This document shows positions 1 through 61,045 of a stretch of 61,045 nt of DNA, piece after piece (position 1 is the first letter of the stretch; each line of letters opens with the position of its first letter). A model generated the notes under the pieces. It was not told where the DNA came from, made no database searches, and saw only the letters and a program-made list of their open reading frames with translations. The DNA is from an uncultured Paracoccaceae bacterium (GTDB lineage Bacteria > Pseudomonadota > Alphaproteobacteria > Rhodobacterales > Rhodobacteraceae): the NCBI GenBank assembly GCA_913043905.1, contig CAJWNQ010000009.1, positions 1-61,045 of the forward strand. The letters run 5' to 3'. The position numbers and the translations under genes were made by a program.

Positions 1-1026
1 AGTAAGTCTGTTGGCCATGGAACTGGGTGGTTACCACAATATCTTATCGCCCGCTTAGGTGGAGATATTATTGGTGTGATGCCTAGTTTTGCAAAGGGGC
101 ATTCTCAAGGCGAATATGTTTTTGACCATAATTGGGCGCAAGCTTATGAAAATGCAGGTGGGCGCTATTATCCTAAATTTCAGGTAGCGGCACCCTTTAC
201 ACCTGTTACGGGGCGACGTTTTTTAACCCGCCCAGGATTTACAGATATTGGACGATCATCTTTGGTTGAAGGTATACAGATAGTTGTAAATCAACAAAAG
301 TGGTCCTCAGGGCATGTTACTTTTTGTAATGAAGATGAATTTGAAACAGGCAAAAAGCTCGGGTTATTGCCCCGCATTGGCCAACAGTTTCATTGGGAAA
401 ATAATAATTATAAATCTTTTGATGATTTCCTTTTGCAGCTATCCTCAAGAAAACGTAAGAATCTCCGCAAAGAACGCAAAACAGCTTTAAACTTTGGTGG
501 AACATTTTATCAATTTACTGGTGATGAAATCCAGCCTGAACACTGGGACGCGTTCTGGAGTTTTTACATTGATACTGGTGAACGCAAATGGGGAACCCCA
601 TATCTCACGCGCAGTTTTTTTGATTGTGCCCATGAAACCCTTCGAGATGACATTGTGTTATTTTTATGTGAGCGCAATGGGCGTTGGGTTGCGGGCGCTT
701 TAAATTTTATTGGACGAGATACTTTATTTGGTCGCTATTGGGGTTGTGTAGAGGATCATCCATGTTTGCATTTTGAGTTATGTTATTATCGCGCTATTGA
801 TTATGCCATTAAAAATGACTTAGCTCGAGTAGAGGCAGGAGCTCAAGGTGAGCACAAATTGGCACGTGGTTATTTACCTGCACCAACTTACTCACTACAT
901 TGGTTTCCAAATGAAGGATTTAGGGACGCTGTTGAAACATATTTGAATGTTGAACGTAAAGCAGTGGGCCAAGATATAGAAATATTAACTGACTATGGCC
1001 CCTTTCGTCAGAAATTGGAGGACTAA
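1..1026 (+). CDS. GNAT/FemAB-like acyltransferase (COG3146, DUF482), 5' partial
   Basis: The reading frame is open from base 1 to the stop at 1024-1026, so the true start lies outside the window and 341 residues are visible. The N-terminal part SVGHGTGWLPQYL (residues 3-15), the GEYVFD segment and the FTPVTGRR segment are hallmarks of COG3146, a family with an acetyltransferase-like fold often called peptidoglycan biosynthesis/recognition or FemAB-like. The biochemical role of this family is poorly defined. Full-length members are a little under 400 residues, so about 40 to 50 are missing. The stop touches the ATG of phhB, which suggests co-transcription. An internal ATG at 76 would lose the conserved N-terminal block and is rejected as the start. 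Confidence 0.85.
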   Translation, partial: SKSVGHGTGWLPQYLIARLGGDIIGVMPSFAKGHSQGEYVFDHNWAQAYENAGGRYYPKFQVAAPFTPVTGRRFLTRPGFTDIGRSSLVEGIQIVVNQQKWSSGHVTFCNEDEFETGKKLGLLPRIGQQFHWENNNYKSFDDFLLQLSSRKRKNLRKERKTALNFGGTFYQFTGDEIQPEHWDAFWSFYIDTGERKWGTPYLTRSFFDCAHETLRDDIVLFLCERNGRWVAGALNFIGRDTLFGRYWGCVEDHPCLHFELCYYRAIDYAIKNDLARVEAGAQGEHKLARGYLPAPTYSLHWFPNEGFRDAVETYLNVERKAVGQDIEILTDYGPFRQKLED

Positions 1027-1323
1027 ATGCCTAAATTATTAACTGAAAAACAACGTAAAGTAGAATTGGCAAGCTTATTTCTGACAGGTTGGAGTTTGTT
1101 AGACGGCCGCGATGCTATCACTAAAGAATACAAGTTTAGATCTTTTATCTATGCTTTTGGTTGGATGTCATCAATTGCCATTGTAGCTGAAAAAATGAAT
1201 CATCATCCAGAATGGTCAAACGTATATAGCAATGTGAATGTAATTTTAACAACTCATAGTGAAAATGGACTGACTGAATTAGATTTAGATTTAGCGCGTA
1301 AAATGGATGCATTAAAAAGTTAG
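1027..1323 (+). CDS. phhB: Pterin-4-alpha-carbinolamine dehydratase
   Basis: This 98-residue protein has the family length and the active-site segment HHPEW at residues 59-63, followed by the conserved NVYSNV and a C-terminal LDLDLARKMD. The enzyme dehydrates 4a-hydroxytetrahydrobiopterin, regenerating the pterin cofactor of aromatic amino acid hydroxylases. No phenylalanine hydroxylase gene is in the window, so the partner is unknown; in many bacteria this fold has other or unclear roles. The ATG follows the stop of the upstream acyltransferase with no gap, implying translational coupling. A short GC-rich hairpin (1323-1342) follows the gene. Confidence 0.92.
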   Translation: MPKLLTEKQRKVELASLFLTGWSLLDGRDAITKEYKFRSFIYAFGWMSSIAIVAEKMNHHPEWSNVYSNVNVILTTHSENGLTELDLDLARKMDALKS

Positions 1324-1342
1324 GGAGACGCAACCGCCTCCC
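1323..1342. terminator. Weak hairpin between convergent phhB and peroxiredoxin genes
   Basis: GGGAG (1323-1327) pairs with CTCCC (1338-1342); two more pairs form after one mismatch. Read on the minus strand it is followed within a few bases by five T, so it may end the peroxiredoxin transcript. The plus strand lacks a T run. Confidence 0.4.
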
Positions 1343-1348
1343 CAGACA

Positions 1349-1837
1349 CTACAACTGTTCTATAATATTTTCGCCACCTGAAATATCACAAGTAGTTCTT
1401 TCTATTTCTTCATTGAGAGAAGTTACTATACCGTTCTCTACAATCATAGAGTATCGCTGTGAGCGGCCAATAAAACCAACCGCTAAAACTGTAAAATCAA
1501 ATCCAATTTTTTTTGTGTAAGAGCCGTCACTATCTGCTAGCATCAAAATTTGTGCTGTATCGGCACCCATTTCTTTAGCCCAAGATTTCATTACATGTAC
1601 ATCATTAACAGATACACAATAAATTCCGTCGATACCTTTAGCACGAATTGCATCAGCGTTGCGAACAAAGCTAGGCATGTGTGCAGTTGAACATGTGCTT
1701 GTATATGCACCAGGCAATCCAAAAATTACAATCTTTTTGCCTGCCGTAAGACTATCTAAATCATGGGCTTCGGGGCCATTAGCACCCATACTTTGAAATG
1801 TTGCATTGGGTAACGTGTCTCCGACAGAAATTTTCAT
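1349..1837 (-). CDS. Peroxiredoxin (Prx5/AhpE-like, atypical 2-Cys)
   Basis: This 162-residue thioredoxin-fold peroxidase reduces hydrogen peroxide and organic hydroperoxides. The signature LPGAYTSTCS places the peroxidatic cysteine at residue 49. Further cysteines near residue 74 and in the C-terminal TTCDIS are candidates for resolution. Length and the FGLPGAYTSTCS motif match the Prx5 branch, which usually uses thioredoxin, glutaredoxin or glutathione as reductant. It is convergent with phhB and divergent from the ferredoxin reductase gene at 1916, with about 80 bases between the two starts. No fused glutaredoxin domain is present. Confidence 0.92.
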   Translation of the reverse strand: MKISVGDTLPNATFQSMGANGPEAHDLDSLTAGKKIVIFGLPGAYTSTCSTAHMPSFVRNADAIRAKGIDGIYCVSVNDVHVMKSWAKEMGADTAQILMLADSDGSYTKKIGFDFTVLAVGFIGRSQRYSMIVENGIVTSLNEEIERTTCDISGGENIIEQL

Positions 1838-1915
1838 AATTCGTCCTTTTCATTTTCAAGATAATTATATTACATATATGTATATCAAAAGATAAACTCC
1901 AGTAGGGATATTTTA

Positions 1916-3115
1916 ATGACACATGTAGTCGTTGTCGGTGCGGGCCAAGCAGGATCATCATTGGTTGCGAAATTGAGAAATTCTGGGTTTACTGGAAATA
2001 TTACCATGATAGGTGCAGAGAAAGTTCCTCCTTATCAGCGGCCACCGTTATCAAAGAAATATCTATTGGGTGAAATGGATTTGGAGCGCCTATATTTAAG
2101 GCCAATGAATTTTTATTCAGATCACAATATTAATTTACGCCTTGGAGAAATAGTGACTGAAGTAGATCCTGTTGCAAAAAAGATTACTATAAATGAGGAA
2201 ACTATAATTTACGACGAACTTGTTTTTACAACAGGCTCTAATGCGAGACATTTACCTGACTTAATAGGTGGTAAGTTGGGTGGAGTTCATGTTGTAAGAG
2301 GTTTAGGTGATGTTGATAAAATGGCGATTGAATTTAAAAAGGGGCGCCATGTTCTAATAATTGGTGGTGGGTACATTGGACTAGAGGCGGCTGCAGTTGC
2401 TGCAAAGCTTGGCTTGCGTGTCACATTAGTTGAGATGGCTGAACGAATTTTACAACGTGTAGCTAGCTCTGAAACATCGGATTACTTTAGGTCACTTCAT
2501 AAATCACATGGTGTTGATATTCGTGAGGGTGTGGGTCTTGTCAAACTCAAAGGTAATGAAAAAGTTAAGTCAGCTCAATTAACAGATGGATCAGCATTGG
2601 ACGTCGATTTTGTAATTGTGGGTGTAGGGATAACGCCATCTATTGAATTGGCTGAATTGGCTGGCTGTGATATTGAAAATGGAATAAAAACTGATGCGCT
2701 TGGGCGTACATCTGTAAATAATATTTGGGCAGCGGGTGATTGCGCATCTTTTCCATATAAAGGGGGGAGGATACGGTTAGAAAGCGTTCCCAATGCAATT
2801 GATCAATCCGAGGTGATTGCAGAAAATATAATGGGTGGAACTAATGAATATGTAGCTAAACCTTGGTTTTGGTCAGATCAGTTTGACACAAAGTTACAAA
2901 TTGCAGGACTTAATACTGGTTTCGATAACGTGGTTTCGCGCATTACAGAAACTGGCGTATCTTTTTGGTATTATGTGGGCAAAACTTTGTTGGCAGTTGA
3001 TGCAATGAATGAACCGCGAGCATATATGATTGGCAAAAGGCTCATAGAGTCTGGAAAATCTCCAGATAAAACTGCAATTGGTGATTGCTCTATAGATCTA
3101 AAGTCTTTGATGTAA
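1916..3115 (+). CDS. FAD-dependent ferredoxin reductase (rhodocoxin/putidaredoxin reductase type)
   Basis: The 399-residue flavoprotein carries an N-terminal FAD-binding GAGQAG (residues 8-13), an NAD(P)H-binding GGGYIG (150-155), the second FAD motif AAGDCA (272-277), and a C-terminal reductase domain containing WFWSDQFDTKLQIAG. This order matches class-I ferredoxin reductases that pass electrons from NAD(P)H to a [2Fe-2S] ferredoxin feeding a P450 or ring hydroxylase. No such partner gene is adjacent, so the electron acceptor is unknown. The stop TAA overlaps the ATG of rsmD by one base. The upstream AGTAGGGATATTTTA offers only a weak Shine-Dalgarno. Confidence 0.88.
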   Translation: MTHVVVVGAGQAGSSLVAKLRNSGFTGNITMIGAEKVPPYQRPPLSKKYLLGEMDLERLYLRPMNFYSDHNINLRLGEIVTEVDPVAKKITINEETIIYDELVFTTGSNARHLPDLIGGKLGGVHVVRGLGDVDKMAIEFKKGRHVLIIGGGYIGLEAAAVAAKLGLRVTLVEMAERILQRVASSETSDYFRSLHKSHGVDIREGVGLVKLKGNEKVKSAQLTDGSALDVDFVIVGVGITPSIELAELAGCDIENGIKTDALGRTSVNNIWAAGDCASFPYKGGRIRLESVPNAIDQSEVIAENIMGGTNEYVAKPWFWSDQFDTKLQIAGLNTGFDNVVSRITETGVSFWYYVGKTLLAVDAMNEPRAYMIGKRLIESGKSPDKTAIGDCSIDLKSLM

Positions 3116-3681
3116 TGCGGATTATTGGTGGTAAATTTCGTGGAATTACTTTGGCAAGTGTTGGTAAGGGTGACAGTGAAGCACATTTGCGCCCTACATC
3201 GGACCGTGTTCGTGAAAGTATTTTCAACCTGCTTATAAACGGCGGATATGGAAACCCATTATCTGATGCGCGTGTTTTAGATTTATTTGCTGGGACTGGT
3301 GCCTTAGGGCTTGAAGCTCTGTCACGGGGTGCTTCTAATGTTTTATTTATAGATGATGGTATTAAATCTTGTTCATTAATACGAGAAAATATAAATATTT
3401 TAAAAGTAGTTGATAAAGCAGAAATTTACCGCCGTGATGCAATTAAAATAGGGCTAACAAATAAAGGGCAATATGATTTATTATTTCTTGATCCACCTTA
3501 CGGAAAAAAAATGGGAGAAGCAGCCTTAGCCGCATGCAGAGAGGGAGACTGGCTTGTACATGGGGCTATGTGTGTATGGGAAGAAAATGCCCAACAGATT
3601 CCACCAATAGGTTTTAGTCTTCTAGATGTTCGTAAATATGGTGATACTTGGGTACATATCCTTGAAAATACATTTGTTTAA
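3115..3681 (+). CDS. rsmD: 16S rRNA (guanine(966)-N2)-methyltransferase RsmD
   Basis: The enzyme methylates G966 of 16S rRNA in the 30S head using S-adenosylmethionine. The start at 3115 is chosen because the family nearly always begins MRIIGG.F.G, as here, and it overlaps the upstream stop as TAATG; an in-frame ATG at 3085 lies inside the previous gene. The 188-residue product has the SAM-binding VLDLFAGTGALGLEALSRGA region (residues 54-73) and the catalytic DPPY at 126-129. It is co-directional with the ferredoxin reductase gene, with which it is probably co-transcribed. Confidence 0.93.
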   Translation: MRIIGGKFRGITLASVGKGDSEAHLRPTSDRVRESIFNLLINGGYGNPLSDARVLDLFAGTGALGLEALSRGASNVLFIDDGIKSCSLIRENINILKVVDKAEIYRRDAIKIGLTNKGQYDLLFLDPPYGKKMGEAALAACREGDWLVHGAMCVWEENAQQIPPIGFSLLDVRKYGDTWVHILENTFV

Positions 3682-3816
3682 ATTTTCAATTTCTGATTAC
3701 AAAATGTTACAATTTTGGCAATGAATAAATATCTTTTGTTTTAAGTACGCGAAGCCTCTTGTTCATATAAATTCTATATGTGATTGAGTAAATCAATAGG
3801 TAAAAACAGGACCCAA

Positions 3817-5844
3817 ATGTCTACAGATCTTTTGAAATCAGTCTTTGGTCACGATGGGTTTCGCGATGGCCAGTCCAAGATTGTTGATGCTGTAATTGCT
3901 GGCAAGGATGTATTGGCTATTATGCCGACAGGTGGTGGGAAATCACTTTGCTTTCAATTGCCCGCATTAGCACTTGATGGCATAACCTTAGTTGTTTCTC
4001 CATTAATTGCACTGATGCGGGACCAAGTTTCTGCCTTGCAAGCTTTAGGTGTTAATGCTGGTGCATTAACAAGTGGGAACACTGATGAAGAAATTGAAAC
4101 TGTATTTAATGCTTTAGAGGAAGGGCAATTAAAGCTACTTTATATTGCGCCAGAAAGGTTAGCAAATATAGGCACCCAGCGGATGCTTTCCAATCTCCCA
4201 ATTAGTTTTATTGCTGTTGATGAGGCCCATTGTGTCTCTCAGTGGGGTCATGATTTTCGTCCAGATTATCTACGCATTGGAGATTTGCGAAAATTACTGA
4301 ATGTACCTTTAGCAGCTTTTACTGCAACTGCTGACCCTGAGACGCAAGATGAAATTGTATCACGTTTATTTGAAGATGGTGAGCCTGAAATATTTCTTCA
4401 AGGCTTTGACCGGCCTAATATTCATCTTGCATTTTCCGTTAAAAACTCACCTCGGCAGCAGGTTTTGAGTTTTACTGAAAGTCGCAAAGGCCAGTCTGGG
4501 ATCATTTACTGCGGCTCGCGTGCAAAGTGTGAGACGCTTGCGCAGGGATTACGAAGTGCAGGGCACGCCGCTATTCATTACCATGCAGGTATGGATGCTG
4601 AAGATCGGCGTATAGCTGAACGCCGCTTTCAACTCGAAGATGGATTAATTGTTGTGGCGACAGTAGCATTTGGCATGGGAATCGATAAGCCTGACATTAG
4701 ATACGTTATTCATGCAGATTTGCCAAAATCTATCGAAAGTTATTATCAAGAAATTGGGCGCGCAGGACGTGATGGAGAACCTGCGGAGACGATGACATTA
4801 TATGGCGCAGATGACATTCGGTTGCGTCGATCTCAGATTGATGAAGGTTTAGCGCCACTAGAGCGCAAGCATGCAGATCATGGCCGGTTAAATGCCTTAC
4901 TTGGGCTTGCTGAAGCCCGCCAATGTCGCAGGCGTGTCCTATTGCGCTACTTTGGTGATAACATTGAAACGTGTAATAATTGTGACCTCTGTGATACGCC
5001 ACCACAGCTATTTGATGGAACAACGCATGTGCGCATGGCACTATCAGCAATTCTACGAACGGAAGAACGGTTTGGCGCTGGGCATTTAATTGATATTTTA
5101 TGTGGACATTTTACCGATAAAGTTCGTCAAAATAGCCATGAAAAACTACCAACTTTTGGAGTTGGTAAAGACTATTCTAAATCTGAGTGGCAGGGTGTAT
5201 TTCGTCAAATGATGGGGTATGATTTAATAAGGCCAGATATGGAACGATTTGGAGCATTTCGTATGACACACGCTGCAAGACCTATTTTGCGCGATGAGAA
5301 AAAAATTGAACTTCGTAAAGATACAATTATAAAAGAAAAGCGCAGGGTTAAAGTAAGGTCGTTAGTTGCAGAAGAAGATGAAGCATTATTTTCTGCATTA
5401 AAAGCGAAACGGCGTGGCTTAGCAGAAGTCTTAAATGCTCCAGCTTATGTTGTTTTTGCTGATGCAGTATTAATGGAAATGGCTCGGACTCGTCCTGCTA
5501 ATATTGATGATTTTGCAAAACTATCTGGAGTTGGTGCAGTAAAGTTAGAGCGTTATGGAAATGCTTTTCTTGAAGTTATAAATGGTGAAGTATCAGCACA
5601 ACACCCCTCCAGGCGCCGCTTAGCAGGGAGAAGTTCTGGAACTGTATTTGATAGATTGCAGGCAGTACAATTAAAATTAATGCATGGTCCATATGGTCAC
5701 GATAAACCATTAGTTTGTTCTGCCAGTCTTCTTGCTAAATTTGCCGAAAGCAAGCCACGTGATATGATAGCAGTTCAGCGTCTGCTAGGTGAAAAAAAAG
5801 CGGAGCGTTTTGGAAAAGAGTTTTTAAATGCGTTAGAAGATTAA
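3817..5844 (+). CDS. recQ: ATP-dependent DNA helicase RecQ
   Basis: This 3'-5' helicase works in recombination and replication-fork repair. From the chosen ATG at 3817 (AGGA a few bases upstream) it has 675 residues; a TTG at 3784 would add 11 unconserved residues. Visible parts are Walker A MPTGGGKS (36-43), DEAH (135-138), motif VI in the QEIGRAGRDG region, and the zinc-binding cysteines around CRRR and CNNCDLCD that begin the RQC region. An HRDC domain follows, with LSGVGAVKLERYG. A second, more degenerate HRDC-like segment ends the protein (LLGEKKAERFG). The RQC and HRDC regions are typical of full-length RecQ. Confidence 0.95.
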   Translation: MSTDLLKSVFGHDGFRDGQSKIVDAVIAGKDVLAIMPTGGGKSLCFQLPALALDGITLVVSPLIALMRDQVSALQALGVNAGALTSGNTDEEIETVFNALEEGQLKLLYIAPERLANIGTQRMLSNLPISFIAVDEAHCVSQWGHDFRPDYLRIGDLRKLLNVPLAAFTATADPETQDEIVSRLFEDGEPEIFLQGFDRPNIHLAFSVKNSPRQQVLSFTESRKGQSGIIYCGSRAKCETLAQGLRSAGHAAIHYHAGMDAEDRRIAERRFQLEDGLIVVATVAFGMGIDKPDIRYVIHADLPKSIESYYQEIGRAGRDGEPAETMTLYGADDIRLRRSQIDEGLAPLERKHADHGRLNALLGLAEARQCRRRVLLRYFGDNIETCNNCDLCDTPPQLFDGTTHVRMALSAILRTEERFGAGHLIDILCGHFTDKVRQNSHEKLPTFGVGKDYSKSEWQGVFRQMMGYDLIRPDMERFGAFRMTHAARPILRDEKKIELRKDTIIKEKRRVKVRSLVAEEDEALFSALKAKRRGLAEVLNAPAYVVFADAVLMEMARTRPANIDDFAKLSGVGAVKLERYGNAFLEVINGEVSAQHPSRRRLAGRSSGTVFDRLQAVQLKLMHGPYGHDKPLVCSASLLAKFAESKPRDMIAVQRLLGEKKAERFGKEFLNALED

Positions 5845-5900
5845 CCTTGGCGTCTTGTGTAAGACTGCTATATTTAAAATAGTCTTATAGGAAAATAAAT

Positions 5901-6656
5901 ATGCTTGCTGTAATTTCTCCGGCTAAAAAACTAGATTTTGAACCAGTATTAGATATTGGTGAAAGTGTCCCAAAATTTCAAAAAGATGCAAACACTTTGG
6001 CTAAAGTTGCACGAAATTTATCCGTATCTGACTTACGAAATATGATGAAAATATCTGAAGATTTAGCTTCTTTAAATAGTAAACGCTTCCAGTCATTTTC
6101 TGACGAGCCTGAAACGTATAAAACAAAACAAGCAGCATTTGCATTTGCAGGAGACACTTATACTGGTTTGGATGCTCAAAGCTTTACGAGCCATGATTTA
6201 AGTTATGCTCAGGATCATTTGAGAATTTTATCAGGTTTATATGGTGTATTACGTCCATTAGATCGTATTCAACCTTACAGATTAGAGATGGGGCGCAATT
6301 TAGTAACAAATTCTGGTAAAACACTATACGCTTATTGGGATGAGCGTATAGGTTCGGAGTTAGACTTTGTGTCGGACGGCGTGATAGTTAACTTAGCGTC
6401 TAATGAATACTTTAAAGCAGCAGGCAAAAAAATGACTAGTAGAATTATAACACCAAGTTTCAAAGAAGAGCGAGATGGAACTTTGAAAATGATTGGCTTC
6501 TTTGCAAAAAAAGCACGTGGAGCTATGGCACGTTATATTGTCCAGAATCGCGTTAAATCTACTGATAGTTTAAAAGACTTTAATAGTTATGGATATGGAT
6601 TTCGGCCTGACTTGTCGGACGAAAATAGTTGGGTATTTTCTCGAGTAACTCAGTAA
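5901..6656 (+). CDS. yaaA: Peroxide stress protein YaaA (UPF0246/DUF328)
   Basis: The 251-residue protein begins MLAVISPAKKLDF, the diagnostic N terminus of YaaA, and keeps the LSGLYGVLRPLDRIQPYRLEMG block near the middle. In E. coli, YaaA limits free iron and oxidative DNA damage under peroxide stress and has a DNA-binding fold. AGGAAAATAAAT precedes the ATG as a plausible ribosome-binding site. A short inverted repeat (TAAGACT at 5860, AGTCTTA at 5881) sits between recQ and this gene without a T run. Confidence 0.92.
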   Translation: MLAVISPAKKLDFEPVLDIGESVPKFQKDANTLAKVARNLSVSDLRNMMKISEDLASLNSKRFQSFSDEPETYKTKQAAFAFAGDTYTGLDAQSFTSHDLSYAQDHLRILSGLYGVLRPLDRIQPYRLEMGRNLVTNSGKTLYAYWDERIGSELDFVSDGVIVNLASNEYFKAAGKKMTSRIITPSFKEERDGTLKMIGFFAKKARGAMARYIVQNRVKSTDSLKDFNSYGYGFRPDLSDENSWVFSRVTQ

Positions 6657-6738
6657 AAATTATTGTTAAGATGCAGAAGGTAATCTTGCATAGTATTTTT
6701 TTTAGTTTGTGATTTATTTAATTAAAAGGGTTTATAAA

Positions 6739-7086
6739 ATGGCAAAAACACGTGTCGCTGTGGAATTTGGTATGGGGACATCCTTGCGAAGAAAAGACTA
6801 TACAAAAGCTGCTGTCAGCGCATTAAGGGATGCATTATGGCATAACTCGCTTGGCATGGCTCCGGCTTTTGGCTTTGATAAATCTGCTATGATTGTGGAT
6901 GTCGAAGTCGCAGTTCAGGATCCAGAAAAAGTTGATTTAGATCAACTTCGTAATATTTTGCCCTATGGCCAAGGTTCATTTAAAGCTATTTTTGGAGGCT
7001 TAAATATTCCGAAACCAGAAGGAGGTTTTACTGTGATTGCCAATGCCGCTGTAATTGTATCCTTTGATATGGAATCTGCTTCATGA
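6739..7086 (+). CDS. Lin0512 family protein, first copy
   Basis: This protein of about 115 residues belongs to the Lin0512/TIGR02058 family of unknown function. Evidence is the VEFGMGTSLRRKDYTKAAVSALRDAL segment near the N terminus (split here: EFGMGTSLRRKDYTKAA then SALRDAL), the DPEKVDLDQL segment in the middle, and the GGFTVIANAAV end. The start at 6739 is preferred because AAAAGGG lies upstream and it gives the family's usual N terminus; an in-frame ATG at 6709 would add ten poorly conserved residues. Its last four bases overlap the start of a paralogue, so the two are translationally coupled and may form a hetero-oligomer. The function is not known. Confidence 0.85.
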   Translation: MAKTRVAVEFGMGTSLRRKDYTKAAVSALRDALWHNSLGMAPAFGFDKSAMIVDVEVAVQDPEKVDLDQLRNILPYGQGSFKAIFGGLNIPKPEGGFTVIANAAVIVSFDMESAS

Positions 7087-7439
7087 AACGCTTAATTCTT
7101 GAAATGGGTACAGGCAATGACTTGTATGGAATGGATTATACTAAAGCAGCAAAACGTGCAGTCGAGGATGCATTTCGCCATTCGACACTAAGTATTTTTC
7201 AATCTCTGAAACTGGATACAAATAAAATGCAGGTACGTGTAACAGTTGGCGTTGTGGAGCCTGAGAAAGTTGATTGTGTGGCTGTGGCAGCTTCCTTACC
7301 CCGTGGTATAGCGACTGTAACTGCAGTCAAAGGTGGGCAAAATGTAGATGACCCTGCAAACAGTACATCTCATGTTATAGCAACAGCAGCGGTTGAGGCC
7401 TTTTATCCAATTAATCAAGCTGATTGGAAATTGAGTTAA
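7083..7439 (+). CDS. Lin0512 family protein, second copy
   Basis: The 118-residue product is a paralogue of the preceding gene. The first has EFGMGTSLRRKDYTKAA and this one EMGTGNDLYGMDYTKAAKRA at the same place. Both share a middle segment with PEKVD and a C-terminal hydrophobic stretch (SHVIATAAVEAFY here). The ATGA overlap with the upstream copy shows a two-gene operon. Family function is unknown; the small size and duplicated arrangement suggest the products assemble with each other, which is inference. No terminator is evident after the gene. Confidence 0.85.
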   Translation: MKRLILEMGTGNDLYGMDYTKAAKRAVEDAFRHSTLSIFQSLKLDTNKMQVRVTVGVVEPEKVDCVAVAASLPRGIATVTAVKGGQNVDDPANSTSHVIATAAVEAFYPINQADWKLS

Positions 7440-7643
7440 GAATGTGGTTTAGAATGAACAATCTAAATAAACCTATTTAATATCAAAATTTACAAAAGCT
7501 ACCTTTGATGTTGTCCGACGGCTTGTGGGAATCTTTTTCGTGTGAAATTATATGTATAGATTTTATGAAAGATAAATATTTTGGCGCAAACAAAGGTGAT
7601 TACTATAAAATTTTAGACTTATAAAACAGTTGGATAAATTATA
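7440..7643 (+). other. AT-rich gap with one short uncertain ORF (7508-7624)
   Basis: No confident gene is present. One frame from the ATG at 7508 to the TAA at 7622-7624 would encode 38 residues beginning MLSDGLWESFSC and ending GDYYKILDL, with unusually protein-like composition for the surrounding AT-rich DNA. There is no good Shine-Dalgarno. It lies directly before a decayed LysE-type gene, so it could be another gene remnant or a small real gene. Confidence 0.25.
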
Positions 7644-7940
7644 ATGTTTGAAACGCTCGCCGCAATTGAGTGGATTACAATCATATCGTTTATGTGAGCT
7701 GCAGTAATTTTATATTTCACATCATGCGCAGATATGATGTTTACCTTTGCAAGTGGTATATCTGGAGGCTCTCGAGTGGGTGTAGCCGCTGCAATAGGAA
7801 TCTCATCAGGAGTTTTAGTACATGTTGGTATGGCTGCACTTGGACTAGCTGTGCTGCTATTAACATACCCTATGGCGTATAATATAATTAGGTATTTAGG
7901 AGGATTATACTTGTTGCTTTTGGCTGTTCAAAGCTGGTGA
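7644..7940 (+). pseudogene. Decayed LysE/RhtB-family amino acid exporter fragment
   Basis: From the ATG at 7644 the frame reads MFETLAAIEWITIISFM, meets TGA at 7695-7697, and continues in the same frame through CADMMFTFASGISGGSR, VGVAAAIGISSGVLVHVG and YLGGLYLLLLAVQSW before a second stop at 7938-7940. This is the N-terminal half of a LysE/RhtB transporter, whose intact members have about 205 residues and a TPGPDM motif where TSCADM is seen here. The in-frame stop, the altered motif and the missing C-terminal half show a non-functional remnant. The downstream sequence shows no recognisable continuation. Confidence 0.82.
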
Positions 7941-8208
7941 TTATGTGGTGACTGATGTCGCAAAAACTGGACTTATTTAGTAAAAAGATAAATAAGATAT
8001 CAGCTATTATTTTGTAGTTTAGCCATGAAATTATTTTGGAATAAAAATTATATTATGAGTAAATCTATCACCCATAACTTTACAATGGAAAATTATTTAA
8101 AAAATTACTTGCAAATTGTAGGCTTTATCAAATTAATATCATTTAAATATATTTATTTGAAAAAAAATAAAACGTATATAATAAATAATGAATTAAAAGG
8201 AATGTAAT
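7941..8208. other. AT-rich intergenic stretch before the methylamine cluster
   Basis: No gene or clear structure is seen apart from the AAAGGAATGTAAT ribosome-binding region just before 8209. It presumably holds the promoter of the 8209-11534 pair and residual pseudogene DNA. A 60-codon frame here is rich in K, I, N and Y from AT bias and is not called. Confidence 0.4.
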
Positions 8209-10662
8209 ATGTCAGATTTTCCAACAACTGCTCGAGTTGTCATTATTGGTGGCGGGGTGGTAGGTACCTCAGCTCTTTATCATTTAGCAAAAGCAGGTTG
8301 GAAAGATTGTGTGCTTTTGGAAAAAAACGAATTAACTGCAGGTTCTACCTGGCATGCTGCAGGAAATGTTCCTAATTTTGCGGGTTCGTGGGCAGTAATG
8401 AATATGCAGCGTTATTCAGCTGAAATGTACCGGACACTTGGTGAGGATGTGGGATACCCAATGAATTACCATGTTACTGGATCAATCCGCTTGGGGCATT
8501 CAAAAGAACGTATGCAAGAATTTGAGCGTGTAGCTGGCATGGGCCGTTATCAAGGTTTAACGATGGATATTTGTACTCCTGAAGAACTAAAAGAAATTCA
8601 TCCTTTTATTGAAACGCATGATATTGCGGGCGGTCTTTGGGATCCTTTGGATGGTGATATTGATCCCGCTCAGTTAACTCAAGCTTTGGCAACTGGTGCT
8701 CGTAAAGAAGGTGGCCATATAGAACGGTTTTGTTCTGTTAATGGAATAGAACGTGATGGTGATGAATGGATTGTTAAAACAGAAAAAGGTGAAATACGAT
8801 GTGAATATGTTGCTAATTGTGCTGGTTATTATGCTCAAAGAGTAGGCGAAATGTTCAAACCCTTTGGTGGTCGAACAGTTCCTATGGTTGTTATGTCCCA
8901 CCAGTTTTTCCTAACTGAGCCAATAGCTGAATTAGAAGCATGGAGTAAAGAAAATGGACGTAAGGTTCCGCTTCTTCGGGATGTCGATTCATCTTATTAC
9001 TTACGACAAGAAAAAAATGGATTGAACCTTGGTCCATATGAAAGCAATTGTAAGGCACATTGGGTCACTCCCCAGGATCCAATGCCAGAAGATTTTTCCT
9101 TTCAATTATATCCAGATGATCTAGATCGATTGGAATGGTATATGGAAGATGCTATGAAACGATTGCCACTATTGGGCACAGCAGGGATTGGACGAAACAT
9201 CAATGGTCCTATTCCATATGCTCCTGATGGTCTCCCAATGGTTGGCCCAATGCCAGGTGTGAAAAATGCATTTGAAGCACATTCTTTTACTTTTGGAATT
9301 GCCCAAGGTGGTGGAGCGGGAAAAGTATTATCAGAATGGATTATGCATAGTGAAACTGAATTGGATATGTGGGCGCTCGATCCACGGCGCTATACTGATT
9401 ACACAGATCACGATTATTGTCTGTCTAAAGCTCTAGAAACATATGGCAATGAATATGCTATGCATTTCCCTCATCATGAATGGCCAGCTGGGAGGAATAA
9501 AAAACTATCTCCAAATCATGAAGTATTATTAGCTGAAGGTGCTCAAATGGGTGCATATAACGGATGGGAGAGAGCAAATTGGTTTGCAAAAACTGGTGAT
9601 GATACATCAGAAGAAGCGACACAAACATGGATGCGTAATGGACCATGGGCTGGGCGTATTAAAGAGGAAGTTGAAGCCTGCCGTGACGCAGTGGGCGTTC
9701 TGGATATGCCAGGCTTTTCTCGATACACATTGGTTGGTAACGGAGCCGCTGATTGGTTGCGGTGCCAAATTTCAGGATCTCTTCCAAAAGTAGGGCGAAT
9801 AAATCTTGGATATTTTGCAGATAGTCGGGGTCGTATAGTAACAGAAGTAACGATTATACGTTTTGGAGATGATGATTTTTTATTAATAACTGCTGCTGTT
9901 GCTCAATGGCATGATTTTGAGTTTTTGAAAAAAGCATTGCCCATAGATGGCTCATTGTTTTTGAATGACGTGACCAAAGAATACTCAACATTGTTGCTAA
10001 CAGGTCCAAAGTCACGTGAAGTTTTAGACAGCATTACAAAAGATGCTGACCTAACAAAAGGGTGGTTAACTCACCAAAATGCGATTGTTTCAGGAAAGCC
10101 TGCAAAACTATTTCGTATCTCATTTGCAGGGGAATTGGGTTGGGAAATCCACTTAAAGTTTGATGATACGCCTGCTGTATTTGCAGCAGTAATTAAGGCT
10201 GGTGCAAAGCCATTTGGAATGTATGCATTAAACTCAATGCGCCTGGAAAAAGGTTACCGTACTTGGAAAGGTGATTTATCCACTGACTATACATTACTTG
10301 AAGGGGGTATTGAACGATTTATTAATTTTGACAAGCCTCAAAACTTCCCTGGAAAAGCAGCATTACTAGCTGAAAAAAAGGAAGGTTCAAAAAAAGGATT
10401 TGTCACCTTAATAGTAGATACAGAGTATGCTGATGCACCCTATATGTCTACTATTTGGTATGATAATAAAGTGGTAGGTGAAACCACTTCAGGTGATTGG
10501 GGGTACCGTGTAGATGCATCTATTGCGATGGGAATGGTGCGAGCTGACTTATCATCTCCTGGCACAAAACTTGAAGTTGAAATATTTGGCAAACGATGCA
10601 ATGCAACTGTTCAAAAGGATGAACCATTGTGGGATCCTAAAAATGAAAGAATACGCGGATGA
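8209..10662 (+). CDS. FAD/folate-dependent dimethylglycine (or sarcosine) dehydrogenase-like protein, copy 1
   Basis: The 817-residue protein joins an N-terminal DAO-type FAD oxidoreductase to a C-terminal GcvT-like folate-binding half, the layout of dimethylglycine and sarcosine dehydrogenases. The FAD loop is IGGGVVG (residues 13-19). H49 in GSTWHAAG matches the histidine that carries covalent FAD in mammalian dimethylglycine dehydrogenase. The folate half shows SMRLEKGYRTWKGDLS near the C terminus. The reaction would demethylate an N-methylated amine and pass the one-carbon unit to tetrahydrofolate. AAAGGAATGTAAT precedes the ATG. The gene overlaps the downstream methyltransferase by four bases. 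Which substrate this copy uses cannot be decided from sequence. Confidence 0.85.
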   Translation: MSDFPTTARVVIIGGGVVGTSALYHLAKAGWKDCVLLEKNELTAGSTWHAAGNVPNFAGSWAVMNMQRYSAEMYRTLGEDVGYPMNYHVTGSIRLGHSKERMQEFERVAGMGRYQGLTMDICTPEELKEIHPFIETHDIAGGLWDPLDGDIDPAQLTQALATGARKEGGHIERFCSVNGIERDGDEWIVKTEKGEIRCEYVANCAGYYAQRVGEMFKPFGGRTVPMVVMSHQFFLTEPIAELEAWSKENGRKVPLLRDVDSSYYLRQEKNGLNLGPYESNCKAHWVTPQDPMPEDFSFQLYPDDLDRLEWYMEDAMKRLPLLGTAGIGRNINGPIPYAPDGLPMVGPMPGVKNAFEAHSFTFGIAQGGGAGKVLSEWIMHSETELDMWALDPRRYTDYTDHDYCLSKALETYGNEYAMHFPHHEWPAGRNKKLSPNHEVLLAEGAQMGAYNGWERANWFAKTGDDTSEEATQTWMRNGPWAGRIKEEVEACRDAVGVLDMPGFSRYTLVGNGAADWLRCQISGSLPKVGRINLGYFADSRGRIVTEVTIIRFGDDDFLLITAAVAQWHDFEFLKKALPIDGSLFLNDVTKEYSTLLLTGPKSREVLDSITKDADLTKGWLTHQNAIVSGKPAKLFRISFAGELGWEIHLKFDDTPAVFAAVIKAGAKPFGMYALNSMRLEKGYRTWKGDLSTDYTLLEGGIERFINFDKPQNFPGKAALLAEKKEGSKKGFVTLIVDTEYADAPYMSTIWYDNKVVGETTSGDWGYRVDASIAMGMVRADLSSPGTKLEVEIFGKRCNATVQKDEPLWDPKNERIRG

Positions 10663-11534
10663 GCATAACTTTATTGGATGGTGGAATGGGGCAAGAATTA
10701 GTTGCCCGTACTGGGTACGCTACTTCATTATGGTCCGTCCAAGCCTTATTAGATAATCCAAAAATGGTTCGGGCTGTGCATGATGATTATTTTGCAGCTG
10801 GAGCAGATGTAGCTACTGCAAATACCTACTCAACTTTGCCAGATCGATTAGAAAAACACGGCTTAGGCAGTAAATTAGAAGACCTTCAACGAATTGCTTG
10901 CCAAATAGCAGTAGATGCTCGTGAATTTAATGGAACTGGAATTGTGGCAGGCTCACTGGGACCGCAAGGTTTTTCTTATCAGCCTAACTTAGCACCACCA
11001 GCTGCGCAGGCAGCAGAAGTATATTCTAATATATGTAAAATACAAACAAACTATGTTGATGTATTTTTAGCGGAAACGATGTCATCAATTGATCAAGCTC
11101 GTGGAGCATTAATGGGAACAAATGGCTTTGGAAAGCCAGTATGGTTAGCATTATCAGTAGATGATTCAGATGGGAAAAAACTTCGATCTGGTGAAAAAAT
11201 ATCAGATATTTTACCACTGATAGAAGAGTATAGCCCAGCTGCCATTTTTGTGAATTGTTCTATCCCTGAAGCTGTCTCGGTTGCTGTGCCAGAACTTATG
11301 TTGTCTGGTATACCCGTGGGAGCATATGCAAATGGTTTTACCAAAATTACAGCTGAATTTAATAAGATTGGTGCAACTGTAGATATGCTAGAAGCGCGCA
11401 CAGATTTAACTCCTGAAACATATGCTGAGTTTGCCCAAGCTTGGATCGATAGTGGTGCAACTCTTGTTGGTGGTTGTTGTGAGGTTGGCCCGGCTCATAT
11501 TGCTGAATTAAAGCGGCGTTTTGGGTATCTTTAA
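10659..11534 (+). CDS. bmt: Homocysteine S-methyltransferase family protein (betaine-homocysteine methyltransferase-like)
   Basis: This 291-residue TIM-barrel methyltransferase has the three zinc-binding cysteines of the family: C200 in FVNCSIPEA and C273/C274 in GGCCEVGP. The start ATGA overlaps the stop of the dimethylglycine dehydrogenase-like gene, and that neighbourhood favours glycine betaine as methyl donor, giving methionine and dimethylglycine. S-methylmethionine:homocysteine methyltransferase (MmuM) is the alternative. The product of betaine demethylation would be the substrate of the adjacent dehydrogenases. The symbol is therefore partly context-based. Confidence 0.78.
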   Translation: MSITLLDGGMGQELVARTGYATSLWSVQALLDNPKMVRAVHDDYFAAGADVATANTYSTLPDRLEKHGLGSKLEDLQRIACQIAVDAREFNGTGIVAGSLGPQGFSYQPNLAPPAAQAAEVYSNICKIQTNYVDVFLAETMSSIDQARGALMGTNGFGKPVWLALSVDDSDGKKLRSGEKISDILPLIEEYSPAAIFVNCSIPEAVSVAVPELMLSGIPVGAYANGFTKITAEFNKIGATVDMLEARTDLTPETYAEFAQAWIDSGATLVGGCCEVGPAHIAELKRRFGYL

Positions 11535-11623
11535 AATTTCATAAGCTGTTTGATAATATTTTGTATTAAATAATATTTTAAAGAATAATGCTTAATTAAT
11601 TAATTCAAAATTTTAAGGCCATG

Positions 11624-11660
11624 TCATACTAAGAAAAGAACAAAAAATTACAAAGTATGA
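11624..11660. promoter_or_regulatory. Spaced inverted repeat upstream of the GlxA-type regulator
   Basis: TCATACT (11624-11630) and its exact inverse AGTATGA (11654-11660) are 30 bases apart centre to centre, about three helical turns, and lie 17 bases before the regulator's ATG. It may be an operator for autoregulation, but a 7-base match in AT-rich DNA can arise by chance. Confidence 0.25.
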
Positions 11661-11676
11661 TTTTAGGGGTATATGG

Positions 11677-12633
11677 ATGAATAGTGATCTAGATCAAAAA
11701 AATATGAAGGTAGATATTATACTTTCTGATGGCTTTGTAATGACTGAGCTTTCTGGAGTTGTGGATGTTTTGAGGCTATCTAATCGGGTAGTTGATAAAA
11801 AAATGTTTAATTTTCGATATGTTAGTCCGGAAGCGGGAATCGTTAAATCAAGTGCGGACACGTGGTTAAATGCCGTGGCTTTGCCTAAAGTACCAGATGC
11901 AGATATTGCAGTTTTTTTGGGAAATTCTGACTTAAATTTTACATCCCGTGAGATTGAAAAAGCTGTACATAAGTATCGCTATACTGATGCTAAAGTTGTG
12001 TTGCTAGCTGAAGCTGCGGCAATATATATATCTGCAAATTCAGATGATGGGTTGGGCCATACAACACACTGGGAAAATCGATTATTATTAGAAGAGCGAA
12101 GTGGTCTATATGATATTGCGCCATCACTTGCAGTCTCCACTGATAAGATTGTTACGTGTGCAGGACTAGTTTCAACGTACGACATTATGTTACAAATAGT
12201 TGCTGCTTATTTGTCGAAGGCAAAATTATTAACTGTATCTAGTATTCTGTTGTTAGATAAAGTGCGATCCTTTGAGACACGTCAGCCAGGAGCAATGGAC
12301 GCGCTAAGTGCTGGTAAAGATAGTCATATCGACCAAGCAATTAAAATGATGCAATCTAATATTGAAGAACCTCTAAAAACAACAGAGTTAGCTAAAGTTC
12401 TTGGTCAGACTACAAGGTCTTTAGAGCGCCAGTTTTTACGCCACTTAGGTCGTAGCCCTGGCCGGTTTTATAGAGAATTAAGATTAATTAGAGCTCAAAA
12501 TTTTTTAGTAAATACAGACATGAGTATTTTAGAAATTGCTGCGGCATGTGGATTTGGCAGTAATTTTGGTAAAATTTATAAAACATATTATGGCAAAACG
12601 CCACGTGAAACGCGTAAAGAGCGTTTGGTTTAA
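11677..12633 (+). CDS. GlxA/GbdR-type AraC-family transcriptional regulator
   Basis: The 318-residue protein has an N-terminal DJ-1/PfpI (amidotransferase-like) sensor region, about residues 10-180, and a C-terminal AraC-type double helix-turn-helix, about 220-315. The DNA-binding half shows TTELAKVLGQTTRSLERQF and ends with CGFGSNFGKIYKTYYGKTP. GbdR, which controls glycine betaine and dimethylglycine catabolism in Pseudomonas, has this architecture. The gene sits between two dimethylglycine dehydrogenase-like genes and only 14 bases before the second, so it most likely regulates this cluster in response to betaine or a demethylation product. The ligand is inferred, not shown. Confidence 0.85.
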   Translation: MNSDLDQKNMKVDIILSDGFVMTELSGVVDVLRLSNRVVDKKMFNFRYVSPEAGIVKSSADTWLNAVALPKVPDADIAVFLGNSDLNFTSREIEKAVHKYRYTDAKVVLLAEAAAIYISANSDDGLGHTTHWENRLLLEERSGLYDIAPSLAVSTDKIVTCAGLVSTYDIMLQIVAAYLSKAKLLTVSSILLLDKVRSFETRQPGAMDALSAGKDSHIDQAIKMMQSNIEEPLKTTELAKVLGQTTRSLERQFLRHLGRSPGRFYRELRLIRAQNFLVNTDMSILEIAAACGFGSNFGKIYKTYYGKTPRETRKERLV

Positions 12634-12647
12634 TTAAAGGAAAAAAT

Positions 12648-15092
12648 ATGACAAATATCCCTACAGTTGCGCGAGTAGTAATTATTGGTGGTGGTGTGAT
12701 TGGGTGTTCAGTTGCCTATCATTTAATTAAAAAAGGCTGGAAAGATGTTGTTTTGTTGGAGCGCAAACAATTAACTTCTGGAACCACATGGCATGCTGCT
12801 GGTTTGATTGCGCAGTTACGTTCAACTGCAAATATGACAAGATTAGCTAAATATTCGCAAGAACTATATGGAAATTTAGAGCAAGAGACGGGTGTTTCTA
12901 CAGGGTTTAAGCGGTGTGGTTCAATCACGGTTGCATTAACAAATGAGAGAAAAGAAGAAATTTTTAGACAAGCAGCAATGGCGCGTGCTTTTGGTGTTGA
13001 GGTTGAAGAAATTTCACCAGCCGAAGTAAAAGCTAAATATGAACATCTAAATATTGATGGTGTTAAAGCAGGCGTTTGGCTGCCTCTAGATGGCCAGGGT
13101 GATCCGGCAAATATTGCACTAGCGCTTGCAAAAGGTGCTCGTAGTGGTGGGGCGTTAATCTGTGAAAATATAAGTGTGACTGGCGTTACAAAAAGTGGGA
13201 GGCGCGTGACAGGCGTCAATTGGGAATCCAAGAATGAGCAAGGTCACATTAAAGCAGACATGATCGTAAATTGTGGTGGAATGTGGGGGCATGAAGTTGG
13301 CCGTATGGCTGGAGTTAATGTACCACTTCATGCGTGTGAACATTTTTATATCGTAACAGAAGCGATAGAAGGACTTACACAGATGCCTGTTCTTCGTGTG
13401 CCAGATGAATGCGCTTACTATAAAGAAGATGCAGGTAAATTTTTACTAGGGGCTTTTGAACCTATTTCAAAGCCATGGGGCATGGCTGGTATACCAAAAG
13501 ATTTTGAATTTGATCAATTACCAGAAGATTTTGACCATTTTGAACCTATTTTAGAAGCTGCATGTGAGCGGATGCCAAAGCTTGCTAACGCTGGAATCCA
13601 TACATTTTTTAATGGACCTGAAAGCTTTACTCCTGATGATGCATACCACTTGGGACTTGCACCTGAAATGGAAAATTTTTGGGTAGCAGCGGGGTTCAAT
13701 TCAATAGGAATTCAGTCTGCTGGTGGTGCTGGTATGGCATTGGCAGAGTGGATGGATAGTGGCGCAAAACCGTTTGATTTAGGTGACGTAGATATTTCAC
13801 GCATGCAACCGTTTCAAGGTAACAAAAAGTATTTATATGAGCGGTCTAAGGAAACATTGGGACTTCTTTATGCTGACCATTTCCCGTTTTTACAAAAGAA
13901 AACTGCGCGTGGTATCCGGCGGACACCTTTTCACCAACAGTTATTAGATCAAGGTGCTGTTATGGGTGAGTTAGCGGGATGGGAGCGGGCTAACTGGTTT
14001 GCAAATAAAGGCCAAAAAGCTTCTTATGAATATTCATGGAAACGACAAAACTGGTTTGAAAACTCTGCTCATGAACATCTTGCAATACGTGAAAACGTAG
14101 GCATGTATGATATGTCTTCATTTGGAAAAATACGAGTTGAAGGTCGTGACGCAACAGTATTCTTAAATTATGTTGCGGGGGGGCAGTACGATGTTCCTGT
14201 AGGTAAAATCGTTTATTCACAATTTCTCAATAATACAGGTGGGATTGAAGCGGATGTAACTATTACGCGAGTTAGCGAAACTGCTTATTTAGTGGTGACG
14301 CCTGCTGCAACACGGCTGGCTGATCAGGTTTGGTTACAACGCCATGCTGGAGACTATAACATTGTGATCACAGATATGACTGCAGGTGAAGGAGTATTGG
14401 CAATAATGGGCCCTAATAGCCGAAAGTTACTTGAGGCAGTTAGCCCTAATTCATTTGATAATGACATAAACCCCTTTGGCACATCTCAAGAAATTGAGCT
14501 TGGTATGGGTTTAGCTCGAGTGCACCGTGTAACTTATGTGGGAGAACTTGGCTGGGAAGTTTATGTTAGCGCTGATCAGGCCGGGCATGCTTTTGAAACA
14601 TTATATGAAGCGGGTAAAGATCTAAATTTGAAGTTATGTGGAATGCATATGATGGATAGCTTGCGTATTGAAAAAGGCTATCGTCATTTTGGACATGACA
14701 TAACATGTGAGGATCACGTACTGGAAGCAGGTCTTGGATTTGCAGTTAAAATTGAGAAAACAAACTTTATTGGTCGTGATGCAGTTTTGCGAAAAAAAGA
14801 AAGTGGCTTGGAAAGACGCTTAGTACAATTTATTTTGAATGATCCGGAACCATTACTCTACCATAACGAACCTATTTTGCGTGATGGAAAATTGATTGGA
14901 TATTTAAGTTCGGGGAGTTATGGGCACACATTAGGTGCAGCCATTGGTTTAGGATATGTTCCATGTAAAGGGGAAGAAATTACAGATATTTTGGCTTCAT
15001 CATATGAAATTGATGTTGCTGGAATTCGTGTGAAAGCCACTCCAAGTTTAAAGCCATTATATGATCCAAAATCAGAACGTGTAAAAATTTGA
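12648..15092 (+). CDS. FAD/folate-dependent dimethylglycine (or sarcosine) dehydrogenase-like protein, copy 2
   Basis: This 814-residue paralogue of the 8209 gene has the same FAD plus GcvT layout. The FAD loop is IGGGVIG (13-19). H49 in GTTWHAAG is the likely covalent FAD site. The folate half shows DSLRIEKGYRHFGHDIT. Its segment after the histidine (GLIAQLRSTANMTRLAKYS) looks more like classical dimethylglycine/sarcosine dehydrogenases than copy 1 does (GNVPNFAGSWAVMNMQRYS). TAAAGGAAAAAAT precedes the ATG, and the gene follows the regulator by 14 bases. The two copies may carry out successive demethylations, dimethylglycine to sarcosine to glycine. The order of action is inference. Confidence 0.87.
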   Translation: MTNIPTVARVVIIGGGVIGCSVAYHLIKKGWKDVVLLERKQLTSGTTWHAAGLIAQLRSTANMTRLAKYSQELYGNLEQETGVSTGFKRCGSITVALTNERKEEIFRQAAMARAFGVEVEEISPAEVKAKYEHLNIDGVKAGVWLPLDGQGDPANIALALAKGARSGGALICENISVTGVTKSGRRVTGVNWESKNEQGHIKADMIVNCGGMWGHEVGRMAGVNVPLHACEHFYIVTEAIEGLTQMPVLRVPDECAYYKEDAGKFLLGAFEPISKPWGMAGIPKDFEFDQLPEDFDHFEPILEAACERMPKLANAGIHTFFNGPESFTPDDAYHLGLAPEMENFWVAAGFNSIGIQSAGGAGMALAEWMDSGAKPFDLGDVDISRMQPFQGNKKYLYERSKETLGLLYADHFPFLQKKTARGIRRTPFHQQLLDQGAVMGELAGWERANWFANKGQKASYEYSWKRQNWFENSAHEHLAIRENVGMYDMSSFGKIRVEGRDATVFLNYVAGGQYDVPVGKIVYSQFLNNTGGIEADVTITRVSETAYLVVTPAATRLADQVWLQRHAGDYNIVITDMTAGEGVLAIMGPNSRKLLEAVSPNSFDNDINPFGTSQEIELGMGLARVHRVTYVGELGWEVYVSADQAGHAFETLYEAGKDLNLKLCGMHMMDSLRIEKGYRHFGHDITCEDHVLEAGLGFAVKIEKTNFIGRDAVLRKKESGLERRLVQFILNDPEPLLYHNEPILRDGKLIGYLSSGSYGHTLGAAIGLGYVPCKGEEITDILASSYEIDVAGIRVKATPSLKPLYDPKSERVKI

Positions 15093-15118
15093 TAGTGAAA
15101 AGCTAAACACACTTATTA

Positions 15119-15171
15119 TTACATAAGATTAAAAGACATTCGTGACACGACCAACTTTTAATCTTATGTAA
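15119..15171 (+). repeat. 17-bp perfect inverted repeat abutting the rluA-like start codon
   Basis: TTACATAAGATTAAAAG (15119-15135) is the exact reverse complement of 15155-15171, with a 19-base loop. The 3' arm ends five bases before the ATG at 15177. Neither strand has a T run after it, so it is not a standard terminator. In RNA it would occlude the ribosome-binding region of the downstream gene. Confidence 0.7.
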
Positions 15172-15176
15172 GACCT

Positions 15177-15830
15177 ATGGATTTTTTTACATATAAGCCT
15201 CCGCTTGATCCCTTGAGTATTTTATATGTGGACCAAGATATTTTAGTTGTGGATAAGCCATCAGGATTATTATCTGTCCCAGGCAAAAATCTTGAACATC
15301 GTGATTGTTTAGAGACTAGAGTTCGCATGCAGTTTAACGATGTATTATTAGTTCATAGATTAGATATGGACACTAGTGGGGTAATGATTTTTGGCCTTAA
15401 CAAAAACTCACAACGCCATCTGAGCTTACAGTTTGAAAAGCGTACTATTGAAAAAATATATGAGGCTAGAGTAGTTGGGGTAATATCAGAAAATAGTGGC
15501 TGCATAGACTTACCACTAATTGTTGATTGGCCAAACAGGCCATTGCAAATGGTTGACTTAGAAAATGGAAAACAAGCAAAAACTGACTGGCGAGTTATTA
15601 GGAGAGAAGCAGATGCTACACGTATAGAATTAAATCCTAAAACAGGACGCAGCCATCAATTACGGGTGCATATGCTTGCAATAGGCTATACAATTATAGG
15701 GGATAGATTTTATGGAACGGATTATGAAATAAATTTAGCTGATCGCCTACAGTTACATGCTCTGCATTTAAATATATGTCATCCTGTTAGTGGTGCATTA
15801 ATGCGATTTACATCTCCAGTACCATTTTGA
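15177..15830 (+). CDS. RluA-family RNA pseudouridine synthase
   Basis: The 217-residue enzyme isomerises uridine to pseudouridine in RNA. The catalytic motif HRLDMDTSG lies at residues 60-68, with the nucleophilic aspartate at 63. The C-terminal GRSHQLRVHM is the family's second signature. There is no N-terminal S4 domain, and the length matches RluA (23S U746 and tRNA U32) rather than RluC or RluD, so an RluA-type target is likely but not certain. The start has no clear Shine-Dalgarno and lies directly after a strong inverted repeat. Confidence 0.88.
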   Translation: MDFFTYKPPLDPLSILYVDQDILVVDKPSGLLSVPGKNLEHRDCLETRVRMQFNDVLLVHRLDMDTSGVMIFGLNKNSQRHLSLQFEKRTIEKIYEARVVGVISENSGCIDLPLIVDWPNRPLQMVDLENGKQAKTDWRVIRREADATRIELNPKTGRSHQLRVHMLAIGYTIIGDRFYGTDYEINLADRLQLHALHLNICHPVSGALMRFTSPVPF

Positions 15831-15979
15831 ATAATAAAAAAATAATATTAGATTAAGAATTGATAAATTTTTTATAGCAAATGTAATGTATTTAAATATT
15901 AGCTTTTCAAGCTTTTCTAGCATGACACTTGCCGCTAGTTGATTGACACGATATTTGGAAGATAATCAAAGGATAAACT

Positions 15980-17113
15980 ATGACAATTGATCCCGTAAAA
16001 TTAACTGCTGACTTAGTTCGTTGTGCTTCAGTTACTCCTGAGGAGGGGGGGGCTTTAGTCTTGTTAGAGAAATTATTATCTAATGCTGGCTTTACATGTG
16101 ATCGAGTAGATCGTGGAGAAATAAGTAATCTTTTTGCGCGATGGGGAGAGGGCCGTACGCTAGGCTTTAATGGTCATACAGATGTTGTACCTATTGGCTC
16201 TCTAGAGGACTGGACTATGGATCCCTTCGGAGCTGAGATTAAAAATGGGTTTTTGTATGGGCGTGGTTCAACCGATATGAAATCTGCTGTTGCAGCATTT
16301 GCATCTGCTGCAATTGATTTTGTAAATGATACACCTCCTGATGGCTCAATTGTTATTGCGATTACAGGTGATGAAGAAGGGGTAGCGCAAGATGGTACTC
16401 TAGCCCTGTTAGATTGGATGTCTTCTAATAATCAGACTATTGATCATTGTATTGTTGGAGAGCCTACGTGTCCTAATATTATGGGCGAAATGATGAAAAT
16501 TGGTCGCCGTGGTTCAATGACAGCCTATTTCACAGCGCGAGGTGTTCAGGGACATTCAGCTTATCCCCACCGCGCAAAAAACCCGCTACCAGCTATGGCT
16601 AAATTAATATGTAATTTAGTAGATTATAAACTGGATGATGGTACAGAACACTTTGACGCATCAACTTTGGCTGTTACGACTATAGATACTGGTAACATAG
16701 CAAATAATGTGATCCCTGCAGAAACTAAAGCAACTGTAAATATTAGATTTAATGATGCTCATAACTCAAGTCAGTTGACTGCTTGGTTGCTGAGTGTTGT
16801 AAATGTAATTTCTGCCGATACTGGCATTGAAATTGATACGAAAGTTCAAGTCTCTGGGGAGAGTTTTGTAACCCCACTTGGTAAATTTTCAGATCTAGTT
16901 TCAAACGCTGTTTATGCGGAAACAGGATTATATCCAGAGCCTTCAACTTCAGGAGGAACATCTGATGCCAGGTTTATTAAAGATTATTGTCCTGTTGTGG
17001 AATTTGGTTTGGTTGGAAAAACAATGCACCAAGTAGATGAGCGTGTATCTGTTGAACAGATAAATAAATTGAAGCTAATTTATGCTAGAATCATGAAAAA
17101 TTATTTTACGTGA
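15980..17113 (+). CDS. dapE: Succinyl-diaminopimelate desuccinylase
   Basis: This enzyme hydrolyses N-succinyl-LL-diaminopimelate in the lysine and peptidoglycan precursor pathway; dapA and dapB are elsewhere in this window. The 377-residue protein keeps the dizinc site: H66 in NGHTDVVP, D99 in GSTDM, catalytic E132 and metal-binding E133 in GDEEG, the VGEP glutamate, and a C-terminal histidine in [20 protein letters not shown] precedes the ATG. An eight-G run at 16045-16052 encodes part of codons 22-25. The stop overlaps the next gene by four bases. Confidence 0.95.
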
Positions 17114-17697
17114 TTAAGGGTCATCTTTTTATTATGGTTAAAGAGCCAAACCCAGGGCGTGTTAAAACCCGCCTTGGACGCAGCATCGGTATGACTAACG
17201 CTGCTTGGTGGTTTCGGCATAATGCGCAATCTTTAATTAGAAAATTATCAGCTGATAGTAGGTGGAAAACGATATTAGCAGTATCACCTGATATAGATGG
17301 GTTAACCAGCAGAGTTTGGCCAAATCATTTACCGCGCTGGGCACAGGGAGGTGGCAATCTTGGAGACCGAATGGGTAATATTTTTCGCAACGCACCAAAA
17401 GGCCCTATTCTGATTATTGGAGCTGATATTCCTAATATAAAGCCTGGATTTATCAATGATGCGTTTGATGCATTAGGCAACCATGACGCTGTGGTTGGAC
17501 CTGCGTTAGATGGTGGATATTGGTTGATAGGTCTAAAGCGTGGGGCAAGGCCTATCCCAAATTCACTATTTAAAGGAGTAAGCTGGTCTAGTGAAAATAC
17601 TTTGTCAGACACTTTAGATAGTTTAGGTGCAAATAAGGTAAAGCATATTATCCAACTTCAGGATGTAGATACTGCTGATGATCTTTACCATCTTTAA
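17110..17697 (+). CDS. DUF2064/TIGR04282-family glycosyltransferase-like protein
   Basis: The 195-residue protein starts with GTG at 17110, overlapping the dapE stop as GTGA. It has [15 protein letters not shown] near the N terminus, a nucleotide-sugar binding-like GADIPNI, and [15 protein letters not shown], the pattern of TIGR04282 (DUF2064), related to GT-A nucleotidyl/glycosyl transferases. Some members are linked to arsenosugar synthesis, but no arsenic genes are seen here, so the substrate is unknown. Coupling to dapE may be only organisational. Confidence 0.82.
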
Positions 17698-17762
17698 AAT
17701 AAGAGTGGAATATCATAACGAAAGCCAATGACCCCATTCAACGAACATGTTAGATAAAAATT

Positions 17763-20000
17763 ATGAGCAAAAATCCTTCCAAAGAAGATATTTTGAAATG
17801 GGTGCAAGAGCATCCTGACAAAGCGTCAAAACGTGATATTTCTAAAGCCTTCAGTGTAACTGGTAGTGCGAGAATCGAATTAAAACGTATGCTTCGTGAG
17901 CTACGAACTGATGGACTAATTGCAGGTAATAGAAGTGCTTTTCGTGGTGCTGGAGAATTGCCACCAGTGTCTGTACTGCGAATATCTGAGCAAGATAGTT
18001 TGGGTGAGCTATGGGCTGAACCTACTGAATGGGATGGGGATGATGGCCGCCCACGCATCTTATTTATGCCAAAAGTTGGTGACGTTGCATTGTCCGTTGG
18101 TGATAGAATATTATGTAGGATTTCAACGATTGAAGGCCAGGACCATAAGCTAGAGGCAAGATTAATTCGGCGAATTGGATCAGGGCCTGATTTGGTAATT
18201 GGTATTTACCGGTTGGGGTCAGAGGGTGGCAGGCTAGTACCTGTTGATAAAAAGAATTCTCGAGAGTTTAGCATTGCCAGTAGGGATGCCAATAACGCTA
18301 AAGATGGTGAATTGGTTGAAGCTGAACAAATTGGTCCAAAAGCGCGTATGGGGCTAGCGTCTGCTCGTATTCTTGAAGTGCTTGGCGATCCAATGGCGCC
18401 TCGTTCAATTTCTTTAATTGCTATTCACCAACATGAAATTCCTGATCACTTTCCTGATAATGTTATTCTTGATGCGGAAGCTGCTAAGCCTGTGGAATTA
18501 GGCAAGAGGACTGATTTACGTTATCTGCCGCTATTTACTATAGATCCATCAGATGCGCGCGATCATGATGATGCAATTTGCGCAATACCTGATGACGACG
18601 TCACCAATAAAGGTGGCCATATTGTTTGGGTTGCTATCGCTGATGTAGCGCATTACGTGCGCCCAGGAACTAGTCTGGACGCAGAGGCTCGCAAACGTGG
18701 TAATTCTTCGTATTTCCCTGACAGAGTTGTTCCAATGCTGCCTGATGCGCTATCGGGTGATCTATGCTCGCTTCACGAAGGTGTGGACAGAGCATGTATG
18801 GCTGTTAGAATTAAGTTGAGTAACAAGGGTATTAAACTAGGACATGAATTCCATCGTGGCCTAATGCGTTCACCAGCATCGTTATCATATGAACAAGCGC
18901 AAGCTGCCTTTGATGGTAGATATGATGAAGCTACAAAACCACTCGCAGGCGCACTTTCCGACTTATTTTCTGCCTACCAAAGCTCTATGAAGGCGCGTGA
19001 AGAGCGTCAGCCTTTAAATCTTGATCTCCCAGAGCGCAAAATTATTCTTTCGGAAGAGGGAGCTGTTTTGTCTGTTGATTTTAGAACTAGGTTTGATGCC
19101 CATAAGTTAGTTGAAGAGTTTATGGTTACTGCTAACGTTTGTGCTGCTGAAACATTAGAAGCTAAAGATAAAAACCTATTATATCGCGTTCACGAAGAAC
19201 CATCACCAGAAAAGCTTGAGGGACTGCGTGAAGTTGCTGAGGCATCTGGATTAGAACTTGCAAAAGGGCAAGTATTAAAAACCCAACATTTAAATAAGTT
19301 ATTGGCTGCAGCAGAAAATACTGAAGATGCTGAAATTATAAATATGACTGTTTTACGCTGTATGGCACAGGCATATTATGCACCAAATAACTTTGGTCAC
19401 TTTGGATTAAATTTACGACGATATGCTCACTTTACCAGTCCAATTCGACGTTATGCTGATCTTATAGTACACCGTGCATTAGTATCAGTGCATGGCTTTG
19501 GGGATGATGGACTTAGCAGTGAAGAAGAGGCGGCCTTAAAGGAAACGGGAGAGTGGATCTCTACAACGGAGCGCCGCTCTATGCTTGCTGAACGTGATAC
19601 TACAGACCGATATTTGGCGGCATTCTTAGCTGACCGTATTGGTGTTGAATTCACGGGACGTGTTTCAGGTATTGCCAAATTTGGCTTATTTGTGAAGCTT
19701 GATGATACGGGTGCGGATGGTATCATACCCTTATCAAAACTGGGACGTGAATATTGGCATTATGATGACCGTAATCGCACTCTTAAAGGTGATGATAGTG
19801 GCCGTACTATTGCAATCGGTATGCCATGCAAGGTTGCATTAGTGGATGCAACTGCTGTAACGGGCGGCCTTACATTAGAGATGCTTGAGTTAAATGGTAA
19901 TGAAATGCCTAAAGGCTCTGGCCGGCAAACTAGCCATAAAGGACGCCGAATAACGCGCTCTAAGGATAAAGATAAAGGTAAACGTAAAAAAACCCGGTGA
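17763..20000 (+). CDS. rnr: Ribonuclease R
   Basis: This 3'-5' exoribonuclease degrades structured RNA and works with SmpB-tmRNA in removing nonstop mRNA. The 745-residue protein has an N-terminal winged-helix-like region, cold-shock-like RNA-binding domains, the RNB catalytic core with DPSDARDHDDAI, and an S1 domain (GRVSGIAKFGLFVKL). It ends in a lysine/arginine-rich tail (RSKDKDKGKRKKTR) that is typical of RNase R and helps it open duplexes. It stands alone, about 65 bases after the preceding gene. Confidence 0.95.
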   Translation: MSKNPSKEDILKWVQEHPDKASKRDISKAFSVTGSARIELKRMLRELRTDGLIAGNRSAFRGAGELPPVSVLRISEQDSLGELWAEPTEWDGDDGRPRILFMPKVGDVALSVGDRILCRISTIEGQDHKLEARLIRRIGSGPDLVIGIYRLGSEGGRLVPVDKKNSREFSIASRDANNAKDGELVEAEQIGPKARMGLASARILEVLGDPMAPRSISLIAIHQHEIPDHFPDNVILDAEAAKPVELGKRTDLRYLPLFTIDPSDARDHDDAICAIPDDDVTNKGGHIVWVAIADVAHYVRPGTSLDAEARKRGNSSYFPDRVVPMLPDALSGDLCSLHEGVDRACMAVRIKLSNKGIKLGHEFHRGLMRSPASLSYEQAQAAFDGRYDEATKPLAGALSDLFSAYQSSMKAREERQPLNLDLPERKIILSEEGAVLSVDFRTRFDAHKLVEEFMVTANVCAAETLEAKDKNLLYRVHEEPSPEKLEGLREVAEASGLELAKGQVLKTQHLNKLLAAAENTEDAEIINMTVLRCMAQAYYAPNNFGHFGLNLRRYAHFTSPIRRYADLIVHRALVSVHGFGDDGLSSEEEAALKETGEWISTTERRSMLAERDTTDRYLAAFLADRIGVEFTGRVSGIAKFGLFVKLDDTGADGIIPLSKLGREYWHYDDRNRTLKGDDSGRTIAIGMPCKVALVDATAVTGGLTLEMLELNGNEMPKGSGRQTSHKGRRITRSKDKDKGKRKKTR

Positions 20001-20138
20001 TAAATATTATATTTTAAAACTTAGTATTTTTAATAATTGGCGCAATTATGCTAATTTAAATAGTTGTATTGTTTTAGCGAGATGCGTGCATTAGATTATA
20101 TTAAACATAAATAATTGTTTTGAGCAGGAGAGTAAGAA

Positions 20139-21374
20139 ATGCTAAATTTTTTAGTGGCCTTGGCTTTGAGCCTGTTTACTTTAGTAGCGCCTATAAACGC
20201 TAAAAACTCTCAATTAGGGCAATATCAAGTAGCCCAAAGTCAGAGCGCTTTTCACCTTTGGGTAAAATCATTTCGCCAAGATGCATTGTTGAATGGCATT
20301 AGTGCCAATACGCTTGATGATGCATTTAAGGGCGTCTCGTTAAATGACCGCGTTGTACAGTTAGACAGAAAGCAGGCTGAGTTTTCACGCGAAATTTGGG
20401 ATTATCTAGATACTGCAACATCACCAAAACGTATTAAAGATGGACAAGCCAATTTTAATATTCAGGCAAGTATTCTAAATCAAATAGAGAGCAAATATAA
20501 AGTTGATGCTGAAGTAATAGTCGCAATTTGGGGGCTAGAAACTTCGTACGGCCATCGAATGGGAAATATTAACATTATAGAAGCCCTTGCAACTCTTGCA
20601 TATGATGGCCGGCGTGAAAAGTTTGGGCGGCAACAATTATTGGAAGCTCTAAAAATTATACAACGTGGCGATATTACGCCTGACAAAATGATGGGTTCTT
20701 GGGCAGGTGCGATGGGCCATACTCAGTTCATACCAACAAGCTATCAAGCTTACGCACAAGATTTTACTGGTGATGGAAAGCGAAATGTTTGGGATCCTGA
20801 GGATCCATCAGACGCCTTAGCCTCAACAGCGAATTACCTTTCTAAATTTGGTTGGAAAAATAACCAACCATGGGGAATAGAAGTAATATTACCTACAGGA
20901 TTTAATTATAGAAATGCTGACCTTGAAGTTAAAGCGACACCATCGCGTTGGACAGAGTTAGGCGTTAGAACCATCAATAAAAATAAGATACCAAACTATG
21001 GTGAAGGTTCAATATTTCTCCCAGCTGGCGCCAAGGGCCCTGCTTTTATTGTGTTCAAGAATTTTTTTGTAATTAAACGCTATAATAATTCAAATTCTTA
21101 TGCGATGGCTGTGGGCCACCTTTCTGACCGTATCTTAGGCAAGTCGCCGTTTCTACGAGAATGGCCCCGTGGGCCTGGTGCATTAAAACTAAAAGAAAAA
21201 GTTGAAGTACAGAAGCTGTTAAATCAGATAGGATATGACGCTGGTGAGCCTGATGGTATCATTGGTCCAAATTCAATCAAATCAATCAGAAAGTTTCAAA
21301 TTATACTAGGTTTGATCCCTGACGGGCTTGCCAACAAAGAGCTGTTGCTTGAATTGCGCAAGGCGCGTGAATGA
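20139..21374 (+). CDS. Lytic murein transglycosylase, MltB family
   Basis: This periplasmic enzyme cleaves peptidoglycan glycan strands to form 1,6-anhydro-muropeptides. The 411-residue product has an N-terminal signal peptide (about residues 1-21, ending INA), the MltB catalytic domain with the active-site glutamate E134 in GLETSYG and the [13 protein letters not shown] loop, and a C-terminal peptidoglycan-binding domain ([17 protein letters not shown]). The signal sequence has no lipobox cysteine, so a soluble or loosely bound form is expected. CAGGAGAGTAAGA precedes the ATG as a good Shine-Dalgarno. It is convergent with zapE, with two bases between stops. Confidence 0.9.
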
Positions 21375-21376
21375 AA

Positions 21377-22450
21377 TTAGGTGCCCCAACCCTCAGATTG
21401 CATTTCTCTCAATCTACTTGCCGTCCGGTTAAATTCAAAGGAACCAATACCATCTTTGTATAATTCTTCTGCTTCTGCATCCGCGCTTATAATGACCTTA
21501 ATACCACCCTCATATAAAGTATCAATGAGTGTGACAAACCGCTTAGCTTCATTGCTGTTGTCCTGCCCCAATTGAGGTACATTAGTTATCATCAATAGAT
21601 TTATTGATTTGGCAATTGCTAAGTAGTCTCCTGGGCCCAAAGCCTTTTTGCATAAATCAGCAAAGCTTGCGCGTGCGATACCATCAACATGAAAAGGAAT
21701 TTCAATTTTACGTTTTTTTTGGGTCAATATAAGAGGTGTAGACTTTCCACGTGATAGAGTTTCCCACAGCTGTTCAATTTTTTGATGAGTATCTTTGTTC
21801 AAGGGATAAAAATAGACAATATTACCAGTTGTAATATTTTGACGGTGATCAGTATCGCTATCTAAATTTAAAGTAGTAAGCCTTTGTTCAATCATTTTGA
21901 TAAATGGCAAAAATAATGAACGATTTAACCCACTTTTATATAAATCATTTGGATGTCGATTAGATGTTGTTACCACAATTACACCTGAATCTAATAAAAA
22001 TTCAAATAAACGACCAACTATCATAGCATCTGTAATGTCTGTTATTTGAATTTCATCAAAACATAGTAGGTCAACTTCAGAGATAATCTTTTCTGCAACT
22101 GGACGGATGGCATCTTCAACACCAGTTTGTCTTACTTCATATAAACTTTGATGAATTGTCTGCATGAATTCATGGAAATGCACACGACGTTTTCTTATTA
22201 CTGGTGATGCATCAAAAAATAAATCCATTAACATAGACTTACCTCGGCCAACTCCACCATAAATATATAGCCCCTTTGGGCGTGGTGCTTTTATCCCAAA
22301 TAAACCAGATAATAGCCATGTTGAACGAGGCTTATAGCCATCAATCTCTATTGCCAAGTCTTGTAAAGCTTGAAGTGTTTTTAGTTGATTATTGTCCGAT
22401 ACTAAAGCGCCAGACAAGACCCGTTGATTATAAATATCTATTGGTTTCAT
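21377..22450 (-). CDS. zapE: Cell division protein ZapE (AFG1-like ATPase)
   Basis: ZapE is an AAA-like ATPase acting at the Z-ring during constriction and stress; mitochondrial AFG1 is a relative. The start MKPIDIYNQR at 22450 is preferred over the in-frame ATG at 22489 because the latter adds 13 unconserved residues. The 357-residue protein has Walker A GGVGRGKS (65-72), followed by MLMDLFFD, and Walker B LLCFDEIQ. The HFHEFM segment and the SNRHPNDLYKSGLNR block are also characteristic. Intrinsic cofactors beyond ATP are not indicated. Confidence 0.92.
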   Translation of the reverse strand: MKPIDIYNQRVLSGALVSDNNQLKTLQALQDLAIEIDGYKPRSTWLLSGLFGIKAPRPKGLYIYGGVGRGKSMLMDLFFDASPVIRKRRVHFHEFMQTIHQSLYEVRQTGVEDAIRPVAEKIISEVDLLCFDEIQITDITDAMIVGRLFEFLLDSGVIVVTTSNRHPNDLYKSGLNRSLFLPFIKMIEQRLTTLNLDSDTDHRQNITTGNIVYFYPLNKDTHQKIEQLWETLSRGKSTPLILTQKKRKIEIPFHVDGIARASFADLCKKALGPGDYLAIAKSINLLMITNVPQLGQDNSNEAKRFVTLIDTLYEGGIKVIISADAEAEELYKDGIGSFEFNRTASRLREMQSEGWGT

Positions 22451-22524
22451 ATTGACCAGCCTTAAAAACCCTTTGACCCTAATTAGCAATTATATCAAGT
22501 TGACACAACCATAGAGGTAATTAC

Positions 22525-23769
22525 ATGCAACCACATAATTCTAAATTGATTACACCTGTTCTAATTGCTTCATCATTAATATTAATGATTGGTTTTGGTA
22601 TCCGAGCATCATTTGGGGTCTTTCAGATCCCAGTAGCAGATCAGTTTTTTTGGGCACGCACTGAATTTTCAATGGCTATCGCTATTCAAAACCTAGCATG
22701 GGGTGTGGGCCAACCCATATTTGGTGCAATTGCAGAGAAGATTGGTGATCGCAAGGCAATTTTATTGGGTGTGATTTTTTATGCTGTGGGACTAATATTA
22801 TCTAGTTATGCAATAAGCCCTGGGGGGCATCAATTTTATGCACTCTTCGTTGGCTTTGGCGTAGCTGGCACTGGATTTGGAGTAGTTTTAGCGATCGTAG
22901 GTCGGGCTGCATCAGATGAAAATAGATCTATGGCACTAGGAATAGCTACGGCTGTTGGTTCTGTTGGTCAGATTATAGGCCCTCCAGCAGCTGAATACCT
23001 CTTAGGCTATTTCAATTGGTCAATTGTATTTTTAATTTTTGCAGGGATAATTATTTCATCTTTAGTACTGCTACCTGTACTTAAAGCACCCGTAAAAAAC
23101 AGTACTGTAGATTTAGAGGAAACATTAGGTCAAATTTTAAAGAAAGCTTTTTATGACCCTAGTTTTACTTTAATTTTTCTTGGGTTTTTTTCATGTGGCT
23201 TTCAGTTAGCTTTTGTAACAGCGCATTTTCCAGCATTTGTAACTGAGATGTGTGGTCCCATTTCTAGTGGGGGACTGCTTTCTGGTATTGGTGTAAACAC
23301 AACCAGTGCGTTGGGTGCATTTGCAATTGCGCTAATTGGTGCAGCAAATATTGTAGGAACAATTACAGCTGGTTATTTTGGTAAATATTATAAAAAGAAA
23401 AACCTATTAGCGATTGTTTATACTGGACGAACAATAATCGCTATTATCTTTATTATGGTTCCAATGACGCCTTTAACAGTTGTTACATTCTCAATTACTA
23501 TGGGCCTACTGTGGCTAGCTTCTGTACCGCTAACCTCTGGCTTAGTAGGTTACATTTATGGCCTACGTTATATGGGAACTCTATATGGAATAGTTTTCTT
23601 CAGTCATCAATTAGGATCATTTTTAGGAGTTTGGCTGGGTGGCGCATTGTATGACGCTTATGGAAATTACAATACTGTTTGGTGGGTTGGAATAGGTGTT
23701 GGTGCGTTTAGTGCAATTGTTCACTTACCTATTCGCGAAATTCCATTAGGAAGACGTATAAAAGTATAA
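22525..23769 (+). CDS. MFS transporter
   Basis: The 414-residue protein has about twelve hydrophobic segments and a loop after TM2 (AEKIGDRKAIL) that fits the MFS motif A. The sequence style, with RASFGVFQIPVADQF near the start, resembles the monocarboxylate/OFA-like branch that moves organic acids. No substrate can be assigned. AGAGGTAATTAC precedes the ATG. It is divergent from zapE with 74 bases between starts, which likely hold both promoters. Confidence 0.85.
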   Translation: MQPHNSKLITPVLIASSLILMIGFGIRASFGVFQIPVADQFFWARTEFSMAIAIQNLAWGVGQPIFGAIAEKIGDRKAILLGVIFYAVGLILSSYAISPGGHQFYALFVGFGVAGTGFGVVLAIVGRAASDENRSMALGIATAVGSVGQIIGPPAAEYLLGYFNWSIVFLIFAGIIISSLVLLPVLKAPVKNSTVDLEETLGQILKKAFYDPSFTLIFLGFFSCGFQLAFVTAHFPAFVTEMCGPISSGGLLSGIGVNTTSALGAFAIALIGAANIVGTITAGYFGKYYKKKNLLAIVYTGRTIIAIIFIMVPMTPLTVVTFSITMGLLWLASVPLTSGLVGYIYGLRYMGTLYGIVFFSHQLGSFLGVWLGGALYDAYGNYNTVWWVGIGVGAFSAIVHLPIREIPLGRRIKV

Positions 23770-23801
23770 TTTTATTTATAAAAAATTTATACTCGTAGAG
23801 C

Positions 23802-24557
23802 TTAATTACTAAGCAGCAATTTCAATGCTGTTGCTATACAGATAGTGACTAGTAGCGGCTTAATGATTTTTGCCCCCTTTTTCATAGCCAAGCGCGCGCC
23901 AAGTGTACTGCCAATAATCTGCCCTGCTGCCATCGAAAATCCAACTTTCCAAGAAACAGCTCCAATAAGAGCAAACCCAATAAAACCACCAAGATTTGAT
24001 GCAAAATTAAACAATTTTGTTTGTGCTGTGGCTTGTAAAATACCCATGCCACCAAGACCTAAAAGCATTAGCATATAAAATGATCCTGCACCTGGACCAA
24101 AAATACCATCGTAAAACCCTACTACTGGTAATAAAAAACTAGTTAAAATAAGAGTTGGTATTAGTGGTTTTCTCCTTAAATCTGTTAAGTTTGGTGATAA
24201 TGCAAAATAAAGGGCAACTCCAATTAGGATAAAGGGAAATGCATAAGTTAATGCTTCTTTTGGAATGTATGATGCAGTAAGTGCTCCAGCTGAGGATGCC
24301 ATGAAACATAGGAAAGCAATTGGCCATAAAGCACGCAAATCTAAATGCCCTCTAGCTGCAAATGTAATGGTTGCAGAAGCTGTTCCAAACAAACCTTGAA
24401 GTTTATTTGTTCCTATTGCAGTTAATGGAGGAACCCCAGCAATTAACATTGCGGGAAGTGATATTAGACCCCCACCCCCAGATATAGCATCAAAGAAACC
24501 AGCGCAGAGCCCCACAAAGAAAAGTATTACCAACAGACTAATAGTTATTTCAGTCAT
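23802..24557 (-). CDS. TauE/SafE (TSUP) family permease
   Basis: The 251-residue membrane protein has about eight hydrophobic segments and the family's paired repeats, including GFFDAISGGGGLISLPAML near the N terminus and GFYDGIFGPGAGSFYMLML in the middle. TSUP members export sulfite, sulfoacetate or other sulfur compounds, or take them up. It lies just downstream of trhO and SulP on the same strand, a region with sulfur-linked genes. That context supports, but does not prove, a sulfur anion substrate. Confidence 0.88.
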   Translation of the reverse strand: MTEITISLLVILFFVGLCAGFFDAISGGGGLISLPAMLIAGVPPLTAIGTNKLQGLFGTASATITFAARGHLDLRALWPIAFLCFMASSAGALTASYIPKEALTYAFPFILIGVALYFALSPNLTDLRRKPLIPTLILTSFLLPVVGFYDGIFGPGAGSFYMLMLLGLGGMGILQATAQTKLFNFASNLGGFIGFALIGAVSWKVGFSMAAGQIIGSTLGARLAMKKGAKIIKPLLVTICIATALKLLLSN

Positions 24558-24566
24558 ATTTTAAAA

Positions 24567-25472
24567 TTATCCAAGATGGTGTTTACCTCGTTTATCTGCA
24601 AGCTCTACTTGTCGTTGCCGCTCCCTAAACCTCTTTTTGCGCTCGATGTCATGGGTATTAATACAGAGGTGACAAGATACACCCTTTTCAAATTCAGAAC
24701 GATTAAAGTCATCTGGCGCAATTGGCATCCGACAGGCATAGCATAGCCTATACTGGCCCTGTTCCAAGCCATGCTTGACTGATACACGAGCATCAAAAAC
24801 AAAGCACTCACCATCCCACTTACTATTTTTTTGTGGGATATCGTCTAGGTATTTTAATATGCCACCCTTTAAATGATAAACATCTTCAACACCCTCGTTC
24901 ATAAGATAATTAGTGGATTTTTCACACCGGATGCCGCCTGTGCAAAACATTGCAATACGTTTATGTTGGAATTTTATTTTATTTTTTTCCCACCATTCAG
25001 GAAAATCTCTAAAACTTTTTGTTTCTGGATTAACGGCCCCATCAAATGTTCCAATAGCGACTTCGAAAGCATTACGTGTATCTATCACTACAACGTCTTC
25101 TTGCAAAATAAGGTTATTCCAGTCAGATGCTTCAACGTAGTTTCCAACATTTAATGTTGGATCAACGTTTGGCTGACCCATTGTTACTATTTCTTTCTTC
25201 AGCTTTACTTTCATATGCTTAAATGGAATTTTTGAAAAATGGCTTTCCTTGTGTTCCAAATTAGAACAACCTGGCCATGCGCGTAGATATTTTAAAACGA
25301 TATCGATCCCAGTACGTGATCCAGCTATGGTGCCATTGATACCTTCAAATGCTAAAAGCAAAGAACCCTTAATTCCTTGAGAATTACAGATTTCTATAAG
25401 TGGTGCTTGCAAACTTTTATGATCTGAAAATTTTGTAAAATGATAAAGGGCTGCAATAACTATTTTAGACAT
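24567..25472 (-). CDS. trhO: tRNA uridine(34) hydroxylase TrhO (rhodanese-like, YceA)
   Basis: TrhO makes 5-hydroxyuridine at tRNA position 34 using oxygen, supporting wobble decoding. The 301-residue protein has an N-terminal acylphosphatase-like region (GIKGSLLLAFEGINGTIAG), a central rhodanese domain with VVIDTRNAFEVAIG, and the catalytic cysteine loop CTGGIRCEKS. The C terminus holds paired CxxC-type cysteines (CYACRMPI and VSCHLC) that may bind metal. The stop lies nine bases before the start of the TauE/SafE gene, suggesting one transcript. Confidence 0.93.
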   Translation of the reverse strand: MSKIVIAALYHFTKFSDHKSLQAPLIEICNSQGIKGSLLLAFEGINGTIAGSRTGIDIVLKYLRAWPGCSNLEHKESHFSKIPFKHMKVKLKKEIVTMGQPNVDPTLNVGNYVEASDWNNLILQEDVVVIDTRNAFEVAIGTFDGAVNPETKSFRDFPEWWEKNKIKFQHKRIAMFCTGGIRCEKSTNYLMNEGVEDVYHLKGGILKYLDDIPQKNSKWDGECFVFDARVSVKHGLEQGQYRLCYACRMPIAPDDFNRSEFEKGVSCHLCINTHDIERKKRFRERQRQVELADKRGKHHLG

Positions 25473-25496
25473 TTTTCACCTATCAATTAGATCAGA

Positions 25497-27110
25497 TTAG
25501 TGGCCACCAATTTTGCCAGCTGAAATTCCATAATCGGTTGCAATTCGATAGCTTGGGTCGTCGTCCATATCAACAATGAGTTGGCCCGCTTTAGTCAATA
25601 GTGCATGGCAATCACGTGATAAATGCCGCAGCATTAGTTTTTTTCCTGCTGCTTCATATTTGGCTGCAACTGCATCAATAGCCTGTAATGCGCTGTGATC
25701 AACAACACGAGAACCATTAAAATCTATGATAATAGTAGCAGGATCATTTTTAGGTTCAAATAGTTCCTGGAAGCGCGTGCTAGATCCAAAAAATAAAGGC
25801 CCAGATAATTCGTATACAACCGCACCTTTTTCAGTTTCAGAAAGACGAGTGTGAACTTGAATTTGTGCTGCAGCATTCCATGCATAGACTAATGCAGAAA
25901 TAATGACCCCAACGAATACAGCAATTGCTAAATTGAATAATACTGTCACAGCAGTAACTACTAAAATTACTAAAATATCTGACACAGGGATACGGCCCAT
26001 CAGCTTTATTGATTGCCAAGCAAATGTGCCAATAACAACCATAAACATTACCCCAACTAAAGCCGCTAAGGGAATTAAATCAATAATTCCACTTGCAAAT
26101 AATATAAACGAGAGGAGAAATAATGCTGCGGCGATACCTGCTAGCCGTGTTCGCCCACCAGAGTTTACATTAATCATTGATTGCCCAATCATAGCGCAAC
26201 CGCCCATCCCTCCAAAGAGGCCAGTAACAATATTTGCTCCGCCTTGAGCCAGACACTCCTGGCTTGCGCCACCCTTTTTGCCAGTTATGTCCCCAACAAG
26301 GTTTAGGGTCAGGAGACTTTCAATTAACCCAATAGATCCTAATATTAATGCGTATGGTAAAATAATATAAAGTGTTTCAAAGGTAAAAGGAATAACTGGA
26401 ATGGCAAAAGTCGGAAGGCCACCTTTAACAGAACTCAAATCACCAACACTTAGTACATCAATATCAAATATGATCACTAAAGCTGCAACTAAAGTAATAG
26501 CTAATAATGGTGCAGGAATTGCACGCGTAATTTTTGGGGTAACCCAGATTAAGAGCATTGTTAATGCAACTAACGCTAAGGTAATCCACAAGGTGGTTCC
26601 AGTCATCCAAACATGATGCCCATTACTATCTTTTATTTGGAAGAAATCCATCTGAGCCCAAAAAATTACAATTGCCAATCCATTTACAAATCCTAACATA
26701 ACTGGATGAGGGACAAGGCGCATAAATTTCCCTAGTTTAAAAACACCAGCTAAAACTTGGAAAATTCCCATAAGTACAACTGTAGCGAATAAATACTGGA
26801 CACCATGCTCAGCAACTAAAGCAACCATAACGACCGCTAGTGCACCAGTGGCACCTGAAATCATACCAGGGCGGCCACCAAATATGGCAGTAATTAAGCC
26901 TACAATAAAAGCAGCATGTAATCCAACCAATGGCGCGACACCTGCTACAAAAGCAAAGGCTATTGCCTCTGGCACTAAAGCAAGAGCAACGGTTAATCCT
27001 GATAGGATATCTGTTTTAGCCTGCATTGGCGTTAGGGGTGTATCGTTAGGGCTGCGATCTGGCGTCCGTAAGCGGCGCGTAAAATCAGCAATTGTTGTAA
27101 ACTTAGCCAT
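25497..27110 (-). CDS. SulP-family inorganic anion transporter with STAS domain
   Basis: The 537-residue inner-membrane protein has an N-terminal SulP signature (GLTVALALVPEAIAFAF), about twelve to fourteen hydrophobic segments, and a C-terminal STAS domain (about 430-530) with IIDFNGSRVVDHSALQAID. SulP proteins carry sulfate, bicarbonate or other anions, often with sodium. The sulfur-linked neighbours favour sulfate, while marine SulP proteins frequently move bicarbonate, so the substrate is open. AAGGAATATCAA precedes the ATG. Confidence 0.9.
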   Translation of the reverse strand: MAKFTTIADFTRRLRTPDRSPNDTPLTPMQAKTDILSGLTVALALVPEAIAFAFVAGVAPLVGLHAAFIVGLITAIFGGRPGMISGATGALAVVMVALVAEHGVQYLFATVVLMGIFQVLAGVFKLGKFMRLVPHPVMLGFVNGLAIVIFWAQMDFFQIKDSNGHHVWMTGTTLWITLALVALTMLLIWVTPKITRAIPAPLLAITLVAALVIIFDIDVLSVGDLSSVKGGLPTFAIPVIPFTFETLYIILPYALILGSIGLIESLLTLNLVGDITGKKGGASQECLAQGGANIVTGLFGGMGGCAMIGQSMINVNSGGRTRLAGIAAALFLLSFILFASGIIDLIPLAALVGVMFMVVIGTFAWQSIKLMGRIPVSDILVILVVTAVTVLFNLAIAVFVGVIISALVYAWNAAAQIQVHTRLSETEKGAVVYELSGPLFFGSSTRFQELFEPKNDPATIIIDFNGSRVVDHSALQAIDAVAAKYEAAGKKLMLRHLSRDCHALLTKAGQLIVDMDDDPSYRIATDYGISAGKIGGH

Positions 27111-27264
27111 TTGATATTCCTTACGGAGAGTTTTTCGCCTTCTAGGGGGTTTTTGCTAAAACTTAAAGACCCAAAGACATTCACTTAACTTTAGTTAATA
27201 ATTTTAAGGTATGATATGATCTGAGAGATTACTAATTTTTTATAAATAAAGACTAAAAACATTT

Positions 27265-27684
27265 CTAATCATCTGTAACGCGTCCACGTAGGGTTTTGAC
27301 GTGCCCCCTTTTTGTTTTTGTGTCCACTCTCCGGCGCTGTGATGCTCTAGTTGGTTTAGTTTTAATTCGATACTTTGGGCGTTTAGTAGCTTCAACGATT
27401 AGCTCTATTAACTTTTCTTGTGCTAAAGCGCGGTTCATTGGTTGCAACCGGTGTTTTTCAGCTGTAATAATAATTGCGCCATCTTTAGTCCACTTTCTCC
27501 CAGCTAACTTTTTTAACCGTACCTTTACATATGTCGATAAATTAGGAGAACGCTCTGCTTCAAATCGCAACTCAACGGCTGATGAAACTTTATTTACATG
27601 CTGACCTCCTGGGCCAGAGGAGCGCATAAAGCTCTCTGTAATTTCCCAGGGTTCAATTTGGATTGTATCAGTAATTTTAATCAT
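27265..27684 (-). CDS. arfB: Alternative ribosome-rescue factor ArfB (YaeJ-type peptidyl-tRNA hydrolase)
   Basis: ArfB enters stalled ribosomes on nonstop mRNA and hydrolyses the peptidyl-tRNA. The 139-residue protein has the catalytic GGQ at residues 26-28 within SSGPGGQHVNK and a basic C-terminal tail (TRASQRRRVDTKTKRGHVK) that reads the empty mRNA channel. The start is firm because the family begins close to the GGQ domain. No Shine-Dalgarno is visible in the 20 bases before the ATG, and an intrinsic terminator ends just upstream, so its expression may depend on readthrough or a leaderless message. smpB, the other rescue pathway, is 4 kb away. Confidence 0.93.
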   Translation of the reverse strand: MIKITDTIQIEPWEITESFMRSSGPGGQHVNKVSSAVELRFEAERSPNLSTYVKVRLKKLAGRKWTKDGAIIITAEKHRLQPMNRALAQEKLIELIVEATKRPKYRIKTKPTRASQRRRVDTKTKRGHVKTLRGRVTDD

Positions 27685-27700
27685 AATACTATATAGTAAA

Positions 27701-27731
27701 TGAAAAAGCCCACATCAAGGGATGTGGGCTT
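27701..27731 (-). terminator. Intrinsic terminator between the small leader ORF and arfB
   Basis: On the minus strand AAGCCCACATC (27731-27721) pairs perfectly with its complement at 27716-27706 across a four-base loop, and the 3' side runs into five T. This is an 11-bp stem with a T tract, a strong Rho-independent terminator ending 17 to 20 bases before the arfB ATG. Confidence 0.85.
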
Positions 27732-27748
27732 CTCTCAAGATTTAGAGG

Positions 27749-27807
27749 TGGCAAGCAAAACCAAAGCAGGTTTTGAAGCCAGATAATAAATTTGGGGGGC
27801 TGCCCCC
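27749..27807 (-). ncRNA. Two hairpins in the arfB upstream RNA
   Basis: Hairpin 1: GGGGG/CCCCC (27795-27799 with 27803-27807) with a three-base loop, touching the stop codon of the small ORF. Hairpin 2: TGGC/GCCA (27749-27752 with 27778-27781) and AAAACC/GGTTTT (27757-27762 with 27769-27774). Also, CACCTC on the minus strand (27751-27746) can pair with GAGGTG of the ORF's Shine-Dalgarno. The amount of pairing suggests a structured RNA, of no family I recognise. Confidence 0.5.
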
Positions 27808-27863
27808 TAACGTCTTACCCCGCTCGTAGCCTTAACCAGCTGCTCTGTTTTCTTAATAATCAT
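27807..27863 (-). CDS. 18-residue small ORF with perfect Shine-Dalgarno, upstream of arfB
   Basis: The ATG at 27863-27861 is preceded by AAGGAGGT (27875-27868) at ideal spacing, the strongest ribosome-binding site I noticed in the window. The product would be MIIKKTEQLVKATSGVRR, followed by TAG that runs into a GC hairpin. It is too short to recognise and has no transmembrane segment. It could be a regulatory leader peptide for arfB or a small protein in its own right. The evidence for translation is the ribosome-binding site and its placement in a promoter-to-terminator unit, not homology. Confidence 0.6.
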   Translation of the reverse strand: MIIKKTEQLVKATSGVRR

Positions 27864-27918
27864 GGGCACCTCCTTTCGATTGTTTCTTTTGACCAGGGCG
27901 TTTCTGCCCGGTACTTAA

Positions 27919-27947
27919 ATCATGCAACGACTTTACCAAAAAGCCAA
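27919..27947 (-). promoter_or_regulatory. Candidate promoter of the small-ORF RNA
   Basis: On the minus strand TTGGCT (27947-27942) and CATGAT (27924-27919) are separated by 17 bases, a fair sigma-70-type pair. Transcription would start near 27912 and give an RNA of about 210 bases ending at the 27701-27731 terminator. A hairpin with ACC/GGT ends and a GGGC/GCCC core forms at the predicted 5' end. Confidence 0.4.
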
Positions 27948-27981
27948 ACGATTTTTTATAAAGCATGCATAATAAATTAAA

Positions 27982-28007
27982 ACGCCCACTCAAAAATGAG
28001 TAGGCGT
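27982..28007 (-). terminator. Intrinsic terminator of the queuosine-precursor transporter gene
   Basis: On the minus strand ACGCCTACTCA pairs with TGAGTGGGCGT across a four-base loop with one mismatch, followed by TTTTAATTTATT. It lies just after the stop at 28031 and insulates the downstream small-ORF unit. Confidence 0.85.
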
Positions 28008-28030
28008 GTAGCTTAAGTCTGTTGCTATGT

Positions 28031-28654
28031 TTATATTGTTGATTTTTGCAAACGAATTACTAGCATACGAAATGGTATTAAAGCAATCAAAGCCAGGCAA
28101 AGTTTAACAAACCAATCAGCAAAACCTAACGATACCCATAGAGGTACGACCGGTCCTTGCCCTAATAAAGGCATAACTTCATTTGCCCAAGACACATCAT
28201 TTGTAGGCTCTAACGCAGTGAGTGTTGTTGAAAATGCTATCGTAAAAAATAAAGCTGTATCTAAAGAAGATCCAACTAAAGTTGATGCCAGTGGTGCGCG
28301 CCACCACTTACCTTCACGCATTTTATTGAAAATAAATACGTCTACCAGTTGTGCAACCAAGAATGCAGTGCCAGATCCTATTGCAATGCGAAGTGTTACA
28401 TATGGTCCAAATTCACCCATAATTTGGGTACCAATAAACGAACAGAGAATACCAACTAAAAAGCCGGTAAAGACTACTTTCCTAGCTTGCTGTGCTCCAT
28501 ATAGTCGATTCATTAAATCAGTAATAAGAAAGGCAAACGGATAAGTGAAGGCCCCCCATGTTAACCAATTTCCCATTAGAAATTGGACAAGGATGTTAGA
28601 GGCTACAACTATTGTAGCCATGGCTATAATGCCAAAGAAAATTCCACGGTTCAT
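28031..28654 (-). CDS. Queuosine precursor transporter (VUT/YhhQ family, DUF165)
   Basis: The 207-residue membrane protein has about six hydrophobic segments and the family patterns VVASNILVQF, WGAFTYPFAFLITDLMNR and VDVFIFNKMR. YhhQ imports preQ0/preQ1-type precursors for queuosine, the wobble-base modification of certain tRNAs. CGGAG precedes the ATG. A folded leader (28675-28739) upstream is a candidate regulator, because transporters of this family are riboswitch targets in other bacteria. Its own terminator at 27982-28007 makes it a single-gene transcript. Confidence 0.9.
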   Translation of the reverse strand: MNRGIFFGIIAMATIVVASNILVQFLMGNWLTWGAFTYPFAFLITDLMNRLYGAQQARKVVFTGFLVGILCSFIGTQIMGEFGPYVTLRIAIGSGTAFLVAQLVDVFIFNKMREGKWWRAPLASTLVGSSLDTALFFTIAFSTTLTALEPTNDVSWANEVMPLLGQGPVVPLWVSLGFADWFVKLCLALIALIPFRMLVIRLQKSTI

Positions 28655-28663
28655 AAAAAACTC

Positions 28664-28739
28664 CGTTTTGAAAAGGTTGCGGATACTTTGCCCAGCACGG
28701 GCACTGAGCTGGTAACTGCTTTAATAATATTTAGCAACC
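28664..28739 (-). promoter_or_regulatory. Folded 5' leader of the queuosine-precursor transporter (riboswitch candidate)
   Basis: On the minus strand GGTTGC (28739-28734) pairs with GCAACC (28680-28675), enclosing CCAGC/GCTGG (28712-28708 with 28696-28692) and a mutually exclusive GCCC/GGGC pair (28702-28699 with 28693-28690). TCCG next to the outer stem can instead pair with CGGA of the Shine-Dalgarno. This is switch-like, but I cannot match it to preQ1 class I, II or III by eye. Confidence 0.4.
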
Positions 28740-28824
28740 AACTATTTAAAATGTTTAAGGAAACATTCAAAAGTGATTTTATATACCTTAAATCAAAATA
28801 CTTTACGCGGTCTTTTGTATTAAT

Positions 28825-30009
28825 TTAAATACCAACAGCAATAACAGCTTTGGCTATAGTATCTATTTTCTCTTCTGTGACGCCTGCAATATTTAGACGA
28901 CTATCGAAAACCATATAAATTCCGTACTCATCGCGTAATTTATTAACTTGATCTTCGGTTGCGCCAAGGCGTGAAAACATTCCACGATGTTCTGCAAGGA
29001 AACCAAAGCGGTCAGACCCACATTCAACACGTAAAGCTTCAGCTAATTTTTTACGTGCGCTCAACATACCTAACCTAACCTCTTCTAACTCTGCTACCCA
29101 ATTAGCACGCAGTTCTGTGTCTGTTAATACCATAGTAACTAAACGAGCACCGTGGTCTGGTGGAAAACTAAAGTTTTGACGATTAATATAAGATAGATTT
29201 CCCTGTGTGATTACGCTAGTGCCTGGATCTGCTGAAATGGCCATTACTAATCCACATCGCTCTCGATAAATACCAAAATTCTTTGAACAGCTTGATGCTA
29301 TAAACATTTCTGGAAATTTGCTTGCTAATAAGCGAGTTCCAAATGCGTCTTCTTCTAAGCCTTCACCAAACCCTTGATATGCAATATCGATAAACGGAAT
29401 TGCTTTTTTTTCTAGGAGTAGGTCTGCTATTAAGCCCCACTGAGTTTTGTTTAGATTTGCACCAGTTGGATTGTGACAACACCCATGTAAAACAACAACA
29501 TCACCCTTTGAGGCACTGGATAAATCTGACATCATTGCTTCAAAATTAACTGAGCGTGTATCATTGTCAAAATAGCCATATTTTGCAAACGGCATGCCAA
29601 GATGTTTTGCTATAGATAAATGATTGCCCCATGTTGGGTCACTAAACCAAATTGTAGAGTTAGCACCTGTTAATTTGACAAGTTCTAATACATGATGAAT
29701 AGCGCCTGTGCCACCTGGTGTAGCACAAAATGAAATGCGATCACGATCAACACTATTAGATAAGATAAGATCAGCCATTGCAGTGTGAAAGCCACCATCG
29801 CCTATCATTGCTGTGTATGTCTTTGTGGTTTCAACGTCCCATAAACGCTTTTCGGCTTCTTTAATTGCCCGCATAATAGGCGTGTTGCCATTTGCGTCTT
29901 TATATACACCTACACCTAGATCAATTTTTTTGCTTCGCGGGTCTGCGTTGTATAGTGCTGATAGGCCAATAATACGATCAGCGGGTTGTTTTTTTAAAGA
30001 TGACAGCAT
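28825..30009 (-). CDS. Aromatic/aspartate aminotransferase (class I, PLP)
   Basis: The 394-residue PLP enzyme moves amino groups between aspartate or aromatic amino acids and 2-oxoglutarate. The catalytic lysine is K243 in SSCSKNFGIYRERCG, the PLP phosphate region includes the conserved HGCCHNPTGANL (175-186), and the N-terminal LGVGVYKD (31-38) is typical of the TyrB/AspC subgroup Ia. Sequence alone cannot separate tyrosine from aspartate preference. The start follows the sseA stop by 11 bases on the same strand, so both may share a transcript. Confidence 0.9.
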   Translation of the reverse strand: MLSSLKKQPADRIIGLSALYNADPRSKKIDLGVGVYKDANGNTPIMRAIKEAEKRLWDVETTKTYTAMIGDGGFHTAMADLILSNSVDRDRISFCATPGGTGAIHHVLELVKLTGANSTIWFSDPTWGNHLSIAKHLGMPFAKYGYFDNDTRSVNFEAMMSDLSSASKGDVVVLHGCCHNPTGANLNKTQWGLIADLLLEKKAIPFIDIAYQGFGEGLEEDAFGTRLLASKFPEMFIASSCSKNFGIYRERCGLVMAISADPGTSVITQGNLSYINRQNFSFPPDHGARLVTMVLTDTELRANWVAELEEVRLGMLSARKKLAEALRVECGSDRFGFLAEHRGMFSRLGATEDQVNKLRDEYGIYMVFDSRLNIAGVTEEKIDTIAKAVIAVGI

Positions 30010-30020
30010 TATAAGGGCCT

Positions 30021-30839
30021 TTAATTAATTGCTATGGGAAGGTCGTTTCGGGAACCCCATTCTGACCATGACCCGTCATACAATGCAGTCTGATTGTGGT
30101 CTAGTCTTTTTAGGGCAAAAGTTAGAACAGCAGCGGTTACACCAGATCCGCAGGAAGTAATTATTGGACGCGTAAAGTCTATACCAGCGTCACTAAATAA
30201 TAAATGCAATTCCTTATCAGATTTCAGGCAATTATTTTCATCTAAAACTAATTTAAAAAATAAATTTATTGATTTTGGAATATGCCCTGATTTTGTATTT
30301 GGACGAGGTTCTAAAGCCTGCCCCGTAAATCGTGAAGGAGGCCTGGCATCAATAACCTGCGCATTACTATTTAGTACTTCAGCAGCATTTACCACTTGCG
30401 AAGAAAATAATGTAGCTTCGTAAGATCCACACTCAGGTTTTGTGACAATATTTGATAATGGGCGCTTTTCTGCAATCCATTTTGGCAATCCACCATCTAA
30501 AACAAAAACTTTTTTATGGCCCATAATGTGGAACATCCACCAAACCCGGGCAGCTGAAAATAAACCTGCGGTATCATAAATTATAATATTAGTTGTATTC
30601 GAAATTCCTAATCTTTCAACATGTCTGGCAAAATCTTTAGTATTTGGAAGCATATGGGGCAAAGAATTACTGGTATCTGCTATGCAATCAATATCAAAGA
30701 ATTGTGCACCATGTATGTGTTTTATTTGAAACTCTTTAAATGGATCACGTGATGCAGCAGGTAAATACCAGGAGGCATCAAGAACTTGTACATCCTTAAT
30801 ATAATGAGCTAACCATTCTGTGGAAACTGTAACTTGCAT
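30021..30839 (-). CDS. sseA: 3-mercaptopyruvate/thiosulfate sulfurtransferase
   Basis: The 272-residue protein has two rhodanese domains. The active cysteine is C230 in the loop CGSGVT (230-235), the loop form of mercaptopyruvate sulfurtransferase (thiosulfate rhodaneses usually have CRKGVT). The N-terminal domain shows VLDASWYLP and HIHGAQFFDID. It transfers sulfane sulfur from 3-mercaptopyruvate to acceptors such as thiols or cyanide. An aminotransferase that could make mercaptopyruvate from cysteine lies immediately downstream on the same strand, which fits a cysteine-degradation pair, though this is inference. Confidence 0.9.
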   Translation of the reverse strand: MQVTVSTEWLAHYIKDVQVLDASWYLPAASRDPFKEFQIKHIHGAQFFDIDCIADTSNSLPHMLPNTKDFARHVERLGISNTTNIIIYDTAGLFSAARVWWMFHIMGHKKVFVLDGGLPKWIAEKRPLSNIVTKPECGSYEATLFSSQVVNAAEVLNSNAQVIDARPPSRFTGQALEPRPNTKSGHIPKSINLFFKLVLDENNCLKSDKELHLLFSDAGIDFTRPIITSCGSGVTAAVLTFALKRLDHNQTALYDGSWSEWGSRNDLPIAIN

Positions 30840-30913
30840 CGGTTAATCCTACAGCAGGGCTTATCTTAAGGCAAAGAAAACTCACCTTTAATTAAAATAA
30901 ATTTTTACTAAAA

Positions 30914-31168
30914 TTATAAAGTTTTTTTAATTATTTCAGCTAAGAGTATTAGTATTATTCCACCAATTAAACCTGATATAATTGAATTAGATATAGCGCT
31001 GATATTAATTACGTTAACTCCAGCGCTTAATATTTGACCGCTTAAGCCACCACCAACAATACCTAATAAAAAATTATTAAGAATGCTGAAGCTAATTTTT
31101 TTGAAAACCCTGCCAGTAATTGCACTTCCTATTGAACCAGAGACAAGCTGTATAAGTAATGCTTCCAT
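30914..31168 (-). CDS. Small glycine-rich membrane protein
   Basis: The 84-residue product has hydrophobic, glycine-rich segments around residues 30-50 and 60-78 (GIVGGGLSGQIL and SGLIGGIILILLAEII) and a basic C terminus. It resembles small GlsB/YeaQ-like membrane proteins but I do not recognise a specific family. CTAGGAGATATTAAA precedes the ATG, a good ribosome-binding site, which supports it as a real gene. It is isolated, with about 75 bases before smpB's stop and no clear operon partner. Confidence 0.6.
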   Translation of the reverse strand: MEALLIQLVSGSIGSAITGRVFKKISFSILNNFLLGIVGGGLSGQILSAGVNVINISAISNSIISGLIGGIILILLAEIIKKTL

Positions 31169-31244
31169 TTTAATATCTCCTAGCCTCAGACTTACTTATC
31201 AGCCATTATAATAGTTCATCTAAAGGAAAGTGGTTACTCTAAAA

Positions 31245-31721
31245 TTAACTATGTTCTCGCATTAAACGAGATTTTTGACGGTTCCAGTCACGTTTCTTTT
31301 CGGTTTCCCGCTTATCAGATTGCTTTTTGCCTTTGGCGGTACCTATTAGTAATTTAACTTTACCTTTATCATTAAAATACATTTTCAAAGCAATAATAGT
31401 CATGGCCTCGCGGCCTTTTGCTTGCCATAATTTTGCTATTTCACGTTTGGAAACTAATAATTTACGACGCCTACGTTCTTCATGTCCAAAATTTTGTGCT
31501 TGGGTGTACAAAGAAATATAAGAGTTAATTATCCAGAGCTCACCATTTTCAACATCCACATAGCTTTCCGCTATGTTAGCGGAGCCAATTCGGAGAGCTT
31601 TTACCTCTGAGCCCATCAGCATAATACCACATTCTAAAACATCCTCGACCGCATAGTCATAGCGGGCACGACGGTTTTCGACGATCATTTTATTATTATC
31701 TGGAATTTTCTTTTTTGCCAT
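31245..31721 (-). CDS. smpB: SsrA-binding protein SmpB
   Basis: SmpB binds tmRNA and brings it to stalled ribosomes for trans-translation. The start at 31721 gives [25 protein letters not shown], split here as [12 protein letters not shown] and [13 protein letters not shown], the normal N terminus; an in-frame ATG at 31760 adds 13 unconserved residues. The 158-residue protein has [13 protein letters not shown], the AESYV segment, the [10 protein letters not shown] block and a basic C-terminal tail ending [17 protein letters not shown] that inserts in the mRNA channel. The tmRNA gene is not in the window. dapA lies upstream on the same strand about 245 bases away. Confidence 0.94.
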
Positions 31722-31965
31722 AGTATTTACCGATATAAGCCACCTCTGGAGTGCTGCCAAGTCTATAAAGGGCGCTTTTACTAATATGAAAGCTTTGCAT
31801 AATTATCATATTCAATATTTTAACCGATCATAAGTCACCTTATAATCATAAGATAAAAATAAACTGAAAGTAGAGAGAGCTATTAAACAAAAAATATGTC
31901 TTATTTGTAACGAAGACTATGGCATACTTTAGTTTAGTTTACCTTTCTATATATTGGGAAAAAAG

Positions 31966-32838
31966 TTAACTGAATATGCCTACATGGCGCATAGCTGTTT
32001 GTATCTTTTGTTTAGTTTCATCTAATAAATCTGTTAGCGGTAAACGAACGTCTTCCGTACTTTTACCTAAAAGTGATACTGCGTATTTTGCACCAACCAA
32101 TCCCGGCTCAGAAAAAATTGCCTCATGCAATGGCATTAATAGATCTTGTAGCTCCAAAGCTGCTTTAAAATCATTATTAGCTAAAGCATTTTGAAATTTT
32201 GCACATAAAGCTGGTGCAACATTTGCGGTTACTGAAATAGCACCAACACCACCATGAGCAAAAAAACCTAAAGCACTAGCATCTTCTGCAGACATTTGAA
32301 TGAAATCTTTACCGCACTCACGCCTCTGCTGCGTAACTCTATCCATAGATGCAGTCGCATCTTTTACACCAATAATAAAGTCTAGTTTTGCTAGTAAACC
32401 CATTGTCTCAGCGGTCATATCAACTACAGAACGACCTGGAATATTATAGATAAAAATAGGTAAACCAATTGCGTTTAATGCTTCAAAATGAGCATATAAA
32501 CCACGTTGTGTTGGTTTATTATAATATGGTGTTACTACTAACGCTGCATCTGCACCAACGTCTTTAGCAAATTGCATGAGACGAAGAGCTTCAGCAGTAT
32601 TATTTGAGCCAGCCCCAGCAATAACAGGAACTCGTCCTGCAGTGTGATCCACTACTACCCGAATGACTTCTTCATGCTCAGAATGTGAAAGTGTGGCACT
32701 CTCTCCAGTAGTCCCTACTGGTACTAGGCCATGAGAGCCTTCTGTTATCTGCCAGTCGACTAAATGTTTAAGCGCATCAAAATCTACTTTACCATTTTTA
32801 AATGGCGTGATTAGAGCTGGCATAGAACCTTTAAACAT
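31966..32838 (-). CDS. dapA: 4-hydroxy-tetrahydrodipicolinate synthase
   Basis: DapA condenses pyruvate with aspartate semialdehyde, the first committed step to lysine and diaminopimelate. The 290-residue TIM-barrel enzyme has the Schiff-base lysine K159 in GVKDAT, the proton-relay tyrosine Y131 in IYNIPGRS, and GTTGES (42-47). AGGAGAAACTC precedes the ATG. dapE and dapB are also in this window but in separate loci. It is divergent from the slt gene, a common arrangement in this group. Confidence 0.95.
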
Positions 32839-32984
32839 TGAGTTTCTCCTAAAACTAATTGATTTAAATTGGGATATAGCGTGAAAATGATATCATGTGT
32901 ACTAAGAAATTTAAGTTTAATAATATGTTACTTTAAAAATATAGTTTTTTACCATATTAATAGTGTTAATTTATTGAGATTAAT

Positions 32985-34934
32985 ATGTTTAGTTTAGTTA
33001 AGGTTTGTATTCTTTTAGTGCTCTTATGGGGGGCACCTGCCAATGCACAATCTAAATTTGATGATAGTAATAATTTGCTTAATGGCCTTTTGGCCATTGA
33101 AAAGAGCGATTGGGTAACTGCTAAAAATTATTCAAATAAAATAATAGATCCTGTGGGCCAAACCCTTTTAACATGGGCGCGATTACGCGCCGGCGATGGT
33201 AAATGGTTCGAATACAAGTTATTCTTGAAAAAAAACCCTCAATGGCCAGGTTTAAAGCGATTACGTAAACGTGCTGAAGTATTAATTTCCAAAGATGAAA
33301 ATCCAAAAGAAGTTTTGGATTTTTTTAGGAAACACAAACCACAGACTGGAATTGGTGCCTTACGTTTATCGGGAGCTTTGAGGAGACTAGAAAATATTTC
33401 TGATGCTAATAAAGTTTTAATAGACGCATGGATTAATTTACCTTTGTCAGCGGATGAACAGCTTCAATATTTAGATAATCATAAAAGCATTTTAATAGAT
33501 CATCACATTCAGCGAATGGATAACTTACTTTGGCGTGGTGATATTTATTCTGCGATAAGAATATTAAGTTTGCTACCTTCTAAAAGCCAGACACTGGCAA
33601 AAGCAAGAGTTGGGCTTCAAAGGGGGGCCCGTAATGTTGATAATTTAATTGCAGCAGTACCAGCCTCGCACAAAAAAAATGCTGGTTTGGCGTATGATAG
33701 ATTTCAATGGCGTATAAGAAAAGATCGTTGGGATGAAGCTCATGAATTATTAGTTAAACATACTGGTGATGTATCAAAAATGGAACGCCCTGAAAAATGG
33801 GCTAGCCGTCGCCGTGGATTTGCACGTCGATCTATGCGTGCAAACAAGCCAGAAATAGCGTATTTTTTAGCAAGTGGGCATAGACTAAATGAGGGCTCAC
33901 ATTATGCTGATTTGGAATGGTTATCTGGCTATATTTCATTAATCTATTTAAGTGCTCCCCTGCAGGCTGAACGACATTTTAAAAATTTTAGTTTAGCTGT
34001 GTCGTCATCAATTAGTAGGGCACGGGCAGGTTATTGGCTTGGGCGCGTAAATGAAAAATTAGGCAATCTAGATCAAGCAGCTGCAAATTATTTGATATCT
34101 GCTAAATTTCAAACTGCTTTTTATGGACAGCTTGCCGCAGAACGTCTGGGATTATCTGGCGATCCATTATTACGGGGTCTTGAGGAAGTTGATGAGTGGC
34201 CCACAGCAGGTTTTGTTACAGATTCCGTTTTTGATGCAGCAAAATTACTGCACAGTGCTAATAAAATAGAAATGATGCGTTGGTTTATGACACATATGGC
34301 AGAGACCCTGCCAAGAGATGAGTTATTAAAGTTATCAAATTATAGTCACCAGCTTGGGGAAGCATTTGTTACGATTGGTATTGCCAAAGAAGCGGCAAAA
34401 CGAGGTATCATTTTGCCTAAGCCATATTATCCAGTAACAGAATTAGCAACACTATCTGACGATTTGCCACCTGAAGTCATTATGTCAATTGCACGTCGTG
34501 AAAGTGAACTAAATTTAAAAGCAATTAGTTCTGCGGGTGCACTTGGTTTGATGCAAATTATGCCATCAACGGCACGAGAAGTTTCTAAGGGTCTTGGGGT
34601 CAAATATTCGAAGAAACGGCTAACTTCGGATTGGCGTTATAATGCTACACTTGGAGCCAATTACTTAAAAAATCTTATTAAAGTTTATGATGGCTCATAT
34701 ATTTTGGCTTTTGCAGCCTATAATGCTGGCTCAAAGCGTGTTAATGAATGGGTTGAAACTTATGGTGATCCAAGAGATCCAGATATATCAGTGGTGAATT
34801 GGATAGAACATATTCCGTATAGGGAAACGCGAAATTATGTCATGAGAGTTACAGAAAGTCTGCTTATTTATCGGGCACGGATAACTGGATCAATTAATGC
34901 TGTTGAAATAACTAAAGATTTAAATAGGGGCTAA
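32985..34934 (+). CDS. slt: Soluble lytic murein transglycosylase (Slt70-like)
   Basis: The 649-residue periplasmic enzyme has an N-terminal signal peptide (about 1-21, ending ANA) and a long alpha-helical superhelical region. The C-terminal lysozyme-like domain holds the catalytic glutamate in RRESELN and the motifs SSAGALGLMQIMPSTA and AYNAGSKRVNEW. It cleaves glycan strands with anhydro end formation, acting in cell-wall turnover. TTGAGATTAAT before the ATG is a weak ribosome-binding site. The stop overlaps the convergent EamA gene by four bases. Confidence 0.92.
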   Translation: MFSLVKVCILLVLLWGAPANAQSKFDDSNNLLNGLLAIEKSDWVTAKNYSNKIIDPVGQTLLTWARLRAGDGKWFEYKLFLKKNPQWPGLKRLRKRAEVLISKDENPKEVLDFFRKHKPQTGIGALRLSGALRRLENISDANKVLIDAWINLPLSADEQLQYLDNHKSILIDHHIQRMDNLLWRGDIYSAIRILSLLPSKSQTLAKARVGLQRGARNVDNLIAAVPASHKKNAGLAYDRFQWRIRKDRWDEAHELLVKHTGDVSKMERPEKWASRRRGFARRSMRANKPEIAYFLASGHRLNEGSHYADLEWLSGYISLIYLSAPLQAERHFKNFSLAVSSSISRARAGYWLGRVNEKLGNLDQAAANYLISAKFQTAFYGQLAAERLGLSGDPLLRGLEEVDEWPTAGFVTDSVFDAAKLLHSANKIEMMRWFMTHMAETLPRDELLKLSNYSHQLGEAFVTIGIAKEAAKRGIILPKPYYPVTELATLSDDLPPEVIMSIARRESELNLKAISSAGALGLMQIMPSTAREVSKGLGVKYSKKRLTSDWRYNATLGANYLKNLIKVYDGSYILAFAAYNAGSKRVNEWVETYGDPRDPDISVVNWIEHIPYRETRNYVMRVTESLLIYRARITGSINAVEITKDLNRG

Positions 34935-35803
34935 ACTTCATTAGCTTTTCGCTCGCGCCATAACGTGTATAAACCTGCGGAAATCACGATGCTTGAACCA
35001 ATCGCTGTAGTATCTTTTAATGTTTCACCAAAAACGATCATTGCTATCGCAGATCCAAATACTAATTGTAAATAAGCGAAAGGCTGTACGCCATTTGCTT
35101 CAGCTACTTCATAACATTTTATGAGTAAAAAGTGTCCAAATGCACCTGTCACACATAAAAACCCCATCCAAAACCAATCCTGAATAATCATGGGTTCCCA
35201 AAAAAAGATACCTATTAGTGTTGTTACAATTGAACCTACAACGCCGGTCCAAAAGAAACTGGTTTCTGCACTATCTTGGCGAGCAGCGTAGCGTGTTAAT
35301 AAGCCATATAGAGCAAATAAAATCGCAGAACATAATGGAAAAATAGCATAAATGCTAAACACAGCCAAACCAGGTTGAAGAATAATAGTTATACCAATAA
35401 ACCCAACACAAATTGCAATTGATCTACGCCACCCAACTGTTTCACCTAAAATTGGCCCAGATAGGGCAGCAATAATTAATGGATAAATAGTAAAAATTGC
35501 TAAACTCTCAATTAACCCAATAAATACAAACCCTAAAACCATAATGCAGATTTCTACTGCTAAGATTATTCCCCGTAAACTTTGTAATAAAGGTTGTTTG
35601 GTTTGTGCTGCTTTCCTAATTGAGCCTATGTTTGCTTTTGCCCAAAAAATAACAAATGCTGCAAAAAACCAATATCGGATCATAACTACCATAAATACAT
35701 TATACTCTCCGGCAAGATGACGTGAGATACCGTCTTGCATTGCAAAAACAAATGTAGTTGCAATCATTAAAATAATGCCAAGCCTAAGATTTGATTGCGC
35801 CAT
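34931..35803 (-). CDS. EamA/DMT-family transporter
   Basis: The 290-residue protein has ten hydrophobic segments in two repeated EamA halves (the first around MIATTFVFAMQDGISRHL, the second ending near FGETLKDTTAIGSSIVISAG). Drug/metabolite transporters export or import small metabolites; no substrate can be named. The stop overlaps the end of slt on the other strand. It follows the Bcr/CflA-type gene by about 60 bases on the same strand. Confidence 0.85.
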   Translation of the reverse strand: MAQSNLRLGIILMIATTFVFAMQDGISRHLAGEYNVFMVVMIRYWFFAAFVIFWAKANIGSIRKAAQTKQPLLQSLRGIILAVEICIMVLGFVFIGLIESLAIFTIYPLIIAALSGPILGETVGWRRSIAICVGFIGITIILQPGLAVFSIYAIFPLCSAILFALYGLLTRYAARQDSAETSFFWTGVVGSIVTTLIGIFFWEPMIIQDWFWMGFLCVTGAFGHFLLIKCYEVAEANGVQPFAYLQLVFGSAIAMIVFGETLKDTTAIGSSIVISAGLYTLWRERKANEV

Positions 35804-35865
35804 TCTAGTAATCCAAAACTATTATTAAAAAGTCGTATGACTTTTTATTTAAGTGGTAGTAAATT

Positions 35866-37059
35866 TTATTTTTCACGACGTTCTAATGTATGTACCCAAA
35901 TTGCAGCTATTAAACCAATAATTTTAGTTATTAATAATATCAATAAAAATGTGTGAGCACCATTTTCAACAGTTAATAATGCACCCATTAATGTAGCCAG
36001 AATAGCACCAAATCCAACATACATTGCCCCCGATAAACCTGATGCAGTACCTGCCAAATCACTGCGCACATTCATGATCCCAACGTGGTTGCTTGGTAAT
36101 GAAAGTCCATTACCAAGCCCAATAAAGATTGAAGGGCCAAAGATAAATGCCGCTGATATGTTTCCTAAAAAAACTAAAATTAAACCTATAAACACGCCAA
36201 TAACAGCAACAATACGCCCGATTAAAATCATTTGAGTTATTTCAAAGTATGAACTCAAGCGTCTTGATAAATAACTTCCAACAAAAAAACCTAGAGTCGT
36301 TGACCCCATATAAAATCCTATATGGGATGGTGGTAGCCCCAATACTTTTGTTGCTATCAAAGGAGCACCACTTAAAAATCCATAAAAGCATGCAACGGAT
36401 GCTGACATGCAAATTGAATATCCCCAAAATCGTTTTGAATTAAATAGGTCTGGATAAGTTGAAAATTGTTTGCGAAAGGTATCAGATGGACTTGAATTGG
36501 TTTCCCCCAAATCAACCCAAATAAGTATTAGCAACGCAAAGCCCATTAATAAAAAAAACCAAAAACTTGCACGCCAGCCGAACAGCTCATCTAATAGTCC
36601 CCCAAACATTGGGCCAATCATTGGGGCTACAGCCATAGCCATTGCTATAGTACCTAAAACCTTTACTGCATTTTTAGGACCCATCATATCGCGTACGACT
36701 GCACGTGATAATGCAGTGCCCGAAATCATGGCGCCTTGTAAAATTCGAAAGCCTAAAAATACCCAAATATTAGATGAAAAAATACAACCTAATGTAGCTA
36801 TGCAAAAAATAATAATACTTCCCAATAAAATTGGACGGCGTCCGTATCGATCAGACAGGGGACCTATAATGATTTGTAAAATAGCTGTTACAGCCAAATA
36901 ACCTGCTACAGAAATATTCATTACACTATAAGAAACCCCAAACTCTTCTGCCATATTAGCCAATGAGGGTAAAAACATATTTAATGATACAATAGAGGCG
37001 GCAGTTAATATGATTAATGTTAACAAATTTGGATATGTTTTAGCACCTGATAATTTCAT
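35866..37059 (-). CDS. Bcr/CflA-family multidrug efflux MFS transporter
   Basis: The 397-residue protein has about twelve membrane segments, the MFS motif GPLSDRYGRRPILLG after TM2, and the Bcr/CflA-like RILQGAMISGTALSRAVVRD segment with its conserved RDM in the third to fourth TM region. Bcr/CflA proteins export drugs or amino acids such as cysteine. The start ATGA overlaps the stop of mnmD, so the two are translationally coupled although functionally unrelated. Confidence 0.88.
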   Translation of the reverse strand: MKLSGAKTYPNLLTLIILTAASIVSLNMFLPSLANMAEEFGVSYSVMNISVAGYLAVTAILQIIIGPLSDRYGRRPILLGSIIIFCIATLGCIFSSNIWVFLGFRILQGAMISGTALSRAVVRDMMGPKNAVKVLGTIAMAMAVAPMIGPMFGGLLDELFGWRASFWFFLLMGFALLILIWVDLGETNSSPSDTFRKQFSTYPDLFNSKRFWGYSICMSASVACFYGFLSGAPLIATKVLGLPPSHIGFYMGSTTLGFFVGSYLSRRLSSYFEITQMILIGRIVAVIGVFIGLILVFLGNISAAFIFGPSIFIGLGNGLSLPSNHVGIMNVRSDLAGTASGLSGAMYVGFGAILATLMGALLTVENGAHTFLLILLITKIIGLIAAIWVHTLERREK

Positions 37060-37730
37060 GCTTTAAGGCCAATACTCATATGGCGTTTAGGGCCAAATCC
37101 TTTTACGCGTTCTACAGTGAAGCCCGCATCTTGTAAATTTCTGCGAATAAATCCAGATGCTGTATATGTAGAGAATGTTCCTCTTATAGCGGTATGACTT
37201 GCAACTGATTTCATTAAATCTTTTCCCCAGAGCTCTGGATTTTTTGCGGGACTAAACCCATCCAAGAACCACGCATTTGCTGTTTCTGTCCAATTTGGAA
37301 CAGTCTTTCGAGCATCCCCAATAATAATTCTTGCCTGCAGCGTTGGTGTATTGATTTCCCAGCCGTCTTCAAGTTGATTTAGCATTTTTTCTGATAGTTT
37401 TTTTAATTCAGGCCATATTTTTAATGATCTTTTCATATCTTCGAGTTTCATTGGAAATGCTTCAAAGCTAGTAAATCTTAGTGGGGTACTTTGACCAGAA
37501 TTAATCCAAGCATTCCAACAGGCTAAGAGATTTAAACCAGTTCCAAATCCTAATTCTGCTACATGAAACCCATCATTAAAACGATTTGGTAAATTATTAC
37601 CTTCTAGAAAAACATAATGTGTTTCGGCTAAACCGTCGTGAATTGAGAAATAAGAATCATCAAAGTTAATCGCTACGGGTACAATCTCATCGTGCCATTT
37701 CAGCAATGCATTTTTTATCTGGTCGCACAT
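37056..37730 (-). CDS. mnmD: tRNA 5-methylaminomethyl-2-thiouridine methyltransferase MnmD
   Basis: MnmD methylates 5-aminomethyl-2-thiouridine at tRNA position 34. The 224-residue protein has the SAM-binding ELGFGTGLNLL and the catalytic-domain signature WFLDGFSPAKNPELWG. In E. coli this domain is fused to an FAD oxidoreductase as MnmC. Here the FAD protein is a separate, divergent gene 47 bases away, so the bifunctional enzyme is split. It is coupled to the downstream Bcr/CflA gene by an ATGA overlap. Confidence 0.9.
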   Translation of the reverse strand: MCDQIKNALLKWHDEIVPVAINFDDSYFSIHDGLAETHYVFLEGNNLPNRFNDGFHVAELGFGTGLNLLACWNAWINSGQSTPLRFTSFEAFPMKLEDMKRSLKIWPELKKLSEKMLNQLEDGWEINTPTLQARIIIGDARKTVPNWTETANAWFLDGFSPAKNPELWGKDLMKSVASHTAIRGTFSTYTASGFIRRNLQDAGFTVERVKGFGPKRHMSIGLKA

Positions 37731-37777
37731 GTAATTTTGCCTTAAATGAAAATTAACTTAACTCCCATGGTTTTAAA

Positions 37778-38869
37778 ATGACAACGACTAAATCATATGA
37801 TGTTATAATTATAGGTGCAGGAATTTTTGGACTTTCTTGTGCCTATGCGTGTGCGCAGCGTAAGCTATCAGTCTTAATTTTAGATGCTGGAAAAGTTGGC
37901 GCTGGAGCATCAGGTGGTATTGTTGGAGCGATGGCACCATACACGCCTGACCAATGGCATGTGAAAAAACAATACCAATTTGAAGCCTTGTCATCTGCTG
38001 CGAAGCATTGGGCAGAGGTAGATAAGCTCTCAAATATGGAATCTGGCTATGGGCGCATTGGTCGAGTTTGCCCAATTACAGATGAAAGGATCTATAAATT
38101 AGCACTTACACGTCATGAAGAGGCTAAAACTAATTGGGCTAAGTTTGAATGGAATGTCATTGAAGCACATCCATTAGTAACAAAATTAGCCGCACCTTTT
38201 GGTTTAACATATGACACCTTATCTGCACGTATTTACCCTTCTAGGGCATGTGCGTCATTGGCTCGTGCATGTTCAATATTAGGTGTCGATTTTAAAGAAA
38301 ATACTCGGGCTAGTGGATTTGAGCCAGGCGCTGTTTTCGGACCATGGGGGCGTGCATCTGCTCCTAAAATTATTCTTGCAGGAGGATACCAAGGGTTTCG
38401 TTTGTTGGACCATCATTTTGGCATTCAGATGGGTGCTGGTGTTAAGGGTCAAGCAGCCTTACTTAATATTAATTTAGGCGATGCTCCACAAATTTATGCT
38501 AACGGGATTTACATTGTGCCTCACTCTGACGGAACTATAACTGTGGGTTCAACATCTGAGAATAAATGGAATGATCCTTGTGACGTTGATTATCTTCTTG
38601 ATGAAATCGTTGGACGAGCTCGGTTGATTTGTCCAATAATCAATAATGCTGAAATATTAGAGACTTGGGCAGGCGTAAGGCCAAAGGCTCGTCGCAGAGA
38701 TCTAATGATTGGTCCTGTACCCGAAGTAGATGGTGTGTTTGTTGCAATGGGTGGATTCAAAGTTGGTTTTGGCCTAGCCCATAAAGTTGGTGTTACTTTG
38801 GCAGATCTGATTCTAAATAAACCTACAAACCTGCCTAAAAGCTTCACAATAGAACACCACCTCGAGTAA
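37778..38869 (+). CDS. FAD-dependent DAO-family oxidoreductase (possible MnmC2 counterpart)
   Basis: The 363-residue flavoprotein has an N-terminal VIIIGAGIFGLS FAD loop, GAGASGGIVGAMAPYTP after the second strand, and a C-terminal ETWAGVRPKARR with GGFKVGFGLA typical of DAO-fold enzymes such as glycine oxidase, DadA and the MnmC C-terminal domain. Divergent pairing with mnmD suggests it removes the carboxymethyl group in the same wobble-uridine pathway. A general amino acid oxidase remains possible, so no symbol is given. Confidence 0.82.
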   Translation: MTTTKSYDVIIIGAGIFGLSCAYACAQRKLSVLILDAGKVGAGASGGIVGAMAPYTPDQWHVKKQYQFEALSSAAKHWAEVDKLSNMESGYGRIGRVCPITDERIYKLALTRHEEAKTNWAKFEWNVIEAHPLVTKLAAPFGLTYDTLSARIYPSRACASLARACSILGVDFKENTRASGFEPGAVFGPWGRASAPKIILAGGYQGFRLLDHHFGIQMGAGVKGQAALLNINLGDAPQIYANGIYIVPHSDGTITVGSTSENKWNDPCDVDYLLDEIVGRARLICPIINNAEILETWAGVRPKARRRDLMIGPVPEVDGVFVAMGGFKVGFGLAHKVGVTLADLILNKPTNLPKSFTIEHHLE

Positions 38870-38934
38870 TTTACTATTAATAAAAATGTTACATAAATAT
38901 TATAATTGATAAAATAAAAGCTTAAAGTTGCGAA

Positions 38935-39543
38935 TTAATACTCGACACCAATTTGGGCTTTTACTCCTGAACGGAAAGGGTGCTTGAGTAATTCCATCTC
39001 TGTTACTAAATCCGCTATTTCGATTAATGCTTCTTTTGCATTTCGACCTGTAATTACCACATGGGTCATTTCTGGTTTTTCTTCTACCAAAAATTCTACG
39101 ACTTCATTGATATCAACATAATCGTACCTAATGGCTATATTTAACTCATCTAAAAGTACCATTGAATTAGATGGATCGCGGATCAGCTCTTTTGCTTTAG
39201 CCCATGCTGCTTGTGCCATCTCTGTATCGCGTGTTTTATCTTGTGTTTCCCAAGTAAAACCTTCACCCATAGTGTGAAATGAACAGATGTCAGTAAAGCG
39301 CTCTAAAATCATATCACGTTCACCTGTAGACATCCCTCCTTTGATAAATTGTACCACTGCAGATTTCATTCCATGGGCAATATGGCGGAAAATCATTCCA
39401 AAAGCGGCAGTAGATTTCCCTTTTCCCTTTCCAGTGTGAACAATAATTAACCCTTTTTTATCTGTCTTAGTTGCCATTATTTTATCACGTGCAGCCTTTT
39501 TTTTAGCCATTTTCATTGCGTGACGTTCTGTATCATCTGACAT
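38935..39543 (-). CDS. cobO: Cob(I)yrinic acid a,c-diamide adenosyltransferase (CobO/BtuR)
   Basis: CobO attaches the 5'-deoxyadenosyl group to reduced corrinoid cobalt. The 202-residue protein has the P-loop TGKGKGKSTAAFG beginning at residue 37, VVQFIKGG, and LLDELNIAIRYDYVD. AAAGGATAGTACC precedes the ATG. It lies downstream of cobN on the same strand, but a gap of about 180 bases and its own ribosome-binding site leave its operon membership uncertain. Confidence 0.94.
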   Translation of the reverse strand: MSDDTERHAMKMAKKKAARDKIMATKTDKKGLIIVHTGKGKGKSTAAFGMIFRHIAHGMKSAVVQFIKGGMSTGERDMILERFTDICSFHTMGEGFTWETQDKTRDTEMAQAAWAKAKELIRDPSNSMVLLDELNIAIRYDYVDINEVVEFLVEEKPEMTHVVITGRNAKEALIEIADLVTEMELLKHPFRSGVKAQIGVEY

Positions 39544-39724
39544 GGTACTATCCTTTAGGGTTAAGATTATTTCTATTTTGGCAGATCATAAAACATATGC
39601 AACTGATCAAGTAAGTTTTTCTAAAATATTTGGAATTTTTTACTTAAATTAAAGTTAGTGTACGTAGAATTTAATTTTGTGAAGTATTATCTAACGAGAT
39701 TTAATTTGAATCATTTGTGCAAGT

Positions 39725-42700
39725 TTATTCATTTATTTTTAATAGGCTTTCAATTCTTACTCTTGCGGAATTTGATTTTGGATTCCACATGCCACGGTCA
39801 ATAGCTTCTTGCAACCGTTCAGCCATTTCAAGTAATGCGGATGGATTATGGCGCTCAATAAATGATCGAGTATCGTCATCTTCAATGAACGCTGCTTCTG
39901 CCATATCAAAATGATGATTCTTGACTGCCCCTGTCGTAGCAGCAAAGGCAAATAGATAATCTAAAGTAGCTGCCATTTCGAACGCACCTTTATATCCATG
40001 CCGCTTCACACCATCTATCCACTTAGGGTTTACCACACGGCTCCGCATAACACGTCCGATTTCTTCATCTAAAGTTCTAATAACTGGACGTTCTGGTCGC
40101 GAATGATCATTATGATAAATTGGGCGATCGCGCCCCTGCAAAGTTGATACAGCTGCTGCTGCTCCGCCTTCAAATTGGTAATAGTCGTCGCTATCTAAAA
40201 TATCATGTTCTCGATTGTCTTGATTTTGAACTACTGCTTCTACATGGCTTAGTCGGGTCTCTAATGCGCCTCTTGCGTGTTTCCCGTCAGAGTTTTTGCC
40301 ATAAGCATATGACCCCCATTCTAAATAACTATCTGCTAAATCTGCTTTGTTAGCCCAAAGTTTTTCATCAATCATTGCCTGCAATCCGGCGCCATAAGAA
40401 CCTGGCTTTGATCCAAATACGCGATATGAACCATCATCACTTTCCTCTGTGCGGAATTTTTCTGCAGCAGGATTAATATGATTTGGTTCGTCCAACTGCA
40501 TAACTGCGCGCGCTGCACTATCTACTAATGCCATTTGTTGTGGAAAGGCGTCACGAAAAAAACCAGAAACGCGCAAGGTAACATCAACGCGAGGGCGATC
40601 TAAAACACTTGCGGGCATAATTTCAAACCCAATTACTCTACGATTAGATTTGTCCCACTGAGGCTTAACTCCCATTAATGCCAATGCTTGAGCAATGTCA
40701 TCACCTCCAGTGCGCATATTTGCAGTTCCCCATGCAGTTATCAATATTGCTTTTGGCCAATCACCATGATCTTGCAAGTGTTTTTCAATAAGCAAGTTTG
40801 CGGACTTCCACCCTAAGGCCCAAGCCGTAGGCGTTGGTATGGCACGACTATCTACAGAAAAGAAGTTACGCCCAGTAGGTAAGACATCTAAGCGTCCCCG
40901 AGTTGGTGCTCCTGATGGTGCTGGTGCAATAAATAAACCGTTGAGTGTGTCTAATAATCCTTTACGCTCTGCATACCCACAGCTTGCTACGATTGGGCGA
41001 ATTGTATTTTGGATTTCATCTAAAACTTGTTTGGACTTTGGCCAATCACCAATAGTAGCCCCATCCAATAAATCCGCCGCAAGTGTTTCAATCCGCTCAA
41101 TAGAATCACCATTAGTGCGCCAGATATCACTAATAATACTTTTTAGAACTTGTGGTTTTGGTCCATGGTAGGCCGCTCCCATTAAGCAATCTAATGGATC
41201 AAAGTTCATGTTGAGATCGATTGCTAATGCTCTTTGAAGACTTTCATTTTTGCCTTTGCCATCACCTCTTGGCACTCGCACTAAGGCAATGGATAAATCG
41301 CGCTCTAACCGGCCAATTGGAGATGTTCCAAATATATGTAGACCATCGCGTATTTGAGCTTCTTTTAATTCACATAAGTATTCGTCAAGCTTGGCTAAAT
41401 CGCTGTCCTGTTCATCACCTGCCATTCCTGCATCTAAATCAATTCCAGTAGCAGATGTTAAAGCTAAAATAGCTTTCCTCAAATGTTTGAGTCTTCGTGG
41501 ATCAACTCCAGCAGCTTCATAGTATTCGTCTACTAAAGCTTCTAGCTCTCTTAAGGGGCCGTAGGTTTCTGCGCGTGTTAAGGGAGGGGTAAGGTGATCG
41601 ACAATTACTGATGAAATACGGCGTTTAGCTTGTGTACCTTCACCTGGGTCATTCACGATAAAAGGATAGGCATTTGGAGTTGGGCCCATTACGACTTCGG
41701 GCCAACATTCTGCAGATAGTGCGACTGCTTTGCCAGGCAACCATTCTAAATTGCCATGTTTGCCCATATGAACTAATGCATGTGAGCCATAAGAAAACCT
41801 TAACCAAAAATAGAATGCCAAATAATTGTGGGGAGGGACCAAGTCGGGCGCATGATAAGTATCCTTAGGATCAATATTATACCCTCGAGCAGGCTGAACA
41901 CCAACGCAGATGTTTCCAAACTCAAAGATTGATAATGCAAATCCATTTTCACCAAAAAATGGATCATTCTCAGGCTTCCCCCAACGCGTCTCTATTTGAT
42001 TACGTACCTCTAGTGGCAATGCTTTAAAGTGTAACAAATATTTTTGTAGTGACATTCGTTGGCCACCACTTCTAGTACTGCGATCCGTTAACCAATTTGT
42101 TGGTCCAGCTGTAATCAGTGACATTAAATCATCTGATGAAGCCGGTAAGTCTTTAGTATGAAAGCCTTCATCAGTTAATAGTTTTAACATGTCCACTGTA
42201 GCCTGGGGTGTGTCTAACCCTACGCCGTTTGCCAGCCGCCCATCCTTATTGGGATAGTTTGCAAGAATTAATGAGACTTTTTTTTCTGTGGACTTTGTGT
42301 AACGTAATTTAGCCCAGTTTTTTGTAAGCTCGGCAACGTACTCTACGCGATCTCCACGGGCACGGTAACTGCCAATTGGGCATTCAGTCGCTTCATCAAA
42401 AAATGCTTCACTTTTAAATGAAATGGCGCGGGTTAATACACGTCCGTCTACTTCTGGCAATGCAACATTCATTGCAATGTCACGCGCGGAAAGGCCGTTC
42501 AAACCCTCTTCCCAAGCGGCTTCAGACGATCCTGAAAGAACAACTTGGAAAACTGGGGCACGTTGCGCTGCCTTCATAATTAATGGATTTTTTCCACCTG
42601 AATTTGGAACACTTTGGTCGGGTGAGCCAACTGCAAAACTTGTACAATTTAAAATTACATCTGGCGGAGAATCAATGAATAAACTTTCTAATGTTGCAAC

Positions 42701-43435
42701 TGAGAGTGGATCTTTCAGCGATGCTACAAAAATAGGCATTGGATTTAGGCCGCGGTGGATTAGGGCTTTAATCAATCTATTAATTGGATGAAGCCCTGCA
42801 CCCTGAACCAATGCCCTATAAAATGTGATAGGAACTATAGGTGCGTTTCTGGTCCATGATTTGTGGAGCGTTGGCATGTCAGCAATCCCGACTCCTGGCC
42901 AATATAAGCCAGCTTTTAATAATGGCTTGGGTGGATCAGGCCTTTCCCCATTATTTAATATTGATTGAACATACAATAAAAAATTACTGGAATTTTCAGG
43001 CCCACCTTCGACCATATATGCCCAAAGTGCATCCCAATCTGTACGATTTATTGTTGATAACCGCCATAGCTCTTCATCTGGCTTATCATCTCCAGGTAGT
43101 GCTACAAATCGAACCCCAGCGGCACCTAAGCGAGATGCATATTGTTCAATTCCGTATTTCCAATATCCGGTACCACCCAGAACCCGCGCAATAACAATCT
43201 TTGATTTTGATGCACAATTATCTATATGTAAATCTACAGACATCGGGTGGGACAGGTGCGTAAGGTTTGCCAGCCGTAAACTGGAAGCAAAACCTAAGTT
43301 TGTTCGGGCTTCTGAAAATGCCGCTAATTCTGTATCTGCAGCTGAAATAAAAATTATATCTGCTGGAGTTTGACCCAGATCAACTGCTTCAGTTCCATCG
43401 TCGATTTGTCCAGGAGTGGCTGCCAATAAATGCAT
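39725..43435 (-). CDS. cobN: Aerobic cobaltochelatase subunit CobN
   Basis: CobN is the large subunit of the ATP-dependent chelatase that inserts cobalt into hydrogenobyrinic acid a,c-diamide. At 1236 residues it matches the usual length. Recognisable blocks include GGTGYWKYGIEQY near the N terminus, SYGSHALVHMGKHGNLEWLPGKAVALS in the middle (split: ALVHMGKHGNLEWLPGK), and RSRVVNPKWIDGVKRHGYKGAFEMAATLDYLFAFAATTG near the end (split: VNPKWIDGVKRHGYKGA). CobS and CobT are not in this window. It follows the GNAT gene by about 40 bases in the riboswitch-headed block. Confidence 0.95.
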   Translation of the reverse strand: MHLLAATPGQIDDGTEAVDLGQTPADIIFISAADTELAAFSEARTNLGFASSLRLANLTHLSHPMSVDLHIDNCASKSKIVIARVLGGTGYWKYGIEQYASRLGAAGVRFVALPGDDKPDEELWRLSTINRTDWDALWAYMVEGGPENSSNFLLYVQSILNNGERPDPPKPLLKAGLYWPGVGIADMPTLHKSWTRNAPIVPITFYRALVQGAGLHPINRLIKALIHRGLNPMPIFVASLKDPLSVATLESLFIDSPPDVILNCTSFAVGSPDQSVPNSGGKNPLIMKAAQRAPVFQVVLSGSSEAAWEEGLNGLSARDIAMNVALPEVDGRVLTRAISFKSEAFFDEATECPIGSYRARGDRVEYVAELTKNWAKLRYTKSTEKKVSLILANYPNKDGRLANGVGLDTPQATVDMLKLLTDEGFHTKDLPASSDDLMSLITAGPTNWLTDRSTRSGGQRMSLQKYLLHFKALPLEVRNQIETRWGKPENDPFFGENGFALSIFEFGNICVGVQPARGYNIDPKDTYHAPDLVPPHNYLAFYFWLRFSYGSHALVHMGKHGNLEWLPGKAVALSAECWPEVVMGPTPNAYPFIVNDPGEGTQAKRRISSVIVDHLTPPLTRAETYGPLRELEALVDEYYEAAGVDPRRLKHLRKAILALTSATGIDLDAGMAGDEQDSDLAKLDEYLCELKEAQIRDGLHIFGTSPIGRLERDLSIALVRVPRGDGKGKNESLQRALAIDLNMNFDPLDCLMGAAYHGPKPQVLKSIISDIWRTNGDSIERIETLAADLLDGATIGDWPKSKQVLDEIQNTIRPIVASCGYAERKGLLDTLNGLFIAPAPSGAPTRGRLDVLPTGRNFFSVDSRAIPTPTAWALGWKSANLLIEKHLQDHGDWPKAILITAWGTANMRTGGDDIAQALALMGVKPQWDKSNRRVIGFEIMPASVLDRPRVDVTLRVSGFFRDAFPQQMALVDSAARAVMQLDEPNHINPAAEKFRTEESDDGSYRVFGSKPGSYGAGLQAMIDEKLWANKADLADSYLEWGSYAYGKNSDGKHARGALETRLSHVEAVVQNQDNREHDILDSDDYYQFEGGAAAAVSTLQGRDRPIYHNDHSRPERPVIRTLDEEIGRVMRSRVVNPKWIDGVKRHGYKGAFEMAATLDYLFAFAATTGAVKNHHFDMAEAAFIEDDDTRSFIERHNPSALLEMAERLQEAIDRGMWNPKSNSARVRIESLLKINE

Positions 43436-43477
43436 AAATCTATCTATTAAACCTTAAATATAGTGCGGCGTTTACCA

Positions 43478-43933
43478 TTATTTCAAAATCTTATGCATAC
43501 ATACACTTAGTGGATCTTCAGTGTATTTTCCAAATGGTTTACAAAAAGAAAATCCATGCTTTTTATATAAATAATGTGCTGCATCCAGCCCAATACCAGT
43601 TTCTAAATACATTTGTTTGAAGCCTAACTCTTTAGACAACGAAATTAAGTATATCAGAATTTGATCTGCTACTTTCTGTCCGCGTGCGATAGGATCAGTA
43701 AACATTGACTTTACTTCGGTGTAATCGTGGCATTTTAAAATTGCACCACAGCCTACAATCTCATTTTTAAGTTTACCTACTACAAAAGTAACCTTTGGTG
43801 CAGCCAATGCGTCAATTGATAGAAAGTGATTACTGTCTGATGGGTATAGCTCTGACATTAATTTATGGCTTTGATTTAGCAAGTATAATGCTTTTGGCAC
43901 ACGTGGGTCACTAGGTTCTACATCTATAATCAT
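43478..43933 (-). CDS. GNAT-family N-acetyltransferase inside the cobalamin block
   Basis: The 151-residue protein has the GNAT core: VTFVVGKLKNEIVGCGAILK, EVKSMFTDPIARGQKVADQILIYL with the acetyl-CoA pyrophosphate-loop pattern, and YLETGIGLDAAHYLYKKHGFSFC. The substrate is unknown. It overlaps the cobW stop by four bases and is followed closely by cobN, so it is very probably translated in the same operon. Its presence inside a cobalamin operon is unusual; it could be a passenger gene. Confidence 0.85.
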   Translation of the reverse strand: MIIDVEPSDPRVPKALYLLNQSHKLMSELYPSDSNHFLSIDALAAPKVTFVVGKLKNEIVGCGAILKCHDYTEVKSMFTDPIARGQKVADQILIYLISLSKELGFKQMYLETGIGLDAAHYLYKKHGFSFCKPFGKYTEDPLSVCMHKILK

Positions 43934-44985
43934 TTAGTAAGGGCGCTAATAATTGCCGCTTGATTTAATCCCGCTTGTCCTATCACAACAATCTTTGTTT
44001 GACGTGGTGTCAATCCAAAAGGTTGATCAAAATATGTGTCGACACGTGGACCTACTGCCTGAATAGTCATCCGCATTGGTTTACCCTCAACTGCTATAAA
44101 TCCTTTAAGCCGTAAAATATCAAATTTACGAATTATATCTGCAATTTTAATAGCAAATACCTTTTCATCTTTTATCTCACCACAGTCTACTACAAAACTT
44201 TCAAAGTCGTCATGATCATGATCATGGTGGTGGTGTTCTTCATTTTCGCCGTGGTCATGGTGGTGGTGAACTTCGTGCCTAGAAGCCAAATCGCCTTCTG
44301 CACCAACGCCTTGACCTAAAAGAATATCAATAGGCAAGGCCCCCATTGTTGATGTTACAACTTGAACACCTTCACGGCTGTTGGTCTTTAAGTCTGAAAT
44401 TATTTTTGCTGTCTCGTCTTTGGTTAATAAATCAGATTTATTGACAACTATCATATCAGCACAGGCTATTTGATCTCTATATAATTCAGACAAAGGCGTC
44501 TCATGGTCTAAATTTTCATCTAGCTTGCGTTGTGCATCAATAGCTTCAACGTTATGTGCAAATCGTCCTTCAGTCACTGCTTTTCCATCTACTACTGTAA
44601 CTACTCCATCAACTGTAACTTTCGTTGAAATTTCTGGCCAATTGAAAGCACGAATTAAAGGTTGTGGTAAAGCTAACCCTGATGTTTCAATGACAATATG
44701 ATCAGGTTTGTTTTCGCGTTCAAGTAATGCTTGCATTGTTGGAATGAAATCATCTGCAACTGTGCAACATATACATCCATTAGATAGTTCCATTATATCG
44801 TCTTCAGTACATGTCTCATCGCCACATCCTTTTAAGATATCGCCATCTACGCCTAAGTCACCAAATTCGTTGATGATAAGTGCAATTCGTTTGCCTTGAG
44901 CATTTTGAAGCATATGGCGAATTAGAGTTGTTTTTCCTGCGCCGAGAAAACCTGTGACCACAGTTGCTGGAATTTTTTGTGCCAT
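43930..44985 (-). CDS. cobW: CobW-type metal-binding GTPase (G3E family)
   Basis: This G3E GTPase is thought to deliver cobalt for cobalamin synthesis. The 351-residue protein has the P-loop GFLGAGKTT (12-20), the CICC metal site (71-74) in SNGCICCTV, NKSDLL for guanine specificity, and a histidine/aspartate-rich loop at about residues 238-265 (HEVHHHHDHGENEEHHHHDH) likely to bind metal. Context in a cobalamin-riboswitch block with hupE and cobN supports cobalt rather than zinc. The gene sits about 70 bases after hupE. Confidence 0.93.
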   Translation of the reverse strand: MAQKIPATVVTGFLGAGKTTLIRHMLQNAQGKRIALIINEFGDLGVDGDILKGCGDETCTEDDIMELSNGCICCTVADDFIPTMQALLERENKPDHIVIETSGLALPQPLIRAFNWPEISTKVTVDGVVTVVDGKAVTEGRFAHNVEAIDAQRKLDENLDHETPLSELYRDQIACADMIVVNKSDLLTKDETAKIISDLKTNSREGVQVVTSTMGALPIDILLGQGVGAEGDLASRHEVHHHHDHGENEEHHHHDHDHDDFESFVVDCGEIKDEKVFAIKIADIIRKFDILRLKGFIAVEGKPMRMTIQAVGPRVDTYFDQPFGLTPRQTKIVVIGQAGLNQAAIISALTK

Positions 44986-45011
44986 AATATGAAATGCCTT
45001 TTATTAAATAG

Positions 45012-45038
45012 AATCGGCCGAGCGAAGCTCGACCGATT
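45012..45038 (-). repeat. Hairpin in the hupE-cobW gap
   Basis: In minus-strand RNA AAUCGG, a U-G pair, and CGAGC pair with the 3' arm across a UUC loop, giving a 12-bp stem. No T run follows, so it is more likely an RNA-stabilising or partial attenuating element than a full terminator. Confidence 0.6.
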
Positions 45039-45058
45039 AACAATATTGATTTTGATAG

Positions 45059-45706
45059 TTAGCCTAAGCCTAATGCACTGAAAGCTGCGCCTTCAATTTC
45101 TTCAAGGGCTAAAAAGACACCGATACCAGCAACAAATGCACCAGACATACGTACTGATACTGCCGTAGTTTCTGTAGCTTTCCAGACTGTAATGGCTACA
45201 GAACCTGTTATAATTATGATCATGTATTGTATAATACCAAGGCCTAAAAGATATCCAATTAGAACTGAACCTCCAACTGCAATTTCTTGACTCGCGATCG
45301 AAGCACCAAATGCTGATCCATGAAAAAGACCAGTGAGTGCAAACAATATCATTGTTGATTTTAAATTCATGTTACGTCCAGTGGCTACAATTCCCCCTAA
45401 AGCTAATAATGATATTATAATCATTACTTCTGTTGCTGGAATGGCAAAGCCAAATGAAGATAGCAATGTACCAGTTAACATAGCGGTAATGAAAGCTAGA
45501 GGCGCGCTATAGCGGCGACCAGTGTACACAGCTACTATACCTACTAATGCAACAAAAAATAGGTGATCAAAGCCAAGTAAAGGATGGCCTACGCCTGATA
45601 ACATACCGTGTATAAAAGTTTCCATTTTTGCGCCTGCTAAAGGATGGTGGGCAAGTGCTGGGCTGGCAGCGAATAACGCTGTTGTAATTGTAATAAGTTT
45701 TTTCAT
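45059..45706 (-). CDS. hupE: HupE/UreJ-family nickel/cobalt permease
   Basis: The 215-residue membrane protein has a signal peptide (about 1-19, ending ALA), then HHPLAGAK, six to seven hydrophobic segments and the metal-site signature HPLLGFDH (41-48). The start at 45706 is preferred because it gives the signal peptide; an in-frame ATG at 45757 would run through the riboswitch's expression region. Being directly under a cobalamin riboswitch and upstream of cobW and cobN, it most likely imports cobalt. TGGGGACCCAA before the ATG is the ribosome-binding region. Confidence 0.88.
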   Translation of the reverse strand: MKKLITITTALFAASPALAHHPLAGAKMETFIHGMLSGVGHPLLGFDHLFFVALVGIVAVYTGRRYSAPLAFITAMLTGTLLSSFGFAIPATEVMIIISLLALGGIVATGRNMNLKSTMILFALTGLFHGSAFGASIASQEIAVGGSVLIGYLLGLGIIQYMIIIITGSVAITVWKATETTAVSVRMSGAFVAGIGVFLALEEIEGAAFSALGLG

Positions 45707-45712
45707 TTGGGT

Positions 45713-45736
45713 CCCCAAAAAATTTATGTTTTGGGG
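45713..45736 (-). promoter_or_regulatory. Ribosome-binding-site hairpin of the cobalamin riboswitch
   Basis: CCCCAAAA (45713-45720) pairs with TTTTGGGG (45729-45736). On the minus strand the 3' arm TTTTGGGG contains the GGGG of the hupE Shine-Dalgarno, so folding would hide it. This fits translational control. Confidence 0.6.
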
Positions 45737-45818
45737 GTGCAGAAGCGATGGGGCCAATGGCCTTTACCATCACGGAACACCCCGTCCGTTAGTGTGGCCG
45801 GCGCTAGCGCCGTTGCAA

Positions 45819-46001
45819 GGCTGGTTTCCTGACTCACGGATAGATCGCTTCACCCACCTTCCCAGCTTGCGCCAGTGGTTTTGGATGTCACTCTCCGCAT
45901 ACAGTCGCGGGGGCGGTTGTAGCTTTAGGCCCCTCTTTGGGTAATCCTTATCTACATTCCCATTTGATCCCCAGACGTTGTAACATCTTTAATGGGGAAC
46001 C
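45819..46001 (-). promoter_or_regulatory. Cobalamin (AdoCbl) riboswitch
   Basis: On the minus strand the RNA reads GGTTCCCC at the 5' end, then GGGGATCAAATGGGAA, then CCGCCCCCGCGACTGTATG, CCACTGGCGCAAGCTGGGAA, and finishes with AGTCAGGAAACCAGCC. These blocks occur in the order and spacing of the cobalamin riboswitch (Rfam RF00174), including the highly conserved B12 box. It lies upstream of hupE and the cobW/cobN genes, its expected targets. Sequence between it and the ATG contains further palindromes (GGCGCTAGCGCC near 45801) that may join the expression platform. Confidence 0.95.
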
Positions 46002-46212
46002 ATGCAAGACCTGTTTGCCTTTTTGATGTAGGGCGCGCAAGTGTGATTCCGACCTCTCAGCAATTTATCACGTCACGGCTACTTAGATTATAAGGTTATT
46101 TTGCAATATCTTGTGGATAACTATATCCAAACCGCTAAATAAAGGGTTTTTGTATTGACAGAATGGCCCGAAAATAGAGAATTTAATTTAAATAAGAATC
46201 AAAGGCGGCTTT
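46002..46212. promoter_or_regulatory. Divergent promoter region of hupE and smc
   Basis: The gene-free gap 45707-46212 holds the cobalamin riboswitch and this remainder. A consensus TTGACA (46155-46160) on the plus strand with GAGAAT 16 bases later is a candidate smc promoter. The hupE promoter should lie above 46001 on the minus strand; no clear match was found. Confidence 0.35.
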
Positions 46213-49200
46213 GTGCAGTTTAGTAAGCTCAGATTGACAGGTTTTAAAAGTTTTGTAGATCCCACTGAATTGGTGATTGCTGACGGCTTGACTGGTGTTG
46301 TTGGCCCAAATGGTTGTGGTAAATCTAATTTGTTAGAAGCACTGCGTTGGGTCATGGGTGAAAACCGTCCAAAAGCTATGCGTGGGGGGGGGATGGAAGA
46401 CGTTATATTTGCAGGTGCAGCATCTCGGCCCGCGCGCAATTATGCAGAAGTCTCTCTACTAATTGACAATACTCAACGTCTTGCTCCTGCTGCTTTTAAT
46501 AATCAAGATGTTTTAGAAGTTATTCGTCGTATTACCCGTGACGTTGGCTCTGCTTATAAAACAAACGGTAAAGATTCGCGGGCACGTGATGTTCAAATGC
46601 TATTCGCAGACGCCTCAACAGGAGCTCATTCGCCGGCACTTGTTCGCCAAGGACAAATAGCTGAACTTATTAATGCTAAACCCAAAGCACGCAGACGAGT
46701 GTTGGAAGAAGCTGCTGGTATTTCAGGTTTATACCAACGACGTCACGAAGCTGAACTTAAGCTTAAAGGCGCAGAAACAAACCTTAACCGTGTTGATGAT
46801 GTTGTAGAGCAGCTTGAAAACCAATTAGGGTCATTGGCACGTCAAGCTCGTCAAGCTAAGCGTTATCGTGAAATTGGTACAGAACTGCGCCAGTCTGAAG
46901 GTTTATTGTTATATCGCCGATGGAGAGAAGCAGATATTGCGCGCCAAGCCGCGGTTGAAGAATTAACGATAGCAACCAAAACTGCAGCAAATGCTCAAAC
47001 CGAAGCATTAAAGTCTTTGAAGTTTCGTGAACTATGTGAAGGAAAAGTACCGCCCCTGCGTGAAGAAGAAGCAATATCGTCGTCGGTTGTTCAGCGGTTG
47101 TCTGTTCAACGCGATACATTAGCTGATCAAGAGTTTAGGGCGCGAGATCAAATTGAAACTTTGCAATCTCGTATTGAACAGCTTGGTAACGATATAGAGC
47201 GTGAATCAGGCCTTAATAAAGATGCAGAGGAAACAATAAAACGTTTAGATTGGGAGCAGCAACAAATTGAAAAAGCCTCTCTTGGGCATGACGAAAAATT
47301 AAACTCTGCTAACATAGCTGCGCGTGATGCTGCAGGTATTATGCAGGATAAAGAAAGTGAACTTGATAAGCTTTCAGAAGATGCTGCGCGCCTATCTGCC
47401 CGGCATCAATCTGCACACCGTTTATTTGAAGATGCCCAATCAGTTTTAAAAAAACGTCAAGCAGATTCAGATGTTGCGGTTGGAAATGTACTCACAGCAG
47501 AGCAAAGTTTAGAAGAAGCACAAGAGCGCCTGGAGCAAGCCACAGCAACTCGTGCAATCACACAAGAGGTAATGTTAAAGTCTGAAGCAAAGCTCCTTGA
47601 AATTGAAAGTCAAAGGGTGCAAGCACAGGCATTAGATAGTGATGCACGTGCAACTTTGTCAGAGTCAGAAGGTGAAGCAAATGCACTTAGAGCTGAGGTC
47701 GCCGCTTTGGAGCGTGTTATTGCGCGCGATAGTGTGGACGGTAAGCAATTATTGGACACCATTAGAGCGAGTAAAGGCTATGAATCTGCACTGGGAGCTG
47801 CATTAGCTGACGATCTAAAAGTCCCAATTGTTGAGGCAAATGGAATATCTGGCTGGGTGCAAATGCCAACTTATTCTGATATTGCTAGTTTACCTTTAAG
47901 TGTTGTTTCATTAAAGAAATATGTTGAGGCCCCCTCTATTTTGGCTCGCCGCTTGGATCAAATAGGGATAGTAAATCGAGCCGACGGTGCACGCTTACAA
48001 GCAGATTTGAAGCCTGGACAACGCTTAGTTTCTGTCGAGGGTGATTTATGGCGTTGGGATGGTTTTCGACAAAGCGGTGATGACGCCCCTTCGACCGCTG
48101 CCTTGCGACTTCAACAAATGAACCGAGTTGAAGAATTGCGTGAAGGACTTACCTTGGCCTCAAATCAGCTAGAGATAGCTAAAGAAAAATTTGATTATAT
48201 ACATAAAAATTTAGAAGATTTGACTCAGGCTGACCATACCGCGCGTGATGCTCGTAAATCAGCAGATGAAGCTGCAACAAATGCTAACCGCCAGATGTCT
48301 AGAGCTGAAGCTGATTGTGATATGTTAGCTGGTAAAATCGAAGCATTAAAGCTTTCCCAGGTAAGGTTAGAAGAAGAAACCTATGCTGCTTCTGGCATGC
48401 TAAAAGATTCTATGAAAAATGTAGCAGATTTGGGTGATTTAGAAACTGCCCGTAATCTTGTAGAGACTATTAAAATAGCTGTTGAAGCTGCGCGCATGAC
48501 TATGATGACAAAGCGATCGATGTTTGATGAGGTGCGTCGTGAAGGTGAAGCGCGAACAAAGCGGCGCCAGGAAATTATTCAAGAAGTTTCTGGATGGCGC
48601 CATCGTCTTCGAACAGCAGAAAAACGCATATCTGAACTAGCTGAACGCAAAGATCTATCGGAATTTGAGCTCAAGTCTGCTATGGAAGCTCCGGAAGAAA
48701 TCGCTGCAAAGCGTGATGAGCTATCAAAGGCAATTGTTACTGCAGAAGGTCGTATGACTGCTGCATCAGATTCATTATCATTGGGTGAGAGTGAGTTGCG
48801 TAAGGCAGAGCAAAGTGAGCGTGATGCTGAGCGTAGGGCTTCAGAAAATCGGGAAAAACGTGCTCGAGCTGAAGCCGTAGCTGAAGCCGCTGTGGCTCAA
48901 GTTTCAACTGCATCGGATCGAATTCGTGAAGATTTAAGTATTAAGCCTGAAGATTTACTTGAGACATTAGAAACTGATCCTGAAAAAATACCACCAGCCG
49001 ATCGTATTGAAGCAGACGTTGCACGCCTAAGGCGCCAGCGTGATGCATTGGGTGCAGTCAATTTGCGTGCAGAAGAAGATGCAAAAGAAGTAAATGAAGA
49101 ACGTGATGCCTTGGTCATCGAAAAGGAAGATCTAGAAGAAGCTATCAAAGCTCTTCGTGTGGGTATTTCTAGCTTGAATAAAGAGGGGCGTGAACGCTTG

Positions 49201-49668
49201 TTGGCAGCGTTTGATGATGTAAACAAAAATTTCTCTCGATTGTTTAAAACATTATTTGGTGGTGGTGAGGCTAATCTTGTTCTTGTTGAAAGTGATGATC
49301 CACTTGAAGCTGGCCTTGAAATTATGTGTCAGCCACCTGGGAAAAAGCTTTCTACACTTTCATTACTATCAGGTGGTGAACAGACATTAACTGCTTTGGC
49401 ATTGATCTTTGCTGTATTTTTGGCAAATCCGGCACCAATTTGTGTGCTTGATGAGGTTGATGCACCACTTGACGATGCTAATGTAAACCGATTCTGCGAT
49501 ATGTTGGATGAAATGATTAGCCAAACTGATACTCGCTTTTTAATTATTACGCATCATGCAGTAACAATGGCTCGCATGGACAGGTTATTTGGTATTACAA
49601 TGGCTGAGCAAGGTGTTAGCCAATTGGTTTCTGTTGATTTAACTTCAGCAGAAGAGTTAATTGACTAA
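46213..49668 (+). CDS. smc: Chromosome segregation protein SMC
   Basis: SMC is the condensin ATPase that organises and separates chromosomes. The 1151-residue protein starts with GTG and has the Walker A GPNGCGKS (31-38), two long coiled coils, a hinge around residues 510-660, and the C-terminal signature LSLLSGGEQTLTALAL with Walker B CVLDEVDAPLDD. A nine-G run at 46384-46392 encodes part of AMRGGGMEDVIF, a segment conserved in SMC. ScpA and ScpB are not adjacent. Confidence 0.95.
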   Translation: MQFSKLRLTGFKSFVDPTELVIADGLTGVVGPNGCGKSNLLEALRWVMGENRPKAMRGGGMEDVIFAGAASRPARNYAEVSLLIDNTQRLAPAAFNNQDVLEVIRRITRDVGSAYKTNGKDSRARDVQMLFADASTGAHSPALVRQGQIAELINAKPKARRRVLEEAAGISGLYQRRHEAELKLKGAETNLNRVDDVVEQLENQLGSLARQARQAKRYREIGTELRQSEGLLLYRRWREADIARQAAVEELTIATKTAANAQTEALKSLKFRELCEGKVPPLREEEAISSSVVQRLSVQRDTLADQEFRARDQIETLQSRIEQLGNDIERESGLNKDAEETIKRLDWEQQQIEKASLGHDEKLNSANIAARDAAGIMQDKESELDKLSEDAARLSARHQSAHRLFEDAQSVLKKRQADSDVAVGNVLTAEQSLEEAQERLEQATATRAITQEVMLKSEAKLLEIESQRVQAQALDSDARATLSESEGEANALRAEVAALERVIARDSVDGKQLLDTIRASKGYESALGAALADDLKVPIVEANGISGWVQMPTYSDIASLPLSVVSLKKYVEAPSILARRLDQIGIVNRADGARLQADLKPGQRLVSVEGDLWRWDGFRQSGDDAPSTAALRLQQMNRVEELREGLTLASNQLEIAKEKFDYIHKNLEDLTQADHTARDARKSADEAATNANRQMSRAEADCDMLAGKIEALKLSQVRLEEETYAASGMLKDSMKNVADLGDLETARNLVETIKIAVEAARMTMMTKRSMFDEVRREGEARTKRRQEIIQEVSGWRHRLRTAEKRISELAERKDLSEFELKSAMEAPEEIAAKRDELSKAIVTAEGRMTAASDSLSLGESELRKAEQSERDAERRASENREKRARAEAVAEAAVAQVSTASDRIREDLSIKPEDLLETLETDPEKIPPADRIEADVARLRRQRDALGAVNLRAEEDAKEVNEERDALVIEKEDLEEAIKALRVGISSLNKEGRERLLAAFDDVNKNFSRLFKTLFGGGEANLVLVESDDPLEAGLEIMCQPPGKKLSTLSLLSGGEQTLTALALIFAVFLANPAPICVLDEVDAPLDDANVNRFCDMLDEMISQTDTRFLIITHHAVTMARMDRLFGITMAEQGVSQLVSVDLTSAEELID

Positions 49669-49772
49669 TAATTATATTTATAAATACCTGTATTAATATT
49701 CATGATTATATATATATTTATTGGAATTTGGAATAATATGGTGAAGCTTTTTATAGATAAAAAAGGCGCCCA

Positions 49773-49794
49773 GATTGGCGCCTTAATAATATAG
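49773..49794 (-). terminator. Intrinsic terminator of the aldehyde dehydrogenase gene
   Basis: AAGGCGCC (49773-49780) and GGCGCCTT (49787-49794) form an 8-bp stem with a six-base loop. On the minus strand it is followed by a run of T (49772 downward), and it lies after the stop at 49813. The plus strand has no T run. Confidence 0.88.
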
Positions 49795-49812
49795 TAGATT
49801 TTATGTAATAAT

Positions 49813-51246
49813 TTAAGTTGTCCAACCTGTGATATGTTTGATCTCACAAAAATCCTCAATACCCCATTTGCCACCTTCGCGCCCGTTACCAGATTGTTTG
49901 TAGCCACCAAATGGTGATGGAGCAGCACCACCGTCTCCGTTTATTCTAATCATACCAGCACGCATGGCACGTGCTGCGCGTTTGGCTTTATCTGGATCTT
50001 GTGTTTGCACATAGTTAGTTAGGCCATAATCTGTATCGTTGGCCAATTCATACGCATGCTCTTCATTGTCAAATGGCATTATAGCGAGTACGGGACCAAA
50101 AATTTCATCACGACCTACAATCATGTCATTAGTAACATCAGCAAAAACTGTTGGACGAACAAAGTAACCTTTATTTAATCCTTCAGGCCGACCCATGCCT
50201 CCTGCAACCAATCGTGCACCTTCTTTGATACCTTGTTCAATCATGCTTTGAACTTTATTATAGTGTGCTTCAGATGACATTGCACCCATGTGGGAGCCTT
50301 CTAGTGAAGGATCACCAACTGAATGAGCTTCAGCTGTTGCCACTGCAATTTCTACTGCTCTGTCATAATATGATCGTTCCACCAACATTCGTGTTGGAGC
50401 ATTACAGCTTTGACCTGAGTTGTTGAAGACATGCATTGTACCGCGTTTCACAGCTTTTTCATCGGCATCGGCAAATACGATATTTGCACCTTTTCCACCT
50501 AGCTCTAATGTCACACGTTTGACTGTGTCGGACGCAGCTTTAGATATTAGAGAACCCGCACGCGTAGAACCTGTGAATGAAATCATATCAATATCTTTAT
50601 GAGAAGACATTTGTGACCCAACACCAATACCATCTCCATTTAACATATTATAAACACCTGCAGGAACCCCTGCTGCATGCATAATTTCTGAGAATATATA
50701 AGCAGATATAGGCGAAATTTCTGATGGCTTCAAAACACATGTTGAGCCTGCAGCAATTGCGGGAATGACCTTAAGAAATATTTGGTTCATCGGCCAATTC
50801 CAAGGTGTGATCAGACCTGCAACTCCAATTGGTTCTTTAAGAATTTTTTCATTTGGGAAGCCTTCTAATACTTCTTCAAACTCAAACTCTCCAAGTGAAT
50901 CAATAAATTTCTGAATATGACCAGTACCACATCCTACCTGTTGTGTGCGCGATAGAGTAATTGGCGCGCCCATTTCCATGGTGGTTGCTTGGGCTATGTC
51001 TTCTTCACGTTTGGCATATTCTATTTGAATAGATTTCAGAAGCGCAATACGGTCAGATTTTAGCGAATGCTGCCAAGACCCAAATGCTGTACGAGCAGCA
51101 GCAACTGCAGCGTCTGTATCTTCTTGTCCACCCAAAGAAATAACGGCAAAAGCCTCTTCTGTTGCCGGGTTTATAATTTCAAAGTCATTTTCTTTGGCAG
51201 GGTTCACCCATTTACCATTAATGTAAAATTGACGTCTATCTAGCAT
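49813..51246 (-). CDS. NAD(P)-dependent aldehyde dehydrogenase
   Basis: The 477-residue enzyme oxidises an aldehyde to the acid. The general-base glutamate lies in TLELGGKGANIVF and the catalytic cysteine in NNSGQSCNAPTRM, with LITPWNWPMNQ and FTGSTRAG forming the cofactor site. Length and motifs match the class-I-like ALDH superfamily; the substrate cannot be set. It stands alone with its own terminator, and the next gene (RidA-like) is on the same strand about 115 bases upstream. Confidence 0.92.
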   Translation of the reverse strand: MLDRRQFYINGKWVNPAKENDFEIINPATEEAFAVISLGGQEDTDAAVAAARTAFGSWQHSLKSDRIALLKSIQIEYAKREEDIAQATTMEMGAPITLSRTQQVGCGTGHIQKFIDSLGEFEFEEVLEGFPNEKILKEPIGVAGLITPWNWPMNQIFLKVIPAIAAGSTCVLKPSEISPISAYIFSEIMHAAGVPAGVYNMLNGDGIGVGSQMSSHKDIDMISFTGSTRAGSLISKAASDTVKRVTLELGGKGANIVFADADEKAVKRGTMHVFNNSGQSCNAPTRMLVERSYYDRAVEIAVATAEAHSVGDPSLEGSHMGAMSSEAHYNKVQSMIEQGIKEGARLVAGGMGRPEGLNKGYFVRPTVFADVTNDMIVGRDEIFGPVLAIMPFDNEEHAYELANDTDYGLTNYVQTQDPDKAKRAARAMRAGMIRINGDGGAAPSPFGGYKQSGNGREGGKWGIEDFCEIKHITGWTT

Positions 51247-51360
51247 GTTTCACCTATATATTAATTTTTATGTAAACTGGCATTGGTATCCCTAAATGGC
51301 AAGTTTGAACGCAACGTTAAGATATAATTATTTCGACATTTAAATCTATAAAAAAGCTAT

Positions 51361-51714
51361 TTAAACTTTAACCGCAGCGATTATACAAATTTCAATTAGG
51401 ATTTGTTCGCGGGCCATATTTGCTTGTACGCAAGCACGTGCAGGCTTTTGATGATCTGCAATCCATTCATTCCAGATTTCATTCATACCGGCAAAATCGT
51501 CCATTGTACGTATATAAATTAAGGTTGATAGTATATGGTCACGATCCGAACCTGCCTCAATTAGTAATGCATCGACTTTGGCCAGACAATCTGCTGTTTG
51601 TGCCTTAATATTTCCAGTGACATCATTTGGGACTTGGCCAGAAAAATAGATTGTACCATTATGAATATTAATCTTACTCATGCGTTCAGTAGAATGGTTG
51701 CGAGTGATAGTCAT
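51361..51714 (-). CDS. RidA-family reactive intermediate deaminase-like protein
   Basis: The 117-residue protein has the RidA (YjgF/YER057c/UK114) fold: YFSGQVPND near the N terminus, LSTLIYIRTMDDFAGMNEIW, and the conserved arginine in KPARACVQAN. RidA proteins hydrolyse enamine/imine intermediates; many YoaB-like members, which this resembles, have no proven substrate. It lies before the aldehyde dehydrogenase on the same strand, but the gap makes co-transcription uncertain. Confidence 0.88.
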   Translation of the reverse strand: MTITRNHSTERMSKINIHNGTIYFSGQVPNDVTGNIKAQTADCLAKVDALLIEAGSDRDHILSTLIYIRTMDDFAGMNEIWNEWIADHQKPARACVQANMAREQILIEICIIAAVKV

Positions 51715-51818
51715 TTTTTATCTTCTTTATTGTTTCGGACTAAAATTTTGACTCTGAAATCTTATAAATACTTTCATAATACATTATGACTTTTAAGGCA
51801 ATTTTTTTGAAAATTAAA

Positions 51819-51842
51819 AAGGCCTCACAATTGCGAGGCCTT
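51819..51842 (-). terminator. Intrinsic terminator of pnp
   Basis: AAGGCCTC (51819-51826) and GAGGCCTT (51835-51842) form the stem. On the minus strand the stem is followed by TTTTTAATTTTC. It lies just after the pnp stop at 51884. Confidence 0.88.
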
Positions 51843-51883
51843 AAAAATCTAAGTAATCATTTAAAGTAAATTATCAGAATAGC

Positions 51884-54013
51884 TTAACTTTCTTTTTCTG
51901 AAACGATTTCTTCACCAGTTTCCTGATTGATAACCTTCATTGACAGGCGTACTTTTCCACGGTCATCAAAACCCATTAGCTTCACCTTTACTTTTTGGCC
52001 TTCTTTGACCAAATCGCTTGGGTGATTAACGCGCTCATTTGCCATTTGGGATACGTGGACTAATCCGTCACGTTTTCCAAAGAAGTTTACAAATGCACCA
52101 AAATCCATGACTTTTACAACTGTACCGGTGTAGACAGTGCCTACCTCTGGTTCAGCAGCAATTTCCATAATCATTTCTTTAGCTTTTTCGATCTGCTCTC
52201 CATTGCTTGATGCAATTTTGATAACACCTTCGTCGTCAATGTTTACTTTAGCGCCAGAAACTTCACAAATTTCACGTATTACTTTACCACCAGAACCAAT
52301 GACTTCACGGATTTTTTCTGGATTAATTTTAATGGTTTCAATACGTGGAGCATGCTCACTGAACGAACCTGCTTCTGTTAAAGCATTGGCCATTTCACCA
52401 AGTATGTGCAAGCGGCCATCTTTGGCTTGAGCCATAGCTTTTTCCATAATATCTGGTGTAATACCTGCAACTTTAATATCCATTTGCAATGATGTGATAC
52501 CATTTTCAGTACCCGCGACTTTAAAGTCCATATCACCCAAGTGATCTTCATCACCTAAGATGTCTGTTAATACAGCATACTCACCATTGTCTTGTAAGAT
52601 TAACCCCATAGCAACACCTGCGACTGGTGCGCGCAATGGAACGCCTGCGTCCATCATTGATAGAGATCCACCACAGACTGATGCCATTGAAGACGAGCCG
52701 TTTGACTCTGTAATCTCTGAAACCATTCTTATTGTATATGGAAATTCAGTTACTGGAGGTAAAACAGCCTGTAAAGCGCGCCAAGCTAGCTTACCATGAC
52801 CAATTTCACGACGACCAGGCCCCATGCTACGTCCACATTCACCTACTGAATATGGAGGGAAGTTATAATGTAATAAGAAATTTGAACGATATGTACCGCT
52901 TAAAGCATCAATCATTTGTTCATCATCGCCAGTACCTAATGTAGTGACCGCTAATGCTTGAGTTTCACCGCGTGTAAATAAAGCTGAACCATGTGTTCTC
53001 GGTAAAACAGCTGTCTCAGAAACGATTGGACGTACAGTAGATAAATCGCGCCCATCAATACGCTTACCTGTTTTAACGATATCGCCACGTACAACTTCTG
53101 ACTCCAACTTCTTCAAGCAAGTACCAAAGTTTGTATCAGAAACTTGGTCATCTGATAAAGCTTCGATAATTGCATCTTTCGCGGCAGAAAGAGCAGATGT
53201 ACGCTCTTGCTTATCTATAAAAGCATAAGCGGCACGAATTCCTTTTTCTCCAGCGGCCCTTACGGATGAATACAACTCAGAGTAATCTGGTGCTTGGTAA
53301 TTAAAGGGCTCTTTCGCGGCATCTTCCGCCATGTCTATAATCATATCGATAACAGGTTGAATTTGCTCGTGAGCAAAGTTGATAGCTCCTAACATTTCTT
53401 CTTCTGTCAACTCGTATGCTTCTGACTCAACCATCATTACTGCGTCTTTTGTTCCAGCAACAACTAAATCAAGACGTTGATCTGGGTTATTTTTAAGTTC
53501 ATGCATATCATCGCATGTTGGGTTCAATACGTATTGACCACCTTCAAAGCCAACACGGCAGTTACCGATTGGGCCCATGAATGGGGCGCCAGATAAAGTT
53601 AATGCTGCAGAAGCTGCAATCATTGCAACCATATCAGGATCGTTAACTAGGTCATGTGATAAAACTGTTAGTGTAATTTGGACTTCATGTTTGAAACCAG
53701 GAATGAACAAAGGACGAATAGGACGGTCAATTAAACGCGCCGTTAATGTTTCTTTTTCAGTTGGACGAGCTTCACGTTTGAAGAAGCCACCTGGTATTTT
53801 ACCAGCGGCATAATACTTTTCTTGGTAGTTTACAGTTAATGGAAAAAAGGATTGGCCCTCTTTTTCTTTTTTTGCAAAACAGACTGCAGCTAATACTGAA
53901 GTTTCGCCGTATGTGGCGATTACTGTGCTGTCAGCTTGGCGGGCAATTTTACCAGTTTCCAATGTAAGCGTCTCTTCGCCCCACTGGATAGATTTTTTTA
54001 CTACGTTAAACAT
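51884..54013 (-). CDS. pnp: Polyribonucleotide nucleotidyltransferase (PNPase)
   Basis: PNPase degrades RNA 3'-5' using phosphate, often in the degradosome. The 709-residue protein has two RNase PH-like domains (the first around [24 protein letters not shown], split: [14 protein letters not shown]; the second with [23 protein letters not shown], split: [15 protein letters not shown]), then a KH domain ([13 protein letters not shown]) and an S1 domain ([14 protein letters not shown]). It lies downstream of rpsO behind its terminator, with a structured 5' leader of about 235 bases. Confidence 0.96.
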
Positions 54014-54199
54014 TTAGTTTTCCTATCAAAGGAGCAATCTCCGGCCCTCCGAAGTCTCCTATTTAAAAGGTGGCCCCATTGCCACCGACCCTTACCCTCT
54101 TGGCGAATACTCAGGCCTTAGCATCACATTCCAGATACGCGGGCGTATACATGCAAAATTTGAATATGTGAAGGGGTAAGAATTTCAATCATTCATAAA
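54014..54199 (-). promoter_or_regulatory. Structured 5' leader of pnp
   Basis: The gap after rpsO's terminator contains a GGTGGC/GCCACC hairpin (54069-54074 with 54081-54086) and further GC-rich pairing near the start. In E. coli the pnp leader is an RNase III processing and autoregulation site; the same role here is inference from position and folding. Confidence 0.4.
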
Positions 54200-54203
54200 A
54201 AAA

Positions 54204-54229
54204 GCCTACTCTTAAAAGAATAGGCTTTA
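54204..54229 (-). terminator. Intrinsic terminator of rpsO
   Basis: On the minus strand AAAGCCTA pairs with TAGGCTTT, extended by CTCTT-like pairing, and is followed by a T run. It lies directly after the rpsO stop at 54251, so some transcripts end before pnp and others read through or start again. Confidence 0.85.
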
Positions 54230-54250
54230 AAATTTAAAGTGAAATCGGGG

Positions 54251-54520
54251 TTAACGGCGGATTTCAAGGCGTTTAATTAGGTCTTGGTAACGTGCCTCAT
54301 CCTTGCTGCGTGTGTAATCTAACAACTTACGACGCAAAGCAACCATTTTCAAAAGGCCACGACGTGAGTGGTTATCTTTTTTATTGGTTTTAAAGTGTTC
54401 TGTAAGTGTCTTAATGCGAGAAGTTAAAATAGCTACCTGTACTTCTGGTGAACCAGTGTCACCTTCTTTAATAGCAAATTCTTTAATCAAGCGTGTTTTT
54501 TCTTCAACAGTAATCGACAT
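54251..54520 (-). CDS. rpsO: 30S ribosomal protein S15
   Basis: S15 binds 16S rRNA early in assembly of the 30S platform. The 89-residue protein has the expected length, with [17 protein letters not shown] near the N terminus, the conserved [19 protein letters not shown] in the middle, and a basic C terminus ending [21 protein letters not shown] precedes the ATG, a strong ribosome-binding site. It is followed by its own terminator and pnp, the near-universal rpsO-pnp order. Confidence 0.97.
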
Positions 54521-54643
54521 CGGGGTCTCCTTGGTTAGAGTTAATGGCTCAGGCCGGGATATCGTCCAGCAGGGCCCATGGAGTATCTGGTAATACAGAT
54601 TTTGCTCGTATACTTTTGTTTCTTTAAGAAATAAAGGGGAATA

Positions 54644-55507
54644 TTATATTTCTTTACGTAGTTTAATAGCTATCATATTTGATATAAACAAAGTTAGCAA
54701 AACTACTGCGCCACCGGCTAAAGCCCATGATCCAGGATATTCACCAATTACTGCCCATACTAATATAGGGGCAAGAATACTTTCACCTAATATTAATAAA
54801 GCTACTTCGGCGCTAGTTATATATCTTGGACTAATTGCTATTAAGCATGTTGATGTGGCTATAAGGCTATTGTGAAGTAATGCTATAGGTGCATCCATGC
54901 CGTTAAATACAAATGGCGTAGCCCAAGGTAAAAAAACTAAACCACTTGCAAATAGTGCGAATGGAGTAACGGGAATCATCGATGAAGCTTTTGATTTGCG
55001 CGCAAATGTTAAAGATGTACCAAAGCTAGCAGCACAGCCGACTGCGCATAGGTCTCCCCAAACTGAAGTATTTTGATCTTGGGCAGAGCCTAAGGCAATT
55101 AAAGAAATTCCAGATAATGCAAATACAATTGTCCAAGCCATACGTCGTGATATTTGCTCACCTAATAAAAACCAGCTAGAAAAGGCTGAAAATACTGGCA
55201 TAGTTGCGATTATAAATACAGTGTTTGATACTGCTGTCATACTAATTGACAATGCAAATAGGGGGCCACTTAGTGCCAAAAATAAACCAAATAAAATAGC
55301 GTTTGGGCCAATATTGCGGAATATATTTACAATGTTGCCTCTATGGTAAGCAAACAATCCTAATAAAATAAAGAATCCAGATATAAAACTACGCCAGACA
55401 ATTATAGTGTACACATCTGCATTAAGTAATCTGATGAAAAGACTATCCGGAACAATAAATAATACACCAAATATCGCGAGTAAAATACCTTTAGATTGGT
55501 CTGTCAT
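54644..55507 (-). CDS. EamA/DMT-family transporter
   Basis: The 287-residue protein has about ten hydrophobic segments in two EamA halves (first half with FIVPDSLFIRLLNADVYTI, second half with LILGESILAPILVW). Substrate unknown. The start at 55507 is preferred because its ATGA overlaps the stop of the upstream DUF1643 gene; an in-frame ATG at 55519 lies four codons further inside that gene. The coupling shows a two-gene operon of unrelated functions. Confidence 0.84.
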   Translation of the reverse strand: MTDQSKGILLAIFGVLFIVPDSLFIRLLNADVYTIIVWRSFISGFFILLGLFAYHRGNIVNIFRNIGPNAILFGLFLALSGPLFALSISMTAVSNTVFIIATMPVFSAFSSWFLLGEQISRRMAWTIVFALSGISLIALGSAQDQNTSVWGDLCAVGCAASFGTSLTFARKSKASSMIPVTPFALFASGLVFLPWATPFVFNGMDAPIALLHNSLIATSTCLIAISPRYITSAEVALLILGESILAPILVWAVIGEYPGSWALAGGAVVLLTLFISNMIAIKLRKEI

Positions 55508-56016
55508 GAAGGTTTCCATATTTCAGGATGTACGCTGTAACTAATATATAGTGGATGCTTTGGATGACCTGCTTTTGATAAACCAAGATGAGTTAAAGAT
55601 AAGGATTTTTCTCGCAATAATGTTTCCACTTCTACTCCGCGGCCCATGTGAGCCCCATGTGTACCCCATGCACAAACGATATCATCAGCCCATGTTGCTG
55701 CTTCTAATATTGTCCCACTGTTATCTGGACCATTTGGATCATTTTGAGTGCGCATTATGTGAGGATCAGTAGCCCGGTAAGCAAAAATATTACATACTTG
55801 AAACGCACCATATCCCAGCGCGCGCGCACGGCGCTCACAACGTTCAACTGTTGGGTCATTTTGAATTTCGGTCGCAGTCGATGGGTTCAGCATTATAAAT
55901 AGTACTTTACGGATATTTGCGTCCCATGTGCGGGTCAGTGAATATCGATAATTTTCACAATCTGAATAAATTGCAGTTGAACGCTTATTATCCTTATTGT
56001 GGGTACGTGTAATCAT
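55504..56016 (-). CDS. DUF1643 domain protein
   Basis: The 170-residue protein has the family pattern LFIMLNPSTATEIQNDPTVERC with a following RARALGYGAFQVCNIFAYRATDP (each split here below twenty residues: MLNPSTATEIQNDPTVERC; YGAFQVCNIFAYRATDP), and VCAWGTHG. DUF1643 proteins have no established function. It is the first gene of a coupled pair with an EamA exporter. I do not assign a role. Confidence 0.85.
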   Translation of the reverse strand: MITRTHNKDNKRSTAIYSDCENYRYSLTRTWDANIRKVLFIMLNPSTATEIQNDPTVERCERRARALGYGAFQVCNIFAYRATDPHIMRTQNDPNGPDNSGTILEAATWADDIVCAWGTHGAHMGRGVEVETLLREKSLSLTHLGLSKAGHPKHPLYISYSVHPEIWKPS

Positions 56017-56119
56017 TTAAGCTTCTTAGTATTAAAAATGTATAATTGTAAATGTGAGGTATTATATAATGCTGCATCATTGACTATTATTACTGATCAT
56101 TTAAAAAAAAATTTAAAAT

Positions 56120-57028
56120 TTATTTTGCAACAAATACACGGCTGGGATGAATTTCACCTGCTTTATACACACCAATAGCCAAAGGTTCACCATTACAAGA
56201 TACCCATGCTTCTTCACCGTAATCTAGATTGGAGGCTAAAACCATTGCAGGGTTACCATTCCGCAGTTTTACCACCTCCTCTGGGCGACATTTTAATTCT
56301 GGTAGGTCTGCTAAACCTAGTTCGATTGGATGTAAAAAATCATCTAAAATGGGGCTTTTTGCTAATTTTTCTAGTGTTTCAAAATTAATAGCATCTTTTA
56401 CATTTAGCGAGCATGACCAAGTGCGACGTAAGATTTTGACATGAGCATAACATCCCAAGGCTTCCCCAAGATCCCTCGCAATGGACCGAACGTACCCACC
56501 TTTACCACAGATTAATTCAAGCTCAACATAATCAGGATCGATACGTTTCAGAAACTTAAGGCTTTCGACAAACAGATTTCGGGAAGCTAAATCTAGCTCT
56601 TCCCCACCTCTGGCTAGTTTATATGCACGTTGGCCATCTACTTTAACGGCTGAAAATTGTGGAGGAATTTGTTTAATGTCACCAATGAATGGAAGTAAAG
56701 CTGAAATTATCTCTTCATTTGATGGACGAAGATCACTACTTGCAATTACTTGCCCTTCTATATCATCTGTATTGGTAGCCTGACCTAATCGTACAATAAA
56801 TGTATAAGCTTTCATTCCAGAAGTAACATAAGGAATAGTTTTTGTAGCTTCACCTAGCGCAATTGCTAATAAACCTGTTGCTTCGGGATCTAAAGTCCCA
56901 GCGTGCCCTGCTTTTTTTGCACTAAAAGCCCATTTCACTTTGTTTACTACTGCGTTTGATGTAATTCCTGCAGGCTTATCTATCAAAAGCCAGCCATCTA
57001 CGCGTCGTTTATTTGATCTCTTTTCCAT
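56120..57028 (-). CDS. truB: tRNA pseudouridine(55) synthase TruB
   Basis: TruB makes pseudouridine 55 in the T-loop of all tRNAs. The 302-residue protein has the catalytic D47 in [26 protein letters not shown] near the N terminus, [16 protein letters not shown], and [12 protein letters not shown]. The C-terminal region is PUA-like and divergent. It lies about 95 bases downstream of rbfA on the same strand, the usual rbfA-truB order. Confidence 0.95.
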
Positions 57029-57123
57029 TACTTATATGTCCTAGTAATTTTGGCGCATAATGGCGGGTTATCATTAATTATTTAGGGTTTTAACGAAAAA
57101 AATATTACTTAAGTGGCTTAAAC

Positions 57124-57525
57124 TTAATCCTCAGAAGCGATGTCTCTTTTAACCACATCTTGTCCTAATAACCGCCGCGTTTCGTCCAATTGATCAAACG
57201 TTCTATCCAAAACAAACTTAAGATCAGGTGAGTATTTTAAGGATACTTGCTTATTCACAGATTTTCTTATTTCATATTTATTTCGATTTAATGCATTTAT
57301 TACTATATCTGCATTTTGGCCACCTAAAGGCAAAACGTATACAAGAGCCAGTTTGAGATCTGGGGTTGACCGAACTTCGCCTACTGTAACTGATACATGT
57401 GCTAAATCTGCATCATGTATATCTCCACGCAAAAGAACATCAGATATTGCACGACGCAACATTTCTCCAACTCTTAGTTGACGCTGAGTTGGCCCATTAG
57501 CCGAGAGATCATTACGTTTTGCCAT
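57124..57525 (-). CDS. rbfA: 30S ribosome-binding factor A
   Basis: RbfA matures the 30S subunit and binds near the 5' end of 16S rRNA. The 133-residue KH-fold protein has RQLRVGEMLRRAISDVLLRG near the N terminus, AHVSVTVGEVRSTPDLKLALVYV in the middle (split: VSVTVGEVRSTPDLK), and the LKYSPDLKFVLDRTFD end. Its start is divergent from dapB, about 100 bases away, a conserved arrangement in this group. Confidence 0.95.
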   Translation of the reverse strand: MAKRNDLSANGPTQRQLRVGEMLRRAISDVLLRGDIHDADLAHVSVTVGEVRSTPDLKLALVYVLPLGGQNADIVINALNRNKYEIRKSVNKQVSLKYSPDLKFVLDRTFDQLDETRRLLGQDVVKRDIASED

Positions 57526-57625
57526 CTCAACTTGCCTTAATCGGTTTTGAAACTAGTCGCAAGCGGGGGTTTGCAAGCGGAGTAATGCGCGGTAAATGGG
57601 TAGGGGAACTTAAAGGAACAAGATT

Positions 57626-58435
57626 ATGAAAATTCAGCCAAGGATTGCAATAGTAGGAGCCTCAGGGCGTATGGGCCAAATGTTAATCAAAGCGGCACTT
57701 ATGTCTGATAAAGTTAAACTATCAGGTGTCACTGAGCGAAGTGGGCATGAATGGGTTGGGCGTGATCTTGGTATTTGTATGGGTGGACCTGAAAATGGTA
57801 TTATTGTTAGTGACGATCCTGCAAAGACTTTTGAACCCGCACAGGCTATAATTGACTTTACCTCCCCAAATGCAACATTAGCGCATGCAAGGTTAGCGGC
57901 TCAGAATGGTTTAGTTCATGTGATTGGTACCACTGGAATGAATGAAGTACATTTGGCAATACTTAAAGAAAGCGCAAAAGATGCTATTCTTATTCGTGCT
58001 GGCAATATGAGTTTAGGTGTAAACTTGTTAACGTTACTAACCAAAAAAGTAGCAGCGGCACTAGATGAAGATTTTGACATTGAAATTATTGAAAGCCATC
58101 ATAAACATAAAGTTGATGCACCATCAGGAACAGCATTAATGTTGGGTGAAGCTGCTGCAGAAGGGCGTAAAGTCTCATTAGATAATGTTGCAGATCGTGG
58201 GCGCGATGGTATTACTGGCGAACGTAAACGTGGAGGTATTGGTTTTCATGCAATACGCGGCGGTGATGTAGTTGGTGAACACGATGTTATATTTGCGGCT
58301 GATGGTGAAAGGATCGTTTTACGCCATTTGGCAACTGATCGCCAAATATTTGTCCGTGGAGCATTACGTGCTGCCATCTGGGGTCAAGGAAAAAAATATG
58401 GTGAATATAATATGATGGATGTTTTAGGACTTTAA
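57626..58435 (+). CDS. dapB: 4-hydroxy-tetrahydrodipicolinate reductase
   Basis: DapB reduces the DapA product with NAD(P)H on the way to diaminopimelate. The 269-residue protein has the dinucleotide loop GASGRMG (11-17), the catalytic region [15 protein letters not shown] (156-170), and the [13 protein letters not shown] end. AAAGGAACAAGATT precedes the ATG. It is divergent from rbfA-truB, and its stop is 16 bases from the convergent DUF1674 gene. Confidence 0.96.
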
Positions 58436-58451
58436 TTAAGTTAAGCCTTGT

Positions 58452-58631
58452 CTAGAAATCTGATGTGATTCCTTTGCGCTCCCAATCGCCAAAGCGCGTG
58501 GGTTCTAAACCTTTAGGGCCACCTAATTCTAATTTTAATTCTGCTTTTTTTGTAGATTTTTTGCGTTCGGCTGCTTCTGCAAGGGCTCGTTTTGCAGCAG
58601 CTTTTACTCGATCTAATTTTATATCTGGCAT
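58452..58631 (-). CDS. DUF1674/SDHAF4-like succinate dehydrogenase assembly factor
   Basis: This 59-residue protein (MPDIKLDRVKAAAKRALAEA at its start) ends with GGPKGLEPTRFGDWERKGIT and SDF, the diagnostic C-terminal block of DUF1674. Relatives of this family (SDHAF4 in mitochondria) bind flavinylated SdhA and help assemble succinate dehydrogenase; sdh genes are not in the window. The start at 58631 gives the normal family length, and no closer upstream ATG is in frame. It is convergent with dapB across a 16-base gap and divergent from rsmB. Confidence 0.88.
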   Translation of the reverse strand: MPDIKLDRVKAAAKRALAEAAERKKSTKKAELKLELGGPKGLEPTRFGDWERKGITSDF

Positions 58632-58695
58632 GTTCTTTGCTCTGTTGCTGGACGTATCCTTATAGTAGTAGCATGATAATCAATAAAGGAAAGAG

Positions 58696-59994
58696 ATGCT
58701 AATGGCCAAACCAGGATTATTTGCTCGTGAAGCGGCAGTGAAATTGTTACATGCAGTTTTGCTAGAGCGCCGTCTGCTGATTGATTTGGTTAATGGTGAA
58801 GATAGCCCATTAATTGATTTGGAGCCTAATGAGCGAGCCCGCGCACAATCATTAGCTATGACAACTTTACGTAATTTAGGTCCTGTTGATGTGGTTTTAG
58901 AGCAATTTTTAACCAAACAAACGCCGTTTTCATTATTAAATATTTTGCGAGTTGCTGCTACTGAAATACTTGTGGATGGTATTGCGGCTCATGCTGCAGT
59001 TGATGCGGCTGTAACTATGGCAAAGCGTAGACAAAAGACTGAACATTTGAAGAATTTGGCTAATGCAGTTTTACGTAAAGTAGCAAACGAAGGGCCAGCA
59101 ATATTTGCGACATTGTCTCCTCAAGAATTGCCCAAAGCTTTTAGATCTCAAATGTCCAAAATTATTCCTAAAGAAGATTTTGGTGCCATCGAGCTGGCGC
59201 ATCAGTTGGGCGCACCACTTGACTTAAGTTTTAAGAGTATGGCGCAAGCAAGTGTATTGGTAGAACGTTTGGGTGGAGTTTTAATGCCTAATGGATCTGT
59301 CCGATTAAAGCGCGCTGGGCAAATTACAGAATTACCTGGATTTACTGGAGGTGATTGGTGGGTTCAAGATTTAGCTGCCTCTATACCAGCAAAATGCTTT
59401 GGTAATTTAAATGGTAAACGGGTGTTAGATTTATGCGCTGCTCCTGGTGGAAAAACAATGCAATTGTCAGCAATGGGAGCAAATGTAACGGCACTAGATA
59501 TTTCTTCACAACGTATGAAGCGTGTTAAGCAAAACTTGGAACGTACAGGATTAAATGCGAACTTTGTTGTTGCAGATGCCTTGAACTGGAAGCCAGAAGT
59601 ATTGTTTGATGCTATATTATTAGATGCTCCGTGTTCTGCTACTGGAACAATTAGGCGACATCCTGATTTACCGTTTGCAAAAGAAAATTTTGATTTAGGA
59701 GACCTATTAAAGTTGCAACGTGACTTAATTTTAAAGGCATCAGAATGGTTGGTGCCAGGCGGTGTTCTAATTTATTCTACCTGTTCAATTTTTGCCGCAG
59801 AAGGTGAAGGTCAAGTAAAGTGGTTAGCCAAGCAAGACAGCAACTTAAAGCCTCAAATAATTGACCCAGCGGTTATGGGTTTAGAAACGTTTATGGCTAA
59901 TGAAGATGGGCAAATACGATTGCGACCAGATTATTGGGCAGAACATGGTGGTATGGATGGGTTTTTCGTAGCAAAGTTCATGCGGACGTCTTAA
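58696..59994 (+). CDS. rsmB: 16S rRNA (cytosine(967)-C5)-methyltransferase RsmB
   Basis: RsmB methylates C967 of 16S rRNA. The 432-residue protein has an N-terminal NusB-like RNA-binding region, the SAM-binding VLDLCAAPGGKTMQLSAMG, and two catalytic cysteines in DAPCSATGTIRRHPD and IYSTCSIFAAEGE. AAAGGAAAGAG sits just before the ATG at 58696; a second in-frame ATG is two codons later. The heparinase-like gene follows after 26 bases, the usual order in Rhodobacterales. Confidence 0.94.
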   Translation: MLMAKPGLFAREAAVKLLHAVLLERRLLIDLVNGEDSPLIDLEPNERARAQSLAMTTLRNLGPVDVVLEQFLTKQTPFSLLNILRVAATEILVDGIAAHAAVDAAVTMAKRRQKTEHLKNLANAVLRKVANEGPAIFATLSPQELPKAFRSQMSKIIPKEDFGAIELAHQLGAPLDLSFKSMAQASVLVERLGGVLMPNGSVRLKRAGQITELPGFTGGDWWVQDLAASIPAKCFGNLNGKRVLDLCAAPGGKTMQLSAMGANVTALDISSQRMKRVKQNLERTGLNANFVVADALNWKPEVLFDAILLDAPCSATGTIRRHPDLPFAKENFDLGDLLKLQRDLILKASEWLVPGGVLIYSTCSIFAAEGEGQVKWLAKQDSNLKPQIIDPAVMGLETFMANEDGQIRLRPDYWAEHGGMDGFFVAKFMRTS

Positions 59995-60020
59995 CCTTAT
60001 TCAAAGATTAGTGAGCAAAT

Positions 60021-61045
60021 ATGAGTATCTTTGGATATAATTTGGGAAATTTAATTGCTGTAAAATGCAGTAAATTTTCGTGGCCTACGAGACGTTTCAC
60101 TTTTGAGCCTGAGCCATACTCAATAGGATTACCGGAACGTGGTAAGCATATTACTAATGGTTTTTTCTTATTTGAAGGTCACCTTGTTGAAGCTCAAAAT
60201 ACGTCTATTTGGGATATTAAATGCCCAAATGCTGATTTTGAAAAAGAATTACATGGATTTGGATGGCTAGATCACTTAGCAGCCGACGGTAGTGCCAAAG
60301 CGCGAAATTTAGCAAAACAGTGGTTTTGGGAGTGGATAGAGCGATTTGGTGGTGGCTTGGGACCAGGCTGGTGCCCTCAACTGACAGGGCGCCGTATTAT
60401 ACGTGTAATTAATCATTCACAGATTTTATTATTTAATGAGAGTGTCAAAAAACAAAAAATATATTTTAAAATTTTAGGACACCAAGCCAACTTTTTATCC
60501 AGGCGTGCTAAAGCAGAAAAATCAGGCTTAAAGCGGTTAGAGGCTTTAACCGGTTTGATTTTCTGTGCTTCTGTTTTGAAGGGAAAAGAACATTTTTTAA
60601 AATCTAATATGAAAAAATTAAATCGTGAATCTATGCGTTGTATCAATAAAAATGGCGATGTTTCATCTCGTAACCCTGAAGAGTTAATGCACATTTTCAT
60701 TATGCTTTCGTGGGCTGCTCGTGCAATTATTGAAGTTAAGAGAAAACCTCTTAAAAATCATTTATTAGCAATAGAACTTATTGCCCCTAACCTTCGTGCG
60801 TTACGCTTAGGTAATGGTGGTTTAGTACATTTTCATGGAGGTGGACGTGGAATGCCAGGCCGCTTGGATCAAGCTCTTTCGGAGATCTCAAACCGACTAC
60901 CTGCTCGTATTGGTGGGGCTATGGGATACCATCGTATTTCTAATAATGGAACTATTTTGATCATGGATGTGGGTGCGCAAATTAAAAGAAATGAACCCAG
61001 TTTTAGTGCACTAGCCTTTGAATTATCTATTGGCCATGAAGAACT
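60021..61045 (+). CDS. Heparinase II/III-family protein, 3' partial
   Basis: The frame is open from the ATG at 60021 to the window's end, giving 341 residues without a stop. Visible segments are PTRRFTFEPEPYSIGLPERG near the N terminus, DHLAADGSAKARNLAKQWFW, the ELIAPNLRALRLGNGGLVHF region and GGGRGMPGRLDQALSE. These match the heparinase II/III-like proteins that sit between rsmB and purH in Rhodobacterales. They are alginate or uronate lyase-like, but the real substrate is unknown. It follows rsmB by 26 bases, suggesting an operon. Confidence 0.82.
   Translation, partial: MSIFGYNLGNLIAVKCSKFSWPTRRFTFEPEPYSIGLPERGKHITNGFFLFEGHLVEAQNTSIWDIKCPNADFEKELHGFGWLDHLAADGSAKARNLAKQWFWEWIERFGGGLGPGWCPQLTGRRIIRVINHSQILLFNESVKKQKIYFKILGHQANFLSRRAKAEKSGLKRLEALTGLIFCASVLKGKEHFLKSNMKKLNRESMRCINKNGDVSSRNPEELMHIFIMLSWAARAIIEVKRKPLKNHLLAIELIAPNLRALRLGNGGLVHFHGGGRGMPGRLDQALSEISNRLPARIGGAMGYHRISNNGTILIMDVGAQIKRNEPSFSALAFELSIGHEE

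Follow-up and report, generated by a model that had tools for sequence, protein, structure and literature searches.

We suggest that the segment preceding arfB on the minus strand of the window (that is, the whole 61,045-nucleotide stretch of DNA analysed here, from an uncultured Paracoccaceae bacterium) is an independent gene for a small regulatory RNA, in which folding and translation of an 18-codon mini-ORF would be mutually exclusive, and that it is not a leader needed by arfB. We regard this as the likely reading of the unit. By comparison across genomes, the unit is a discrete gene whose terminator is conserved, whose fold covaries and whose ORF is selected.

The unit extends from about 27947 to 27702 of the window sequence, and its parts are collected in Table 1. 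A sequence-only reading of this DNA had named a series of elements here, all of which are present on the minus strand where that reading put them, in a structure that covaries over 25 units. The TTGGCT and CATGAT boxes, with their 17-base spacing, were confirmed in the sequence and are not called by a simple sigma-70 scan; the terminator, described as an 11-bp stem with a T run, was recovered by a terminator scan with a stem of 14 pairs in place of 11. The motif AAGGAGGTGNNNATG is found a single time in the window, and 100 shuffles never produced it. For the RNA from 27915 to 27690 the fold z is -2.77, none of 200 shuffles being equally stable, and the minimum-energy fold pairs GGAGGTG of the Shine-Dalgarno (SD) with CACCTC, in agreement with the pairing proposed by the sequence-only reading; the same GGAGGTG is paired with the anti-SD in all 25 genus-level units. 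The 5' hairpin is more variable, and is reduced or missing in L019, L023, L025 and L026. Of 141 wider-family units, 98 have a TTGAC box no more than 75 nt upstream of the SD, nearly always at 50-55 nt (the shuffled rate is 0.058); only one of the 25 genus-level units has it, the window's own box being TTGGCT.

Table 1. Elements of the small RNA unit and its immediate neighbours, in window coordinates.
Feature	Position	Strand	Basis
Queuosine precursor transporter gene, upstream neighbour	28031..28654	-	TIGR00697, 91.6 bits (cut-off 50.95)
Putative promoter boxes, TTGGCT (27947-27942) and CATGAT (27924-27919)	27919..27947	-	Sequence, 17-base spacing
5' hairpin of the RNA	27892..27912	-	Fold and alignment; Amylibacter group only
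Shine-Dalgarno (SD), AAAGGAGGTG	27867..27876	-	Sequence
18-codon ORF, ATG to TAG, MIIKKTEQLVKATSGVRR + UAG	27807..27863	-	Sequence
Stop-codon hairpin	27793..27809	-	94.8% of cells paired and compensatory changes in 2/7 pairs (25 genus-level units)
Third hairpin (the second of the sequence-only reading)	about 27750..27780	-	Compensatory changes in 5/6 inner pairs
Anti-SD CACCTC, predicted SD lock	27745..27750	-	Fold, alignment and pairing prediction
Intrinsic terminator, stem and T-run	27702..27734	-	Scan; compensatory changes in 7/11 pairs
TATATA, candidate -10 box of an arfB promoter distinct from the unit's	27690..27695	-	Sequence; starts 11 nt before the ATG; does not fit TANNNT
arfB, neighbour outside the unit	27265..27684 (ATG 27684)	-	NCBIfam NF006718, 175.2 bits (cut-off 100)

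In 132 of 142 family units the transporter gene lies upstream of the unit and in the same orientation, and in the window it is followed by a terminator-like site (28007-27982) that is separate from the terminator of the unit. The leader of the transporter gene (28650-28740, minus strand) contains a CCAGC/GCTGG stem and matches nothing in Rfam up to E 5, and the only Rfam match at threshold in the window is a cobalamin riboswitch (45802-46019, minus strand, 107 bits). Over the unit itself no Rfam family in the window reaches threshold; matches to Thr_leader, STnc180 and other families scored low and were taken as chance.

The unit is widespread, and comparison gives the decisive evidence that it is real. 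Strong DNA matches number 26 in 61 genomes (E <= 2.1e-11), and consist of 25 of the 33 genomes of the same genus, its own included, and one of another genus; L016, which contains a run of N, was left out of alignment A1. A covariance model made from 25 genus-level units (R1) matched 114 of 394 family genomes, 101 of these at 23-64 bits, with four of the 114 matches not among the loci fetched, and a direct search found the unit in 35 of 40 arfB upstream regions from genomes that R1 had not matched. A second model (R2), made from 77 units of the GTG-start clade that were aligned by sequence alone with the window excluded, matches 286 of 292 genomes of the order and 110 of 112 genera, all of these genomes being drawn from one family, and it finds the window unit at E 6.5e-12. 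The E-values of both models are rough, and the searches over more than 40 genomes used stricter filters, under which weak matches are lost. The set of 142 family units includes L186, a 98-nt match without an SD that is probably false.

Compensatory change supports the fold at two depths of comparison. The structure of the 25 genus-level units has 33 pairs, with 96.6% of cells paired and 14 pairs changed on both sides, and its covariation score is 0.385 against 0.211 in shuffles. For the wider family, alignment A3 holds 77 of 110 non-redundant distant units; the other 33 were excluded by hand for odd length, insertions, a 13-codon ORF or another start, so that the covariation in A3 describes regular units. 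The consensus of the 77 comprises the SD/anti-SD helix, two helices that involve ORF codons, the stop hairpin, a small hairpin and the terminator. Codons 10-11 of the ORF pair with CCGG or CCGA, and codons 12-15 pair with the segment preceding TTGG, where one pair is double-changed in 37 sequences. In this fold 96.3% of 2680 cells are paired, the pairs changed on both sides number 23 (13.8 in shuffles) and the cells so changed 233 (56.5 in shuffles), and the covariation score of 0.385 compares with 0.231 in shuffles and with 0.06-0.14 when partners are shifted by 1-3 columns.

The helix between SD and anti-SD varies on one side only, and hence its support lies in constancy and energy rather than in covariation. 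Of the units open to scoring, 112 of 124 in the family and 23 of 24 at genus level have a predicted SD pairing above 0.5; those lacking a recognisable anti-SD (17 of 141 and 1 of 25, respectively) were left unscored. An alternative pairing of the anti-SD with TTGG (A3 columns 128-131/163-166) has 74.1% of cells paired and a covariation of 0.166 against 0.147 shuffled.

The ORF is exactly 18 codons long in 121 of 141 family units with an SD when the first start found is taken, and in 149 of 166 units with an SD when a second start is allowed. The test of its stop codon took GGAG in codon 7 as its anchor and presupposed neither a start nor a stop (four of 131 units were missed). Among the 127 copies, codon 19 is a stop in 113 (TAG in 49, TGA in 47, TAA in 17) and codon 1 is GTG in 103, ATG in 15, TTG in 8 and another codon in 1. 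TGG was seen once at codon 19, against 21.1 expected if its two bases varied independently (P 2e-9, with the relatedness of the copies ignored), and stops before codon 19 are present in frame in 5 of 127 copies, as against 45 and 76 in the other two frames. We conclude from the position of the stop, the avoidance of TGG and the scarcity of early in-frame stops that the reading frame is selected; judged on this comparison, the start and stop codons of the ORF are under selection.

These same observations, together with a peptide pattern in the wider family (MSRxxLERGVGTV), could be read to mean that the 18-residue peptide is the product of a small protein gene and that the RNA fold only controls its translation. 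We consider this improbable, since synonymous differences are not in excess over shuffles (z -2.4 in 116 GTG-clade ORFs and 1.9 in 32 ORFs of the other clade), since the three codon positions of the ORF are equally conserved, with no coding signal beyond the conservation of the RNA, and since ORFs outside the family are 22-35 codons long and have other sequences. Constraint at the level of amino acids is not supported by this comparison. A 13-codon version of the ORF, MSRxxxERGAGTx, is common to L113, L142, L175, L049 and L060. It is the act of translation, more than the peptide, that seems to be important.

On the regulatory RNA reading that we prefer, a ribosome would bind the emerging RNA while the anti-SD has yet to be made and would keep the RNA open, whereas the finished RNA would close over its own start site. 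Early loading as against later closure would leave the RNA either translated or folded, the two states being mutually exclusive, and the active form of the regulatory RNA would depend on prior translation.

We would make the distinction between such a gene and a translation-sensing attenuator, which the sequence-only reading had envisaged and in which read-through of the terminator into arfB depends on translation of the ORF. Position is in its favour. Among the 107 family units found independently of arfB, that gene lies within 204 nt downstream in 89, and it often follows the terminator by 12-31 nt, with a spacing peak that is sharp at 31 nt; that 35 of the 40 arfB upstream regions missed by the first search hold the unit points the same way. 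A raw figure of 122 of 142 overstates adjacency, since arfB was itself the starting point for finding 35 of those units, and 89 of 107 is the fair one. In the remaining 18 of the 107, arfB is farther away (seven) or absent from the 1.5-2.5 kb fetched (eleven). Within the genus-level set of 25, arfB lies within 31 nt in seven, farther in nine and was not found in nine, some of them close to contig ends; of the 18 loci without a near arfB, one (L013) is cut by a contig end.

Against attenuation stands first what looks like a -10 box of arfB's own, separate from that of the unit. In 43 of 142 arfB genes a TANNNT begins 10-14 nt ahead of the ATG, compared with 2 and 4 at control offsets; the other arfB genes of the 142 have no TANNNT at that distance. 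An SD-like sequence is missing from 92 of 129 arfB genes, and the TANNNT boxes suggest that arfB mRNA is often leaderless in the family, for example at L037, L142 and L197. Leaderless mRNAs are common in Caulobacter (PMC4117421). A separate arfB promoter would explain the sharp spacing peak at 31 nt, and its -35 box would overlap the T-tract of the unit. The one candidate antiterminator pairing that was tested showed no covariation (0.215 against 0.228 shuffled).

The unit is, moreover, kept intact away from arfB. In 8 of the 24 loci inspected without an adjoining arfB (L018, L020, L022, L023, L025, L046, L047 and L161), the nearest long ORF is on the opposite strand and within 30 nt of the end of the unit. 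At L007, L010 and L014 a gene that by eye resembles a LacI-type regulator stands between the unit and arfB, 58-59 nt past the unit. Two genomes carry both on one contig at distances of more than 150 kb, with the unit at 10883 and arfB at 235090 in G180 and at 299800 and 470164 in G285. Conversely, ArfB is present in G310, G359 and G395, where R2 finds no unit.

The best remaining argument for a link is that unit and arfB are often jointly absent, for which divergence of the lineages could also account. Of 19 family genomes without an ArfB match, only two have a clear unit, namely G170, which is 100% complete and has just two RF-1-domain genes, neither an ArfB, and G291, which is 85% complete. 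G212 has a weaker unit beside a diverged ArfB-like frame and G227 a CC2171-type RNA, and nothing convincing was found in the rest of the 19. With the unit kept where arfB is elsewhere (G180, G285) or missing (G170), with the separate -10-like box and with a tested antiterminator that does not covary, the attenuator is in our judgement unlikely. The other possibility raised from the letters alone, an independent small gene beside arfB, is the one supported, by the unit's own terminator, by a promoter box that most family units conserve, by the selection acting on the stop codon and by relatives across the class that lie next to other genes.

These relatives bring in CC2171, a Caulobacter sRNA and Rfam family (RF01867) whose name is said to originate with Landt et al. 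in 2008. The window scores 20.3 bits (E 0.016) against RF01867, which is below the gathering score of 75 bits and like the chance families listed, and the window unit is for this reason not a member of CC2171 by Rfam's rule. Four of five Rhodobacterales loci match the full length of the model at 31.5-38.3 bits, the fifth (L033) not being listed, and all Rhodobacterales matches to RF01867 that were seen are below the gathering score. Outside the family, R2 matches 62 of 285 class genomes at E <= 0.01 (the best at 1.8e-9), many of them near threshold and maybe by chance, and RF01867 matches 14 of 58 class genomes, 13 of which lie outside the family. In 10 of these 13 the two models match at the same coordinates (in G638, which has two RF01867 matches, at the weaker one), and L242 is CC2171 above Rfam's threshold, at 90.5 bits. 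RF01867 also has a match below cut-off in the control, Deinobacterium chartae. Like the unit, CC2171 combines a strong SD, a short ORF and a terminator, and the two models, independently built, coincide; from sequence comparison, the window unit is probably a diverged relative of CC2171.

The likeness has its limits. The 18 loci from L236 to L253 (16 distinct) have a strong SD, then ATG, GTG or TTG followed by TC, and ORFs of 22-35 codons, and the SD is the most conserved stretch of the class-wide set. With tblastn, neither ArfB nor a transporter (VUT) gene was found beside L236-L243. The SD is predicted to be open (0.18 or less) in 10 of the 16 outside relatives, with mononucleotide shuffles as the control, and in six of these ten it is more open than in all 30 shuffles; in the other six of the 16 it is mostly paired (0.58-0.98). 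By these predictions, locking is not general across the relatives, and with the SD open in most of them the CACCTC lock would be a Rhodobacterales variant: the CC2171-type relatives have a mostly open SD and 22-35 codons, the Rhodobacterales units a locked SD and 18 codons.

It is conceivable, and we put it forward tentatively, that these RNAs together represent an Alphaproteobacteria-wide RNA in which ribosome loading at an extreme SD is set against folding of the mini-ORF, and which may report or adjust initiation capacity in trans, the version in Rhodobacterales being locked by the anti-SD. A strong SD can complement the 3' end of 16S rRNA, and GGATCACCTCCTTT, the 16S 3' end query, was found in 2 of 13 genomes, both times at the unit's own place. 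That the RNA is a ribosome-binding decoy, whose SD sequesters 30S subunits and thereby lowers initiation in trans, is nevertheless very improbable, the class-wide conservation of the SD and its openness in outside relatives being offset by its predicted locking in Rhodobacterales.

Our literature search found no published function for CC2171, and no published RNA or leader upstream of arfB in Rhodobacterales. CCNA_R0051 we take to be CC2171, probably, by its flanking genes CCNA_02253 and CCNA_02254 and the offset between the two numberings. The RNA CCNA_R0051 is 209 nt long, has its own promoter and rises 4.4-fold, non-specifically, with mitomycin C (PMC6237742), and it is placed in a G1 group (PMC5988900). 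Ribosome profiling in Caulobacter is accompanied by the statement that intergenic ncRNA regions are untranslated (PMC4117421), which speaks against translation of the ORF. PMC5596092 lists a copy from Mesorhizobium, and the Rfam 15 paper (PMC11701678) gives the name of the CC2171 family in a table.

UpsM, an sRNA derived by partial termination from the 5' UTR of the Rhodobacter dcw cluster (PMC8625941), resembles the unit in being a small RNA just upstream of a gene and in the same bacterial family, although UpsM is the leader of its gene, whereas arfB here mostly appears to have its own promoter. Pos19 of Rhodobacter sphaeroides, a small coding RNA of 219 nt that depends on RpoE (PMC5036791), is likewise a small RNA with an ORF. 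The portions of the literature available give no location for StsR, UpsM or other R. sphaeroides sRNAs that could be matched to the unit, and those of a Paracoccus sRNA paper give no relevant gene name. In leader-peptide attenuators, such as the leaders of amino-acid operons, a promoter is followed by a short ORF, by alternative helices and by a terminator. The unit has its elements in the same order, but the antiterminator pairing that was tested is not backed by covariation, and the unit persists without the downstream gene.

The link of this unit to ribosome rescue, tempting as it is beside arfB, is corrected here as unsupported. In its place stands an RNA gene found in 286 of the 292 genomes examined in the order, with fold and frame under selection, that is missed at Rfam thresholds. 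If folding and translation do exclude one another as we propose, this gene would provide a compact and genetically tractable example of an RNA controlled by the loading of ribosomes.
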